From the NCBI GenBank assembly GCA_903926465.1, contig CAIYJE010000041.1, positions 1 to 60,464 on the forward strand: a stretch of DNA of 60,464 bases, in the 5' to 3' direction. The position numbers were made by a program, and so were the translations under genes. The DNA comes from an uncultured Planctomycetales bacterium (GTDB lineage Bacteria; Planctomycetota; Planctomycetia; Isosphaerales; Isosphaeraceae). This document shows positions 1 through 60,464 of the stretch, piece by piece. A model generated the notes under the pieces. It searched no databases. It was not told where the DNA came from and was given only the letters and a program-made list of their open reading frames with translations. Positions within the stretch are counted from its first letter, which is position 1; each line of letters starts with the position of its first letter.

Positions 1-1
1 G

Positions 2-130
2 ATGAGCGTCTTCCGGACTCTGAAACAGAGGGGCCATAACCCAGTATCCGCCGTGACGAATGCTGTTCGCGAGTACCTCAAGACCGGCCAACTCCCGCCG
101 CTTCCAGGATCAAGCACTGCATTCGGCTGA
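2..130 (+). pseudogene. C-terminal tail of an IS66-type transposase (5' part outside window)
   Basis: An open frame enters from the left edge and stops at 128-130. The 42 visible residues (RTLKQRGHNPVSAV near the start, then EYLKTGQLPPLP) match the pattern I know from the extreme C-terminus of IS66-family transposases: a TLK/RxRGHNP stretch followed by a YxxTGxLPPLP end. Only the tail is visible, so whether the element is intact cannot be judged. It probably marks an insertion sequence just upstream of the sigma-factor gene. Family assignment rests on tail pattern alone. Confidence 0.55.
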
Positions 131-274
131 ATGGTTACGTTTTTTTTAAATTTTGAAAAATCGAGGGTGCCAATCGCGGGAGTGATCCCCTACAGTAAAT
201 TGTTAGATCTGGCGCCTTGGGTTGAACCTCTCCCTTCCCGCGGCCCCGGTCGGTCGCTTCATGGGTGTTCTGTC

Positions 275-916
275 ATGAGTCACAGGCCGGCTCGCGTTCC
301 GTCACCGGGTTCCACGCCAATTACGTTGATGGAGCGGCTGGCGCGGCGGCCGGGAGATCCGCTGCTCTGGAGCCGGTTTGTCCAGATTTATGGTCCCCAT
401 GTCCTGCAATGGTGCCGGGATCTTCATCTGCAAGAGGCCGACGCCCGCGATGTGGCGCAGGAAGTGCTGCTGAGCTTCTGGAAGGCCGTTGATCGGTTCC
501 AGTATGATCCCGAGAAGCGGTTCCGGAGTTACCTCAAGCAATTGGTGGTGTGGGTCTGGCAAGACTGGAAACATAGGCGTGATGGCAAGGCGAACGTCAC
601 GGGGTGTGGCGACGTTCAGACGTTGCTTGAGAATCTGCCCGACCGCGAAAGTTTGCTCACCCGGCTGGATCGTGTGTTTGATATCGAGTTGTTGCGGCTG
701 GCCATGCGTCAGGTCCAGAAACGGGTTCAGCCTCAGACCTGGGAAGCGTTCAAGCTGCAGGCCATTGAGGGGCGTTCTGGCAAGGAAACCGCTGAGCGGC
801 TGGGGATGAAGCTGGGAACCGTGATGTGGGCCCGCTCTTCGGTCCAGGGCATGATCCGCACAACGCTTCGGGAACTGGATCGTACCGATGATGATTCTGA
901 AGCCGGACGTGAGTGA
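275..916 (+). CDS. ECF-type RNA polymerase sigma factor
   Basis: A 213-residue protein of sigma-70 ECF type. Region 2 lies at about residues 15-95, with the typical stretch ADARDVAQEVLLSFWKAVDRF followed by a segment ending in WVWQDWKHRR. A region-4 helix-turn-helix is near the C-terminus (TAERLGMKLGTVMWARS). It should direct RNA polymerase to a specific promoter set. I chose the ATG at 275 because the frame upstream of it, back to 131, is low-complexity and unlike a sigma factor. The 3' end overlaps the next gene by 29 bases, so the two are probably co-translated. That partner carries a zinc-finger anti-sigma-like head and a kinase domain, which suggests it controls this sigma factor, as in the planctomycete sigma/kinase ECF groups. 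Confidence 0.85.
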   Translation: MSHRPARVPSPGSTPITLMERLARRPGDPLLWSRFVQIYGPHVLQWCRDLHLQEADARDVAQEVLLSFWKAVDRFQYDPEKRFRSYLKQLVVWVWQDWKHRRDGKANVTGCGDVQTLLENLPDRESLLTRLDRVFDIELLRLAMRQVQKRVQPQTWEAFKLQAIEGRSGKETAERLGMKLGTVMWARSSVQGMIRTTLRELDRTDDDSEAGRE

Positions 917-3629
917 CCCGAATTGCCCGGAGGGGCCGCTCTGGCGGCAGTTCCTGGATGGCGAGCTTGAGGAGGAGCGGCTTTCGGCCTTGGCCCTCCA
1001 CCTGGACGCGTGCGCCGGCTGCGCCCGGGTGATGGGGGCGGTCTCGGAACGGACACCGCTGCTGGAGTGTTTGGGTGTGGTTGCCGCCCCGGGCCTGGAC
1101 CTGGAGTCGCTGGCCATGTTGGCCCGGGTGGCGCAATCCGGGGAGGAAGGGGCTGGGAAAACGCGTGGATCCAGACTGGGAAGGGACGATGTGCCCCGGA
1201 TTCCCGGGTTGGTTGCACTGGTTGAGGTTGGCCAGGGCGGCATGGGCACGGTGTATCGGGCGCGTGAGGCGGATCTGGACCGGGAGGTGGCGGTGAAGCT
1301 ACTGGATACCGGGGGGCGGCTCTCGGCCCAGTTGCGAGAGCGATCGGCACGCGAGGCCCAGGCTCTGGCCCGGCTCCATCACCCCAACGTGGTGCGGATC
1401 TACCGCTCGGGCGAAGCCGAGGGCGTTCCCTATCTTGTCATGGAGTGGGTGCCTGGTGGTACGTTGCAGGAATCGCTTGAGCGGGAGTTGCCGCGACCTC
1501 GTGAGGCGGCGGAGCTGGTGCGTGATCTGGCCAATGCGGTGGCGGCTGCGCATGCGGTGGGGATCATCCACCGGGACTTGAAACCTGCGAATGTGCTGCT
1601 GGCGCCTGGCGGCGAACTGGCGGCACCGCGGGTGCCCAAGCTGGCCGATTTTGGCCTGGCGCGGCCAGAGCATGGCGCGGACCAGGGGTTGACAGAGAGT
1701 GGCGTGGTGCTGGGTACTCCCTGTTACATGGCACCAGAGCAAACCGGCCTGGGCCAGGCGCTGGGCGAGGTTGGCCCGGCCACCGATATTCACGGCCTGG
1801 GGGCAATTCTGTACGCCCTGCTTACCGGCCGTGCACCTTATGGTGGGCGATCCAACTGGGAATCGCTGATGCTGGCGGCCGGCGGCCGCCCATTGCCGTT
1901 GTCAATCCTGCGTGGGCAGCTACCGCGAGACCTGCGAACGATTGTGGAGAAGTGTCTGCAACCGGTTCCCCAGCGGCGGTATCGGGCGGCCGCCGAACTG
2001 GCAGACGATTTGGGTCGGTTCCTGGACGGGCGGCCGATCCTGGCTCGGCCGGTTTCCACGGTCGAGCGGTTGTGGAAGTGGTCACGCCGACGGCCGGCTC
2101 TGGCCTTGCTGACGCTGTTGATGGCGCTGGCGATTGTCACCGGGATTGCCGGCACCGCCTACCATCAGGCGCGGCTGGCCCGTGCTGTCGATGAGTTAAC
2201 CGATTCCAACTCCCGGCTCACCCGGGCGCGGAACGAACTTGTGGTGTCTCAGGCATCAACCACCGCGGCCTTGGGCCAGGCCAGCACCACCCGTGACCAG
2301 CTTCGTGAGGCGCTGGGATCGCTCACCAACGATGTTGTTCAGCGGATGGTTCAGCGTGGCAGTGCATTGAATGAATCCGACCGCAGCTTTCTGAGGAATG
2401 TGCGGGACCGGTATCTGAAGTGGCCGCTGGACCCGGACCCCATTTCATCCCGGCTATTTCGGGCCCGCGGCCTGAGGCGAATCGCTGAGATTTTCACAAG
2501 TGTCGATCAGAACGAGGATGCCCGAATCTGTCTGGAAGCGGCCATGGGCGACTATGATGCCTGCCTTGAGCTTGAGACGGACAGGCTGCGGGCCAGGCAA
2601 TTGCGTCAGGAATGTCTGGGCCCGCTTGATCAACTGTGGGTGGTTTTCTTGCGAACCGAGCGACATGACGCCGGCGAAGCCGTGGTGCGGCGGATGATCG
2701 CCGAGTACGAAACGCTGGACCGTGAGAATCCGTCACAGAAGAATCCGCTTTCCTATCCTTATATCAGCCTGGGTGTCATGCTGAACGGGCAGAAACGTAC
2801 GGCCGAGGCCGCCCCATGGTTTGCCCGCGGTCTGGAACTGCTGGATCAAGAGCGGCGGAACGAGCCCGACAACGCGGGGAACTGGTTGAGCCTGATGGGG
2901 GCGATGTTCAACGTGGCCACAAGCATGGGCCATGCCGGCTTATCCCAGGAGGCGCAATCTCGATTTCAGGCCGTGCTCGATCTGGCCCGGGAAGGAGTGG
3001 AACGATTCCCGGCCAGCCATGATTTCGTCAATTTGCAGCGGTTGGCGCTGACAGGCCTGGTGGCGGCCCATTTTGCCAGAGACAGGCCGGCTGAGGCTGG
3101 GCCGTATGTGGAGCAAGAGCGGCAGGTTTGCCTGTCGGCGCTGGAGCGGTGGCCCGATGATCCTCGGTTTCGAGACGGCCTGATTGATGCGGCGATCGAG
3201 AGTTTTGAGGTCTATCTGGCCCGGGGTTGCCCAGAGAACGCGGAGCCGGCTCTTCGGCAGGGAATCCTGTTGGCTGAAGAGACTGTGAAGGCCGAACCGG
3301 CAAGCTTTGACCGTAGCCGGAACCTGTTGCGTGTGCTCAGGCCCCATGCCCGAATGCTGGCGGCGGCCGGTCGGCCTCACGAGGCGATTGTGGCGTACGA
3401 ACGACTGGCGACCACCGCCCTGCCCTGGATCCAGATTCCAGGCCGGACGACGGAGGTGCAGTCGTTTCTGAAGCCGGGGATTGTACGTCAGGCGGAGCTG
3501 CTTTCCAGCCTGGGCGACCATGCCGAGGCCGCCCGGATACTGGAAAAGTGGCTGGAACACGTGACGCCCGAGGAACGGACTTGGCTCAGCGAGCGACTGG
3601 TCCGGGAACAGCGTGCCGCCCGGGAATGA
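888..3629 (+). CDS. Ser/Thr protein kinase with N-terminal zinc-finger anti-sigma-like segment and C-terminal TPR region
   Basis: A 913-residue Hanks-type kinase. Residues 1-50 carry an H-x3-C-x2-C motif (H38, C42, C45) like zinc anti-sigma factors. The kinase domain spans about 105-385, with glycine loop GQGGMGTVY near 115, the AVK lysine, HRDLKPAN near 228, DFGLAR near 254 and GTPCYMAPEQ. One membrane helix is at about 403-424, followed by a short coiled-coil-like stretch and then helical TPR-like repeats to the end. The catalytic residues look intact, so an active membrane kinase is expected, with the kinase inside the cell. The start lies inside the sigma-factor gene. Which residue or partner it phosphorylates cannot be told from sequence; the upstream sigma factor is the obvious candidate. 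Confidence 0.9.
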   Translation: MMILKPDVSDPNCPEGPLWRQFLDGELEEERLSALALHLDACAGCARVMGAVSERTPLLECLGVVAAPGLDLESLAMLARVAQSGEEGAGKTRGSRLGRDDVPRIPGLVALVEVGQGGMGTVYRAREADLDREVAVKLLDTGGRLSAQLRERSAREAQALARLHHPNVVRIYRSGEAEGVPYLVMEWVPGGTLQESLERELPRPREAAELVRDLANAVAAAHAVGIIHRDLKPANVLLAPGGELAAPRVPKLADFGLARPEHGADQGLTESGVVLGTPCYMAPEQTGLGQALGEVGPATDIHGLGAILYALLTGRAPYGGRSNWESLMLAAGGRPLPLSILRGQLPRDLRTIVEKCLQPVPQRRYRAAAELADDLGRFLDGRPILARPVSTVERLWKWSRRRPALALLTLLMALAIVTGIAGTAYHQARLARAVDELTDSNSRLTRARNELVVSQASTTAALGQASTTRDQLREALGSLTNDVVQRMVQRGSALNESDRSFLRNVRDRYLKWPLDPDPISSRLFRARGLRRIAEIFTSVDQNEDARICLEAAMGDYDACLELETDRLRARQLRQECLGPLDQLWVVFLRTERHDAGEAVVRRMIAEYETLDRENPSQKNPLSYPYISLGVMLNGQKRTAEAAPWFARGLELLDQERRNEPDNAGNWLSLMGAMFNVATSMGHAGLSQEAQSRFQAVLDLAREGVERFPASHDFVNLQRLALTGLVAAHFARDRPAEAGPYVEQERQVCLSALERWPDDPRFRDGLIDAAIESFEVYLARGCPENAEPALRQGILLAEETVKAEPASFDRSRNLLRVLRPHARMLAAAGRPHEAIVAYERLATTALPWIQIPGRTTEVQSFLKPGIVRQAELLSSLGDHAEAARILEKWLEHVTPEERTWLSERLVREQRAARE

Positions 3630-3874
3630 GTCTCTTGGGCATGCCTCCGTGCCCTGGAGGAATGACCGCGGACAAAGCGTTTTCGGTCTGTGGCTCCCCT
3701 TCAAGGCCTGAGAGAGGTACTTCGAAGCCGTCGGAGCCCGTCGGCGGTTTTGGCGAAGACGCTGGTGGTAGGCATTGGCAGTCCAAAGCGGTAACATCAA
3801 TTATAATCCAGAGCGTTGGGTTCTGGTTCAATTCGAGCCAGGCGTACTTCAGGACATTGTGCGGTCTTGCTCCC

Positions 3875-5638
3875 ATGACAGACGTGGTCTCATTCCAGGC
3901 GGCGAAGCAGCCCCCACTTGTGCAACCGCCGAAATCCGTACCACCCGCGCTGGGGTTCGTGCTGATTGCGGCCGGTTTTTTGCCGCTGCTGGTGTTGGAC
4001 GTGGCCGGGCAGCGAGCCGCCACTTCGCTGGTTTTCCCGTTTCTGCTTTGGGTGGCAGCCGGCCTGGTGGTCTGGCGAACCTGCCGCAGGCTGGGCCCGC
4101 TTTCGCCTGGAAAGGCGAGCTGGAGCGTGGGATTACTCATCGGGTGCTGGTTGGCGCTGGCCCTGGCGGTGCTGCTGGTATCTCCGGGCTTGGGTGCAGC
4201 GGTTGCGTTGCTGACGTTACTGGTGGTGGTCTATGCCTGGGGTGGCGGCCTTTTGGTCTGGAGGCTGCTGCCGGCCTGGTTGTTGTTGTGGTTGGCGGTG
4301 CCACTGCCGTTTGGTTATGACGTGTTGCTGAGCAACAGCCTGCGCGCTCTGGCCATTCGTGCAGGGAGTGAGGTTGTGGATCTGCTGGGCATCCACCACA
4401 TGGTTCAGGGAACAACCCTGAGGTTTGCCGATCAGTCGTTTTCAATTGAGCCGGTTCTGCGGGGTTGGTTATCCATTTCCGTGGTGCTGGCGATCACGCT
4501 TTTCGGGTTGCTCTGGTCTGGTTGTAGCCGGCTCAGGGTTCTGTTCGTACTGGCGGCGGCCTGGTTCTGGACTTTGGTGGGGAATGCGGCCTGGGTTGTG
4601 GTGGCGGCCTATGCCGAGCGGTTCCAGAAAATCGAGATTGACGCGGGCTGGAACGCCCGCTGGCTTTCAGGGGCGATTCTGTTCCTGACCTTGTTTTTGA
4701 TTCTCAGTACCGATGCGCTTCACCGGGTGCTGTCCGGCCCACTGGCAATCGTCCGCTTCAGGCTTGCCAGTGCGGTCTGGCAATTCCGGGTCCAACGCTT
4801 GCAAATGGCAAACATGCGTGCCGGCCAGGATCCGCTCGATGAAGAAGATCTGCCGTTACCCCCTGTGCACCCCTGGTTCCTTGAGCCTGAGGTTGTGGTT
4901 TCTGAGCCCACCCGGTTTCCGGCCCTGAGCCAGGCGCGGTTCCTGAGCTGGCCGGTGGTGATTGGGTTTGGACTGCTGGCCCTGGCGCAATGGATCTGGA
5001 TTGGGCCCTGCCTGCGTGCGGCGGTGGGTGGCGTTGATATACAATCAGAGCTGGGACAGCGGCTTGCGGCTGAGACGATGCCTGAAAAGGTCGGAATCTG
5101 GGACCGGCAATCTTCTGACACTCACGCCTTGTCTAAGGGGCTGGAATCCAAAGACTGGGTGTATCAGTCTGGCCTGGCGAAAGCCGTGGTATCGGTTGAT
5201 TTTCCGATCCGTGGTCGGCAAGATCTGACCGAGCGTTACCGAGGCGAGGGCTGGAACCTGGCACAGCATCAACTGCAAGATGGTGACGACGGACCGGTGC
5301 TGCAGTCTGACCTACGCAGGGGGCCTGGCCACATCGGGTATTTACTTCAGCGCCAGTTTGGGAGCGATGAAAAGCCGATCGCTCAACCGAGAACGGTCGC
5401 CGGGCTGGGTTTCTGGAACTGGTTGCGTCAGTTGCCGGGCCGACTAGAGGTCTGGAATTCTGAGACGCGTGATGAGCAGCGGTTACCCTTTGAGACCGGG
5501 TACCGGGTGGCGGTGTTTATCGAGAGTACACGTCCGCTCACGGTTGAGGAACGGAAAGAAGTGCAGAAACTGCTGGATACGGCCAGTGTTCAGATCCGGG
5601 GTGGCACTGCCAAGAGTCAGGGCAACACATCATCATGA
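3875..5638 (+). CDS. Exosortase-like multipass membrane protein with EpsI-like C-terminal part
   Basis: A 587-residue protein with about eight to nine hydrophobic segments in residues 25-290, another near 365, and a soluble C-terminal part. The membrane half follows the exosortase plan (LLLWLAVPLPFGYD, then a loop and a run of helices). The C-terminal part (about 400-570) resembles the EpsI/DUF3485 protein often fused or adjacent to exosortases. Where exosortases carry the catalytic Cys (E-A-C-S-G) I read EPVLRG, with Leu near 195, and the usual Arg position appears to be Trp near 240, so transpeptidase activity is doubtful. I chose the ATG at 3875 because the upstream extension to 3548 is noncoding in character and overlaps the kinase gene. 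Its stop overlaps the next start by four bases (ATGA). Confidence 0.7.
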   Translation: MTDVVSFQAAKQPPLVQPPKSVPPALGFVLIAAGFLPLLVLDVAGQRAATSLVFPFLLWVAAGLVVWRTCRRLGPLSPGKASWSVGLLIGCWLALALAVLLVSPGLGAAVALLTLLVVVYAWGGGLLVWRLLPAWLLLWLAVPLPFGYDVLLSNSLRALAIRAGSEVVDLLGIHHMVQGTTLRFADQSFSIEPVLRGWLSISVVLAITLFGLLWSGCSRLRVLFVLAAAWFWTLVGNAAWVVVAAYAERFQKIEIDAGWNARWLSGAILFLTLFLILSTDALHRVLSGPLAIVRFRLASAVWQFRVQRLQMANMRAGQDPLDEEDLPLPPVHPWFLEPEVVVSEPTRFPALSQARFLSWPVVIGFGLLALAQWIWIGPCLRAAVGGVDIQSELGQRLAAETMPEKVGIWDRQSSDTHALSKGLESKDWVYQSGLAKAVVSVDFPIRGRQDLTERYRGEGWNLAQHQLQDGDDGPVLQSDLRRGPGHIGYLLQRQFGSDEKPIAQPRTVAGLGFWNWLRQLPGRLEVWNSETRDEQRLPFETGYRVAVFIESTRPLTVEERKEVQKLLDTASVQIRGGTAKSQGNTSS

Positions 5639-7131
5639 GCCAGATACCGCAGACGGAAGAATTTGAACCGGATTACCTCCAGACTCTCCCCTTGTCTGTG
5701 ACGGTGGTTCGCTGGTTGCTCACGTGCTGGCCAGTTCTGTTGTTAAGCCTGCCCTGTGTGCTCGTGGGCCTGGCGGTGTGGGTGCTGGTGTATTCTGGCT
5801 ATGAGAATCAGCTTACACAGGTTTCTCAATATCTGGCGGATGCACAGAAACGTGTGGATGCCAAGGATTATGATGAGGCCAGCCTTTGCTACCAGCGAGC
5901 CATTCAGATGGGCGCGGGTACCGATGAAGTGGTGTACAAGCTTGCCAAGGTTTATCAACAGCAAGATGAGAATGATCTGGCCCTGGGAATCATCTCTTCG
6001 CTGGCCCCCTTGAACCAGACCGGTTACGCGCCTGCGCACCTGGATCTTGCCACATCGCTGTTGAGCCAGCCCAATTTGCAATCGGCCGGGGTGGGGCTGG
6101 CCGAGTCGCATTTGCGGCGGATTCTGGACCAAGACCCCAATTCCCTGGATGCCAACAGTCTGCTCGGCCAGATTTACGCACGGACGGGTCGGCTGGCGGA
6201 GGCCCGGAACCATCTCTTTATGGTGATGAAGGACCGGCCGGGTTTCATGCTGCAAGTGGCGGCCCTGGAACGGGCTCTGTGCAAGGATAAAGACGCCGAC
6301 ACCACGGCCAGACAAGCGGTGAATGCCTTCAGTAAACTGAGCCGGGACGATCCCACCAATCCCGGAGCGCGGCTTTCATTGGCGGCGGCCACGGCGTTTT
6401 TGAAAGACTTCACAGGGGCCGAGTCCATCCTGAACACGGGATTGGAGAAGGCAGATCGCCAGGAGTATCACGCGGCCTTGTCTAACTTGTACCTGGCGTG
6501 GGCCGATGACTCGATGAAGAATCGCAAGAAGGGGCCCGATGACTGGATGCCGTTGCTGGAGAAGGCGATGCAGCAGGCACCGGAGAGCCCGGTTATTGAT
6601 CAGTTTCGGCTGCTGATGGTTCGGAACCAGCGAAACGACGCCGAAACCAACCAGGCGTTGCGGGATCTGCTGGCCCGCAGTGAGGAGAAATCGACGGGCG
6701 TGCTGTTTCTGCTGGGGTTGGATGCCTGGGAGCAGAAGCGGGCGGAAGAGGCTCGGCAGTACCTGGATGAAGCCTACAAGGCCGACCCCAGCCAGGTGGG
6801 AGTTGCGAACAACCTGGCCTGGATGCTGGCCACCGGAGACAAGCCCGACCTGCCCCGCGCGCTCGAGGTAATTAACCATGCGCTGGAAGCGGCACCGGGT
6901 ACGTTTGAGATGTACGGTACCCGGGGCCGGGTTCTGGTCCGGATGCAGAGATATCGAGAGGCGCTGGTGGATCTGGAGAAATCACTCAGAGCCAAGAGCG
7001 GCCCCAATTTGCATAGCGATCTGGCCGATGCCTACGAGGCGCTTGGCATGGCGGAACTAGCCACCATCCACCGGCGGAAATCGGCTGAAGCGCGTACCGC
7101 CCTGGAAGCCGCCAAGCCATCCGGTAGTTGA
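5635..7131 (+). CDS. Membrane-anchored TPR protein
   Basis: A 498-residue protein with one membrane helix at about 27-52 (LLTCWPVLLLSLPCVLVGL). The rest is helical repeats typical of tetratricopeptide proteins, recognisable as repeated A-x3-Y and L-G-x-A-Y patterns, from about 60 to 485. It probably acts as a scaffold outside or beneath the membrane. The start overlaps the stop of the exosortase-like gene by four bases, so the two are translationally coupled and probably work together. Exosortase-linked TPR proteins are common in exopolysaccharide loci (PrsT/PEP-CTERM type), but no polysaccharide genes are adjacent here, so that role is only a possibility. Confidence 0.8.
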   Translation: MSQIPQTEEFEPDYLQTLPLSVTVVRWLLTCWPVLLLSLPCVLVGLAVWVLVYSGYENQLTQVSQYLADAQKRVDAKDYDEASLCYQRAIQMGAGTDEVVYKLAKVYQQQDENDLALGIISSLAPLNQTGYAPAHLDLATSLLSQPNLQSAGVGLAESHLRRILDQDPNSLDANSLLGQIYARTGRLAEARNHLFMVMKDRPGFMLQVAALERALCKDKDADTTARQAVNAFSKLSRDDPTNPGARLSLAAATAFLKDFTGAESILNTGLEKADRQEYHAALSNLYLAWADDSMKNRKKGPDDWMPLLEKAMQQAPESPVIDQFRLLMVRNQRNDAETNQALRDLLARSEEKSTGVLFLLGLDAWEQKRAEEARQYLDEAYKADPSQVGVANNLAWMLATGDKPDLPRALEVINHALEAAPGTFEMYGTRGRVLVRMQRYREALVDLEKSLRAKSGPNLHSDLADAYEALGMAELATIHRRKSAEARTALEAAKPSGS

Positions 7132-7167
7132 CGGAAAGTAGGGATGGCTTTGGCGTTGACCACGGTG

Positions 7168-7360
7168 TTAATCTATGAACAGGTCTGAATGTAAAAATTC
7201 ACGGGCAGATTGATGCCGGTCTTGGGTCACGCTCTCGTAATAGGGGCTGTTGATGGCCGGCAAGGTCAGCGTGCCGGTCCCTTGATCAAACGCCCTTTGC
7301 TTGTGGACCGGCGTGACGATGGCCGAGAGCACCTGCGTTCTTGCAGGGGGGCCAGGTGAG
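7168..7360 (-). pseudogene. Tail of an unidentified protein gene
   Basis: On the minus strand a frame ending at TAA (7168-7170) reads about 60 residues with strong G/C third-position bias, the mark of real coding sequence here. It includes the pieces VLSAIVTPVHKQRAFDQG and LTLPAINSPYYESV. No start codon or upstream body remains, because the sequence turns into unrelated repeat-rich DNA to the right. I do not recognise the family. It may be the last part of a gene whose 5' portion was lost when the nearby elements inserted. Confidence 0.4.
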
Positions 7361-7460
7361 CTAGCTGGCGAACGAGCGGAACGAACGATTGCGGTCTCCC
7401 TTGGCCCGGTTGGTGCCCCTCGATAACTTATACGCTACCTGGTTGTACCGGAGACTTCGG

Positions 7461-7681
7461 CTATAGCGGTTCACCTTTGCGTTGCACACAGAGTGAGCGT
7501 TTTTCCTGGTGTGCCTTTTCCGATTGTAGGACAGCCGGCCTCGGCTGTCTCTGAATTTCTGGGCCATCACTGAAGATGACAGCCGAGGCCGGCTGTCCTA
7601 CAACGAACGAAGATCAAGACACTGAGGCGTGAGTCTTATCATATCCTTGTCGTGTGCAACCCGATCGTGAACTGCTATAAG
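7461..7681 (+). mobile_element. Miniature inverted-repeat element, family A, copy 1
   Basis: A 221-base unit with imperfect terminal inverted repeats (left CTATAGCGGTTCACC; right end reads inverted as CTTATAGCAGTTCAC, both followed by GTTGCACAC further in). At its centre is a perfect 24-base palindrome pair (arms 7526-7549 and 7578-7601) around a 28-base loop. An almost identical copy in opposite orientation lies at 34919-35139. No transposase is encoded. The ends and size fit a MITE mobilised in trans. Confidence 0.8.
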
Positions 7682-7857
7682 GCCCTGCTTCATAGCGCGG
7701 CGAATGTGGAGATGCGCTGCCCTGGATCCTGCTCGCGTCGTGAACGGTTCATTTGGCCTTCTGCGCTGGAATCCTGGGACGGATCGGAGTGCGTGCGGTG
7801 ATCGTGAGAGATGTGAATCTCTGGAAAACTCGTGGAGAGGATCGGGTTAGACCTTAC

Positions 7858-8057
7858 CCAAGCGTGATACATGAATTACGATCTCCAACGGAGGGGAACG
7901 CGGCGTGTTTATAGACGTCGGCAAGTTGCCCTCAACAAACCAGATGTTCGCTTTCAGGTGAAAGCACTCCGAAGTGCCTCAGCCACGGCGATGCCTTGTT
8001 TTCATTGGTTTTCCGTATGATACTGCCGTTCACGAATGAATCACGCTTGTTTGGGGG
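7858..8057 (+). repeat. Dispersed repeat family B, copy 1
   Basis: This 200-base stretch is repeated, inverted and diverged, at 51378-51573. The ends form short inverted repeats (CCAAGCGTGAT on the left, TCACGCTTG near the right). The best-conserved core surrounds CTCAGCCACGGCGATGCCTTG. A small reading frame of about 50 codons runs through this copy, starting at the ATG at 7870 (RFQVKALRSASATAMPCFHW), but the other copy is shifted out of frame, so the unit is more likely a second miniature element or an insertion-sequence remnant than a gene. Confidence 0.6.
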
Positions 8058-8386
8058 TTAGAGCAGAGAAAAGTTCGGATGGTATGTCTGGCTGTCAATA
8101 TTCAAGGAGCATGTCCCTTGAATCAGATCCCGGGTGGCTTGGTTTTGAGCCTGGTTGATCCTATGGGTGAGACTGGTGATCATAGTTTCTCGGCTAACTT
8201 GACCTTTGCATATAATCTCGTTAGTTATTAACGAAATCTTGCGGTCCTGTGGGCTCTCGATCAGGAACCGTTAGTTTTAAAGGTAGTTTTTGAAACCGAG
8301 AAATGCGGAGCCAGATACCCTGCGTATCTGGTGCCCGTCCCGGTTTTGGAACGGCATTGCAGACATTTTTTGGGGCGATTTCGGCA

Positions 8387-9304
8387 ATGAATCGATCGGA
8401 AGATTTTAAGAATTCACGAGCTTGGCCAGTTTCTGGTCTTGCCGTTATTGCCATGGCCCCCCCGGGTTCAATTCGAGAGGTTGGCAATGCCCTGATCATG
8501 CGCGGAGATATTCCTGAATTTCACACGCATCACCTGCCGGCATATTCCGTTGCGTTCCACCTCAAAGGGGCTGCCAAAGTCGAGTGGAAGCGCGGGGCGA
8601 AATATCGAGAATTTACGTCCAAACCGGGCACGTTCTCGGTTGTGAGTGGAGACGGTCTCAACGCATTTCGCTGCGTTGGGATGGTGGAGACCTTGAACCT
8701 TGCCATCACTCCCGACCAGCTTGCCAGGATTGCCGAGCGTGAAGGCTTGCCCGCACCAGATTCGCTCGTATTAACGGAGACCCATGAAGATTTCAGTCGC
8801 GAAATCAATCTTCTGGGTCAGTCGTTTGCATCTTTACTGCTTTCGCCGCACACCACCAGCGTCCTTTATGCAGAGACCCTCTGGACCCAGATCACACTCC
8901 AGTTGCTCTGGAAGTACTCGTCACTCCCGAATCAGGGCGAGGCCCCTTACGAACGCCTTTCCGATGCCCGGATCAGGCGTGTGATAGACTACCTGCAAGA
9001 CGCTCTGGGCCAGGAAATCCGCCTGACCGAACTGGCGGGGATGGTCGATTTGAGCCCCAGTCACTTTCTGACCGCGTTCAAAAAAGGGACCGGAAAAACC
9101 CCGTATCGGTACCTCACGGAACTTCGGATGTCTCGGGCCTGTGAATTACTGCGCAATCCGCATAACTCAATTCTGGGTGTAGCCTTGGCGGTCGGGTTCT
9201 CATCTCAGAGCCATTTTACAAGCACATTCACGCGGTTTATGAAAGTCACGCCATCAAGCTACCGCACCGAGGTTCTGGGACTGCGGAGCGATGATCCGGG
9301 ATGA
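8387..9304 (+). CDS. AraC-family transcriptional regulator
   Basis: A 305-residue protein. The N-terminal 190 residues form a ligand-sensing region containing an HTHHLPAY stretch typical of cupin-like sensor domains. The C-terminal 100 residues carry two helix-turn-helix motifs: IRLTELAGMVDLSPSHF and ILGVALAVGFSSQSHF, followed by the AraC signature ending FMKVTPSSYR. It probably activates or represses a nearby gene in response to a small molecule. The catabolic run on the opposite strand ends 431 bases away, but its promoter end is far off, so a direct link is not shown. The start at 8387 is a choice; the frame is open upstream to 8303. Confidence 0.85.
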   Translation: MNRSEDFKNSRAWPVSGLAVIAMAPPGSIREVGNALIMRGDIPEFHTHHLPAYSVAFHLKGAAKVEWKRGAKYREFTSKPGTFSVVSGDGLNAFRCVGMVETLNLAITPDQLARIAEREGLPAPDSLVLTETHEDFSREINLLGQSFASLLLSPHTTSVLYAETLWTQITLQLLWKYSSLPNQGEAPYERLSDARIRRVIDYLQDALGQEIRLTELAGMVDLSPSHFLTAFKKGTGKTPYRYLTELRMSRACELLRNPHNSILGVALAVGFSSQSHFTSTFTRFMKVTPSSYRTEVLGLRSDDPG

Positions 9305-9735
9305 AATCAGCCACACGCGTGGTGATTCAGATTCTTGCGCCCCGGACCATTCCTGGATCAGCTGTGATCCGGGAATCCTGGTAACCTTTCCGCCGAATTC
9401 CGTTTGTAAACCAGCTTGTCGGACGATCCGCTCTGGAACTGTTGAAAACGCGGGACTCAGGCTTGCGGGCGGGCGAACCACCGGGTGAGCCAGACCCGTA
9501 CGCGGCGCGGTGGTTCAAAGTTGGATTCCCAGCGGATTCCCGGCGGATCGTGGCCAACCTCCTTGCCTTGGCTTGACGTTTGTCCGGCTCTCCGGAAGCC
9601 TTATTCTCTTTGAAGCGGTTGACTACCTGGCGTGAGGCCGATTGAAAGTCCGCTCCCGGAAGCGGAAAATCCCGGCTCACGGAATTCCGCGGAGTGGTTA
9701 CGAATCCTGAAAGATCGCCTGGAGCGGTCTCAGGC
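9305..9735. other. Intergenic between convergent genes, no gene seen
   Basis: This 431-base gap lies between the 3' ends of the AraC gene and the E2 gene. I see no conserved reading frame or clear hairpin with a T-run. Short frames on both strands here lack coding bias. Confidence 0.5.
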
Positions 9736-10980
9736 TCAGGCCGAGGGCCTGTCCTCAATCAGCCAGGCTGGCGGTTGTGTCATGCGGGTGGCCAGATCCT
9801 GCAAAAACTTGGCGGCCGGTGCGCCATCGAGCACCCGGTGATCGAACGTCAGGCTTAATGTGATCTGATGCTCTGGGGCGAACGCGCCATCATCGCGAAT
9901 GATCAGCTCGCGGCGGATCGCACCCAGGCCCAGAATGGCGGTCTGACCGTCGTGCAACACCGGCGTGAACGCATCAATCCCAAATGCGCCCAGGTTCGTG
10001 AGCGTGAACACTGCGCGCGTGGAATCAGCCGCGCTTAACCGACCGGCCTGGGCACGCCCGATAGCTGCCCTGGTTCGCCCCGCCAGATCCGTGAGCGAAA
10101 GCTGTTCCACAGCCGGGATCACCGGCACCAGCAGGCCGTCTGGGGTATCCACCGCAAACCCAATCGCTAGTGGTTCCACGCCCGGCGAGATCAGGCGGTC
10201 CTCACCACCGGGCGTGCGCTCCCACCGGCTGGCCACCAGTGGGTGCCGCCTGAGCGCGGCTGCACTCAAATTCATGATCATGTCTTGATAGCTGGGGGTC
10301 ACGCTCGCTTTGCCCCGAGCTTTGATCTCTTCCCGCAGCCGCACCAGGGCGGTCACGGTGGCCCTGGTGGTAAGCGTGACCGGCACCGTTTGTTGCTGGC
10401 TGGCTGCCAGACGCTCGGCGATCAACCGTCGACGCGGCGGGATCGGTTGCGAACCGACCTGGTGGCCCACGCCAACGCTGGCCGCCGCGGCACGCACGTC
10501 TTGCTCGCGCACGCGGCCGGAGGTCCCCTGCCCGGTCAGCGTTTTCCAGTTCACGCCCAGTTCCTGGGCCACCCGGCGGGCCCGGGGGCTGGCCACCACG
10601 GCCATGGGTGGCTCAGAGGCTAGTTCCAGGTTCGGGATCCCGTGGTCCACCGGCGTGGCGGCCATTGGCACCACAGGTACAACCTGGTCCACGGCCGGCT
10701 CGCGTGCACCCGCACCCGTGGAAGGTGGCACGTCTCCTGGGGCCAGCAGGTAGCCGATCACGGCCCCTACGTTCACCACGCTTCCGCGCGCCGGGGCATG
10801 GGCTGGAATGTGCAGAATGCCGGCATCGACCGATTCGATTTCCTGGACCGACTTCTCGCCTTCGAGTTCAAACAGCGGGTCGCCGATCCGGACCTGGTCA
10901 CCGTCTTGCTTGAGCCAGCCGATGAACGTGCCCTGCTCCATCGACCAGCCCAGCCTTGGAATCACAATTTCAAGAGCCAT
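9736..10980 (-). CDS. 2-oxoacid dehydrogenase E2 (dihydrolipoyl acyltransferase)
   Basis: A 414-residue E2. An N-terminal lipoyl domain (1-80) has the lipoyl-lysine segment ELEGEKSVQEIES with K43 as the expected modified residue. A peripheral-subunit-binding domain follows at about 133-168 (ASPRARRVAQELGVNW to GRVREQDV), then an acyltransferase domain ending with the catalytic DHRVLDG motif (His near 381). It transfers the acyl group formed by E1 to coenzyme A. The start at 10980 gives four bases between the E1 stop and this ATG, so the two subunits are made from one message. No E3 lipoamide dehydrogenase is in the window and must be supplied from elsewhere. Substrate (pyruvate, acetoin or branched-chain oxoacid) cannot be fixed from sequence. 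Confidence 0.9.
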   Translation of the reverse strand: MALEIVIPRLGWSMEQGTFIGWLKQDGDQVRIGDPLFELEGEKSVQEIESVDAGILHIPAHAPARGSVVNVGAVIGYLLAPGDVPPSTGAGAREPAVDQVVPVVPMAATPVDHGIPNLELASEPPMAVVASPRARRVAQELGVNWKTLTGQGTSGRVREQDVRAAAASVGVGHQVGSQPIPPRRRLIAERLAASQQQTVPVTLTTRATVTALVRLREEIKARGKASVTPSYQDMIMNLSAAALRRHPLVASRWERTPGGEDRLISPGVEPLAIGFAVDTPDGLLVPVIPAVEQLSLTDLAGRTRAAIGRAQAGRLSAADSTRAVFTLTNLGAFGIDAFTPVLHDGQTAILGLGAIRRELIIRDDGAFAPEHQITLSLTFDHRVLDGAPAAKFLQDLATRMTQPPAWLIEDRPSA

Positions 10981-10984
10981 GGAA

Positions 10985-12973
10985 TCATTCTCGAACAAGG
11001 GAGCGGATGGCCTGGGTGATCATCGGTCGATTGGGAACCACGGCCGCCTCTAACGACGGGCTGTAGGGGGTGGGTGAGAACACCCCGGTCACCCGGCGGA
11101 TGGGGGCATCGAGGTTGTCGAACCCGTGTTCGGCCACCTGGGCGGCCACTTCGGCGGCCAGGCCGCACGAGGCTGGCGGTTCGTCAACAATGAGCAACCG
11201 CCCGGTTTTCTGGACCGATTGCAGGATGGTGGCAACGTCCAGCGGAACCACGGTGCGTGGGTCGATCAGTTCCACCGAGATCCCGTCGGCTTCCAGCTCC
11301 GCACAGGACTCCAGCACCAGCGAGACCATTCGGGCGAGGGCAACCACCGTCACGTCGGTCCCTTCACGCACCACGGCGGCCTGGCCGAACGGGATCTCGT
11401 AGGCCGCTTCCGGCACGGGCCCCTTGTGCTGGAGGATTTCTCGGTGTTCCAGGAACAGAACCGGGTCGTTGCACCTTAACGCGTGCGTTAGTAGCCCCTT
11501 GGCGTCTCTGGCGTTGGACGGAACCACAACCTTGAGCCCTGACACCTGGCCGAACAGGCCGTAATAACTGCCTGAGTGGTGCGTGGCGGCCGAGTGGCCA
11601 ATGCCAATACAGCCGCGCATCAGGACGGGCATCGGGAGCCGGCCGCTGGACATGTAGCCCATCTTGGCAATTTGGTTGATGATCTCGCCCACGGCGTCGA
11701 GCAAGAAATCGGCGAACATGAAATCGACCACCGGCCGGGTGCCGGTCATGGCGGCACCGCCGGCCAGCCCCACAAAGCCACGTTCGGCAATGGGAGTATC
11801 GCACAGCCGCACGGGTCCGTACGTTTCGTACAGCCCCAGGGTGGTCTGGAAGTTGCCGCCCCGTTTGCCGATCCCCTCACCCATCACGAAGATGGCCGGG
11901 TTAGCCGCCATTTCACCAGCCAGGGCTTCCAGCGTGGCCTGGGCAAACGATCGCAAGCGTTCCGTTTCCAGGGGGGGCTCGGCAGGCGGAACGGCCGGCC
12001 CCGCGGCGTAAACGTGGGTGGTGGCGGTGCTGGGGTCAGGCACCGGGCTGGCTTCGGCAAACTCACGTGCTTCAGCCACAAGCGTTTTCACGTCTTCATC
12101 CATCGAATCGAGTACGGCTTCGCTCACGCCGTACTCCTGAATGAGCTCTTCACGCCAGCTTGCAATCGGACAGCGCTCTTTCCAGCGATTGACCTCATCG
12201 CGGGTGCGATAGGTGAAATCGCCCATCCCCTCGGCATGGGCGCGGGTGCGGTAGGTTTTGCATTCGATCAGGGTGGGGCCTTCGCCGGCCCGGGCGCGCG
12301 CCACCGCTTGGGCCGCGGCCGCATACACGGCCGCCACGTCATTGCCGTCAACCGCCACGCCCGGCATGCCGTAGGCCGCGGCCCGGCTGGCAACCTCGGG
12401 GTTGCCAGCCGCGTATGAGAAGGGGACCTCGGTGGCGTACTGGTTGTTCTCGCAAATGAACAGCACCGGCAGCTTCCAGATGCTGGCCAGGTTGAGCCCT
12501 TCATGGAACGCGCCATTGTTGGTGGCACCGTCACCGAAGAACGCGGCCGAGACCCGGCCGGTGCCCATGAGCTTGCTGCTGTAGCCGCCGCCGCAGGCTT
12601 GCAGGATGCAGGGCCCCACAATGCCGCTGGTCCCCATCATACCGATCTCGGGAGAGAACAGGTGCATGGACCCGCCGCGCCCGCGTGAACAGCCGGTCGA
12701 TCGACCGAACAGTTCGGCCATCAGCTCGCGGGGCGGCATCCCCTTGGCCAGGGCGTGGCCGTGGCCGCGATGGGTGCTGAACACGGTGTCCTTGGGGCCC
12801 AGGTGGGCGCACACGCCGCTGGCCACCGCCTCTTGGCCCACGTAGGTGTGGCAGGCGCCATGAATCAGGCCGCGCTGGTGGCACCGCGCCAGTTCTTCCT
12901 CGGTCTGGCGGATCACCACCATGGTCCGGTAAAGCGCCAGGCGGTCATCGTTGCTGGAAAGATTGTCGGACAT
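10985..12973 (-). CDS. Fused E1 alpha-beta of a thiamine-diphosphate 2-oxoacid dehydrogenase
   Basis: A 662-residue single chain combining both E1 subunits. The alpha half (1-320) has CHTYVGQEAV, GRGGSMH and the thiamine-diphosphate motif GDGATNNGAF (about 147-156) ending in ENN. A Pro/Ala-rich linker leads to the beta half (335-662) with GEGIGKRGGNFQ, ERGFVGLAGGAA and a transketolase C-terminal domain (LIDPRTVVPLD). It decarboxylates a 2-oxoacid and loads the acyl group on the E2 encoded next. The ATG at 12973 is preceded by AGGA at a suitable distance; a GTG six bases earlier is also possible. The most similar organisation I know is in pyruvate/acetoin/branched-chain E1 proteins, where alpha and beta are usually separate genes. 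Confidence 0.9.
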   Translation of the reverse strand: MSDNLSSNDDRLALYRTMVVIRQTEEELARCHQRGLIHGACHTYVGQEAVASGVCAHLGPKDTVFSTHRGHGHALAKGMPPRELMAELFGRSTGCSRGRGGSMHLFSPEIGMMGTSGIVGPCILQACGGGYSSKLMGTGRVSAAFFGDGATNNGAFHEGLNLASIWKLPVLFICENNQYATEVPFSYAAGNPEVASRAAAYGMPGVAVDGNDVAAVYAAAAQAVARARAGEGPTLIECKTYRTRAHAEGMGDFTYRTRDEVNRWKERCPIASWREELIQEYGVSEAVLDSMDEDVKTLVAEAREFAEASPVPDPSTATTHVYAAGPAVPPAEPPLETERLRSFAQATLEALAGEMAANPAIFVMGEGIGKRGGNFQTTLGLYETYGPVRLCDTPIAERGFVGLAGGAAMTGTRPVVDFMFADFLLDAVGEIINQIAKMGYMSSGRLPMPVLMRGCIGIGHSAATHHSGSYYGLFGQVSGLKVVVPSNARDAKGLLTHALRCNDPVLFLEHREILQHKGPVPEAAYEIPFGQAAVVREGTDVTVVALARMVSLVLESCAELEADGISVELIDPRTVVPLDVATILQSVQKTGRLLIVDEPPASCGLAAEVAAQVAEHGFDNLDAPIRRVTGVFSPTPYSPSLEAAVVPNRPMITQAIRSLVRE

Positions 12974-13037
12974 CGGCACATCCTGGACACGTGTGGAGAC
13001 GATGATTCAAGAGATCCAAATCGGCCCTGGGTTTTCA

Positions 13038-13070
13038 CTTGTGCCACGGCTCTGAGAGCAGTGGCACAAG
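13038..13070. promoter_or_regulatory. Strong hairpin between SDR and E1 genes
   Basis: Ten-base perfect arms (CTTGTGCCAC at 13038-13047 and GTGGCACAAG at 13061-13070) enclose a 13-base loop that can itself pair (GCTC/GAGC). It lies in the 131-base gap between the SDR stop and the E1 start. There is no T-run, so an mRNA processing or stabilising element, a weak attenuator, or a dispersed palindrome are all possible. Confidence 0.5.
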
Positions 13071-13104
13071 CTGAAATGGTAATCATCGGCGTTGCGAATC
13101 TGGT

Positions 13105-13899
13105 TCATGTTCCGATGGTTCCGCCGGCGTTCATGGCCAGGTTGCCGCCATCCATGGGGATGAGTGCGCCCGTGATCCAGTCCGACGCGTCGGACGCCAG
13201 CAGCACCATGAGCCCCTGAATGTCGGTGGGTCGGCCCAGCCGACCGCGCGGGATTCCGCTGAGCCAGCGCCCCTCAATGGTGGGGTCGGCGGCCATCCGC
13301 GCCTCCAGGCTGGCGTTAACTACCTGGGCCGGCAAGATGGCGTTCACGCGTACCCCGCGTCTCGACCACTCGGTGGAGAGTTCGCGGGTCATCTGGACCA
13401 CGGCTCCCATGGCCATGCTGTAGGCCAGGTGTCCACGTCCCAGCGCGGTCTGGCTGGCCAGTGAGCCAATGTTGACAATGCTGCCTCGGCCAACGGCCAG
13501 CATGCGACGCCCCGCCTGCTGGCACATGGCCAGCCGGCCAAACACCAGGTTCTGGAACACCTGCTGGACCTGTTCCGGGGTCAGCTCTTCGGGGCGGCCC
13601 AGAATCCCCTCGCCCGCAATGTTCGCCAGAAAGTCGATCCGGCCAAACGCACGGTCGATCTGGTGGAACAGGTCGTTCACCAGGTTCGGTTGAGAGACGT
13701 CGCACGTGTGTGAGACGGCCTTGGGGCCCAGTGTGCGCACCTCGGCCGCTGTCTGTTCCAGGCCCTTGGCGTTGATGTCGAGCAGTACCAGATCGGCCCC
13801 ATGCTCGGCCAGGGCCAGGGCGGTGGCCCGACCCAGGCCGCCTGCGGCGCCAGAAACCACCGCCACGCGACCGTTCAAATCAAACCGATTGGCTGCCAT
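13105..13899 (-). CDS. Short-chain dehydrogenase/reductase lacking the usual catalytic lysine
   Basis: A 264-residue SDR-fold protein. The nucleotide-binding loop SGAAGGLG lies at about 14-21, with the NIGS stretch carrying the active-site serine region and the C-terminal GALIPMDGG segment typical of SDRs. The YxxxK motif reads YSMAM, so Tyr is present but the lysine position is methionine. AGGAG lies about ten bases upstream of the ATG at 13899, which supports this start over the longer frame to 13962. In this operon an SDR would be expected to oxidise a hydroxyl of a sugar acid. The missing lysine makes normal catalysis doubtful; it could be a degenerate or binding-only member. Confidence 0.8.
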   Translation of the reverse strand: MAANRFDLNGRVAVVSGAAGGLGRATALALAEHGADLVLLDINAKGLEQTAAEVRTLGPKAVSHTCDVSQPNLVNDLFHQIDRAFGRIDFLANIAGEGILGRPEELTPEQVQQVFQNLVFGRLAMCQQAGRRMLAVGRGSIVNIGSLASQTALGRGHLAYSMAMGAVVQMTRELSTEWSRRGVRVNAILPAQVVNASLEARMAADPTIEGRWLSGIPRGRLGRPTDIQGLMVLLASDASDWITGALIPMDGGNLAMNAGGTIGT

Positions 13900-13954
13900 G
13901 GAACAACTCCTGTCCGAACTTGAGCGTGGGAACAGAGGGACACGCTGGATTGAC

Positions 13955-15532
13955 TCAGGCACCGCCCTGCCACATTTTGACCAGTTCGGGCCACTGCTTG
14001 GTATAGAACACCAGCCCTGCCAGGCCCAGATAAAACGAGGCGCATAGCAACAAACCTAGCGTATGGTACCAGCGTGGTCGGATCGGACGCGGCAGCAGCG
14101 TATGGTTGATCCACAAAAGCTGGAGCGCGGTCACGCCAATGGCCAGGTTATTGATGTTGGCAATAACAATGGTCATCAGCTTGGGGGTTGAGAAGAAGTA
14201 GGCGCAGGTGAACGACCACAGCACATAGGCTGCTAGAATGGAGTAGTAGATGTACTTGACCTGGTCGGCACGCAGGCTGCCACGCACTCGCGCACTGGCG
14301 GTCCAGATGGCGTCGGTCCAGCGGCGGCTGAAGTCATCCACAATGGACATCTGGCTGGGTAGCATCACGGCAATGCCGGTTAGCAGGGCCGCAAGCCAGA
14401 GAAAATGGCTGAAGCTGGGGCTCAGGCCGGGTGCGTGCCGCATACCGTCAGCCGTGATCAGGGCCTGGGCCCACTCCATCCGGCCAGTGGCCTGGTACAG
14501 CTCGGAATGAGGGGCAAACTGCATCGAGAGCAGGGCCGGCAGCGCCATGCCCATGAAGCAGCCGGGCGCCCACACTAGCACTTGGTCGGTCATGATATAC
14601 CGCCACCAGCCGCTCCAGCGTTTGAGGTTCTCAGTCGTCATCGGGAAGACCTTGCCCACGTGGCTCAGCTTCACATCTTTGCCGCCCACGGCGCTGGGGA
14701 TGGCTCCCACCAGGCTGCCCATGCCCCAGCCCTTGTCACGCACGAAGTTGCTGTAGGTTGAGTTTGAAAGGCCGCCGCCGCCCGCGTAGCCGGCAAACGC
14801 ACCCAGTACGGCAATATTGGCCAGCGCAATCATCGGCCACTCGCCATGCTCAAGGTAATAGGTGCCCACGTTCACCACGGTATCGGCCCCTTGCGGGTTG
14901 GTGCTGGGCACGTTGCCGAACTGGAGGAACCCGCTGAACACGCTCCACCAGTTCCAGGGGCTCACCATGGTCAGGCCGATCGCGAGGCAGAACCCCAGCA
15001 CCAGGAACACCTTGGCGGTCATCACGGTTTGCAGCATGTTGTACACCTTGCCGCCCAGCAGCACCGGTACGGTCACGCCGAACAGGCAGGCGAACGCCAG
15101 CATGCGCACCAGGTTCCGGTCTTGCTCGCCAGGCGGCCGGTCCAGAATTTGGGCCGCAATAATGGCCGCGCCATGCGTGGACAGGCCGGGGATCAGAGCA
15201 CTGGCGTTTAACACCAACATCAGGCTCGCCCAGAAGGCCGTGCCCGGCCACTTGCGCATGAAGCCGGTGAAAACCGGCTCACCGCAGTACAGGGCATAGC
15301 GCCCGCATTCCAGGTTGTAAAACACCTGGAGCACAATGGCCACGGTGGCAATCCACATCAGCCCGCCGCCATACCGCGCGGTGACTTCGGGACCAAACAG
15401 CCATTCACCGCCGCCAATCTGGATCCCCATCATCACAATGCCGGGGCCAACGTACGAGGGCCAGTGCCGCCAGGAGAGCGGCTGGGGTTCGGGCAGGTCG
15501 CCGTGGTCCCAGGCGGGGATTGATGGTGTCAT
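13955..15532 (-). CDS. Nramp-fold membrane transporter without the metal-binding motifs
   Basis: A 525-residue protein with about eleven membrane helices, starting with a PSYVGPGIVMMGIQIGGGEW segment that aligns with helix 1 of Nramp transporters. True Nramp metal carriers have DPGN there and an MPH motif in helix 6. Here the first reads IGGGEW and the helix-6 candidate reads GYAGGGGLSN, so manganese or iron transport is unlikely. Its place inside a run of sugar- or hydroxy-acid enzymes suggests uptake of an organic substrate. It starts 55 bases upstream of the SDR start in the direction of reading, consistent with one transcript. Databases usually label such proteins as divalent-metal transporters, which may be misleading. 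Confidence 0.75.
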   Translation of the reverse strand: MTPSIPAWDHGDLPEPQPLSWRHWPSYVGPGIVMMGIQIGGGEWLFGPEVTARYGGGLMWIATVAIVLQVFYNLECGRYALYCGEPVFTGFMRKWPGTAFWASLMLVLNASALIPGLSTHGAAIIAAQILDRPPGEQDRNLVRMLAFACLFGVTVPVLLGGKVYNMLQTVMTAKVFLVLGFCLAIGLTMVSPWNWWSVFSGFLQFGNVPSTNPQGADTVVNVGTYYLEHGEWPMIALANIAVLGAFAGYAGGGGLSNSTYSNFVRDKGWGMGSLVGAIPSAVGGKDVKLSHVGKVFPMTTENLKRWSGWWRYIMTDQVLVWAPGCFMGMALPALLSMQFAPHSELYQATGRMEWAQALITADGMRHAPGLSPSFSHFLWLAALLTGIAVMLPSQMSIVDDFSRRWTDAIWTASARVRGSLRADQVKYIYYSILAAYVLWSFTCAYFFSTPKLMTIVIANINNLAIGVTALQLLWINHTLLPRPIRPRWYHTLGLLLCASFYLGLAGLVFYTKQWPELVKMWQGGA

Positions 15533-15655
15533 GGCAGGTGCCAGCCGTGGAGAGGGTGGAGAGGAAGGACCGCGTTAGATCTTTATGCCATTTTGAAGCT
15601 GGGGCGTGGGTTTCTGTTTGTGCGGCAGACGGTTTACCTGGTTCCCGTTTTGGGA

Positions 15656-15677
15656 TGCAGGCCAGAGGCGGCCTGCA
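15656..15677. terminator. Short perfect hairpin downstream of the hydrolase gene
   Basis: Arms TGCAGGCC and GGCCTGCA pair perfectly around a six-base loop. The site lies in the 181-base gap after the hydrolase stop on the minus strand. No T-run follows, so it may slow or end transcription only partly. Confidence 0.3.
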
Positions 15678-15713
15678 CCACAAAAGCGGAGACGTCAATC
15701 CACCGGAAATCAC

Positions 15714-16520
15714 TCAGTGGGCTTCGGCCACCACGGGGTTGGTCAGGGTGCCGATCTTCTCAATCTCAATGGAAACGGTATCGCCGGGCTGCAAGAATAC
15801 CGGGGGCTTGCGCGCGCCACCCACGCCGTGGGGGGTGCCGGTCAAGATGACCGTGCCGGCGGCCAGCTTGGTGCTGCCGCTGAGGAACTCGATCAGGGTG
15901 GGCACGTCGAAAATCATGTCGTTGGTGTTCCAGTCTTGCATCACCTGGCCGTTGAGCACCGTTTTGATGGCCAGCGCGTTGGGGTTCGGGATCTCGTCGG
16001 CCGTGGTGATCACCGGGCCCAGCGGGCAGAACGTGGCAAAGGTTTTGCCCCGGCACCACTGGGTGCCGCCGTACTTCATTTGCCAGTCACGGGCACTGAC
16101 GTCATTGGCGCAGGTGTAGCCCAGCACGTAGGACAGTGCCTCGTCTCGCTTGACGTTGTAACAGGGCTTGCCAATGATCACCGCCAGTTCGCACTCATAA
16201 TCCACGCTGTCGCTGGTGAGCGTGCGGGGCAAGATGATCGGCTTGCCAGGGTCTTGAAGCGTGCCGCTATTCTTCATGAATACCACGGGGAACTCGGGGA
16301 TGGGCTGACCCCCTTCGGCGGCATGCTTGCGGTAATTCAGGCCAATGCAGATGATGTCACGCGGCTCGATGGGGGCCAGCAGTTCGTGGACGTCGGCCGG
16401 TTTGCCAGTGTCATGGTGCTTGCCCAGCAGTTCCCCTTCGACCAGGGTGACCTTGCCGTCCGCGTGTTGTGCACCCAGATGAACATGACCCGATTTGTCT
16501 TGATAACGTAAGAGCTTCAT
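15714..16520 (-). CDS. Fumarylacetoacetate hydrolase-family protein
   Basis: A 268-residue protein of the FAH family, which cleaves C-C bonds in 2,4-dioxo acids or acts as a decarboxylase/isomerase. Recognisable are IGLNYRKHAAE, the metal-site acidic cluster DYECELAVIIG near 109-119 and the stretch GYTCANDVSARDWQ, plus TGTPHGVGG near the C-terminus. Family members in sugar catabolism (for example 2,4-diketo-3-deoxy-fuconate or -rhamnonate hydrolases) split the dioxo acid to pyruvate plus a second acid. The flanking dehydrogenases fit such a route, but the exact substrate is inference. The ATG at 16520 starts directly with the family's usual MKLLRY-type beginning. Confidence 0.85.
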   Translation of the reverse strand: MKLLRYQDKSGHVHLGAQHADGKVTLVEGELLGKHHDTGKPADVHELLAPIEPRDIICIGLNYRKHAAEGGQPIPEFPVVFMKNSGTLQDPGKPIILPRTLTSDSVDYECELAVIIGKPCYNVKRDEALSYVLGYTCANDVSARDWQMKYGGTQWCRGKTFATFCPLGPVITTADEIPNPNALAIKTVLNGQVMQDWNTNDMIFDVPTLIEFLSGSTKLAAGTVILTGTPHGVGGARKPPVFLQPGDTVSIEIEKIGTLTNPVVAEAH

Positions 16521-16571
16521 GGCTCGCTCGATCTCTACAGAGAGGGTTGATGAAGAAGGGACAGATGCGGC

Positions 16572-17636
16572 TCAATGCCAGTTTGGTTCCTGGCCCAGGT
16601 TTCCGGCCACCTCGGCCAGCTTGGCCACCACGTCGGCCGGTAAGGTGATGCCGGCCGACTGGGTTCGATGGAACAGGTTCCATTCCCGCTCGCCAGGCAA
16701 CAAAACCCGATCAACTCCGGCCATGGTGGGTGTGTGGTGGATCTCTTCGATCAGGGTGTGGATCTTGCTGGCGTAGCTTTCTGGCGTGGCGATGGCGTTG
16801 ACATCCAGCACAATGAAGCCGGCGTTGTGCCAGGAGGGGCGGCTGGGCGCATCAAACATCCAGCTTCCCACCTGCCAGGTCAGGTGCCCGCCTGGCAGCA
16901 GCCCGGAAAGGACCTCGCACCAGAGCCCCAGGCCGTACCCCTTGTGGCCGGCCATGGGGGCCAGCGAGGCTTGTTCAGGGTACAGGCTGCCGTTCGTGGT
17001 GGGTAGACCGTCAGGCCCAATCAGCCAGGTGGGCTGGATTGGCTCGCCACGCTGGTGGGCGGCGTACACCTTACCGCCGGCCACGGCCGCCGTGGCGATA
17101 TCTAGCAAGATTGGATCCGCGCCTGGCACTGGGACGGCAAACGCCAGCGGGTTGCTGCCTAGCACCGCCTTGCGTGACCCAGGAGCGGCCACGCTGGGGA
17201 TGTCGTTGCCGGTGACCATGGCCAGAAACCCCTGACGAGCGGCCTGCGCCGCATACACGCCGGCCGCGCCAATGTGCCCGGTGTTCCTGATCCCCACGTA
17301 GGCCACGCCCACGTTTCTGGCCTTGGTCAGTGCCGTTTGCATGGCGAAGGTGCAACCCACCTGGCCCAGGCAAGAGTTGCCATCGATCACGGCCCAGCCC
17401 GGCCCCTCGCGCTCGATTTGCGGCTGGGCCGCAGGCTGGTAGCCGCCGCCTTGCAGCTTGCGCAAGTAGCCGCCAAGCAACTTGGTGCCGTGGGTAAACA
17501 CTCCCATGGCGTCGGTGGTTGCCAGGGCGTGGGCCGCGGTGTGGGCCTGGGCTGCCGGCATGCCGGTAAACTCAAAGGCCGCCACGCAGAAGGCCGTGAG
17601 ATCATGCAGCGAGATGGTGCGGCTGGTCTGGGTCAT
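16572..17636 (-). CDS. Malate/L-lactate dehydrogenase family (Ldh2/YlbC type) oxidoreductase
   Basis: A 354-residue NAD(P)-dependent oxidoreductase of the type-2 malate/lactate dehydrogenase fold, unrelated to classical Rossmann lactate dehydrogenases. Signs are THGTKLLGGYL near the N-terminus (with the family His), IRNTGHIGAAGVYA, SRKAVLGSNPLAFAVP and MAGHKGYGLGL. These enzymes interconvert 2-hydroxy and 2-oxo acids, or ureidoglycolate, or deoxy-keto sugar acids. The start at 17636 is preferred because the open frame upstream is a hydrophobic low-complexity stretch not found in the family. It is followed 51 bases later by the FAH-family gene and is probably in the same transcript. Confidence 0.85.
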   Translation of the reverse strand: MTQTSRTISLHDLTAFCVAAFEFTGMPAAQAHTAAHALATTDAMGVFTHGTKLLGGYLRKLQGGGYQPAAQPQIEREGPGWAVIDGNSCLGQVGCTFAMQTALTKARNVGVAYVGIRNTGHIGAAGVYAAQAARQGFLAMVTGNDIPSVAAPGSRKAVLGSNPLAFAVPVPGADPILLDIATAAVAGGKVYAAHQRGEPIQPTWLIGPDGLPTTNGSLYPEQASLAPMAGHKGYGLGLWCEVLSGLLPGGHLTWQVGSWMFDAPSRPSWHNAGFIVLDVNAIATPESYASKIHTLIEEIHHTPTMAGVDRVLLPGEREWNLFHRTQSAGITLPADVVAKLAEVAGNLGQEPNWH

Positions 17637-17856
17637 GGTGGGGCTGAAACAAGCGGGGAAGGGAAACCACAGATGAAACGGACGGAACAGAAAAGGTAAC
17701 CAGGATTGAGGGGAATGGAAGAGAAGAACGGACGGGAGGGACGAGATTGAACCTGCGCAGATGGGATTCTGCCGGTTCATCATTCCTGTTCATTCCGTCC
17801 ATCTGGTCGATTCTCATTCGGGGATTCTTGGTTCGTTTCCTTTCACGACTCAAGTC

Positions 17857-18825
17857 TTAGTTGGACGCCGGTGTGCGGCGATAAAACTCGATGGTTTTGC
17901 GTACCCCTTCGCTGAGCGGCGTGGGCCGCCAGTCTGGGAAGAGGCGAGAGATGGGATTGGGGTGGGTGGGCACGTTGGAAGGGACCAGCGGCCCATCGGC
18001 CGTGATGTGCGCCGCCGAGCCTGGAACCACCTGGTCAATGGCCGCGATGAACTGCTGTGGGGTGGCCACCTCGCTGGGCAGGTCATAAACGAACGCCCCA
18101 GGGGGTGCTTCCAGCGCGGCCCGCACAAACGCCTCGGCCACGTCTTCCACGTAGTCGTAGCCGACCTTGCCGGTGTAGTTGATGGTAAACGGCTCTCCCC
18201 GCGCGGCGGCGCGGGCGGCCAGCGAGGGGCCGGCGGTTAGCCCGACGCAGCGCTCTGGACCGTAAATCACGTGCGGGCGAATGCCCACCGAGCGCACGCC
18301 GAAATGACGCCAGTACTGGTGGGCAATCAGATCCACGGCCAGCTTGAACGCGCCATAGAACATGGGCGGCCCGGATTCCTGGGAGCTGGCTGCGCTGACT
18401 GCGGCCACCGGTCCGCTCTCGGCCTCTGGGCCGTACACGGCGTAAGAGCTGGCGTGGGAGATGGCCTGGATGCGACCACCGCTCAGCCTCGCCAGGTCAA
18501 ACAACGCTACGCTGCCCAGTACGTTCACCTCGCAGCCCAGAAATGGGTCATGCTGGCAATCGGGCGTCAGCAGAGCCGCCAGGTGAATGATCTGGGTGAA
18601 CTTGTGCTCGGTGCTCAGGGCGTGCAGCAGGTCGCGGTCCAGCAGGCTGCCCACGGCCACGGGCACGCTATCGGCCTGGGGCCCCACCACGGCGCGCCAG
18701 CGGCTATCAGGCGCATGATGGTCGAATGCCACCACGTCGATGCCACGTTGGAGCAAGGCCCGAACCACCCATCGGCCCACAAACCCGGTGCCGCCGGTGA
18801 CTAGTACGCGTGGAGCCGTCATCAA
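17857..18825 (-). CDS. NAD-dependent epimerase/dehydratase
   Basis: A 322-residue extended-SDR protein. It has the Rossmann motif TGGTGFVG at about 11-18, the HLAA stretch and the catalytic Tyr-x3-Lys as YGAFK. It fits enzymes acting on nucleotide sugars or free sugar acids; members clustered with FAH-family and Ldh2-type genes often work on uronic or hydroxy acids. Its start overlaps the stop of the upstream dehydrogenase gene by four bases (18822-18825), showing translational coupling. A 220-base gap follows before the Ldh2-type gene; it contains a purine-rich stretch of a kind frequent in planctomycete spacers but no gene. Confidence 0.85.
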   Translation of the reverse strand: MMTAPRVLVTGGTGFVGRWVVRALLQRGIDVVAFDHHAPDSRWRAVVGPQADSVPVAVGSLLDRDLLHALSTEHKFTQIIHLAALLTPDCQHDPFLGCEVNVLGSVALFDLARLSGGRIQAISHASSYAVYGPEAESGPVAAVSAASSQESGPPMFYGAFKLAVDLIAHQYWRHFGVRSVGIRPHVIYGPERCVGLTAGPSLAARAAARGEPFTINYTGKVGYDYVEDVAEAFVRAALEAPPGAFVYDLPSEVATPQQFIAAIDQVVPGSAAHITADGPLVPSNVPTHPNPISRLFPDWRPTPLSEGVRKTIEFYRRTPASN

Positions 18826-19802
18826 TCCATCCTCCGAGGTTCGGTCACACCATTCACCACATTGGGCGGCAGTTCGCCCCGCAACGCCTGGGCGGCCAGG
18901 CTGGCCGCCGTTTGCCGCAGTTTACGCACGGCCGGCGGGCTGGCCGAGGCGATGTGCGGGGCCAGCACCACATTGGGCATGGCCAGAATGGGGTGGCCGG
19001 CCGGAATTGGCTCGGGCGTGAACACGTCGAGCGCGGCCGCAGATACTTGCCCGTTTTGCAGGGCCGCCGTGAGGGCCTCGGGGTCAATCAGGTCACCACG
19101 CGCCAGGTTGATCACAATCACGCCCGGCTTACAGGCGGCCAGGCTCTGGGCGTTGATCAGGCCGCGGGTCTGGGCGGTAGACGGGCAATGCAGGGTGACA
19201 ATGTCCGATACTGCGCAGATCTCGGCCAGGGTGGCCGGCTTCGCCCCCGCCTGATGCACGGCTTCTGGGCTGACGAACGGATCAAACACCAGGATCTGGC
19301 ACTTGAACGGGCGGAGCCTGGCCACCACTTCGCGACCGATCCGACCGAACCCAACCACGCCCACCGTCTGATCACGCAGGGCACGCAAGGAATCAAGCGT
19401 TCCAACCAGCCCCCAGCGCCCCTCTCTGAGGCTGACCGCGTGCGGCACTACCTGGCGGGTGACTGCCAGAATGAAGGCCAGGGTATGGTCGGCCACCTCG
19501 TCCAGGCAGTAATCCGGCACGTTGCAAACCGGAATTCCTCGTCTCTGGGCGGCTTCAAGATCGACGTTGTCGACCCCGATGCCGTACCGAACAATGACCC
19601 GGGCCCGGTCCATGGCGGCAATGACCTCGGCATTCACCGGCGCGAACTGGGTGATCACGGCGTCGGCCTGCTGAACCAGGCTCTTGAGTTCCGTAGGCGC
19701 AGGCCGCTCCTTGGAGGCGGCCAGCTCATGGCCACCGGCGTGCAGAACCTCACGCTCGATCTCAAGGTCCGGGAACGTGTAGTCGGTGACCACGGTTTTC
19801 AT
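18822..19802 (-). CDS. D-isomer-specific 2-hydroxyacid dehydrogenase
   Basis: A 326-residue protein with the two-domain 2-hydroxyacid dehydrogenase layout. NAD-binding glycines occur in VGVVGFGRIGREV, catalytic Arg in NLARGD, Glu in TPEPIP and His in APHIASAS, so an active enzyme is expected. It is closest in appearance to phosphoglycerate dehydrogenase/CtBP-like members without an ACT domain. The ATG at 19802 is chosen since the longer frame to 19988 adds a segment unlike the family. It is the first gene of the minus-strand catabolic run and is coupled by overlap to the epimerase. It would oxidise a 2-hydroxy acid or reduce a 2-oxo acid. Confidence 0.88.
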   Translation of the reverse strand: MKTVVTDYTFPDLEIEREVLHAGGHELAASKERPAPTELKSLVQQADAVITQFAPVNAEVIAAMDRARVIVRYGIGVDNVDLEAAQRRGIPVCNVPDYCLDEVADHTLAFILAVTRQVVPHAVSLREGRWGLVGTLDSLRALRDQTVGVVGFGRIGREVVARLRPFKCQILVFDPFVSPEAVHQAGAKPATLAEICAVSDIVTLHCPSTAQTRGLINAQSLAACKPGVIVINLARGDLIDPEALTAALQNGQVSAAALDVFTPEPIPAGHPILAMPNVVLAPHIASASPPAVRKLRQTAASLAAQALRGELPPNVVNGVTEPRRMD

Positions 19803-20332
19803 GGGGGCGGACCTCTTCAAGAATTCCGACACCGCGGTTGGCGGCGATCGCACGAGATGGAACTTCGAATCCGCCAGGCATTGCACCGGGCGTTCCGACG
19901 AGCCCCAGGCGGGGGTTGCGTGTCGTCTGGCGAACGGTGTCCGTTCAAACCAGAACACTGGTCTATCCTGCCCCAGAGACCCATGCAACCCTCTGGCAGA
20001 AAAACCCGGCTGAGGGATGTTGACCTCGCTCTGGATTCCCTGGTTCAGGGCTGGGCGATCACCTGCAGACCTGGCCAGGAAAAGATCTTGTAAGCATTAT
20101 TAAGCAATGTGGTGCCTGGCTCAACTGGGTCAAGCAGCTTGGAGCCTGGCCGGAACGCTGTGCGTTGAACCTTCGGGCCCCAACCCTCAAGTGCCCCCGC
20201 CTCCGGTCTCTTACCAACACGATTGTGGCCGGGAATACGGCTTTATCCGTACCCGATTGTTATTGCGGGCGACCATGTGGAAGAGTTGTTGGGCAAAGGT
20301 TCTGCAAAGATCTCCCGCAGGGCTGTCTGGAT
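19803..20332. other. Intergenic, likely promoter region of the catabolic run
   Basis: This 530-base gap lies between the 5' end of the hydroxyacid dehydrogenase gene and the 3' end of the VWA gene. I see no gene. The promoter for the minus-strand run to 9736 is expected here, but no -35/-10 pair stands out. Confidence 0.4.
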
Positions 20333-21277
20333 TTATCGACCCGGCTTGTCGTTTGCAGCGGATTGCAGGTCGATGTGGCGATATTTGCCGCCGGTCACTC
20401 TGGCCAGGTGTTCCAGGGCCCGTTCACCGGCCTGGCCGCTGAAGGATCGGCCGCCCAGTTCAATGGTGTGAATCCGGGCCCCGGCCGTCAGGCTTTGGAT
20501 TCGCTCCACATCGGCAAAGTTCAAATCTTGACCATCGGTGAGCAGGAACACGACCTCGGGTGAAAGCGCCAGTGCAGCTTCCAGCGCCGGCCTGGGGCGG
20601 GTGCTGCCGTCGGCCTTGATGGTGGGCAACTGCAATTCAATGCGTGCCACTGCCTCTGGTGTGGCCGGTTCCAGTCCCTGAGACAGCATGCGAGACTCGG
20701 CATTATAAAAAATTACCGCCAGCCGCGCCTCTTGCGGCAGCCGGGCCAGGCTCAAAACCAGTTCCTGCTTGGCCCATTCCAACGAGCCCGGTTGTCCCAT
20801 GCTGCCTGAGCAATCAATAACGTAGGCGTAGGATCGGGCCTGGGTTTCGGCAACCTCGAAGGCGATTCCGCTGCCGGTTCCGGTGCCGCCGCCCGATCCG
20901 CCCCCGGTTCCACCTCCGCCCCCCTGCCCGGCCAGGCTCACCCGTCCAGACGGGGCCATTCCCGAAGTGACAGAATCGCCCACGTTCTCGGTCTGGTTGG
21001 CTGGGTTCTGTCCCAAGGCACCGGGCGCACCGCCGCCCTCGCCGGCATGGTCCAAGCTTGGGATCTCAGGCGGTTCGATCTCGGCAAAAACGGGCCCGGT
21101 TCGCCCGCTGACAGGAACCTGTGAATGAACCACGGTCCAGGAAAGCCAGGAGACCAGGGCGATCAAGACCGCATGTACCAGAAGCGAGCCCAGCAGGGCG
21201 CGGGGGTCTCGCCAAGGCGACCGGGGATGCTGACCCCAGTTCCATCGTCTGAGCCGTCGTCGCGGGTGCGCTGTCAT
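20333..21277 (-). CDS. Membrane-anchored von Willebrand factor A domain protein
   Basis: A 314-residue protein. A basic N-terminus (RRRLRRW) precedes one membrane helix at about 30-52, followed by a Gly-rich linker (GGGGGTGGGSGGGTG) and a VWA domain from about 140. The metal-ion-dependent adhesion motif is DCSGSMG; a later LLTDGQD supplies the acidic partner. It would bind a protein partner outside the cytoplasm. Similar short VWA proteins with a TonB/ExbD-like anchor are common in planctomycetes and their role is generally unknown. The ATG at 21277 is chosen because the frame upstream is not membrane-protein-like. The divergent ABC operon starts about 300 bases away. Confidence 0.8.
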   Translation of the reverse strand: MTAHPRRRLRRWNWGQHPRSPWRDPRALLGSLLVHAVLIALVSWLSWTVVHSQVPVSGRTGPVFAEIEPPEIPSLDHAGEGGGAPGALGQNPANQTENVGDSVTSGMAPSGRVSLAGQGGGGGTGGGSGGGTGTGSGIAFEVAETQARSYAYVIDCSGSMGQPGSLEWAKQELVLSLARLPQEARLAVIFYNAESRMLSQGLEPATPEAVARIELQLPTIKADGSTRPRPALEAALALSPEVVFLLTDGQDLNFADVERIQSLTAGARIHTIELGGRSFSGQAGERALEHLARVTGGKYRHIDLQSAANDKPGR

Positions 21278-21577
21278 CTTGTCCCTTTGCCCGGTAGGCC
21301 TAACCGGTGACCGGCCCTGCCCGGTTTGAATTATCCCAGCTCGGGCCTGTGCGCGCCAAATGTGAGAATGGGCAATGCTGGCTTGCGTAGGGCGTCTGCC
21401 TGTGCCGTTCAGGACTAGGATTGACGGGGTTTTTGGAGTAAAAAAGATATCGTTAGGGTACACTTTACAGGTGTGATACCTATGTCCAGGCAAGCCTTTG
21501 CAAAACCTGGAACCGACGCCTTGCGGCCGTTGAGCCAGGCCCGGTTTGGAAACAACTTTTTATCCTGATCAATTTTG
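21278..21577. promoter_or_regulatory. Divergent intergenic region between VWA gene and ABC operon
   Basis: Three hundred bases separate the two start codons. The region contains an AT-richer stretch near 21430-21470 and presumably holds promoters for both directions. No exact promoter boxes can be assigned by eye. Confidence 0.35.
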
Positions 21578-23617
21578 ATGCGTCACGGTTTCTTTCGGCT
21601 ATTACTGGGACTTGGATTGATCTTCGCGGCGTCGGCCATTCTTCTGATGGCAGACGCCAGCCGGTTGCGAGGGACGGCCAACCGCGCTCCGGCTGAGGGT
21701 GGGCGGCCAGGCAAAATTCATAAGGTCGCTTTGTTTCAGCATGTTTCGCAGCCCACCCTTGAGGAAGGAATCCGTGGGGTTATTGCCGGTCTCGCGGCGT
21801 CTGGCTTCAGAGCCGGTGAAACGATTCAGTTGAAACGCTATAACGCCGAAGCCGATTCCGCCACGTCGCTGGCGATCGCCAAGGAAATTGCCGGCTCAGA
21901 TTTTGACCTTGTGATCACCATTACCACGCCCAGCTTGCAGGCAATGGCCGCGGCCAATCGTGATGTCAAGATGCCGCATGTGTTTGGTCTGGTCAGTGAT
22001 CCGGTTGCGGCGGGGGTGGGCATTTCAGCCGATGATCCGCTCAAGCATCCGCCGGCCATGGTCGGGCTGGGAACCATGCAGCCGGTGGCAGACGCATTTC
22101 GGATGGCACGAGGTCTAGCGCCAGGTTTAGCTCGCGTGGGGGTGGCCTGGAACCCCTCGGAGGCCAATTCCGAGGCCTGCACCAAGGTGGCGCGCAAGGC
22201 GTGCCGAGAGCTTGGGATTGAGCTAATTGAAGCCAATGTCGATAACGCGGCCGGGGTTCGTGAGGCAATTGCCTCCCTGATTTCCAGAGGCGTTGAGGCA
22301 ATCTGGATTGGTGGCGATGTGACGGTGCTGACCTCGCTAGATTCCGTGGTCGGGCCAACCCGAACCGCCCAAATCCCGGTCTTTTCCAACATTCCAGGTA
22401 GCACCGAGCGTGGAGTGCTGTTTGATCTGGGGGCCGACTATTACCAGGTGGGTGGCACGGTGGGTCAACTGGCAAGCCGGGTGCTGCTGGGCGAGTCACC
22501 GGCGAAGTTGCCCATGCAATACGTGGTTCCGCCCCAGTTTTGTGTCAACGAAGTGGTACTCAAAACCTTCCAGGCCGGGTGGTCGCTGCCAGAGGAAGTT
22601 GCATCCAAGGTGGATGTCTTGATCACGGCCGGCGGCCCAGTTCGACGTCATCCCCCCAAAGAGCCCGCCTCGGTGGTTCCAACGCCGTCACTGGCTGATC
22701 GCCAGTGGCGCATTGGCCTCGTCAGTTATCTGGAAAACGTGGTGATGGAACAGGCGACCGCTGGGTTCGAAGAAGCGTTGTTGGAATTGGGCCTGGTTGA
22801 GGGCCGTAACCTGACACTTAGAAAGCGAAGCGCGCAGGGAGACGTTGCCACCCTGAATGCGATCTGTGACGAATTCAATGGGGATGACACTGAGCTGGTG
22901 GTGAGCCTGAGTACCCCCGCGTTGCAAGCTGCAACCCGGAAACTCACTAGCAAGCCGCTGCTCTTCGGGGTGGTGCTGGATCCGATTACGGCCGGTGCCG
23001 GCACCTCCAATACGGACCATCGTTCCAACGTCACGGGAGTCTATCTGGACTTCCCATATGCGGTGGTCGTTCGGACCATCCGAGAGCTGGCTCCCAATGC
23101 CCAGCGGGTGGGCACGCTGTTCACGCCCGGTGAGTTGAATTCCACCATTGCCCGCCAAAGACTGGAAGCGGCGCTCAAGGCAGAAGGGATGAAACTGGTC
23201 AGTACTCCAGTCAATAGTGCCAGTGAGGTGAGTGAGGCGGCCCAAAACCTGATTCAATCCAACATTGATCTGTTCTGCCAGATCTCGGATTCCCTGTCCA
23301 ACACAAGCTTCCCGGCCATATCCCGGGTTTGTGAAGCGGCCAAGCTGCCACTCTTTGCATTCACTCCCGAACAGGTGAAGCAGGGAGCCGTTGTGGCCGT
23401 AGGCTCGGATTATCGAGACCACGGGCGAGAACTCGGCAAAATGGTTGCCGAGGTTCTGGGTGGCAAAGATCCGGCCCAGTTACCGTTTCGCAGTTATGGC
23501 AAGCCCCGGCGTGCGGTGAACCTGGAGACCGCCCGCCGGCTTGGGTTCGCAATACCCGGCTCCTGGGTTCAGCAGGCCGACCTTGTCATTCCAGAAGCGT
23601 CGACCACTTCACGTTGA
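21578..23617 (+). CDS. ABC-transporter substrate-binding protein with two tandem binding domains
   Basis: A 679-residue protein made of two ABC_sub_bind (TrpX/DUF534) domains in one chain. An N-terminal hydrophobic segment (6-25) is a signal peptide or anchor. Domain 1 covers about 48-345 and domain 2 about 375-670. Both show the same landmarks: KVALFQHV versus RIGLVSYL at the start, LVITITTPSLQA versus LVVSLSTPALQA, FGLVSDPVAAG versus FGVVLDPITAG, and RVGVAWNP versus RVGTLFTP. Usual members have one domain of about 320 residues. It probably captures an aromatic amino acid or similar ligand for the permease encoded downstream. The ATG at 21578 is used; a TTG precedes it. Confidence 0.88.
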   Translation: MRHGFFRLLLGLGLIFAASAILLMADASRLRGTANRAPAEGGRPGKIHKVALFQHVSQPTLEEGIRGVIAGLAASGFRAGETIQLKRYNAEADSATSLAIAKEIAGSDFDLVITITTPSLQAMAAANRDVKMPHVFGLVSDPVAAGVGISADDPLKHPPAMVGLGTMQPVADAFRMARGLAPGLARVGVAWNPSEANSEACTKVARKACRELGIELIEANVDNAAGVREAIASLISRGVEAIWIGGDVTVLTSLDSVVGPTRTAQIPVFSNIPGSTERGVLFDLGADYYQVGGTVGQLASRVLLGESPAKLPMQYVVPPQFCVNEVVLKTFQAGWSLPEEVASKVDVLITAGGPVRRHPPKEPASVVPTPSLADRQWRIGLVSYLENVVMEQATAGFEEALLELGLVEGRNLTLRKRSAQGDVATLNAICDEFNGDDTELVVSLSTPALQAATRKLTSKPLLFGVVLDPITAGAGTSNTDHRSNVTGVYLDFPYAVVVRTIRELAPNAQRVGTLFTPGELNSTIARQRLEAALKAEGMKLVSTPVNSASEVSEAAQNLIQSNIDLFCQISDSLSNTSFPAISRVCEAAKLPLFAFTPEQVKQGAVVAVGSDYRDHGRELGKMVAEVLGGKDPAQLPFRSYGKPRRAVNLETARRLGFAIPGSWVQQADLVIPEASTTSR

Positions 23618-23627
23618 AGGGCTGGGG

Positions 23628-24896
23628 ATGGACTGTCAGATTACTTCGCATGATCATACGGCCGATGTCACTGTCACCGGCCGACTGGACTCGTCGTGGA
23701 CGCCATTTCTTTCTGACCGCCTCGACGAGGTGGTTCGGAGCGGCGTGTATGAGGTCCGGCTCGACCTGACCGGCCTGACGTATCTGAGTTCCACCGGTAT
23801 TGCCCTGCTGGTGCGGTATCACCGCCAGATGCGTCAGATTGGCGGTTCATTTCGGATTGTCGGCGATTCCGAGACGGTTCGCGATGTGCTTCGGCTGACC
23901 GGTGTGGCTCGGCTTTTTTATGAGGAACCAGCCCCCGTTCAGGCACCAGGTGCCTCCGGCGGCTCAGGGCGTTCGGTCGACCGCCCTGAGATGACCCTGA
24001 GTGTTTTTGCGCCGGCGGGTCGGCCCACGGCCTCGGCTCTGGAACTGATTGGCGATCCAACTCGGTTGGCTCAGGGTGGCTATCGTGAAAGTGATGAGCG
24101 GTTGTGGCGTGCGGAACCTGGCGTCATGGCTATCGGCCTGGGCGCGCTGGGGCCAAGCTTTGATGCGTGCCGTCAGCGGTTTGGGGAATTTCTGGCAGCC
24201 TCTGGAGTTGCCACGTATCGGCCCGGCGCCGGGCAAGGTCACCCGGATTTTGAGGCGGCTTCGGGTGCGTTCGTGCCGCAAATGCGGTTGCTATACGGGC
24301 TCTCGTTCCGCATGGGAGCATCGGCCGTGATGGCGCGGTTTGAGCCACGGGTTGAGCCTGAGCTTGGGGAGGTGACTCTGAGCAGCCTGGCCGAGGCTTG
24401 TCTGGATCTGGTGGATGCGGCCACGGTGGGCGTGGTGCTTGTGGGCGAGAGCGCGGGCCTGGTGGGTTCGGCACTCAGGCAATCGCCCTTGTCCATGGAT
24501 TCAGGGCTGGACCCGTTTGACCAGCGAGCCGCGCGAGATTGGTTCTCGTTAACGGCCGAGCCTGAGTTTGCACGCAGCACAACGCTGGTGGTGGGGGTGG
24601 CATCACGGCGGCCCGGGCCAGAGTTGTCGCCGTTTGTCCGGCCGCTAGCATTGGCCACGGCCCCCACGCTTCAGGGGCACTTTCATGCCACGGTGGTGCC
24701 GTACCGACCATTGCCTCGGGGTTCGCTCGACCTGAACGCGGTCTTGAAGCTAATTTTTGAATCGGGCCGAATCGATTCGCTGTTGCACTTACTGAATGAT
24801 TCCAGGCCGATTGTTGGCGTGGGAGAAAGCACATTCACAAGGGGCGTGTTCTGGGTGGTTCCCCTGTCCGTGGATGGGGAGGCGAAGTCGTCATGA
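23628..24896 (+). CDS. STAS-domain protein with large unidentified C-terminal domain
   Basis: A 422-residue protein. Residues 1-100 form a STAS (anti-sigma-factor antagonist) domain, with the typical strand-helix LTGLTYLSSTGIALLVRYH containing the serine that partner-switch kinases phosphorylate. The remaining 300 residues form a separate Gly/Ala-rich globular part (GVMAIGLGALGPSFD, VGVVLVGESAGLVG, FTRGVFWVVPL near the end). I do not recognise this domain; a FIST-like sensor is one thought but not supported by a clear motif. It begins ten bases after the binding-protein stop and overlaps the permease start by four bases, so it belongs to the ABC operon and may regulate transport or report ligand state. 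Confidence 0.75.
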   Translation: MDCQITSHDHTADVTVTGRLDSSWTPFLSDRLDEVVRSGVYEVRLDLTGLTYLSSTGIALLVRYHRQMRQIGGSFRIVGDSETVRDVLRLTGVARLFYEEPAPVQAPGASGGSGRSVDRPEMTLSVFAPAGRPTASALELIGDPTRLAQGGYRESDERLWRAEPGVMAIGLGALGPSFDACRQRFGEFLAASGVATYRPGAGQGHPDFEAASGAFVPQMRLLYGLSFRMGASAVMARFEPRVEPELGEVTLSSLAEACLDLVDAATVGVVLVGESAGLVGSALRQSPLSMDSGLDPFDQRAARDWFSLTAEPEFARSTTLVVGVASRRPGPELSPFVRPLALATAPTLQGHFHATVVPYRPLPRGSLDLNAVLKLIFESGRIDSLLHLLNDSRPIVGVGESTFTRGVFWVVPLSVDGEAKSS

Positions 24897-25828
24897 CGCT
24901 GCTATTGGGCTCCTGGACCATCGGTCTGATCCTGGCGCTGCTGGCGCTTGGTGTATTTATCAGTTTTCGGATCTTCTCGTTTGCCGATCTGACGGCGGAC
25001 GGCTCATTGACCTTGGGGGCGGCCGTGGCCGCGGCCTTGATTGCGCGTGGTTATAACCCCTGGCTGGCCACCTCACTTGCCGTTGTGGCGGGCAGTTTGG
25101 CGGGCGGGCTCTCCGGGTTGCTCCAGACCAGGTTCCAGATCAATGGGCTTTTGTCTGGAATTCTGGTGGCGACTGCGCTGTACTCGGTGAATTTGCATGT
25201 GATGGGGCGGAGCAATGTTCCCTTGCTGGATGCTCGAACAGTGAATTCGGACCTTCAGGGGGTGGTGCAGAAGGTGAGCGGCAAGGTTGAAAGTGTGCAG
25301 CTTTTGGGGAGTTCAGTCCGGGTTTCTGACCTGGTGAATCTGGGGGCCATTCTGCTGCTTGTCTGTCTGACTGCCTGGCTTTTGCACCTGTTTTTCAAGA
25401 CCAGTCTCGGAACCGCCATGCGTGCGACTGGAGATAACCCCCGGATGATCAGGGCGCTGGGGGTGGATGTGGGGCGCATGATCACACTTGGGCTGATGAT
25501 GTCTAACGGCCTGGTGGCGCTCAGTGGCGCCATGCTGGCTCAGTACCAAGGATTTGCCGATGTTCAGATGGGAATTGGCATGGTGGTGCTGGGGCTTGCC
25601 AGTGTCATTCTTGGCCAGGCACTGGTGGGTCGGGGTGGAATTGGGCTGTCGATCTGTGGCGCAATCATGGGTTCTCTGTTATTTCGGTTGATGATAGCGC
25701 TGGCGTTGCGGGCGGGCCTGGACCCCAATGATCTGAAGTTGATCACGGCGGTGTTTGTGCTGCTGGCTCTGGTTTTGCCCAGAGCGTTTCAGCTTCGCGT
25801 GAAGCCGGCACCGGCGGGGAGATTGTGA
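24893..25828 (+). CDS. ABC-transporter permease (TrpY/branched-chain-type)
   Basis: A 311-residue inner-membrane protein with about eight to nine helices. It has the pattern of BPD_transp_2 permeases (livH-like), including the coupling segment GTAMRATGDNPRMIRALGVD near 172-191, which contacts the ATPase. The start overlaps the STAS gene by four bases and the end overlaps the ATPase gene by four, giving a tightly coupled operon. With the upstream TrpX-like binding protein it fits the TrpXYZ importer layout known from Firmicutes, where the substrate is tryptophan. The actual substrate here is unknown. Confidence 0.88.
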   Translation: MTLLLGSWTIGLILALLALGVFISFRIFSFADLTADGSLTLGAAVAAALIARGYNPWLATSLAVVAGSLAGGLSGLLQTRFQINGLLSGILVATALYSVNLHVMGRSNVPLLDARTVNSDLQGVVQKVSGKVESVQLLGSSVRVSDLVNLGAILLLVCLTAWLLHLFFKTSLGTAMRATGDNPRMIRALGVDVGRMITLGLMMSNGLVALSGAMLAQYQGFADVQMGIGMVVLGLASVILGQALVGRGGIGLSICGAIMGSLLFRLMIALALRAGLDPNDLKLITAVFVLLALVLPRAFQLRVKPAPAGRL

Positions 25829-26649
25829 GCATGGCCACTCTCGAAGTCCGAGGACTTTACAAGACATTTTTTCCGGGCACGCCCGATGAGGTCCGCGCCT
25901 TGCGCGGCCTGGACTTTTCCATTGAACCGGGTAGTTTCGTGGTGGTGATCGGTACCAACGGGTCGGGCAAAAGTACCACGCTGAATGCGGTGGCGGGCAC
26001 GTTTCTGGCCGATGCCGGCAGCATTACCCTGGCTGGGCACAACATCACGCGCTGGCCTGAGCACCGGCGTGCGCGGTTTATTGGTCGCGTATTCCAAGAT
26101 CCGCTGGCGGGTACCTCGCCCACGCTTTCGATTGCCGAGAATTTTGCACTCGCCTCCCAACGCGGCCAGCCTCGGAGGCTGGGTCTGGCGGTGACCCGGC
26201 GGAGAATTGCGGAATTTCGGGAGCATGTCCGGCCGCTGGGGATGCGGCTTGAGGACCGGCTCGATAATCCGATTGGCAGTCTGTCGGGTGGGCAGCGTCA
26301 GGCGCTGACGTTACTCATGGCCACGTTCCGGAAACCGGAGTTGCTGTTGCTGGATGAGCATACGGCCGCGCTCGATCCCCGGAGCGCTGAACAGGTCATC
26401 CGGCTGACCGATGAGATTGTGCGTTCGCAGCAACTGACTACCATGATGGTCACCCACTCGATGGCGCATGCCGCTTCGCTGGGCGATCGGCTGGTGATGG
26501 TGCACCAAGGTCGGTTGATCCTGGATGTCACGGGGGCCGAGAAGCGCCGCCTGCGTCCGCATGACTTGCTGGAAAAATTCGAGGAACTGCGGCGCTCGGA
26601 TCAGCTTGACGAGACGGCCGCCCAGTTGATTCGCGCCAGTTACGTGTGA
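25825..26649 (+). CDS. ABC-transporter ATP-binding protein
   Basis: A 274-residue ATPase with all landmarks: Walker A GTNGSGKST, Q-loop VFQDPLAGT, signature LSGGQRQAL, Walker B LLLLDEHTAAL and switch His in MVTHSM. It powers the importer formed with the permease encoded upstream. Translation may begin at GTG 25825, which overlaps the permease stop, or at the ATG at 25831. It is the last gene of the four-gene operon; a 93-base gap follows. Confidence 0.92.
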   Translation: MSMATLEVRGLYKTFFPGTPDEVRALRGLDFSIEPGSFVVVIGTNGSGKSTTLNAVAGTFLADAGSITLAGHNITRWPEHRRARFIGRVFQDPLAGTSPTLSIAENFALASQRGQPRRLGLAVTRRRIAEFREHVRPLGMRLEDRLDNPIGSLSGGQRQALTLLMATFRKPELLLLDEHTAALDPRSAEQVIRLTDEIVRSQQLTTMMVTHSMAHAASLGDRLVMVHQGRLILDVTGAEKRRLRPHDLLEKFEELRRSDQLDETAAQLIRASYV

Positions 26650-26742
26650 GTCTGTTGAAAGCCGAACTGGAAGTTTGTTCTTGTTGTCTGCCAACACGTA
26701 CTTTTTTCATCTTGTGAACTGACAGCATCCGATGAGGTTGTT

Positions 26743-28377
26743 ATGAATACCGGATCCCTTGAGAAATACCTCTCACCCAGCGAAATCATTCCTCTGCCCA
26801 GCATTTCCGACGAGGATTGGAACGCGATCAAGAGACGAGGATCAGCGCGGCTTTTCTGGCATTTCTGCACACTCAGGAACCTGACAGCGTTGCGGGGCGC
26901 TTATTACCTCGATTTTGTCGGTTTTGCCTGGGCCGGCATGTATCGCACCTTGCTGGTGCCGTCGATCACAACGACGTCGTACCGGAATGAGGGGCCGATG
27001 CGAGCTCTGGACCGGATCCGCGGTACCAGCGAGTTCTTTGCATCGCTCTTCATGTTGCCCAGGAATTCGCCGATCCTGGGGCGGGTCGTTCGTGTTGTCA
27101 ATCTTCGTCACCACGTCTCTGGCGTGGTCCGGAGTGAGCATGGCCAGGTGGCCGTGAATGATGCCTACGAGGCCGATTTCGCCTATGTGGCCTCTGCGTT
27201 TGTAGAGAGCCTGCGCCGCGGCTACGCGGCGCAGGGGGTCTTGCCAGAGAGCCCCAAGGGACAGCAAATCGCCGAGAGTGCTTCGACAATTCTCTATCAG
27301 CTTGCTGGTTCCGTCGGGCTCCGCAGGGTACCGCGGGATCTTGCCGCGCATGATGCGTTTGTTGGAGCTTACGACGAGCACTTACTCAAGAATCGCCCAT
27401 CCGAGCGAATCCGGTTGATGGCCCAGGATATCGCGCGCCGGACGATCCCGATCACGGCCGTTGCGTGTCGGGTGAGCGTGAAAACACATATCGATAGGCA
27501 TCTCGACCCGATCACAGCCGACTACCTCTTCCCTGGCAGAACGGAGTTGCACGAACTTGAGCGCCAGGCACAGATCCACAAACGCCAGTGGCCCACGAAG
27601 TTCGAAACCTACAGTAAAGAGCTGGACCAGCGCCGGCGGGAACTGGAGGCTCGGCCAGAGATTCAGCAGTTGCGAGACGCCTATAATCGGTCGAGTGGCG
27701 ATTCGCCGGCCGGTCGCTTGATCGGTGCCATGATCTTGAATTCGCTCCAGAAACCGAACGATCCATCGAGCCGGTATGATGTCCTGAAGATGGATCTTTC
27801 GGCCGGGCAGTACCTGGTTCGTCAGGGTGCTCCCGTACCGGCGCTGATTATTGTCTTGCGCAGCAGCCAGCCACTGGTGGTAACGCGAACGCAGCCTGGC
27901 CAGGCTGCGGCTCAAACGATTGGTGAACTCGAAGCACCGACGATTGTCGGTGCCCTTGGCATGTGGCGTGACGAAGAGACGCCCACCAGTGTCTCGGCGC
28001 GTGTAGACACCACGATCACCTACATCCCGATCGACTACTACCAGTTCCAGACACTCAAGAACGATTATGGATTCCGCGCAGCCACGCTGACCGAAGTGCA
28101 AAAAAGCCTGGCGCAATCCGGCAAGAAGCTGGGCGACCAGCTCTGGACGCTGGGGCAGAAGAATAATGATCCGCGCTTGACGTCGCTCGCCCAGCTTGTC
28201 CGGTACCTGGAAGGAGACTCCCACACCAATCTGGAACAGATTGAAGGGCTGCCCGAGAATGCCACCCTGGCCCAGTGGATCGATACACTCCACGATCAGG
28301 CCGCGCAGGTCCTGGAATCGACGGACCTAACTGGCCAGATGCGTGAGCAACTGAAACAACTGGCGTCCATGTTGTAA
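26743..28377 (+). CDS. MpaB/rubber-oxygenase-like protein with C-terminal cyclic-nucleotide-binding-like domain
   Basis: A 544-residue protein. The N-terminal 300 residues resemble the ER-bound oxygenase MpaB/latex-clearing family (DUF2236). Supporting pieces are a basic-His segment VVNLRHHVSG, a later YVASAFVESLRRGY and VPRDLAAHDAF, in the order seen in that family, where histidines hold haem. After a charged linker (about 305-340), residues 355-455 look like a cyclic-nucleotide-binding fold: LSAGQYLVRQGAPVPALII, then a GELEAP segment. A helical tail ends the protein. GAGG upstream supports the start at 26743. If correct it is a regulated oxygenase; both domain calls are by pattern and moderately sure. 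Confidence 0.5.
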   Translation: MNTGSLEKYLSPSEIIPLPSISDEDWNAIKRRGSARLFWHFCTLRNLTALRGAYYLDFVGFAWAGMYRTLLVPSITTTSYRNEGPMRALDRIRGTSEFFASLFMLPRNSPILGRVVRVVNLRHHVSGVVRSEHGQVAVNDAYEADFAYVASAFVESLRRGYAAQGVLPESPKGQQIAESASTILYQLAGSVGLRRVPRDLAAHDAFVGAYDEHLLKNRPSERIRLMAQDIARRTIPITAVACRVSVKTHIDRHLDPITADYLFPGRTELHELERQAQIHKRQWPTKFETYSKELDQRRRELEARPEIQQLRDAYNRSSGDSPAGRLIGAMILNSLQKPNDPSSRYDVLKMDLSAGQYLVRQGAPVPALIIVLRSSQPLVVTRTQPGQAAAQTIGELEAPTIVGALGMWRDEETPTSVSARVDTTITYIPIDYYQFQTLKNDYGFRAATLTEVQKSLAQSGKKLGDQLWTLGQKNNDPRLTSLAQLVRYLEGDSHTNLEQIEGLPENATLAQWIDTLHDQAAQVLESTDLTGQMREQLKQLASML

Positions 28378-28414
28378 AACGTGCCGCCGGTTCAAGCCTG
28401 ATCGCATTTGCTTT

Positions 28415-30142
28415 TCAGCGTACTGTTCCGCCGCGCCGGCCATTTAACAACAGGCCGACCCAGGTGTTGCGGATCAGGCATTGATAGATGAATAGGAGAT
28501 AGGTCGTACTGAGCGAACAGACGAGGAGAATTTTGACGAGGGAGGGGATTGGCCAGGGCCTGACCCAAGAGAGCCCAATGAGTACGAGCGGAAAGTGCGC
28601 CAGGTACAGAAAGTAAGAGGCGTCGGCCAGATAGGTGATCCAGAATTGCTTCCTCTGGATGGTCTGGCGGAACAGGCCGAGCAGTCCCCAAGACATGAAC
28701 CAGGCGTAAAGGACCTGAATGATTCCACCATAAAGTGGCAATCCGCGCATCAAGATTCCGAGCGGTAACAGGATCAAGAGTGCCACGGGCAGATAAAGCC
28801 ACCAGCGATAGGTAAGCGGACGGGGATGGCGGCTGCCAAAAGACCGGGCCCCAAAGGCAAAAAACACACCGTAATAGACCAGGAGATGCGGAGCGGGAAG
28901 CAGTCCAATCAGGATATCGGGACCGAAGATCGGCCAGAGCACGCCCATGAACATTTGAGGAATCAGGGCGAGCAGAATCCAGGCCATCTGACCGGTCCAT
29001 CCAAACTGAAGCACATCGCCCAGGCGAACCGATGGAAACAGCTTTGCCAGCAACAGCACCAGCGCGAGAACCAGAGTCAACCACCAGAGGTACCACAGGA
29101 ACCAGAGGTGATTGAAAAACGGGGTCGTAATCAAGTGCACCTGTTCCTGGGCGTTACCGAACGGGCTCAGGAACGATCCGGGCACGAAGAGCCGGGGTGA
29201 ATTGAGCAAATCGCGGTACTGCTCCCGCAGCCGGTCCAGGCTCACGCCCTGGTTAGCATTGGAAATGGGATCTTCGTCGGCTGGCATGGGCTCTCCCATT
29301 TCCTGGGCCAAGATCCGACGGCACCGGACGCGGCCCTGCATGAGATCGTGCTGGCGCGGGAGTGGAATATCGAGGACGGCGGCGATGGCCTGGGTCGTGC
29401 CCCAGTCGGTGCGTGATACATCGGCGGGCAAGTTACCGTCGCTGGATGCTAGACGTGGGTTGGCCCCGCTGGAAAGGAGTGTGGCGACAATGGCATCGTG
29501 CCCCAGAAAAGCCGCGGCATGGAGCGGGCAATTTCCCCGACTATCGCCGTTGTTAACATCTGCCCCATGGTCCACCAAGAGCTGCACGGCCTCCATGTTT
29601 CCATGCAGGCTGGCCCATCCTAGAGGACGCACGCCGCTTGAGGGCTTGGGGGTTTCCGTCTCGCTTCCAGATTCGAGTAAATGCTTGATTTTGCCCACAT
29701 CGTTTTTACGCGCTGCGTCTGTTAGTTCCAAACCCGGTTGCCTGTCACCTTGAAGTCGAATGTCCTGGTCGACGGTGCGCTTGCTGGCCCAGTCCCGCAC
29801 CCAGTTCGTGGCCGGCAAAATGGTAACGATCGCCAGGGTCAGGGGCATAATCAGGCGTTGGAACCGGTTGGATACCAGACCGGCCACGCCGCGCCTGGAG
29901 GCAATCATCTGGCAGAAGTAACCGCTGATCAGGAAGAAAAGCGGCATCCGGAACCCGTGTATGGCATCACAGAGCCAGGCGTATACCGCATGGGGATGTG
30001 GATCTTCCACGATCCACCAGGCTCCCGTGAAGGCCAGTAACGTGTGGTACAAAATTCCCAGCAGCATCGCGCTGCCTCGGAGTGCATCCAGGTCATACTG
30101 GCGAATTGTCGAAGGGGCCACGGGCTCGATCGAGTGGGCCAT
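28415..30142 (-). CDS. Membrane acyltransferase (OpgC/acyltransferase-3 type) with inserted ankyrin repeats
   Basis: A 575-residue protein. It begins with the acyltransferase-3 signature (DLDALRGSAMLLGILYHTLL, then FRMPLFFLISGYF) and has about ten membrane helices in all. Between the early helices and the rest lies a soluble insert (about 135-270) with ankyrin-like repeats: LTDAARKNDVGKIKHLLESG, GWASLHGNMEAVQLLVDHGADVN and PLHAAAFLGHDAIVATLLSSG with ANP. The membrane part continues from about 335 to 565. OpgC-type enzymes add acyl groups to glucans or glycolipids at the outer face. The insertion would place a protein-interaction module on a loop. It is convergent with the oxygenase gene, 37 bases apart. 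Confidence 0.8.
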   Translation of the reverse strand: MAHSIEPVAPSTIRQYDLDALRGSAMLLGILYHTLLAFTGAWWIVEDPHPHAVYAWLCDAIHGFRMPLFFLISGYFCQMIASRRGVAGLVSNRFQRLIMPLTLAIVTILPATNWVRDWASKRTVDQDIRLQGDRQPGLELTDAARKNDVGKIKHLLESGSETETPKPSSGVRPLGWASLHGNMEAVQLLVDHGADVNNGDSRGNCPLHAAAFLGHDAIVATLLSSGANPRLASSDGNLPADVSRTDWGTTQAIAAVLDIPLPRQHDLMQGRVRCRRILAQEMGEPMPADEDPISNANQGVSLDRLREQYRDLLNSPRLFVPGSFLSPFGNAQEQVHLITTPFFNHLWFLWYLWWLTLVLALVLLLAKLFPSVRLGDVLQFGWTGQMAWILLALIPQMFMGVLWPIFGPDILIGLLPAPHLLVYYGVFFAFGARSFGSRHPRPLTYRWWLYLPVALLILLPLGILMRGLPLYGGIIQVLYAWFMSWGLLGLFRQTIQRKQFWITYLADASYFLYLAHFPLVLIGLSWVRPWPIPSLVKILLVCSLSTTYLLFIYQCLIRNTWVGLLLNGRRGGTVR

Positions 30143-30371
30143 GAGAGATCAGACCATTTCTTGACGGAAGGACGCTCACACGCCATCTTTGGATTACCGT
30201 TTGTTTGGGATCGCAACTGATTGTAATTACTTGCATTTCCATAGAAAATGGTTAACAGCAAAAAGTGTCCCCATTCAGGTCACCGATCGCTGCCTTCTTG
30301 CTTCTGATCTTGATCTTGGTTGAATTGTAAGTTGAAGTCGAGCCTGTTGTAAGCGAAGGGTTGCCCGTGTC

Positions 30372-31733
30372 ATGTTGAACAGAGTGCTTCGGTCGATTTA
30401 TGGTGACCTGCCGGAACTGGTCAAAGACCCACTGGGTAGTTTCCTGGAGCGTTCCCGAACTCCTTCGGGAATCTCGCCGTTACGGATTGGCCGGCGGCAA
30501 GCCTACCTGATCAGCGATGCAGCCTTGATCAGGCGTGTACTGCTGGAGAACTTTGAGAACTACGATAAGGCGACGCCGGCGTTCGAGGCAATACAACTGG
30601 TGCTAGGACGTGGCATTCTCACGGGCCACGGACCGATCTGGAAGAAGAATCGCCGGCTGGCGCAACCGGCCTTTCATGGTCATCGTGTTCAGCGCTTCGG
30701 CCCGATCCTTGAACGCATCTCGCGTCGATTTGCAGATCGCTGGGAGGGACTTTGCCGGCGAGGTGAGCCGGTGGATGCCTCGGAAGACATGCTAAGGATC
30801 ACGCTCGAAGGGGTTTCCGAAGTTCTGTTTGGCGCGGATATTTCGGAGAGTTCCAGCGAGATCAACCGAGTCTTTCCCGTCGTTTTGGAAAACCTGGCTT
30901 TCAGAGTGACTCAACTGATCCGCTGGCCCGATTGGGTGCCAACCCAGCGCAACCGAGAGTTCAAAGAAGCGCTAGGTAGCATGAACCGAGTGGTGGACGG
31001 CCTGATTCAGAAACGCAGACAGCGTCTCGCGGAAATCGAGGCCCTGGCACCCGATGCGCGTGACCTGCTTTCCACGCTGATGGTGGCACAGGACGAGGAA
31101 ACCGGCGAGCGAATGTCGGACGCTCAATTGCGTGACGAGGTCATGACCCTGATGATCGCCGGTCATGAAACGACCGCCAATGCGCTTACCTGGGTCTGGT
31201 TCCTGCTAGATCAGCACCCGGATGAAGTGAGTCGATTGCACGAGGAACTGGACACCGAGATTGGTAACCGCGTTCCCACGGTTGGCGACCTACCCCGGCT
31301 CAAGCGGCTGAGAATGGTGATCTCAGAAGCCTTGCGGATGTTCCCACCTATTTGGATGTTCGACCGGCGGGCCATTGCGGCCGATACGCTAGGAACCACA
31401 GCGATCGCGCCGGGTGATCTTGTGATCATTAGCCCTTATGGAATTCAACGCAACCCGGCCTTCTGGTCCGATCCCGACACGTTCCGGCCCGAGCGTTTTG
31501 AACCGGGTCAGGAAGAGAACCAGAACAAGTACCTGTATCTTCCGTTTGGCGCGGGGCCGAGAATTTGCCTCGGTCAGAGCTTCGCGATAATGGAGTCACT
31601 TCTGATCATGGCGACGCTGTTGAACAGGTTCAACGCCCGTAGGTGGGACTCCACGCCGATAAAGCCTAAGCCCATGGTCACACTGCGCACCTCGGCACCG
31701 TTGCTCTTGCGGCTCGAACTCAGGAACGGATGA
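30372..31733 (+). CDS. Cytochrome P450
   Basis: A 453-residue P450. It has the I-helix motif AGHETTAN near 263, the ExxR pair in EALRMFPP, the PERF segment and the haem-binding loop FGAGPRICLG with cysteine at residue 399. All key residues are present. It looks most like bacterial class-I P450s acting on fatty acids, terpenoids or other hydrophobic compounds (CYP102/CYP110-like in general appearance). The redox partners are not in the window. The SDR gene follows after 36 bases, and a broken glycosyltransferase after that, suggesting a small lipid- or natural-product-modifying cluster. Confidence 0.93.
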   Translation: MLNRVLRSIYGDLPELVKDPLGSFLERSRTPSGISPLRIGRRQAYLISDAALIRRVLLENFENYDKATPAFEAIQLVLGRGILTGHGPIWKKNRRLAQPAFHGHRVQRFGPILERISRRFADRWEGLCRRGEPVDASEDMLRITLEGVSEVLFGADISESSSEINRVFPVVLENLAFRVTQLIRWPDWVPTQRNREFKEALGSMNRVVDGLIQKRRQRLAEIEALAPDARDLLSTLMVAQDEETGERMSDAQLRDEVMTLMIAGHETTANALTWVWFLLDQHPDEVSRLHEELDTEIGNRVPTVGDLPRLKRLRMVISEALRMFPPIWMFDRRAIAADTLGTTAIAPGDLVIISPYGIQRNPAFWSDPDTFRPERFEPGQEENQNKYLYLPFGAGPRICLGQSFAIMESLLIMATLLNRFNARRWDSTPIKPKPMVTLRTSAPLLLRLELRNG

Positions 31734-31769
31734 GCTGCGCTTGTTAGACTGACTGGATGGTTAAAGAGA

Positions 31770-32621
31770 GTGCCAAAGTCGCATCATACCGATAAGTCGT
31801 CATTCGGTCCGGTTGTCTTGATTACAGGCGCATCGTCTGGCATTGGCCTGGCGGCTGCTCATAAGTTTTCTGCGGAAGGTTGGCGGGTTGTGGCAACGTG
31901 CCGAAACCCCGGAAGCTGCCCAGAACTGGCTGAATTGCCGGGTGTGCTGGCACTTCCACTGGATGTCACCCTGCCAGAGAGTATCGAGACGGCCGTGACG
32001 CGGATTGTCTCCGAGTTCGGACAGATTGACGTGCTGGTGAATAACGCCGGATACGGCGTGGACGGGATCTTCGAGGCAATGACCGACCCGGCGATTGCCC
32101 GTCAGTTCGAGACCAACGTGTTCGGATTGATGCGTGTGACCCGCGCTGTGTTGCCACAAATGAGGAGTCAGAGGCGAGGCACCATCATCCAGATCTCTTC
32201 GATGGGCGGGCGTACCACGTTTCCACTTTACAGTATTTACCATGGTAGCAAGTGGGCCGTGGAAGGGTTCAGTGAATCCCTGGCATTCGAGTTGCGGCCT
32301 TTGGGTATCCGTGTCAAGCTGATCGAACCGGGCGCGGTCCAAACCGACTTCTACCATCGCAATCGGGAGACCGTGCCCCCTGAACAACTTCATGAATACG
32401 AGACCATCTTCCAGCGCTGCGAGCAGATCTCCATGAAAGAAGCCCAGCGAGGCTGTTCCGCCGAGGTCGTGGCGAAGGTCATTTATCGGGCGGCCGTTGA
32501 CAGGTCTGGCAGGCTTCGCTACCCGGCCGGCCGTCAAGCGTTATTTCTCCTTCGGCTTCGAAGGCTGCTTCCCGAATCGGTCTTCATGCGATTGATTCGC
32601 CATGTTTATGGGATTCACTAA
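31770..32621 (+). CDS. Short-chain dehydrogenase/reductase
   Basis: A 283-residue classical SDR. The cofactor motif TGASSGIG is at about 19-26, NNAG in LVNNAGYG, the active-site serine in ISSMGG and the Tyr-x3-Lys in YHGSK. C-terminal EPGAVQTDF is typical of retinol- or 3-ketosteroid-type SDRs. The start at 31770 is a GTG preceded by GAGA. It follows the P450 gene closely, so oxidation of the P450 product's hydroxyl is a reasonable guess. Confidence 0.88.
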   Translation: MPKSHHTDKSSFGPVVLITGASSGIGLAAAHKFSAEGWRVVATCRNPGSCPELAELPGVLALPLDVTLPESIETAVTRIVSEFGQIDVLVNNAGYGVDGIFEAMTDPAIARQFETNVFGLMRVTRAVLPQMRSQRRGTIIQISSMGGRTTFPLYSIYHGSKWAVEGFSESLAFELRPLGIRVKLIEPGAVQTDFYHRNRETVPPEQLHEYETIFQRCEQISMKEAQRGCSAEVVAKVIYRAAVDRSGRLRYPAGRQALFLLRLRRLLPESVFMRLIRHVYGIH

Positions 32622-32718
32622 CGGTTCCTCTTTGCAAAGCGTGGGTCGAGCGTCGTTTCCCGAAAGTGGAATCATACTGAATTCATGTACTCTGGATTTT
32701 GAAGGGAGTTAATTCTTG

Positions 32719-33250
32719 ATGCATATTGGCTTGATCTGTCCAGAGTTGAGTGGTCATCTCAATCCGATGTCTACGCTGGGTCAAACGCTTCAGGGGCGTG
32801 GCCACAAGGTGAGCGTGCTGGCACGGTTGGATGCCGAGGCCAGGGTGCGCGCCCGTGGCCTCGATTTTATCTCGCTGGGTAGCGCCGAGTTCCCCCGGGC
32901 TCGATTGCCGAGCAAACCCAGCGCCTGGGCAAGATGCAAAAGACCGAGACGCTCCGGTACACGGTGAAGATGCTCCAGATGGGGACGGAGGTGGTTCTGC
33001 GACGGCCTGGAAGCCGCGCGTGGTCATCGGTTCATCTCTTTTGGCGAACTGTGCCGCGGGTGTGGTGGCCATCGCTTGTCGCCTGGCAAGGCACACGATT
33101 CGCTTCAGTCAGATGGACTTCGCTTTCCATTGCGAGAAACAGAGTTACTGGCCGCGTTTCTTGATGGGATCGCTCGTCTCGGTTCTGACCGATCCGGATC
33201 GCCAGGTAGGCGTGCGACGGTCCCGCGCCTGGCCGCTCACGGATTCCAAG
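32719..33250 (+). pseudogene. Frameshifted and truncated glycosyltransferase (MGT/UGT type)
   Basis: The first 60 codons read MHIGLICPELSGHLNPMSTL and on, the typical N-terminus of UDP-glycosyltransferases, including GHLNP. Near 32900 the homologous text moves to another frame (GKMQKTETLRYTVKMLQMG), and shifts again before VVIGSSLLANCAAGVVA. It ends where the GroEL gene's 3' end begins (33254), after about 180 codons in place of the usual 400. It therefore seems dead. Together with the upstream P450 and SDR it hints at a former hydroxylation-glycosylation cluster. Confidence 0.7.
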
Positions 33251-33253
33251 TTC

Positions 33254-34879
33254 TTACGCCTCGATCGGTTCGGCAATCTGGCCAGCACGGCCATCGGTTT
33301 CAGGGACATCGGTCAGGGTGGCCTCGGTCAGCAGTAGCAGGCTGGCCACCGAGACGGCGTTCTCAAGCGCGGTACGCACCACTTTGGTGGGATCAATGAT
33401 GCCGGCCTCGACCAGGTCCACATACTGGCCGCGTGCCGCGTCGAAGCCATAGTTGCCGGTGCCGGCCCGCATCTGGGCCACCACCACGCCGCCATCGGCG
33501 CCCGAGTTTTCGGCAATCTGGCGGGTGGGTGCCTCCAGCGCCTTTCTCAGGATCCGGATCCCGGTCCGTTCATCCCCTTCGGTGCTGGCTTCCACCAGGT
33601 CCAGGGAATCGATGGCGCGGAGCAAGGTCAAGCCGCCACCCGGCACAATTCCCTCGGCCATGGCCGCCTTGGTGGAATTGATGGCATCTTCCAGCGCTTC
33701 CTTGCGGCTCTTCATTTCGGCCTCGGACGGGGCCCCCACCTTGATCACGGCCACGCCGCCCGCCAGTTTGGCCAGCCGTTCCTGGAGCTTTTCGCGGTCG
33801 TACTCGGAGCTCGATTTGGCAATCTGGGTTCGCAGGTCATGGCAGCGGGCTTCGATGGCGGCTTTCTGGCCATGGCCGCCGATGATCGTGGTGCTCTCGC
33901 GATCGCTTACCACCCGCTGGGCTCGGCCCAGGTCTTCCAGCTTGATGTTCTCAAGCCGCAGGCCCAGTTCCTCGGCAATGAACTTGCCACCGGTCAAGAT
34001 CGCCAGATCTTCCATCATCCCCTTGCGTCGATCGCCGTAGCCGGGCGCCTTCACCGCCACGCACGCCAGAATCCCGCGCACTTTGTTCACCACCAGGGTG
34101 GCCAGGGCCTCTCCTTCCACATCTTCGGCCACCAGGAACAGTGAGCGCTGGGTCTGGGCCAGCTGTTCCAGCAACGGGAGCAGATCCTTGAGATTGCTGA
34201 TCCGTTTCTCGTACAGCACAATCACCGGATTCTCGAGCACGGCCTCCATTTTTTCGGGATCGGTGATGAAGTAGGGAGAAAGGAATCCGTGGTCGAACTG
34301 CATCCCTTCCACTACCTCCAGGGTGGTTTCAGTGCCCTTGGCCTCTTCGACCGAGACCACCCCCTCGCCGCCCACCTTTTCCATGGCATTGGCCACCAGG
34401 TCGCCCAGCGCCTGGTCGTTATGCGCGGAGATGGTGGCAACCTGGGCCCGTTCCTTGCGGCTCTCGACCGGTCGCGACAGGCCCTTGATGGCCTGGATGG
34501 TAATCTTCAGGGCCTGGTCCAGGCCTCGTTTGAGGTCAATGGCACTGGCGCCGGCGGCCACGTTGCGCACCCCTTCCAGAAAGATGGCCTGCGCCAGCAC
34601 GGTGGCCGTGCTGGTGCCGTCGCCCACGGCGTCGCCGGTTTTCTCGGCAGCCTGGCGCAGCATCTGCGCGCCCAGGTTCTCTTCGGGGTCCTTGAGTTCG
34701 ATCTCTTTGGCAATGGTGACGCCATCATTGCAGACGATCGGCCGGCCCCATTTCTTACCAATCAACACACAGCGTGAGCGTGGTCCCAGCGTCACCCGCA
34801 CGGCATCGGCCAGGACCCCGGCTCCCATTAGCACTTTCTCGCGCGCAGCGGCATGGAACAGCAGTTGCTTGTTCGACAT
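33254..34879 (-). CDS. groL: GroEL-type chaperonin (solo, variant)
   Basis: A 541-residue group I chaperonin with [13 protein letters not shown], the nucleotide motif [30 protein letters not shown] and GIVPGGG. The fold is complete, but the C-terminus ends in an acidic AEPIEA rather than the Gly-Gly-Met repeats of housekeeping GroEL, and no groES lies next to it. This suggests a specialised paralogue. AAGGGG sits about ten bases before the ATG. A miniature element begins 39 bases upstream of the start, so the promoter is either inside or beyond it. All genes from 37827 down to here share its strand, forming a stress-protein island. Confidence 0.93.
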
Positions 34880-34918
34880 GAAGACCCCTTGGGTTCGATG
34901 GTGAGCAGGAAAGCGTTC

Positions 34919-35139
34919 TTATGGCGGTTCACGATCGGGTTGCACACGACAAGGATATGATGAGACTCACGCCTCAGTGTCTTGATCTTCGTTCGTTGTA
35001 GGACAGCCGGCCTCGGCTGTCATCTTCAGTGATGGCCCAGAAATTCAGAGACAGCCGAGGGCGGCTGTCCTACAGTCGGAAAAGGCACACCAGGAAAAAC
35101 GCTCACTCTGTGTGCAACGCAAAGGTGAACCGCTATAAG
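34919..35139 (-). mobile_element. Miniature inverted-repeat element, family A, copy 2
   Basis: This is a 221-base inverted copy of the unit at 7461-7681, with the same terminal repeats (TTATGGCGGTTCAC on the left; right end CGCTATAAG) and the same central palindrome (arms 34998-35021 and 35050-35073, one mismatch). The few differences from copy 1 suggest recent spread. It has no transposase. It lies directly upstream of groL and separates it from the rest of the stress island. Confidence 0.8.
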
Positions 35140-35175
35140 GCGTTTGCGCTCGAACGGCACCGGGCGGTGTTGAGC

Positions 35176-35469
35176 TCAGGCGATCCCTTGCCAGTTTTCT
35201 TCGTCCTGGTAGAAACCCACCAGGTACTCCAGTTCCCGCACCAGAGTGTTCTGGCGGAACTTTCGGCTCAGGGGTTGGTGGATGAACGCTTCGCAGACCT
35301 CGGTCAGGCGATCATGCAGCTGGCGGCGATGTCCGTGCCGTTCCAGGTGGGATTGGTGAGCATGCGGTTGAGCAGGCTGGGCGGGGTGTGGCTGGTCCAA
35401 GGGTGGGTGCTCCAGGTGCAAGAGGGTGGGTGAAACGAACCTCCTGGCCAGTTCCCAGGTGATCGCCAA
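35176..35469 (-). CDS. Possible small hypothetical protein
   Basis: A 97-codon frame. The N-terminal half is His/Pro-rich and low in complexity, but the last 40 residues (LTEVCEAFIHQPLSRKF, then LEYLVGFYQDEENW) look like a real amphipathic helical protein. It lies between the BON-domain gene and the miniature element on the same strand as its neighbours. I do not recognise it; it could equally be a chance frame or a truncated gene. Confidence 0.25.
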   Translation of the reverse strand: MAITWELARRFVSPTLLHLEHPPLDQPHPAQPAQPHAHQSHLERHGHRRQLHDRLTEVCEAFIHQPLSRKFRQNTLVRELEYLVGFYQDEENWQGIA

Positions 35470-35515
35470 GACTGGCCAGGCTGTCCTGCCAAGGCGGTGG
35501 GTGGGATTGATTGGC

Positions 35516-36175
35516 TCAGGGGGTGACCGAAATCAGGTTGTCCACGGCCGTGACTCCCGGCGCGGCGGCCGCGGCATGCTGGGCTTCTTCCCGTTCGGCC
35601 CAGGAACGCACACAGCCGTGCAAGATCACCTTGCCGTCATGGGTTTCCACCGTCACCCGGCGGGCGTCAATTTCCGCGCTCCGCCGGAAGGCGGCTTCGA
35701 TCTTGTCTTTGATGTCGGCCGGCTTGGTGCGGGCCTTGACCTTGATGTCGTTGGTCACGCCCCGGACCCCCGTGAGGTTGCGCACGGCGTGTTCCGCAGC
35801 GTCTTTCTGGTACCACCACTCCACGTCGCCATCCAGGGTCAGGTGGCCATTGCGCACTGTGAGTTTGATCCGATCGTCGGGTACGGTGGCGTCCCACTTG
35901 AGTGCGGTCACGGCGGCCGCGGCGATATCGGTGTCGCTGCGCTCGGTGCCGCCGGGCAGCTTGACCGAGATATCATTGGCCACGGCGCGCACGCTGTACA
36001 CCCGCTTGGCCACGCGCTCGGCGGTCATCTTGTCGGCGAACCGGGTTACCGCGCCGGTGAGTGTGACCACCCCCTCTTTGGCGGCCACCCCAATTTGCGA
36101 GGCATCCACACTGGGATCCCACTCCAGCTCCGCCAGCACGTTGTGCTGGAGCCGGGTATCGCTATCAATCTTCAT
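35516..36175 (-). CDS. Triple BON-domain protein
   Basis: A 219-residue protein made of three consecutive BON domains of about 70 residues. Each shows the pattern of a short helix, a V-TLTG or LTLDG strand and a final VxxDI(K/S)V: GVVTLTGAV near 30, NGHLTLDGDV near 110, DGKVILHGCV near 185. BON domains bind lipid or membrane surfaces (as in OsmY) and are usually induced by osmotic or envelope stress. There is no clear signal peptide. AAGGATC precedes the ATG at 36175. Its position after three Hsp20 genes supports a stress role. Confidence 0.85.
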   Translation of the reverse strand: MKIDSDTRLQHNVLAELEWDPSVDASQIGVAAKEGVVTLTGAVTRFADKMTAERVAKRVYSVRAVANDISVKLPGGTERSDTDIAAAAVTALKWDATVPDDRIKLTVRNGHLTLDGDVEWWYQKDAAEHAVRNLTGVRGVTNDIKVKARTKPADIKDKIEAAFRRSAEIDARRVTVETHDGKVILHGCVRSWAEREEAQHAAAAAPGVTAVDNLISVTP

Positions 36176-36287
36176 GGATAGATCCTTGGTCAAGACAGGG
36201 AACGGAAACTGGGAAAGCGCAGGCCCCGTTACGGTGGCCCAGTGGCGTGACGGGTACCGGCCTGGGCCACCGTGGTGGACCTTGGGT

Positions 36288-36779
36288 TTAGCTGGCCTTG
36301 ACGCTGATCCGCTTGGCCTTGGCGGCGGCCGTCTTGGGAATGGTCACGGTCAGGACCCCGCTGTGATAGCGGGCATCAATCTTGTCCTTGTCAATTCCCT
36401 CGGGCAGCCACATCGATTCATAGCACTCGCGTTCCTCGCGATACTCGGAACCCTTGCCCTTGGCTTCCTTCTTGTGGCAGGCACGCAGCGTGAGTCGGTT
36501 TTCACTCACCTGGATGTCAAAATCACCGGCCTCAAAGCCAGGTGCCTCGGCCCGGACCACCATGCTGTCATCCCGGTCCTCCACATCCAGGCCCCAGCGC
36601 CAGCCGTTGCCACCCAGGCCCCGGCCCATGGGCAGGTCCTGGGCAAACCGCTCGAACAGTTCGTCGAATTCATTCTGCATCCGCCGCATCAGGCTGGGCA
36701 GGTTGCGGGCCGGGGTCAGAGTGCCGCCGTTGCCGCTGGCCTCCGTATGCTTGCGGCTCCAGGGAAGTAGTGAGGTCAT
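36288..36779 (-). CDS. Hsp20/alpha-crystallin small heat-shock protein (third of cluster)
   Basis: A 163-residue small heat-shock protein. A variable N-terminus (1-60) leads to the alpha-crystallin domain (about 60-150), with LTLRACHKKEA and the GVLTVTIPK signature. The C-terminal I-x-I/V anchor reads ISV. It holds unfolding proteins for refolding by other chaperones. AAGGAG lies eight bases before the ATG at 36779. It is the last of three paralogues read in the same direction, 135 bases after the second. Confidence 0.92.
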   Translation of the reverse strand: MTSLLPWSRKHTEASGNGGTLTPARNLPSLMRRMQNEFDELFERFAQDLPMGRGLGGNGWRWGLDVEDRDDSMVVRAEAPGFEAGDFDIQVSENRLTLRACHKKEAKGKGSEYREERECYESMWLPEGIDKDKIDARYHSGVLTVTIPKTAAAKAKRISVKAS

Positions 36780-36914
36780 GAGAAGGACTCCTTGGTGGAA
36801 GGTCATGAAAGGGAGGAAGGACGTTCAAGCCTGGGCACGACCGAGAGCACATTTCCCAACCGGAGACCGGCTGCAGATGCACTCGGCGTGGGTCCCGGAT
36901 CGGAATTCGCGGGC

Positions 36915-37307
36915 TTAGCTTGCCGCCACCGTGATCCGTTTGGGTTTGGCCTGCTCTTGCTTGGGCAGGTGCACGCAGAGGACGCCATCCTGGCATTCCG
37001 CGGAAATTCGATCGGAATCGATCGCGGAGGCAATCGAGAAAGTCCGGTAGAAGTCGCCCACGGCGTACTCCTCGCAGAGGGTGGCGGCCGGCCGGGGCGC
37101 CACCTTGCCGTACAGGCTCAGTTCGCCCCGTTCAAAGGTCACATCAATATCGGTGGCGCTGGCGCCGGGCATGTCGCAAAGCAACACCACCTCGTCGCTG
37201 GTCTCATAAATGTCCACCCGGGGGGTGAAGAAGATGCCGCCGCGGGTCGCTTCCGGCAGGGTCGACTCACCGGTTTCTTTCTTGGCGAGCGTGCTGGTGG
37301 CTGGCAT
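36915..37307 (-). CDS. Hsp20/alpha-crystallin small heat-shock protein (second of cluster)
   Basis: A 130-residue protein, shorter than its neighbours because the N-terminal arm is only about 35 residues. The alpha-crystallin domain has VDIYETSDEVVLLCDMPG at its start and DGVLCVHLPK at its end, and the anchor is ITV. It carries several cysteines (CDMPG, LCEEY, ECQDG, LCVHL) in place of the usual residues, unusual for the family and suggestive of redox sensitivity. AGGAG precedes the ATG at 37307. Confidence 0.92.
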   Translation of the reverse strand: MPATSTLAKKETGESTLPEATRGGIFFTPRVDIYETSDEVVLLCDMPGASATDIDVTFERGELSLYGKVAPRPAATLCEEYAVGDFYRTFSIASAIDSDRISAECQDGVLCVHLPKQEQAKPKRITVAAS

Positions 37308-37371
37308 GGAAAAGCTCCTGAGGGATTGGTTTCCGAGGTAAAAGGGTCCACGACGCCAGGGATTGCAAAGC

Positions 37372-37827
37372 TCAACCCGCCTTGACGGGAATCTTCCTGG
37401 GCTTGGCCTGGGGACTCTTGGCCAGCTTGATGCACAGAATCCCGTTCTCCAGGCTGGCCTCCACCTTGCTGGTGTCCATACTGACCGGTAAATCCAGGGT
37501 GCGCTCGAACCGGCCCAGGCCACGCTCACGGCGGTGCCATTCCCCCTGGACCTCGGTCGGTTCCTTGCGTTCGCCCTGGATCGTCAGCCGGTTATCACCC
37601 GTCACGGTGATCTCCAGGTCGGCCAGTTTCTGGCCGGGTAACTCGGCCTCGGCATAGATAAAATCCTCGTCTTCCCGCAGATTCAGCGTGGGATAAGACA
37701 CCGCCAAGCCGGGCCAAGATTCCTGGCCCAGCGTCCAGCGGCCAAACAGTTGATCCATCTCTCGTCGAAACCGGGTCATCTGCTGCTGGAGCTCGTCCGC
37801 GGGTTGTCGGCGCATCAAAAGCGACAT
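37372..37827 (-). CDS. Hsp20/alpha-crystallin small heat-shock protein (first of cluster)
   Basis: A 151-residue small heat-shock protein: an N-terminal helical arm (1-45, QQQMTRFRREMDQLFGRW), then an alpha-crystallin domain ending NGILCIKLAK and the C-terminal anchor IPV. AGGAG sits just before the ATG at 37827. Its stop is followed 64 bases later by the second paralogue's start, so one transcript probably covers all three. I looked for a CIRCE operator upstream and found none. Confidence 0.92.
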   Translation of the reverse strand: MSLLMRRQPADELQQQMTRFRREMDQLFGRWTLGQESWPGLAVSYPTLNLREDEDFIYAEAELPGQKLADLEITVTGDNRLTIQGERKEPTEVQGEWHRRERGLGRFERTLDLPVSMDTSKVEASLENGILCIKLAKSPQAKPRKIPVKAG

Positions 37828-38983
37828 GAAACTCTCCTGGAAAATGAGACCAAACCCCGCCCCAGCCGCCGGCGCCGGACCCTCCGGCGCCCTGGACACT
37901 CCAGAAGCGGGCCCGACCTGGTGCGAGCCGTGGTTCCCTGGCGATGATCCGAGCCCATCCCCCGCCACGGTGGAAACCGCGGATTGGGCCGCCGCCGGGG
38001 CTTGTGGTTCGGGCTGTACAGAGTGCCAACCTCAACCGATGGTTCCATTCTGAAGCCGATTCACCACGCCGGCCTGCTCTTGCCGGGCTCGAACCTCAAT
38101 CGTGAGCATCGGTGGATGTGATGTATGCAAACAGCGTGCCCTGATCTGAGCTGGGTTCCTCCCCAGGCTCCAGGCCGCCCCCGGGAATGGCGGCCTGAGC
38201 CGGCAGGCACCAGCGCCGGGGCCGGCGGCCCCTCCCCTGCGTGATGCCAGGACGCAACGAGCCGCCGATCGGGCTGAGAAAAGCCCCCAGGTTTCAGGAC
38301 CAACCAGGAACCCGCGTGATCGGTTGGGAAGCCGCATGCCCATTGGCAGCGGGCGGTTGCCCACCCCCGGCCGTGGTTGGAGTCACGGGCTCACACTCCG
38401 AGATTCAGGCCAAATCCGGCTGGCTCGGGGCGTGAGAGCCCAATCTGGCATCGCAAGTGCATGAGTGTGTCAATGCAATCAAAAATGCTATCTGGGGGGT
38501 TGACGAGATCCGGGTGGCGCTGTTGGAATTCGAGGACAATTCATGGATGAAGTGGGTTCAGATTGTACCTTTTCATAAATTCCAGACGTTGGCCAGCAAG
38601 CCGTGGCGTGATGGCGTGTTCCGTTTGTTGGGCGGGGGGACATGGGCATTGCGTGGCACACCCTGACATTGCACCCTGAGGCTCACGACAATGCGTTTGA
38701 GCATGCAAGACAGCGGCTGGATTTACCGCCCTGGGGGGTGTGGGGCCATGAATCGAAGCATGAGCCGGGCGTGGAGGTGTGGGCCTGGGCGTTGGTGTAA
38801 CGCTCGGGTGCCAGGTCGTGCGTCAGTTCCGGATTTCGGGTCAGGCCTGGCACGGAACCCTGCTGGCGTCAGATCTCAACACAATTTCGGGTGATCCTAA
38901 ATCTATCCTGCTGCGCCTTTATGAATCAGGGTTAGCCAGGTAAACCAAGAGCCGTTTGACTGAAAGAACCGGGGGTTTAGCGG
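37828..38983. other. Large divergent intergenic region
   Basis: This 1.16-kb region separates the stress island from the first giant protein gene. It is GC-rich and repeat-poor up to about 38430. From 38457 to 38800 two adjacent short frames show some coding character (see the separate entry). The remainder should contain promoters for both sides, but no clear boxes or heat-shock operators are visible. Confidence 0.4.
38457..38800 (+). pseudogene. Possible remnant of a small gene in two frames
   Basis: Two short frames follow each other: 38457-38666 (69 codons, with NAIKNAIWGVDEIRVALLEF) and, in another frame, 38642-38800 (52 codons plus stop, with LHPEAHDNAFEHARQRLDL). Both have plausible amino-acid composition and overlap slightly, as would a single gene broken by a frameshift. 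I recognise no family. It could also be two tiny genes or chance. Confidence 0.25.
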
Positions 38984-41900
38984 ATGAGTCGCTTCCAAGA
39001 GAGTCAGCCAGATCGGAACCTGCGGCGTCGGTGGCGGAGCCAAGCTCAGCGCCGGTCACACGCGTTACTTGGGCTGGATCTGCTGGAAAACCGGCAGTTG
39101 CTTGCCGTTCCAGGTTCGGCCCCGCCGGCGTGGCACCCAACCAGCCAAGACCCGCTGAATGTTCAGAATGGGCCGCTGGCCAATGCGGGCACCCAGATCA
39201 TTCAGGCGTATCAGGATTACCTGAAGTTTAAAGTGGCCTCCGGCGGCAGCGTGCCACTTAGCCAGTTCCAGCCCAGCAACACCATGCTGATGACGCGGAG
39301 CGGCCTGCTAGGCGTGAATGTGAGCATTTACGGTGATACGACGGCCCTGGTCAAGGTACTCAGCGATCCTGCGGGGATCGCCATGACTGTGACCCAGAGC
39401 GATGCCACGTTGGGACTCATTGAAGGTTACGTGAGCCCGGCTAACTTGGTGAGTCTGGCGCAATTGGCCACCACCATTAACGGTCAGCCGGCGGGGGTGG
39501 TTAGCTATGGGCCAATGGACAAGCCCATGACCTCGGGTTCGAGCACGCAGGCGGTCAAGGCGTTCCAGTTGCCGGCGGCTCTCCAGCAATTTCCGGGCAC
39601 CGACGGATCGGGCGTGACGCTGGGGATTCTCTCGGACTCCATCAGCCTCTATGCAGGGGGGCTGAATGATTCGGTCGCGGCCAACGCCGCGCCGCCGATG
39701 AACCGGATCAAGGTGCTTGAAGAAGGCCCCTATGGTTCTGACGAAGGTCGGGCCATGCTGGAGGTGGCGTATGACATTGCCCCGGGGGCCAATTACGCCT
39801 TCCACACTGCCTTTGCTGGCGAACTTGACTTTGCCCAAGGCATCAAGGACCTATCAACCAACGCCAATGCTCAGGTGATTGTGGATGACGTTTCCTACTT
39901 CAGCGAACCGGCGTTTCAGCCCGGTCCGATCGAGCAGGCCGTGACCACCGTGGTCAAGACCCAGAATCGGGTCTACTACTCTTCGGCCCGCAACGCCGCC
40001 GACCAGGGTTATCTTTCCAGTTTCCGGCCAGTAACCGATACCGTGGCTGGCGTAACTGGCATGTTCCAAAACTTTAACCCTATGGGAGGCAAGCTCACCC
40101 AATTGCCAGTGACTGTTACCCATGGTGGGTACGTTAATTTTCAGTATGACCAGCCATTCTACCAGTCCAACGGCGTGACCTCTCAGGTTGATGTCTACTT
40201 CCTGGATAGCACTGGCAAGGTCGTGGCGTCTGGAACCGCCAATAATATTGCCACACAAACCCCTCAGCAGGCCATCGATCTCACTGGTTTTGATGGTCAA
40301 ACCCTTTACATGGCCGTCAATGTAAGCTCTGGTCCTGCCCCGGCGCATATCTTCGCGGCTGGCTGGGCTGCCCAGGTTTCTTTCTCCAAGCAGTTCGGTA
40401 GCGCTGGCGGTACCAGTTACCCCACCACCACCGGCCATAATGCACCGTTGGATGGCATTGGTGTGGGAGCCGTTGATGTGCGGAGCATCCCACCATTCAG
40501 CAACACCACGCCGATTCCGAGTGAATCCTTCAGTTCGGCCGGGCCGCGTATCCTCTCGTTCGATGCCAAGGGCAATCCCGTTGCCGGTGGTGCTCAGGTT
40601 TTGCAGCGGCCACAGATTTCAGCCCCCGATGGGATCCAGACCACGTTTTTCATTCAGGGCTATTACGTTGGCAATGAGAAGCAGCCCAGCTTTTTCGGCA
40701 CCTCGTGCGCTGCTCCTGATGCGGCCGCTCTCGCGGTGCTGATGCGTCAGTTGGCTCCGGAGGCCACCCAGCAAGAGATCCTGAACGCCATGATCGACTC
40801 CTCGATCTCGATCAATGGCAAGCCGGCGGGTGCGGGCAACTGGGATCCGCTGGGTGGTTCGGGCCTGATCCAGGCTCCCGCGGCCCTCAACGCCATCGCT
40901 CCGCCCGTGGCAACCAACCTCACGGCGGTCGTGAATTCCGGTCCTACGGTCACGCTGAGCTGGACGGTTTTGAGCCCCACCGTCACCAGTTGCACGATCG
41001 AGCGGCTGATCAATGGCGAGTACGTGCCCATTGGCACTGTGGATGCCCCCACCACCCAGTTCACCGATACGACGGTTCAACCGGGTGGGATTTACACCTA
41101 CCTTGTGATTGCGAACACCAGTCAAGGGCCCGGCAAGGCCTCTTCCTCGGTGACCGTGAACATTCCCGTTCTGCCGGCCACGCCCCTGGATCTTCAGGTG
41201 CTGGGCGTGAATACCAACTGGGTGCTGCTCGGTTGGTCGGCCGTGGCCCCGCCCGTGGATGGCTACGTCATCTCTCGCCGCACCGGCCAGAATCCATTCG
41301 CGGTCGTTGTCACCCTGCCGGCCACCGCCACCCAGTACGTGGATACCAACCTGACGCCGGGCACCAGCTATGACTATCAGGTGCTGTCTTACAACCTTGC
41401 CGGCAAGTCTGCCCCCGCCAGCGTGACCGCCACCACCAACCTGACAACCGCCATTCTGCCGCCTCCCTGGATTGACAGTGATATCGGTTCCCCGACCATT
41501 GCTGGCGCGGCGGCTTACGCCAATGGGGTGTTCACCATCAACACCCGCAGCCTGGACCCCTCGGGAAGTTCTGATCAGTTGAACTTCATTCATCAGACGA
41601 TCACCGGAGATTCGGTGATCGTGGCACGGGTGGCCGAACTGGGAGACACCAACTTCTGGGCCAAGGCCGGCCTGATGATTCGCTCCTCGCTCGACCCGGC
41701 GAGCACGTTTGCGTTTGCCAGCCTTTCTCCGGGCGGTGGCAGCCGGTTCCAGTGGCGGTCAACCACGGGCCAGGTGGTCAGCGATCAGGGCGGCCCTGAA
41801 CTCAAGGCCCCGGCCTGGCTAAAACTGGTGCGTGAGGGGAACACGTTCTTTGCCTATGGTTCCAAGGACGGATCCAACTGGGGCGAGATTGGCGCGGCCA

Positions 41901-44236
41901 GGTTGAACATGCCGGCCACGGTGGAAATTGGCATGGCGGTCACCTCGTACACCACCTCGCTGTTCAATACCTCCAAGTTTGACAACGTGTCGGTGGCCAA
42001 GCTGGATTTCAGCCACGGGGTGGCGATCAATACCGGCGGCACGGACGCAGGTTACTTCCAGGCCGATGCCTACAGTGACGGTGGGTTCCTGGCTTCGACC
42101 ACCGGCACGATCAGCACCACCGGGGTCACTCGGCCCGCGCCTGAGCCTGTGTACCAGACGGCCATTCAGGGTACCGGGTTCAGCTACACCATTCCCAATC
42201 TCACGCCCGGCGGCACCTACCAGGTCCGGTTGCACTTTGCGGAATTCCAGTACTTGGCCGCTGGCCAGCGGCAGTTCAACGTAGCGATCAACGGCCAGCC
42301 AGTCCTGACGAATTTCGATATCTTCAAAACCGCCGGGGGTAACGACAAAGCCAATGTCCAGGAGTTCCTCGCCACGGCCGATGCCAGCGGCCAGGTAACG
42401 ATTGCGTTCACCCAGGGCGCTGTGGGAGATCCCCAGGTCAACGGCATTGAACTGGTTGCCAAGGGGGTGCTGATTCAGGCGGCGGCCCCCGCGCCCACGG
42501 TTGATAACCCCTTCACCGGGGTGGTCGCCACGTTCAACTCGCTCGACCTTCATGCGGTGGCCTCAGACTTTGTGGCAGCCGTTGACTGGGGCGACGGCAC
42601 CGTGAGCAACGGCACCGTGGTGGTGAATCCCAGTGGTGGCTTCCAGGTCTTGGGAACTCATACCTATACCCAGGTTGGCCCGGTGAACTTCAGCGTGACG
42701 GTGACCGGTGCTGCGGGCGAGCAAGCCAAGGCCACCGGGGTGGCGACCGTGCTGGCGTTGCCTCTGGATGTGACGCCGCAGGTTGTCACAACGTCCGAGG
42801 GGGTGCCACTCACGAATACCGTGCTGGCCACGTTCCTGACCCAGGATCCGCTGCCGAGTTCCAGTTACCTGGTTTCCATTCTCTGGGCCGATGGTAGCTC
42901 GGTCGATCTCAGCAGTGGTTCCGTGACCCAGTCTGGCAACACCTTCTCGGTCCTGGGTACCCACACCTACGCCGAGCAAGGGACCTATGTGGCGGATATC
43001 ACGATCACGGTCGCCGCGCACAACGGGGTCGATGCCGTGGTGGTACCCGTGGAGGTGCCGATCACGGTGACCGAAACCCCGCTGGTGATCACGCCTGGCC
43101 CGGCTCTGGCGGCAACCATCGGGGTACCATTCACCAATGCCGTCCTGGCCACGTTCACCGACCCTGCCGGTGCCGACGATCCCAGCTATTACTTGGCCAC
43201 GGCTGACTGGGGCGATGGTACCACCAGTCCGGTGGCGGTAACTGTGAGCGGTGAGCAGTTCACGATTTTGGGCAGCCATACCTACCAGGCGCTGGGGAAC
43301 CAGGCGGTGGTGGTGACAATTCGCGATCAGGCGGGCGATCTCCTGGGTACCGTCAGCCTGACGGCCACAGTGAACCAGATTCCGCTGGTGGGTGGTCTGA
43401 ATGCAAGCAGCGATAGTGGTGCCTCGAACCATGATGGCATTACCAGCGTCAAGGCACCGACGTACCAGGGAACCGCACCGGCCGGTTCCGTGGTTACCCT
43501 CAAGCTTCAGCCAAGTACGGGCAGCACGGGTGCGGTCTCGGCTACCGGCCAGGCCGACACCAGCGGCCACTGGACGATTGTGGTGCCCCGGGCGCTGGCC
43601 GATGGCAAGTACACGGCCACGGCCAGTACGGCAGCCACCAGTTCGAACCTGGGTTCTCTCTGTATTGACACTGCGGGGGCCAAGATTCTCTCGGTCCAGC
43701 TTTTTCGTGGGGCGGGACAGATCAAGCTGGTGATTCAAGACGCCTTGGGCGGGCTTGATCCCAAGACTTTGCTGAACCCGGCACTTTACAGTTTTGTGTC
43801 CACTGCTTCCGGGGTGGGTTCGCCACTAACGGCCGCCGATATCCAGGTGAAGTCAGGCGCTGGAAGCACGGCCCCTCAAACCGTGATCCTGACCCCGCTC
43901 CATGGAGCAGCGTTGACCGCCGCCAATTACTCGCTCACAGTCTATGCTGCCAACCAGGTCGATCTGGCCGGCAACCAGCTGGATGGCAAGTTCAGTGGTA
44001 AGCTGCCTACGGGCACGGGTAGTGCGGGCACGGACTTTGCGGCCATCATCAGTGGCTCAGGCAGCCAGACCACGGTCTCGGCGATTGGCTCAAGCTATGT
44101 CCGGGGCGTGTCCCCCGTGCCCCGGGTGCCCAAGGTGGCGGTGCATCCGTTGACCGGATTTGGTCGCGTGGCGATGTCACACGCGGCTCGTCCCCAGTTG
44201 GTTCGCGCCTTATCCAGCAAATCTGCCAAGAAGTGA
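38984..44236 (+). CDS. Giant exported multidomain protein with sedolisin-like peptidase region
   Basis: A 1750-residue protein. The N-terminus is basic and carries LDLLENRQLLA (about 29-39), the planctomycete export-associated LExRxLL motif. Residues 200-620 form an S8/S53-like peptidase fold: GTDGSGVTLGILSDS near 205, DEGRAMLEVAYDIAPG with a candidate catalytic Glu near 253, and FGTSCAAPDAA with a candidate Ser near 572. Two fibronectin-III-like domains follow (640-815), a DUF1349-like segment (826-1004), a malectin-like domain (1008-1163, VRLHFAEFQYLAAGQ), three PKD-like domains (1170-1465, VDWGDGT, ADWGDGTTS) and Ig-like segments to the end. The whole layout suggests a secreted polysaccharide- or protein-binding surface protein. 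Whether the peptidase is active is uncertain. Confidence 0.85.
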   Translation: MSRFQESQPDRNLRRRWRSQAQRRSHALLGLDLLENRQLLAVPGSAPPAWHPTSQDPLNVQNGPLANAGTQIIQAYQDYLKFKVASGGSVPLSQFQPSNTMLMTRSGLLGVNVSIYGDTTALVKVLSDPAGIAMTVTQSDATLGLIEGYVSPANLVSLAQLATTINGQPAGVVSYGPMDKPMTSGSSTQAVKAFQLPAALQQFPGTDGSGVTLGILSDSISLYAGGLNDSVAANAAPPMNRIKVLEEGPYGSDEGRAMLEVAYDIAPGANYAFHTAFAGELDFAQGIKDLSTNANAQVIVDDVSYFSEPAFQPGPIEQAVTTVVKTQNRVYYSSARNAADQGYLSSFRPVTDTVAGVTGMFQNFNPMGGKLTQLPVTVTHGGYVNFQYDQPFYQSNGVTSQVDVYFLDSTGKVVASGTANNIATQTPQQAIDLTGFDGQTLYMAVNVSSGPAPAHIFAAGWAAQVSFSKQFGSAGGTSYPTTTGHNAPLDGIGVGAVDVRSIPPFSNTTPIPSESFSSAGPRILSFDAKGNPVAGGAQVLQRPQISAPDGIQTTFFIQGYYVGNEKQPSFFGTSCAAPDAAALAVLMRQLAPEATQQEILNAMIDSSISINGKPAGAGNWDPLGGSGLIQAPAALNAIAPPVATNLTAVVNSGPTVTLSWTVLSPTVTSCTIERLINGEYVPIGTVDAPTTQFTDTTVQPGGIYTYLVIANTSQGPGKASSSVTVNIPVLPATPLDLQVLGVNTNWVLLGWSAVAPPVDGYVISRRTGQNPFAVVVTLPATATQYVDTNLTPGTSYDYQVLSYNLAGKSAPASVTATTNLTTAILPPPWIDSDIGSPTIAGAAAYANGVFTINTRSLDPSGSSDQLNFIHQTITGDSVIVARVAELGDTNFWAKAGLMIRSSLDPASTFAFASLSPGGGSRFQWRSTTGQVVSDQGGPELKAPAWLKLVREGNTFFAYGSKDGSNWGEIGAARLNMPATVEIGMAVTSYTTSLFNTSKFDNVSVAKLDFSHGVAINTGGTDAGYFQADAYSDGGFLASTTGTISTTGVTRPAPEPVYQTAIQGTGFSYTIPNLTPGGTYQVRLHFAEFQYLAAGQRQFNVAINGQPVLTNFDIFKTAGGNDKANVQEFLATADASGQVTIAFTQGAVGDPQVNGIELVAKGVLIQAAAPAPTVDNPFTGVVATFNSLDLHAVASDFVAAVDWGDGTVSNGTVVVNPSGGFQVLGTHTYTQVGPVNFSVTVTGAAGEQAKATGVATVLALPLDVTPQVVTTSEGVPLTNTVLATFLTQDPLPSSSYLVSILWADGSSVDLSSGSVTQSGNTFSVLGTHTYAEQGTYVADITITVAAHNGVDAVVVPVEVPITVTETPLVITPGPALAATIGVPFTNAVLATFTDPAGADDPSYYLATADWGDGTTSPVAVTVSGEQFTILGSHTYQALGNQAVVVTIRDQAGDLLGTVSLTATVNQIPLVGGLNASSDSGASNHDGITSVKAPTYQGTAPAGSVVTLKLQPSTGSTGAVSATGQADTSGHWTIVVPRALADGKYTATASTAATSSNLGSLCIDTAGAKILSVQLFRGAGQIKLVIQDALGGLDPKTLLNPALYSFVSTASGVGSPLTAADIQVKSGAGSTAPQTVILTPLHGAALTAANYSLTVYAANQVDLAGNQLDGKFSGKLPTGTGSAGTDFAAIISGSGSQTTVSAIGSSYVRGVSPVPRVPKVAVHPLTGFGRVAMSHAARPQLVRALSSKSAKK

Positions 44237-44286
44237 CCCGGTCGGCTGAGGTCTGAGGATCCAGTGTTCACCTTCACGTTGCGTTT

Positions 44287-44317
44287 CAGCGGCCTTCCTG
44301 GTTCAGGAAGGCCGCTG
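44287..44317 (+). terminator. Hairpin terminator after the giant peptidase-like gene
   Basis: Perfect 13-base arms CAGCGGCCTTCCT and AGGAAGGCCGCTG enclose a five-base loop, 51 bases after the stop codon. Only a short T-rich tail (GCGTTTGATC) follows, so it is a strong stem with a weak run. Confidence 0.65.
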
Positions 44318-44908
44318 GCGTTTGATCCCCGTTTAATCCTGCTGGGGATTGTCAGGCTCACCAGATGGTGTGCCGCGTATTCATTCGCTAGCCTTGCTGA
44401 AACTCAGCGTTGCTGCGGGCCGCAAGTTCATGTCTGATCTCCCTGGTGTGAACCGCTTCCGTTCGGCTTGGTGTCTTGTTGAATTTCGGCAGCACAAACG
44501 GGGAGTTCTTAAGACGCGAAAAGTCATAGGTCCTAGTTGGGTGAAAATTCAGAATATCAACAAACGAATGCCCAGATTGTGTTGATTAGTGGAATCGTGC
44601 TGTGAGAATTCACCACTCTGGGTGAATCCTGTTGGTTCTCTTCAGCGGGGGGCTTGGCGGCTTCGGATGAGCTGGTGTAAACTCCACGAGTCGGAAAATA
44701 TGATCTAAGTGAGAAATCAAATTAAAAAGTAAAGATTTGGTTAAAAGTGTAAAGATTGTATCGGCCTGTGACCTCGGAGGTATGGCTTGAATGGGAATCG
44801 TCGGGCAGGTTTTCAGCCACCGGTCACCGTGAGTGTTTCTGGCGGTTTGACTGGGTAAAGTCGCAGCATTGCTCTCCACCATTTCTGATCCATTTGAGGT
44901 TGTCGTAG
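44318..44908. other. Intergenic leader of the second giant gene
   Basis: About 590 bases without a gene. The part from 44700 to 44760 is strongly AT-rich (AAATTAAAAAGTAAAG), unlike the surroundings, and probably contains the promoter for the next gene. No duplicated or coding sequence was seen. Confidence 0.4.
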
Positions 44909-47900
44909 ATGCGCAGTCGTATGCTGGCTGATCGTGGTTCTCGGTCTCGCAAGATTCGCAGTCGGTTCTTCACCGAGGGGTTTGACCTGGAGTGTCGAAC
45001 CTTGCTGTCGGTGGTGGATGTTCTGAGTTATCGCGATGCCCAGCCCAACACCAACTACCAGCCCAACACCGGCCTCAATACATCCGAGACTTCACTCCAG
45101 CCTTCGAACGTGAACCTGAACACGTTTGGCAAGCAGTTTGAAACTCAGGTCGATGGTCAGGTTTACGCGCAGCCGCTGGTCAAGACGTCGGTCAACATCA
45201 CGGTCGGTTCGGAACCTGGGTTGCACAACGTCGTGTTTGTCGCGACCCAGCATGACAGTCTGTACGCAATGGATGCCACCAGTGGCCATATCCTTTGGAA
45301 AGACAGCTTTATTGACCCGGCGCATGGCATTACCACGGTAACCGCCACCGACGTTGGTTCCTCGGACATCACGCCCGAGATTGGGATCACGAGCACCCCG
45401 GTGATCGATCCCAAGACGAACATTCTTTACCTGGTGGCCAAGAGCAAGGTGGTGCGGGAGGTTGGAGCCGATTACCTGCTCACGATGCACGCCATCAATC
45501 TGGCCGATGGCACCGAGGCCCTGGGCGGACCGGTGGTAATGGCCGATACCTACTGGGATGGCCTTGATGCCAGTGTGTACGGCTATGTGAGCGGACCTTC
45601 GGTGCTTGGTACCGGTGACGGGTCGGTGGGCGGACTGGTGTCTTTTAATGCGTTACGCGCATTGCAACGGTGTGCGCTCACGCTTTATAACGACCAGGTG
45701 TATGTGATGACGGCCTCGCACGGTGACGCGCCGCCGTACCATGGCTGGATTCTGGGTTACAGCACGGCCAATCTTTCGCTCACAACGGTGTTCAATGCCA
45801 CGCCCAACGGTATTGATGGGGGATTCTGGGAGTCGGGCGCTGGCATTGCCATTGACCCCCAGGGGTTCCTGTATGTGGCCACCGGAAACGGCACCTTTGA
45901 CACGTCGTTCGATGCCAATGGGTTACCGATTCTGGGAAATTACGGCAATACCCTGCTAAAACTGGCCATCGATCCCACCTACACCCGTACGGTCAACGGC
46001 TGGGGCCTCAAGGTGGTGGATTTCTTCACCCCCTCCAATCAAGACCTGCTGGATGCCATTGATGCCGACTTCGGCTCCAGCGGACCCATGATCTTGCCCG
46101 ATTCGGCCGGTTCGGCCGCTCATCCCCACCTGATGACGGTGATGGGCAAGGAAACCCGGATGTTCCTGGTCGATCGAGACAACATGGGGAAGTTCAACCC
46201 CGGCGGTGAACAGGTTGTTCAGATCCTCTCCAATAATCTCAACAGCTCATTCGCCTCGCCCGCGTTCGCCGGTTCGACGATGTATATCGCCACCCGGGGA
46301 GATGTGAACAAGGCGTTCACGATTGCCAATGGTGCCATCCAGGCTCCGGCCACTTCCCAGTCCAGGCAAACCTTCGGCTACCCAGGGGCCAATCCCAGTC
46401 TCTCGTTCAATGGGTCTTCTTACGGCATTGAATGGCTGCTGGACCCGACCTCCTCGCAACTGTTCGCGTTTAACGCGAATGATCTGCTGAATCCACTGTA
46501 TGGTAGCAATCAAGCGGCCGGTAACCGTGATAGCTTGACCAGTGTGACCAAGTTTGATGTGCCGGTGGTGGCCAACGGTATGGTTTACGTGGGCACCAGC
46601 ACCTCGATCGCCGGCTTCGGTCTCTTCCCCAATCCTCCGACCTCCGCCAGCTTTGTCAACAAGAACACCACCACCCAGGGAAGCTGGAATGATGCTTATG
46701 GCACCGAAGGGTTCTCTATCAGCCAGGACCCAAGTGTCAACAATCCGAGCTTGCCCTACAACGTGACGGTGAACGTCAGTCAGGCCACGCCGATCGTTTG
46801 GAACGGGTCGACCACGGACCCCCGTGCGCTGCTCAAAGCCGCCCCCAATGCCACCGATAACATTGCGGCCGCGTGGAGTGGCAGTTCGTTTGCCATCGAC
46901 GTGCGCATCAATGATGGTCTCACCCATCAGATCGCCCTTTATGGCCTGGACTGGGATAATCAGGGCCGCAACGAGACGGTCCAGTTGATTAACGACGCTA
47001 CCGGGGCCGTGTTGGACACGCAAACGATTTCCAGCTTCCAGAACGGAACCTATCTGGTCTGGAATGTCCAGGGGAATGTCACCTTCAAGGTCACCAGCAA
47101 CAATGCTACGCCGGCCGTGATCAGCGGCCTGTTTTTCGGCGGCCGTGTCCCCGTGCCTGGGTCCGCCAGCTTCGTGAAGCAAGATACCAGTACCCTGGGA
47201 ACCTGGAAGCCCGCGTATGGGGCCGATGGTTTTAATGTGGCCCAGGACCCCAGCGCTAATAATCCCAGCATTCCTGCGTATGCTCAGGTCAAGATCAGTA
47301 ACAATCTGAATTACACCTGGACGGCCAGCACCAGCAATCTCTCGGCTCTACAATCGGCCGCCGCCGGCTCAACCAACCGAATTGCCGCCATCTGGTATGC
47401 CGACAACTCGTTCAATATCGACGTCAAGATCAGCGATGGCAAGACCCACCAGGTGGCTCTGTACGCGCTCGATTGGGACAGCACTACCCGTGCTGAGAGT
47501 ATCCAGGTCATCTCCGACGTGACCGGTCAGGTGCTCGACACCCAATCGCTGGCCAACTACCATGCGGGTGTCTACGCTGTCTGGAACATCTCCGGCGATG
47601 TCACGTTCAAGATCATAGACACCGGCACTTCTAATTCGGTGATCAGTGGGATCTTCTTCAGCACCCCGCCCGCGGTCACCAGGCAGCCGGCCAACGTGAC
47701 TGTGAGTGCTGGCAGTACAGCCACATTCAACGCCACGGCTGCCGGCAACCCTGCACCTGACGTGCAGTGGCAAAGTCGTACGAATTCAGGGAGTAGCTGG
47801 GCCAACATTGCCGGGGCAACCACGGCCACCTACACAACGGCTTCTACCTCCGCCGCCAACTCGGGCACCCAGTACCGGGCCGTGTTCACCAGCACGGCGG

Positions 47901-50329
47901 GAACCGCAACCACCACCGCGGCCATTTTGACGGTGAGCGGTGCCCCGACCATCACCACGCAACCGGCCAGCGTTGCCGTAAACGCAGGGAGCACGGCCAC
48001 CTTCACGGCAGCGGCTTCTGGGACCCCTTCCCCCAGCTTGCAATGGCAGGTCAGTTCCAACGCCGGCAAGACCTGGACCAATCTCGCCGGTGCCATCTCA
48101 ACCTCGTATACCACGGCCGTGACCACCGAGGCCCAGAACGGCATCCAGTACCGCGCTATCTTTACCAATGGCGCAGGCTCGGCGACCACAGCCACGGCTC
48201 TGCTTACCGTAAACTACGCACCAGCCGTAGTCACCCCGCCTGCAGATACGATGGTGAATGCCGGCAGCACGGCCACCTTCACAGCGTCGGCCTCGGGCAA
48301 CCCCACGCCCGCCGTGCAATGGCAGAGCAGCACGAATTCCGGCAGCACTTGGACCAACATTGCCGGCGCCACCTTGCCTGGTTACACCACGCCCGTCACC
48401 CTGGCTGTGAACAATGGTACCCAGTACCGAGCCGTGTTCACGAACTCGGTAGGCACCGCCACCAGTGCGGTGGCCACGCTCACCGTGAACTCTGCGCCAG
48501 CTGTGACCACCCAGCCGGCCAGCGTCACCGTGACGGCCGGATCTACGGCCACGTTCACGGCGGCGGCGTCAGGCAATCCCACGCCGACCGTGCAGTGGCA
48601 GTTCAGCACGAATTCCGGCAGTAGCTGGACGAACATCAGCGGCGCAACCTCGGCCACTTACACCACACCGGCTACCGTGGCGGGCAACACAGGGACCCAG
48701 TATCGGGCCCTGTTCACGAACGCGGTAGGCACCGCCACCAGTGCGGTGGCGACACTCACGGTCCAGGGAAGTTCCAGTGATTCGGCCCTCTTCACCAAAC
48801 TGGATACGACCACCCAGGGAACCTGGAAACCCAGCTACGGGGCCGAGGGGTACAACGTCAGTCAGGACTACGGCGGGAATAATCCAGTGGCACCGGCCTA
48901 TGCCACGGTCACGTTTAGCAATGCCCTGAATGCCACCTGGAATTCCTCAACCACCGAGGTCAGAGCGCTCCAGAAGGCTGCTCTCAACTCCACGACACGC
49001 ATTGCCGGCACTTGGTATGCCGATTCCAGCTTCACCATCAAGGTCCAGGCCAGCGATAGCAATCTGCATCAGGTGGCTCTGTATGCCTTGGACTATGACA
49101 AGGTGGGCCGGAGCGAGACCATCCAGGTGCTTAGCACTGCGACCGGTGCCGTTCTGGATAGCCGGAGTATCTCATCGTTCCAGAACGGGGTGTATTTAGT
49201 CTGGAATATCACAGGCAGTGTGACGTTCAAGGTGACCAACACCGGTCCTGCCAACGCGGTTCTGAGTGGCCTGTTCTTTGGATCGGCTCCCAACACGGGG
49301 ACCACCGCTAGCTTTACCAGGCAAGACACCACCACTCAGGGCACCTGGAAGCCCAGCTATGGTGCCGATGGCTTTGATGTGAGCCAGGACACCAACGCCA
49401 ATAATCCCGGTTTCCCGGCTTATGCCTCGGTTGGCTTCAGCGGTGCGAATAACGCAGTCTGGACGACATCCACCACCGATGTTCGCGCCCTCCAGAAAAC
49501 CGCGGTCAGCTCCACCGACCGGATAGCCGGCACCTGGTACAACGATACGAGCTTCTCGATCAGTGTTGAGTTGAAAGATGGAGCTATACACCAGGTGGCG
49601 CTCTACGTGCTGGATTATGACAAGGTGGGCCGGAGCGAGACTATTCAGGTGATCAACAACAGCACGGGAACCGTGCTGGATACCCGCAGTCTGGCGTCGT
49701 TTGGGAATGGGGTTTACATGGTCTGGAATGTGAGCGGTAGCGTGACTTTCAAGGTCACCAATACCGGTCCCGCCAATGCGGTTCTGAGCGGCCTGTTCTT
49801 TGGTACCGCCCCATCCAGTTCCACCAACGCCAGCTTCCTCAAGCAAGATGCCACCACACAGGGGACCTGGAAAACCAAGTATGGAAGTGATGGGTACTCC
49901 ATTAACCAGGACCCCAGCGCCAACAATCCCTCGCTGCCATCGTATGCGTCGTTCAGCGTTGCGAGCGCGGCCAACTTTGTTTGGAACCCCTCCACCACCA
50001 ATGTGCGGGCCTTGCAAAAAGCGAGCCTGGGCGCCACCGATCGACTTGCGGCAACCTGGTTCAATGGCGATGCCTTCTCGATGAATGTGGGGATCAATGA
50101 TGGCAAGTCTCACACGGTGGCACTTTACGCGCTGGACTGGGACAACAGCGGTCGGACCCAGATGATCCAGGTGATTGATTCCACCACCTACGCCGTGCTG
50201 GATACCCGCAGTCTGGCCGCGTTCCAGAACGGGGTTTATCTGGTCTGGAACATCACCGGCAATGTGACCTTCAAGGTCATCAACACCGGGTCCGGAAACG
50301 CGGTGATCAGCGGAATCTTCTTCGGCTGA
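44909..50329 (+). CDS. Giant exported beta-propeller protein with five repeat modules and four Ig-like domains
   Basis: An 1806-residue protein. It starts with a basic segment and FDLECRTLLS, the LExRxLLS motif tied to export in planctomycetes. Residues 60-575 form a PQQ/quinoprotein-like propeller (VYAQPLV, FVATQHDSLYAMDATSGHI, GVGWIL-like blades). Then comes a module of about 165 residues, present five times: roughly 580-750, 751-918, 1290-1460, 1465-1635 and 1638-1806. Each begins near T-Q-G-x-W and contains RALQKA, HQVALYALDWD and a closing SG(L/I)FF. Four Ig-like domains (920-1288), each starting near TTQPASV, sit between modules two and three. A GAGG site lies about twelve bases before the ATG. 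The role is probably adhesion or ligand binding outside the cell. A close paralogue begins at 57567. Confidence 0.85.
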   Translation: MRSRMLADRGSRSRKIRSRFFTEGFDLECRTLLSVVDVLSYRDAQPNTNYQPNTGLNTSETSLQPSNVNLNTFGKQFETQVDGQVYAQPLVKTSVNITVGSEPGLHNVVFVATQHDSLYAMDATSGHILWKDSFIDPAHGITTVTATDVGSSDITPEIGITSTPVIDPKTNILYLVAKSKVVREVGADYLLTMHAINLADGTEALGGPVVMADTYWDGLDASVYGYVSGPSVLGTGDGSVGGLVSFNALRALQRCALTLYNDQVYVMTASHGDAPPYHGWILGYSTANLSLTTVFNATPNGIDGGFWESGAGIAIDPQGFLYVATGNGTFDTSFDANGLPILGNYGNTLLKLAIDPTYTRTVNGWGLKVVDFFTPSNQDLLDAIDADFGSSGPMILPDSAGSAAHPHLMTVMGKETRMFLVDRDNMGKFNPGGEQVVQILSNNLNSSFASPAFAGSTMYIATRGDVNKAFTIANGAIQAPATSQSRQTFGYPGANPSLSFNGSSYGIEWLLDPTSSQLFAFNANDLLNPLYGSNQAAGNRDSLTSVTKFDVPVVANGMVYVGTSTSIAGFGLFPNPPTSASFVNKNTTTQGSWNDAYGTEGFSISQDPSVNNPSLPYNVTVNVSQATPIVWNGSTTDPRALLKAAPNATDNIAAAWSGSSFAIDVRINDGLTHQIALYGLDWDNQGRNETVQLINDATGAVLDTQTISSFQNGTYLVWNVQGNVTFKVTSNNATPAVISGLFFGGRVPVPGSASFVKQDTSTLGTWKPAYGADGFNVAQDPSANNPSIPAYAQVKISNNLNYTWTASTSNLSALQSAAAGSTNRIAAIWYADNSFNIDVKISDGKTHQVALYALDWDSTTRAESIQVISDVTGQVLDTQSLANYHAGVYAVWNISGDVTFKIIDTGTSNSVISGIFFSTPPAVTRQPANVTVSAGSTATFNATAAGNPAPDVQWQSRTNSGSSWANIAGATTATYTTASTSAANSGTQYRAVFTSTAGTATTTAAILTVSGAPTITTQPASVAVNAGSTATFTAAASGTPSPSLQWQVSSNAGKTWTNLAGAISTSYTTAVTTEAQNGIQYRAIFTNGAGSATTATALLTVNYAPAVVTPPADTMVNAGSTATFTASASGNPTPAVQWQSSTNSGSTWTNIAGATLPGYTTPVTLAVNNGTQYRAVFTNSVGTATSAVATLTVNSAPAVTTQPASVTVTAGSTATFTAAASGNPTPTVQWQFSTNSGSSWTNISGATSATYTTPATVAGNTGTQYRALFTNAVGTATSAVATLTVQGSSSDSALFTKLDTTTQGTWKPSYGAEGYNVSQDYGGNNPVAPAYATVTFSNALNATWNSSTTEVRALQKAALNSTTRIAGTWYADSSFTIKVQASDSNLHQVALYALDYDKVGRSETIQVLSTATGAVLDSRSISSFQNGVYLVWNITGSVTFKVTNTGPANAVLSGLFFGSAPNTGTTASFTRQDTTTQGTWKPSYGADGFDVSQDTNANNPGFPAYASVGFSGANNAVWTTSTTDVRALQKTAVSSTDRIAGTWYNDTSFSISVELKDGAIHQVALYVLDYDKVGRSETIQVINNSTGTVLDTRSLASFGNGVYMVWNVSGSVTFKVTNTGPANAVLSGLFFGTAPSSSTNASFLKQDATTQGTWKTKYGSDGYSINQDPSANNPSLPSYASFSVASAANFVWNPSTTNVRALQKASLGATDRLAATWFNGDAFSMNVGINDGKSHTVALYALDWDNSGRTQMIQVIDSTTYAVLDTRSLAAFQNGVYLVWNITGNVTFKVINTGSGNAVISGIFFG

Positions 50330-50338
50330 GTTCTGGTC

Positions 50339-51133
50339 TCATTTCGCTGATCTTGGCAAATGCATGTGGCTCATCGTCTTGGGAATGTCTACGCTTTGCG
50401 TAGCCGTGATCCGGACGGTGGGCCACGGTTTTTTATCTTTCCTGGAATGGTTGATCCGTTCTACCATTGGCTTTTCCCGAACTACCCAGCCGGAACCTCT
50501 CACGTTATCCGTCGCCAAGAGCTTTCGCAGCACGATGACCCGATAGTGACGATTGCAGGCTGTCGGTTGGTATTCGAACTCGGCGACCATCGCGTTGAGC
50601 GTGTGGATCGTCACAAATCCACGTTCCCGTACCTTCCGTTCCTTGTGCCGCTCTGGCTGTTGGCGTGGCACCGTCTTGATGGGGGCTTCGGGCCGCTCCA
50701 GGAAGCCATACGCTGGGTCCGGTCAATCCTCGGCCCACGCGATCAGGTTCGATCTCGCGTCGAGACCGAACAGAAATCGGATGTCGCCAGCGCGATTCCA
50801 GCGGTCAAGGTGTTTGGTCTGGGTGAAATCGGTGTCACCCCGCAGGAGTAACGAGCGAACACCCGCCTTGCGACACGCCTCGATTGCACGATCGAGGTCA
50901 AGGGCGGCCGACACGTTAGGTCCACGTCTTTTTTGCAGGAGGCAGCGGTGATCATGGGTCGGGCCAGGACGGTTCTGGATACGATTCCAGGTGCTTCGCT
51001 TGCGGTGCCGCCGTTTGTTGCAGACAGTCGTCTTCACTCGAAACTCTTTGGTGGCTGGAGGCATGATGGCATGGAAATGCATCAATGGGTCAGGAATCCA
51101 GGGAGTTTCGAATCTTTTTTTACATTTGTCCAC
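50339..51133 (-). pseudogene. IS1380-type transposase remnant
   Basis: Read on the minus strand, the 5' part gives LLLRGDTDFTQTKHLDRWNR and FLFGLDARSNLIAWAED, the DDE-region text of IS1380 transposases. The sequence then leaves that frame, and in the next one continues with ERGFVTIHTLNAMVAEFEYQP and YRVIVLRKLL, again in the order seen in the family. The beginning and the true end are missing, so at least one frameshift and truncations have inactivated it. It lies directly after the second giant gene. Confidence 0.75.
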
Positions 51134-51377
51134 TGCGTGGCTAACGCATCACACTTGGTTCAGGTCTAGTCCTGTTCCTCCTGCCCCGCCCCCCAGCACC
51201 CACCTGGTGGATCGCACCACCTGCAGGAATCGCCGCGCAAATACGTTTAAAGTAATCAGGTGGTGAAATTCACCACCTGATTCAATGGATGTTCGGATTG
51301 GTCCTTACCGGAGGCAGAAGGGCATCGGCGGTCCGCCCGCCCGTGAAATCAAAACAAGAGGACCTAAGAAGTTTGTG

Positions 51378-51573
51378 CCCAAGCAAGCGTGAGTCGTACG
51401 CGGCCAGTATTGGAATGCGGGAAACCACTGAAAACAAGGCATCGCCGTGGCTGAGGCACCTCGGAAGGCTTTCACCTGAAATCGAACCTGGTTTATTGAG
51501 GCCAACTTGCCGGAGCCGAGAAGCAAGCCGCGTCGCCATCAGTCGACGATCGTAATTCAGGTATCACGCTTGG
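51378..51573 (-). repeat. Dispersed repeat family B, copy 2
   Basis: This is an inverted, diverged copy of 7858-8057 (about three quarters of positions agree by eye). Its ends form imperfect inverted repeats (CCAAGCAAGCGTGA on the left, TCACGCTTGG on the right). The common core around GCATCGCCGTGGCTGAGGC is best preserved. Confidence 0.6.
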
Positions 51574-51592
51574 ATAAGAACTAAAACGTTCG

Positions 51593-51751
51593 TTCTGGGA
51601 CCTACGTTTGTTTCAGGCAGGGCTCCGCAAAGGTCAGACACCGTATGGCTTACTGGGTCGAAACGTGCCCGAGATGCACTTCTGGAAAGTCCTGAAACTG
51701 GAACCAGACGATGAGACTATGATTCTGTCCAATCCTGAAGTTATGTCGTGA
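51593..51751 (+). pseudogene. C-terminal fragment of a transposase-like protein
   Basis: A 52-codon tail with stop at 51749-51751 reads LRLFQAGLRKGQTPYGLLG then VPEMHFWKVLKLEPDD. The RKGxTPYxLLGxxxP followed by FWxLLK pattern recurs at the end of planctomycete transposase-like genes. It has no start and begins about 20 bases after the repeat at 51378-51573, perhaps representing the other part of the same decayed element. Confidence 0.4.
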
Positions 51752-52007
51752 TGTGATGCCCCACAGGACGACCGCAAGTCACAGGAAGTAGGCTCTCTCC
51801 AGCCAAGTTAACCGCCCCAGTTTTTTTTGTGATCAAGATACGCAGAGTGTGCTATCACTTAAAATGAGATTCGTTTAAACGTTGTATCAGAAAAGACAAA
51901 TGGAGAAGTCAGAGCGGTCAAGCGTGACGCGTTTTTGTTTTGTAAAAGATGAGCCCGTGTGGTTATTTATGACGAAAATTCAACCTGTATTGGGAAAGTG
52001 TTGAGCT

Positions 52008-52850
52008 ATGCTCTGCATTCGACGTTCCTTGATGCCGTTGCATGGTTTGCTGCTCAGTCTGGCTGGTCTTCTGAGCTTTTTGCTAATTCCTTGTGCCGTA
52101 CCTCTGTCCAGTAATCCGATGAAGACTCGAATTTTATTGCTTGGCGATAGTACCACCATCGGGAATGTTTGTCGTGAGGTTGATCCCCAAGCACCGCAGT
52201 ACGAACAGATCCTGGCCCAGGTTCTGGTCTCGGAAAAGAGTAACCCCTTGGTCGAGGTGCTCAATAAAGGGCATGATGGTGATTTTATCCACCATTTGCT
52301 TGTCTCTGGTCGGTATGATCGTGAAATTGCCAGCCTTAAACATATTAATTATATCATTATACGGTACGGTGTCAATGATATGGCCAAACGTGAAGATGTT
52401 GCGAGCAACTTTCCACTCGATTACCAATTGCTCATCAAACGGCTTCGTCAAAACTTCCCGGATGCCCAGATCGTCCCTTCGCTCGTGATCCCGTTCCTCG
52501 GACCTGAGAAGGATGAAACGATCAACGCCTTGATTCGACAGGTGGCCAAGACTGAGAAGTTGCCAGTGTTTGACGCTTATTCTCCGTTTCAGAATGAGCT
52601 CGCCGATGGCAAGCTTTCACTGTATTATCGTAGTTACCCTTGGGATCTCATTCCCGAAAATAAACGAGTGATTGCAGCTCCCTTCGTGCATGGTAAGAAG
52701 GTTACCGTGATGGACGGCAGACTGGACGTACACTTTGGCGATCTCCCCGGTTGGTTCGACGAGCGGCACCCGAACCCGACTGGCTATCACGTACTCGGAC
52801 TAGCTACCGGTAAATTCTTGAGCAATCTCATGCTTTCACAGCAGAAGTGA
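52008..52850 (+). CDS. Exported SGNH/GDSL-type hydrolase
   Basis: A 280-residue protein with a signal-peptide-like start (about 8-32, LHGLLLSLAGLLSFLLIPC). The four SGNH blocks are recognisable: GDST with the nucleophile serine near 48, a Gly in NKGHDGD, RYGVNDM with Asn, and DERHPNPTGYH with the Asp/His pair near the end. It should cleave or transfer esters, such as acetyl groups on polysaccharides, outside the cytoplasm. Base composition is AT-richer than its neighbours, and it stands alone among insertion remnants, which suggests transfer. Confidence 0.88.
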   Translation: MLCIRRSLMPLHGLLLSLAGLLSFLLIPCAVPLSSNPMKTRILLLGDSTTIGNVCREVDPQAPQYEQILAQVLVSEKSNPLVEVLNKGHDGDFIHHLLVSGRYDREIASLKHINYIIIRYGVNDMAKREDVASNFPLDYQLLIKRLRQNFPDAQIVPSLVIPFLGPEKDETINALIRQVAKTEKLPVFDAYSPFQNELADGKLSLYYRSYPWDLIPENKRVIAAPFVHGKKVTVMDGRLDVHFGDLPGWFDERHPNPTGYHVLGLATGKFLSNLMLSQQK

Positions 52851-52861
52851 ACCGGTGTAGA

Positions 52862-53900
52862 TTGTCGATGTGGTTAGTGGACTCTTCAAAGGTCGTCACA
52901 CCCATGAAATGCAAGCTGATCCTCTGGTAGGTTCGCAGCGTTGGCGTATTGCCGGTCCACAGGCTTATTGGCAGGCAGGCAAGGCTCGCGCAATACGCTT
53001 TGGATCTCGATGCCATCCTGTTTGGTGGATCACAAGATCCCGGCATGCCTGATGATGTTTGAAGAAATGGAAGAACAACTCCACGGTCCAACGGTGGTTG
53101 TCGATATCAGCAATGACCTCGGCCGGCACAACGAGTAGATTCTTGGCGATTCTGAACACGCGATCGATAGGGGAACCAGCGGTCTGTCCCTTGCGGCCGC
53201 CACGTTTGGTGTGCGGTTCGGTTGTGACGCAGATCACCTGCGCCAGGTGATGGGCGCGGCTACCAGCTTTACGGCTTTTGCCCACGTGTACGACCACGTC
53301 ACGAAGCACTCCGGCTACTGATGTATGCTATTCCGGCCGTTCTTCGGCAACGCAATCAAGGTTGCTATTGTCACGGATTCGGCAGGCGTAGCTCGTGCCA
53401 AATCCAACGATCTCGTTCCAGTGTGTGAACTGTGCGTACCAACGGTCCATGGCGTAGCCGTGGTCTGGTGTTAGCCTATTGCATACGCGGTTGTTCTCGT
53501 CATCATGACCACGGTTACACCCAAAAGTGACCTCGATTGTCAGGGGGAGAGGGTTCTCCATGTCAAACAGAGTGTGCAGTCTCCGGGCACTCTGCGAATC
53601 GCTGTTGTGATCCGTTAGAAATGCGGCCTTGGCAATGGTTTGGAGTGTTTTCACAACGCTGCCATCGACGTCAATCAAGGTCTGATCCAACCTCCCTGCG
53701 CCGACGTGATGCACAGGCTGCGTTTTTGCCGTAAGAGCCTCGAGAACTTCCAGGAGTCGGCCTGGATCAAACACTGGGACCGCCTCTGATCGCGGACCCC
53801 TTCGAGGCACGGTGACAGGCAAGCTTCCGCTGGAAATGTTCAAGTTCAGTCGCTTTCTGAAGCGCACGAAGGGAGCAACGTGCGGGATTGAACCCATCCA
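52862..53900 (-). pseudogene. IS4-type transposase remnant with in-frame stop and frameshift
   Basis: On the minus strand the frame from 53897 shows IS4-family text: a DDE-region Asp in TLIDVDGSVV, LTPDHGYAMDRWYAQF and GFGTSYACRIRDNSN. A TAG at 53328 interrupts it, and the same frame continues with GVLRDVVVHVGKS to RWTVELFFHFFKHHQACRD, which holds the catalytic Glu of the Y-x2-R-W-x2-E region. After about 53000 the homology moves to another frame (LACLPISLWTGNTPTLRTYQ and HFMGVTTFEE) and ends near 52862, beside the SGNH gene. It is clearly inactive. Confidence 0.8.
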
Positions 53901-54067
53901 TCAAGGCAATCATGCCGTACTGGTCACCGTGCAGATTGCGGTTGCTGGCGTTGTCACGTTGGCAACCGTCAGCGTGAAGCTACTCGGGCATGGGCGATAG
54001 CAAGTCAAGGTACTTCCGTCATGGAATGCCAGGCATTTGATACGGAGTGGGAATCGGCTTGGCCACC

Positions 54068-54210
54068 AGTAGGATCCTGCCAGATCGACATTGAGATCAA
54101 CCTGGTGGGGTGTCGGGCGCAAAGCTTGTGCCGATCGGTCTTGGATGTCCTGGGAAATGGCTGGCGGTGAGGACGCGACTTCCTTTCCCCGTCTTCCCTG
54201 GTTTTCGCGT
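54068..54210 (+). repeat. Direct repeat, left copy, flanking the membrane glycosyltransferase-like gene
   Basis: A 143-base segment starting AGTAGGATCC and ending CTGGTTTTCGCGT. It is repeated at 56145-56287 with the same length and orientation, with about four fifths of positions alike by eye. The copy is near the 5' side of the IS4 remnant, so it is probably that element's end. Confidence 0.7.
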
Positions 54211-54261
54211 GAGCATATTCCGCGCCGAACACTGATGGAATGTCCCGATGTCCCTGCTAGC

Positions 54262-54454
54262 TTACGAAAAAATGAAGAATGTCCCGATTTTCCTCCCAAT
54301 TGGGTGAGAGCCAAACCTCCCCAACCACCTATTCTACGAAAAAATGAGGAATGTCCCGGTTTCCCTCCCTGGTGGATCTACCTAATTGAGTGAGAGGTAA
54401 ACCTCCCAAGCCTCCTATCTTACAGAAAAATGAGGAATGTCCCGGTTTCCCTCC
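54262..54454 (+). repeat. Three spaced copies of a 36-base repeat
   Basis: The unit TTACGAAAAAATGAGGAAT followed by GTCCCGGTTTCCCTCC occurs at about 54262-54297, 54333-54368 and 54419-54454, with partial spacer similarity (GTGAGAG then CAAACCTCCC). A shorter relative lies just upstream at 54237-54253. Units are 71 and 86 bases apart. They lie immediately before the membrane glycosyltransferase-like gene. Confidence 0.7.
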
Positions 54455-54499
54455 GCAGCGGCGGAATACAGGATCCGAATCGCAGAAAGTGTTGTTCCT

Positions 54500-56149
54500 A
54501 TGAAGCCTGCGCAAATTGAAACGGGAGCTGCCACTCCAGACCTGCTTCCCGTGAACGCGAACAGCTGGAAAGGTTTGCTTAGGACTTTCTTGCTCTGGTT
54601 CATGATCGTTTTCTGCCTACGATTTCCGACGTATTTCATGCTGGACATCAATGTCGATGAGTCCGTTTATCTCGTGATGGGCCAGAAGATGCTCCACGGT
54701 GAACTGCCGTATGTGAACGTCTTCGACACGACATCGCCTGGCATCTTCTTGATCTTCGCGGCTGGTCTCGCGATCTTCCGTGACCCGACGATCGCCATTC
54801 GTACGCTGGCATGTATTGCGGTTGCGGCTGAGTGTGTTGCGTTGGTCCGACTGGTAGGGATGTCGCTGGGCGAGCGGCGTCGAATCGTGCCGGAAGCGGT
54901 CGCTGCCGGACTCTACGCGATTGGCACACTGGGTTGGGGCGGCACCGCGGGGAATCGGGAGATCTTTTTCATCCCGTTCGTATCCTGGGCCGTTGTGGCC
55001 ACGTTTCGGCTGGGCCAGCAACAGGCGGCAACGCCTCTCGACACGTTTCTCCGCTACCTGGGGCCAGGGCTGCTGTTGGGCTGTGCTTTTTTCATCAAGC
55101 AGCTGGTTCTTTTCGAAATTCTCGGCCTGGCACTCCTTGCGTTTTTTCAGCAGGTGGAGAGAGCGCAAAGCCTGCGTTTGCAGTCGTTTGCCTGCGGCCT
55201 TGCCGCGGGCTCGGCGGTGCTCGCAGGCTCGCAGGCTGTGATGTTGCTCGCGATCGCCTTCTATGCGCACTGCGGACAGCTTCATGCTTTTCTGAGTGCC
55301 AATTTTCGAAGCCACCTTACGTATGTGAGCGCCGGCTTTCCGGTGGTGTTGCTGTTGAAATCATTCTGGCTCCAGTTGCGGAGCAACCCGGTTCCCTGCA
55401 TCATCGCACTGGTGGCGTTCATCTGCCTGTTCGTTCCAGATCGACGCCGGCCAATCCGCGTCGGCTCGCCCATGATCCTGGCGTTCTTCTGGCTGGTGTG
55501 TGCACTCTGTGGGATCTGTTCCACCGGCAAGTTTTTCAATCACTATTTTCTTCAGGCCTTACCCGTTGTTTGCTGGATCGCTGCGCTGCTGCACCAGCGG
55601 CTGTTCGAGCGCGAGACCTCAGGCCGGTTGTCGCCGGTTGCCAACGCGGCGCTCTGGCTCGCCCTTTCATTCGTCAGTGTCGGGTTGCCGTTCTGGAACG
55701 CTGGCATGCAGCAGATCTTCCAAACCTTGCACGATCGCCCGATCGCCTTTGGGGCCATAGACAAGGTACTCGCGGACTACCTCAGGAGTCGCATGAGGCC
55801 AACCGATAGCTTGTTCATCGTCGAGGGACACTTGCCGGTGTATTACTTGACCAGCGCCAACATGGCCTCCCGCTATATCTTTCAACCGGTTCTGACCCAT
55901 TCGTGGTTCGCTGAGGTCGTTGGCATCGACAATCGGAAGGAAATGGAAGCGGTATTTGACCGGAAACCAGACTACGTACTCTTCGATCGCGTGCTCCTGG
56001 AACTGCTGGAACCGAAGCCGTCGCACGCTTACTGGGAAGTCCGTGATCCTGTCGTATTTGAGTTGATCCGCCAGCGTCTTGACCGTGATTACCTACTGGA
56101 AACGACCATCGACGAGGTCGAAATCTATCGTCTCCGAAGTCCGCAGTAG
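54500..56149 (+). CDS. Multipass membrane glycosyltransferase-like protein (GT39/ArnT-like)
   Basis: A 549-residue protein with about ten membrane helices in the first 420 residues, followed by a soluble tail. An acidic pair in the first outer loop (NVDESVYLVMGQ) followed by YVNVFDTTSPG matches the Asp/Glu loop of lipid-linked-sugar transferases such as PMT/ArnT, so it probably moves a sugar from a polyprenyl carrier to an acceptor outside the membrane. I chose the ATG at 54500; the frame is open to an ATG at 54437, but that lies inside a repeat unit. The stop codon falls within the right-hand 143-base repeat. The gene sits alone between repeats, as if carried in as a unit. Confidence 0.7.
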   Translation: MKPAQIETGAATPDLLPVNANSWKGLLRTFLLWFMIVFCLRFPTYFMLDINVDESVYLVMGQKMLHGELPYVNVFDTTSPGIFLIFAAGLAIFRDPTIAIRTLACIAVAAECVALVRLVGMSLGERRRIVPEAVAAGLYAIGTLGWGGTAGNREIFFIPFVSWAVVATFRLGQQQAATPLDTFLRYLGPGLLLGCAFFIKQLVLFEILGLALLAFFQQVERAQSLRLQSFACGLAAGSAVLAGSQAVMLLAIAFYAHCGQLHAFLSANFRSHLTYVSAGFPVVLLLKSFWLQLRSNPVPCIIALVAFICLFVPDRRRPIRVGSPMILAFFWLVCALCGICSTGKFFNHYFLQALPVVCWIAALLHQRLFERETSGRLSPVANAALWLALSFVSVGLPFWNAGMQQIFQTLHDRPIAFGAIDKVLADYLRSRMRPTDSLFIVEGHLPVYYLTSANMASRYIFQPVLTHSWFAEVVGIDNRKEMEAVFDRKPDYVLFDRVLLELLEPKPSHAYWEVRDPVVFELIRQRLDRDYLLETTIDEVEIYRLRSPQ

Positions 56150-56287
56150 GAGCGTGTCGTATTGACAGTGAGATCAACGTAGTGGGGCGTCGGCCGCAAA
56201 TCGTGTACCGATCGTTATTGGATTTCCGGAGAAAGTGCTGGCGGTGAGGAGGCGGCTTCCTTTTCCAGTCTTCCCTGGTTTTCGCAT
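56145..56287 (+). repeat. Direct repeat, right copy, flanking the membrane glycosyltransferase-like gene
   Basis: This is the second copy of the 143-base unit of 54068-54210 (same start AGTAGGAG and same end TTTTCGCAT). Its first bases include the stop codon of the preceding gene. No transposase fragment is next to this copy. Confidence 0.7.
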
Positions 56288-57566
56288 CGACCAAACTCCG
56301 TGTGGTCGACTTGCCTGTTCCCGTCAGCGGATTACGCCGTAAATAGTCTGTGTCATGCCCTGCGTCGGTGGGTCAAGCCTGAGCATTGTCAGCCAGATAG
56401 GTAAATCCTTCGTAAGAGTTTGCAACACGAGTTCTTCCCAGCGACGCCACACCAATAGCGTCCTCGGCATCGGTGCGACCAGGGTCCGGTGACGCACCCG
56501 ATTCGAGCCGTTCGGCCCCTGTAATTCCGTGTGAATGCCGATGTTTCAATGATGGTGGTTCTAAAAGATATCTCTAGATGCTAACTTGAGGTGAATCGGA
56601 ACTGAATGGCTAGATTGCCAAAGAATGTTCCGCCGGAGCCTCACGTAGGGTCGATCTTTGAGTTGAACAGTGCAGTTAGGGATCAGTGTGTGAATGGTCG
56701 TGTATGAAAGATTAGTCGCTCTTTGGTATAGAAAATGTATGTTGGTATTGCAGCCGTTTACTCTCCAGATCCCTTTGATTCTGCAACGGCAGGAACCTCA
56801 ACAGTTGCTTGCATAAGCATCGAAGGATCGTCCTGAGGGCTTGGTTCAATCACTCAACCCTGCGTGGATAATCAAGTCCAAGGAGTCTCAGAACGGCGGG
56901 CGGCCGCTACTTGGAAAGGAGGGACTCCTGTCCCGCTCGATGTGCTTGTCTCTGGTGACCTACCTGTATCGTTCGCTCTAGCTCAGGATGCTGGTCTCAT
57001 CCTCGCGATTCGATTACAGGTGAAAGCGTTCCTTCGTGCGCTGAACGAGGGCGTGGGCACCCAGCCTCGCCCATGCTTGTGGGATTTGGCATGGGAACTC
57101 AAAGCTCGTGTGAATTCTTAAGGACCTGCCGTAGGTCCAGGCTGTGCTGCTGCACGTCACGGGATCCTCTACAGGTAGGACGAGTGCTTCGCTCCGCCCT
57201 TGCCAATCTCTACCGTGAAATGCTGCGAGCTTGAGCTTCAGTCGAACTGGCTCAAGTGCTAGCCCGCTTGCGTACCACAGGACCGAGTGTCCACGAGAGT
57301 TCACTCGCGCACACGGGAGTCGATGCGGCTACCACTGTTCAGACGTCGGAGCGTGCGCAAGCGTTTACCTCATCGACGATCTTAGGTCGGAGCGGGGAAT
57401 CCTGTCATGAAAAAATAGGGAGCGTCAAGAGCCTGAGCAGGCCATGAAACTGAACGCGGAATAATATATCGCTCACTCATCCAACCCGATCTCGGCTCAA
57501 TCAGTTGTGGTCCGTCCCAAGCATCTACCGATCTTGCCTCCACTTTCGACACAAAGGTTTCCGATC
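56288..57566. other. Intergenic region before the third giant gene
   Basis: No gene can be supported. A minus-strand frame at about 56335-56545 (TLLVWRRWEELVLQTL) is open for some 70 codons but has no start or family. An 85-codon plus-strand frame at 56864-57121 contains IRLQVKAFLRAL, faintly like the repeat-family-B core. The region 56560-56800 is AT-rich. It may hold further decayed elements and the promoter for the gene starting at 57567. Confidence 0.4.
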
Positions 57567-60464
57567 ATGCTAAGTCGTCTGCTGTCTCATCGGCCCCGTC
57601 GGTCTTACAAAGCTCGCACTCGGCTCTCGATTGAGGGAGTTGATCTGGAGGATCGAACCTTGCTCTCGCTGGTGGATGTGTTGGGCTATCGTAATGCCCA
57701 GCCCAACACTGTCGGTCAACCCAACACCGGTCTGAACGCTCAGGAGACCATTCTCCAGCCTTCGAACGTGAATCTGACTACATTCGGCAAACAGTTCGAG
57801 ACTCAGGTGGATGGTCAAGTTTATGCCCAGCCGCTGGTCAAGACCGGCGTGAACATCACCGTGGGTTCGGAACCTGGGCTGCATAACGTCATTTATGTGG
57901 CGACCCAGCATGACAGCCTGTATGCCATTGACGCCACGAGCGGCCATATTCTCTGGCATGATAGCTTCATCGATCCGGCGCATGGGGTCACCACCGTGGC
58001 CTGGAGTGATGTTGGGTCCGATGATATCGTCCCCGAGATTGGGATTACCAGTACTCCGGTCATCGACCCCAACACGAACATTTTGTATCTGGTGGCCAAG
58101 ACCAAGGTGCTGCAAAGCGTGGGCGCTAATTATGTGCTGACGCTCCACGCCATTAACCTTACCAATGGTCAGGAAGCGCTAGGCGGTCCGGCCGTGATCG
58201 CCGATACCTACTGGAGCGGCATTGATGCTAGTTTCTACACCTATGTGAGCGGACCGGCGATCCCTGGCACCGGTGATGGTGCCGTGAATGGGATCGTGAA
58301 CTTCAATGCGTTGCGCGCTCTTCAGCGGCCCGCACTCACGCTTTACAATAATCAGGTCTACGTGATGACGGCATCGCACGGCGATGTCCCGCCCTACCAC
58401 GGCTGGATTCTTGGTTATAGCACCGCCGATCTCTCGCTCAAGACCGTCTTCAATAGCACTCCCAATGGGATGGATGGTGGGTTTTGGATGTCTGGGGCCG
58501 GCATTGCCATCGACCCGCAAGGCTCCATGTACGTACCCACGGGGAATGGCACGTTTGACACCACGTTTGATGCCAACGGCTTACCGATCCACGGGAATTA
58601 CGGAAACACGCTCTTGAAATTGATGGTGGATTCTACCTACACCCATACGGTGAACGGGTGGGGCCTGAAAGTGGTCGATTACTTCACCCCTTCCAATCAA
58701 GCTGACTTGAATGGTGCAGACTTAGACTTCGGCTCGAGCGGCCCGATGATCCTGCCCGATTCGGCAGGCTCGACGGCTCATCCCCACCTCATGACCATGA
58801 TGGGGAAAGATCCCCGGATGTTCTTGATCGACCGAGACAAGATGGGTCGGTTCAATCCGGTCGGAGAGCAGGTTGTTCAGATTGTCCCGAGCGGCCTGAA
58901 TAGTTCGTACACGTCTCAAGCGTTTTCAGGTTCGACCATGTATATCGCAACCCGCGATGGCCTCAACATGGCGTACACCATTTCCCAGGGTGTGATCTCG
59001 TCCCCCGCGTTCACGCAATCCCTTCAGACATTTGCCTACCCAGGGGCCAATCCGAGCCTGTCGTTCAATGGTGGTGATTACGGTATTGAATGGGTTCTTG
59101 AGCGAACCTCCCGCCAGTTGCTCGCCTATAATCCGACGAATCTGGTTTCCCCGATTTATGGAAGTAACCAGGCCGCGAATCAGCGTGATGCTCTCTCCAG
59201 TATTGTCAAATTCACAGTCCCCGTTGTTGCCAATGGGATGACTTATGTGGGCACCGATAACTCGATCGCCGGGTTTGGGCTGTTCCTGAATCCGCCCACC
59301 TCGGCGAGTTTCGTGACCAAGAATACGACGACTCAAGGCAGTTGGAACGATGCTTATGGTGCTCAAGGCTACAATATCAGTCAGGATTCCAGTGCCAATA
59401 ATCCTCGTTTGCCTTACAACGTGACGATGAATGTCAGTCAGGCATCGCCTCTGGTGTGGAATCCTTCCACGCTGGACCCCCGTGCCCTGCTCAAGGCCGC
59501 CCCCAATGCCAGCGACGGGATCGCCGCGGCTTGGTCTGGCGCCAGCAATTTCTCAATCGACGTGCGAATGAATGACGGTCTGAGCCATCAGGTGGCATTG
59601 TACGCGCTGGATTGGGATAACCAGGGTCGGAATGAGACGATCCAGGTGATCAATGATGCCAACGGAGCCGTACTTAACACGCAAACGATTTCCAGTTTCC
59701 AAAATGGAACGTATCTGGTGTGGAACGTCCAGGGGAATGTCACCTTCAAGGTGACCACGAACAATTCTGCGAGTGCGGTGATCAGTGGTTTGTTCTTCGG
59801 AGATCGGGTACCTGTGCCTGGTGCCGCAAGCTTTGTCCAGAAAGACACGAGTACCCGGGGGACCTGGAAGGCGACCTACGGTCTCGACGGATTCAATGTG
59901 GCCCAGGATCCGAGTACGAATAATCCAACGATTCCGGCGTACGCGCAGGTGGCGATCAGTAATCACCTGAATTTCACCTGGGCCGCGAGTACCTCGGCTC
60001 TCTCCGCGCTTCAGCAAACGGCTCCTAACTCGACCAATCGAATTGCAGCGGCCTGGTTTAACGATCCAACGTTCAGCATCGATGTGAAGCTCAATGACGG
60101 TAAGACGCATCAGGTTGCGCTTTATGCGCTCGACTGGGACAGTACCAGGAGTGAAACGATTCAGGTGATCTCGGACGTGACGGGGCAGGTACTCGACACG
60201 CAATCGCTTACAAATTTTCAAAATGGCGTCTACGCGGTATGGAACATTTCCGGAGATGTGACGTTCAAGATCATCAATACCGGCCCCTACAACGCGGTGC
60301 TCAGTGGGATCTTTTTCAGTACCCCCAGTACCCCACCCCTCATCACCACTCAACCGACCAGTGCCACGGTCAATGCGGGGAGCACGGCCACCTTCACCGC
60401 TGCGGCGTCTGGTACACCGACCCCCAGCGTGCAGTGGCAGGTGAGCACCAATTCCGGCAGCTCC
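57567..60464 (+). CDS. Third giant exported protein, paralogue of the second (3' end outside window)
   Basis: 966 codons run uninterrupted to the window edge. After a basic start comes VDLEDRTLLS, the LExRxLLS export motif. Then follows the same propeller-like head as the protein at 44909 (QPSNVNLTTFGKQFETQVDG, YVATQHDSLYAIDATSGHI). At about 578-745 and 750-920 are two copies of the 165-residue module (TQGSWNDAYGAQGYN and RGTWKATYGLDGFN), and an Ig-like domain begins near 925 (TTQPTSATVNAGST). Order and spacing match the paralogue exactly over this length, with roughly 70-75% similar residues by eye. AAAGG lies about eleven bases before the ATG. Confidence 0.88.
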   Translation, partial: MLSRLLSHRPRRSYKARTRLSIEGVDLEDRTLLSLVDVLGYRNAQPNTVGQPNTGLNAQETILQPSNVNLTTFGKQFETQVDGQVYAQPLVKTGVNITVGSEPGLHNVIYVATQHDSLYAIDATSGHILWHDSFIDPAHGVTTVAWSDVGSDDIVPEIGITSTPVIDPNTNILYLVAKTKVLQSVGANYVLTLHAINLTNGQEALGGPAVIADTYWSGIDASFYTYVSGPAIPGTGDGAVNGIVNFNALRALQRPALTLYNNQVYVMTASHGDVPPYHGWILGYSTADLSLKTVFNSTPNGMDGGFWMSGAGIAIDPQGSMYVPTGNGTFDTTFDANGLPIHGNYGNTLLKLMVDSTYTHTVNGWGLKVVDYFTPSNQADLNGADLDFGSSGPMILPDSAGSTAHPHLMTMMGKDPRMFLIDRDKMGRFNPVGEQVVQIVPSGLNSSYTSQAFSGSTMYIATRDGLNMAYTISQGVISSPAFTQSLQTFAYPGANPSLSFNGGDYGIEWVLERTSRQLLAYNPTNLVSPIYGSNQAANQRDALSSIVKFTVPVVANGMTYVGTDNSIAGFGLFLNPPTSASFVTKNTTTQGSWNDAYGAQGYNISQDSSANNPRLPYNVTMNVSQASPLVWNPSTLDPRALLKAAPNASDGIAAAWSGASNFSIDVRMNDGLSHQVALYALDWDNQGRNETIQVINDANGAVLNTQTISSFQNGTYLVWNVQGNVTFKVTTNNSASAVISGLFFGDRVPVPGAASFVQKDTSTRGTWKATYGLDGFNVAQDPSTNNPTIPAYAQVAISNHLNFTWAASTSALSALQQTAPNSTNRIAAAWFNDPTFSIDVKLNDGKTHQVALYALDWDSTRSETIQVISDVTGQVLDTQSLTNFQNGVYAVWNISGDVTFKIINTGPYNAVLSGIFFSTPSTPPLITTQPTSATVNAGSTATFTAAASGTPTPSVQWQVSTNSGSS

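Follow-up and report, generated by a model that had tools for sequence, protein, structure and literature searches.

The repeated module and its host proteins

The window, by which we mean the whole 60,464-nt stretch of DNA analysed here, corresponds to contig C41 of a planctomycete genome (6.89 Mb in 207 contigs; G000). Its forward strand carries an open reading frame for a protein of 1806 aa (44909..50329), which is composed of an N-terminal export motif, a predicted beta-propeller, two copies of a module of about 165 aa, four immunoglobulin-like (Ig) domains and three further copies of the module, directly followed by the stop codon. Modules 1 and 2 occupy positions 46649..47143 and 47168..47665; modules 3, 4 and 5 are located at 48788..49285, 49310..49807 and 49832..50326, and the final residue of module 5 lies immediately 5' of the stop codon. 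The intervening block (47666..48787), whose ends were set at the module borders, was identified by Pfam as I-set domains (PF07679, E 1.7e-29). Two more modules (59307..59804 and 59829..60323) are present in a paralogue on the same strand (57567..60464). The paralogue starts with an ATG at 57567, also carries the export motif and the propeller in front of its modules, and breaks off at the start of an Ig-like stretch, cut short at 60464, where contig and window both end. Its N-terminal 580 residues are 76% identical to those of the 1806-aa protein.

The initial annotation, made from the sequence alone, had claimed a module present five times with Ig-like domains in between and seven times when the paralogue is included. 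This arrangement is borne out by the coordinates, and the seven copies share 47-82% pairwise identity at the protein and 59-76% at the DNA level. All real pairs score at least 429, compared to a maximum of 24 in 500 shuffles (one pair shuffled), and a chance origin of the repeat is therefore excluded. The linkers between tandem modules appear, by eye, short and rich in small residues. A neighbouring protein of 1750 aa (38984-44236) contains fn3, a true malectin domain (E 8e-21) and Big_13, with a PKD match below the cut-off, and none of the modules.

The N-terminal region (45002..46648) is predicted to form a quinoprotein/BamB-type beta-propeller. An AlphaFold2 model based on 13 sequences (pLDDT 83.3, pTM 0.87) was matched best by 8gy2_A in Foldseek (E 4.6e-11), followed by PQQ alcohol dehydrogenases and BamB; among PDB sequences, no relative was found at E<=1. 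Propeller homologues also occur in open frames of 557-681 aa (contig ends disregarded) in five relatives (G296, G302, G307, G319 and G324), all of them without a module match. A fourth homologue in the same genome (G000:C31:21218-22837) is 50% identical and lies in a frame of 1765 aa, and its contig has no module match.

In front of the propeller, the sequence LECRTLL (44987..45007) matches, by regular expression, the planctomycete LExRxLL-type N-terminal export motif described in the 'Cell Surface Proteins' section of PMC8567305. According to that section, 52 genes of Tuwongella immobilis, 20 of them detected, carry a related motif, which is presumed to be an export signal. LECRTLL thus belongs with the RRLxxExLExRxLLA-like N-terminal motifs of exported planctomycete proteins, and export of the 1806-aa protein is predicted; the profile PF07595 gave no match to it at E<=1 (Pfam). 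The motif was found in nine of the ten module-bearing open frames of the same genome whose start lies inside the stretch (among 13 testable), and the truncated paralogue and L044 raise this to 11 of 12 N-termini, with L039:1461 lacking it. Among shuffled N-termini, 2.3% match the LExRxLL-type expression; the strict LExR-x-LL/LM/ML form occurs in 11 of the 12 real N-termini versus 0.03% of shuffles. Within the family Isosphaeraceae, 20 of 22 open frames from relatives have the motif. Carriers in other Planctomycetota and in other phyla are mostly without it and, by eye, often show a signal-like hydrophobic start.

Relation to described families and predicted fold

To search for a described family, 135 full modules were reduced to an alignment of 113 rows (A1) by removing rows of >80% identity. 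For the whole 1806-aa protein, the Pfam matches over cut-off were Ig models and NCBIfam gave none. When the 113 modules were compared to Pfam and NCBIfam at E<=0.1, no family matched more than five of them and none did so with a convincing E-value; the best match among PDB sequences had an E of 0.93. The module had been annotated as having no described function, and it has no credible match in these libraries. Scattered matches to TonB_C, Rotavirus_VP3 and CBM_AftD (0.0094) were taken as noise, and the T9SS C-terminal sorting domain TIGR04183 matched one of the 113 modules (E 0.029), which does not place the module in that family. The best NCBIfam match was Mep72 (E 4.5e-4, one member of the 113). 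In the same genome, the Mep72 profile (NF052434) matched one module at 16.9 bits (E 0.005), compared to a curated cut-off of 645 for the whole protein, and covered only profile positions 423-510 in the C-terminal part of the model. This lead is weakened because a search at E<=10 also gave matches in 4 of 14 control genomes.

CBM35 (PF16990), CBM6 (PF03422) and malectin (PF11721) were absent among the best 25 of the 29 Pfam families matched by the 113 modules at E<=0.1, the remaining four of which rank below E 0.077. A PF11721 search of the whole genome returned three places, none of which is a module; the true malectin domains are located elsewhere. Profile comparison by hhalign yielded a score of 19.9 for malectin (P 0.023), with 17.0 for the best of 50 shuffles and 17.7 for a reversed control. 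This alignment spans 102 columns and sets the LDWD loop of the module over the AE-F-x-Y loop of malectin, and is not significant. CBM35 and CBM6 scored 12.5 and 14.3, against shuffled maxima of 14.05 and 15.69 (alignments that comprise just 2 and 3 sequences). By profile comparison, membership in any of the three families did not reach significance. A literature search by titles and abstract openings, with subscription papers largely outside its range, found no published account of the module.

The AlphaFold2 model of module 3, made with the 113 sequences, is all beta (pLDDT 97.9, pTM 0.93). Its Foldseek matches comprise CBM35, CBM6, CBM61, an iota-type binding component, Cry proteins and malectin at E-values of 2e-5 to 1e-3. 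The best of them is the CBM35 structure 2w47_A (E 2.2e-5; TM 0.45 by query and 0.52 by target), with TM-scores by query not exceeding about 0.47 and only about 0.5 overall. By VIA-align, 59 of 994 chains reached a Z of at least 8. Among these were the C-terminal part of a Bacteroides glucuronidase (6d50_A; Z 10.7, rmsd 3.0, 123 aligned), ANXUR2 (Z 9.8), the CDTb receptor-binding domain (Z 9.5), human malectin (9ikp_A; Z 9.2, rmsd 3.2, 132 aligned) and a carbohydrate-binding domain of a pectate lyase (8wc1; Z 9.2, rmsd 3.1, 120 aligned); APC10/Doc1 was matched as well. Fold matches in BFVD were weak (best E 6.9e-5) and mainly to phage tail, lyase and unnamed proteins. At the level of the fold, the module is predicted with high confidence to be an antiparallel jelly-roll sandwich of the galactose-binding-like superfamily. 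The carbohydrate-binding fold suggested earlier is right in this sense, as the model comes nearest to CBM35, CBM6, malectin and comparable galactose-binding-like domains. The profile search and structure prediction that the initial annotation had suggested thereby place the module outside the characterised families checked and within a confidently modelled fold.

Sugar binders and non-binders alike have this fold, as do protein binders. Plant ANXUR1 has the same fold, and PMC6038381 reports no detectable binding for the sugars tested. Within A1, W13 (113/113), G18 and P36 are invariant, and Y99 (112/113) and D102 (102/113) nearly so. Position 103 is a tryptophan in 90 of 113 rows and aromatic in 86%; modules 3 and 4 of the 1806-aa protein have a tyrosine here. 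According to the DSSP line of the model, residues 101-108 form the loop after strand 93-100, and we infer that this L-D-W-D loop with D102 and W103 is a candidate binding loop.

CBM35 and CBM6 modules are appended to extracellular enzymes and share the jelly roll with the module. In contrast to them, the module comprises about 165 rather than about 130 residues (Foldseek target lengths), forms tandem C-terminal arrays and did not match these families among the 25 best-ranked Pfam families. Malectin is likewise similar in fold, but the three true malectin domains of the genome sit apart from the modules.

Spread, placement and cargo of the arrays

The genome contains 50 module matches, some of them partial, in 16 genes: the two in the window, two each in L039, L042 and L043, and one each in L040, L041 and L044-L049. 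Two of these genes are broken. In L045 (5599-7488, contig C5), the array gene runs in one frame with three single stop codons, which marks a decayed gene whose array is otherwise conserved. In L044 (3693-10047, contig C3), the array is divided over two overlapping open frames in different frames, by a frameshift or an assembly error. Outside L045, 45 modules are at least 140 aa long. Within the family (f1), 10 of 37 genomes, our genome included, had module matches, and none of the 22 genomes of class-mates outside the family did. In a sample of 294 genomes from the phylum, 13 matched with one module and 20 with the 113-row alignment, our genome being included in both counts.

A genome_contigs scan with a single module as query returned no relative, and the same scan with alignment A3 returned 33 loci, some identical to loci from the other searches. 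The records behind them are titled as Planctomycetota, Verrucomicrobiales, Acidobacteria (Bryobacterales, Pyrinomonadaceae and others), Chloroflexi and one MAG of Cryptobacteroides (Bacteroidota). Whole-genome searches of twelve genomes behind these loci gave 1 to 17 matches each; taxa represented by a single contig are less certain, since MAG contigs can be misbinned. In one relative (L073:1234-8901, G316), twelve tandem modules end a 2556-aa protein and several of the linkers are identical, pointing to recent tandem duplication.

In IMG/VR, three contigs contain a module copy. Two of ten proteins near two of these copies matched PHROGs (invertase/integrase type and Mu Gam type), both on L114, where the module forms a single-module open frame of 304 aa from its ATG. 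Given these neighbours, a prophage-linked copy is possible; neither the three contigs nor the PHROGs check gave any sign that the module family originated in phages.

We then determined the distance of the last module from the stop codon, counting one entry per last module in open frames with the stop inside the stretch. Across all bacterial groups examined, the last module ends within 8 residues of the stop in 50 of 75 open frames and farther away in 25. It is flush with the stop in 10 of the 13 testable frames of our genome (four L045 fragments, the two L044 halves and the truncated paralogue being left out as decayed, frame-broken and truncated, respectively) and in 15 of 19 frames from Isosphaeraceae relatives (five open frames dropped). 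Of 19 frames from other Planctomycetota, 10 have it no farther than 8 residues from the stop, one being flush (six dropped). The further genome_contigs frames have it there in 15 of 24, 12 of them flush (two dropped; the 24 include four weak and partial matches, in L147 and L148). The count was made without one G277 match (C455) and without seven genomes reached by the 113-row alignment alone, and the three viral contigs, two of which have a flush last module, stand outside the sum of 75. The exceptions in our genome, L047, L048 and L049, continue for 288, 2045 and 551 residues beyond the last module. On contig C36 of G141 (L089 and L090), five genes within about 17 kb carry one module each, ending 5-7 residues before the stop; several begin with a WPQxRGPN-type sequence, which presumably resembles PQQ-like propellers.

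The cargo in front of the arrays varies. A Pfam scan of our genome, conducted without L044, identified a subtilase with P-domain, Big and MBG domains (L041), Big and YDG (L042:4716), RHS repeats (L042:12656), DUF7619 with Big (L043:12179), eleven DUF5650 repeats with FG-GAP and Big (L046), twelve Ig domains and dockerin (L048), and Laminin_G_3, beta-helix and Big (L049). L040 had no match, and L039:1461 and L043:5283 had Ig only. The propeller is present in both window proteins and, by homology, in L047, and BLAST of the N-terminal parts found full-length similarity only within this trio. Other pairs share mainly Ig/Big stretches, often one adjoining the array; L042:12656 and L043:12179 have 377 aa in common at 43%. 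Nine open frames of relatives carry subtilases (four), an aspartic protease, TIG, dockerin, and weakly matched beta-helix or Big_1. Ten frames from other phyla carry beta-helix, a lactonase-type propeller, subtilase, a kumamolisin prodomain, MBG_3, Big_7, rhamnosidase and a chitobiase C-terminal domain, two being without a telling match; in L145, the module copy terminates a protein with rhamnosidase domains. In another planctomycete lineage, carriers start, by eye, with a kinase-like region (L096) or a zinc ribbon (YCDxCGxRxPE-like; L092, L093, L107, L109, L110), and these are possibly sensors.

A tree of the 45 modules and 10 modules from relatives groups the modules of our genome together, except for the two of L048 (96/93). 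Modules 1 and 2 of the 1806-aa protein are paired in it with modules of the window paralogue and of L047; for modules 3 and 5, the partners are modules 1 and 2 of L039:2-1279. A single supported group (99/92) is made up of the modules located upstream in L042:12656, L043:12179, L042:4716 and L043:5283, and in three of these genes a Big_3_5 domain precedes the array. As modules labelled 'last' required 6 changes versus 10.2 when shuffled and those labelled 'upstream' 9 versus 13.3, with none of 500 shuffles as low in either case, both labels cluster, to which near-copies add; 'penultimate' is unclustered (10 versus 10.2). This phylogeny suggests that modules are shared as cassettes. Instead of the array alone, the shared unit may be the array together with the adjoining Ig/Big domain, because of the 377-aa stretch, the common Big_3_5 and the fact that L043:12179 runs off its contig. 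The propeller, the LExRxLL export motif, the module at the stop codon, the C-terminal cassette and the spread over several phyla go beyond the initial annotation.

Possible roles of the arrays

We tentatively favour, at somewhat less than even confidence, a reading in which a multivalent, glycan-binding C-terminal jelly-roll cassette retains exported proteins at the cell surface or in the matrix. It builds on the repeat, its C-terminal placement, the varied cargo and the shared-array phylogeny, and is in line with the predicted fold, the LExRxLL-type motif of the carriers, the propeller homologues in relatives that lack the module, and the copy behind rhamnosidase domains in L145. The module would then represent an undescribed galactose-binding-like jelly-roll family, whose copies, arranged in tandem, make up a C-terminal cassette of various exported proteins. 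Through its loops, a single jelly roll would most likely touch a glycan that belongs to the envelope or the extracellular matrix of the producing cell, and several weak contacts in tandem could add up to avidity. The cargo, be it a propeller, a protease or an adhesin-like stalk, might in this way be kept at the surface instead of diffusing away. Against this retention by glycan binding stand the lack of a significant sequence match to any family with proven sugar binding, the TM-scores of only about 0.5, the occurrence of the fold in protein binders and in ANXUR1, the 25 of 75 frames in which the last module is not terminal, and the kinase-like and zinc-ribbon carriers, for which anchoring in a matrix is not a sufficient explanation. 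As a parallel, Mep72 of Pseudomonas aeruginosa is, according to PMC4334185, an exported enzyme that carries a pair of carbohydrate-binding domains in tandem at its C-terminus; this architecture and the weak profile matches resemble the arrays. However, the Mep72 protease is cut free from these domains (same source), the reverse of the retention proposed here.

A broader version is rather doubtful. The module would here constitute a display system across phyla, in which one exchangeable glycan-binding C-terminal cassette anchors enzymes and adhesins in a self-made matrix; in Planctomycetota and Acidobacteriota, this would be functionally equivalent to anchoring through dockerin or S-layer homology. 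Type I dockerin is a short cassette on varied surface proteins that needs a cohesin partner. It resembles the module as a cassette on varied proteins and even occurs inside the carriers L071 and L048, but its fold is unrelated.

Alternatively, the arrays may be protein-protein or homophilic adhesion domains that build a coat or cell-cell contacts, which we regard as unlikely. The fold matches to APC10/Doc1 and the CDTb receptor-binding domain as well as ANXUR1 (PMC6038381), for which no sugar binding was detected, are consistent with such a role, as are the Ig, Big and MBG stalk domains that co-occur with the arrays, and 50 matches per genome would permit self-association. However, protease, propeller and rhamnosidase cargo fits retention of enzymes better, and no known homophilic domain is prominent among the matches listed.

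It is still less probable that the terminal module is a C-terminal signal for export, sorting or maturation, removed or recognised in secretion. Pre-peptidase C-terminal and T9SS C-terminal domains, which are C-terminal beta domains on varied exported proteins, are said to serve as such signals. The flush placement, the clustering of last modules in the tree and several proteases among the carriers would agree with this. In contrast to those domains, the module is multi-copy (up to 12 per protein in L073), also occurs internally and has no notable sequence match to them in Pfam or NCBIfam, the T9SS model reaching a single module at the E-value given above. Moreover, the last module is non-terminal in 25 of the 75 open frames, and a separate N-terminal export motif exists. 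Passive spacers lifting an otherwise anchored N-terminal domain off the cell would suit tandem repeats with short, small-residue-rich linkers beside Ig and Big domains, but are very improbable, as a spacer is expected between anchor and head, yet most arrays occupy the free end, and aromatic and acidic positions (W13, Y99, D102) are conserved.

As the module is missing from the checked libraries despite 50 matches in one genome, many large exported proteins have C-termini that are as yet unexplained. If retention by glycan-binding arrays holds true, the mechanism by which enzymes stay at the surface of planctomycetes and soil acidobacteria would become testable with one small, confidently modelled domain.
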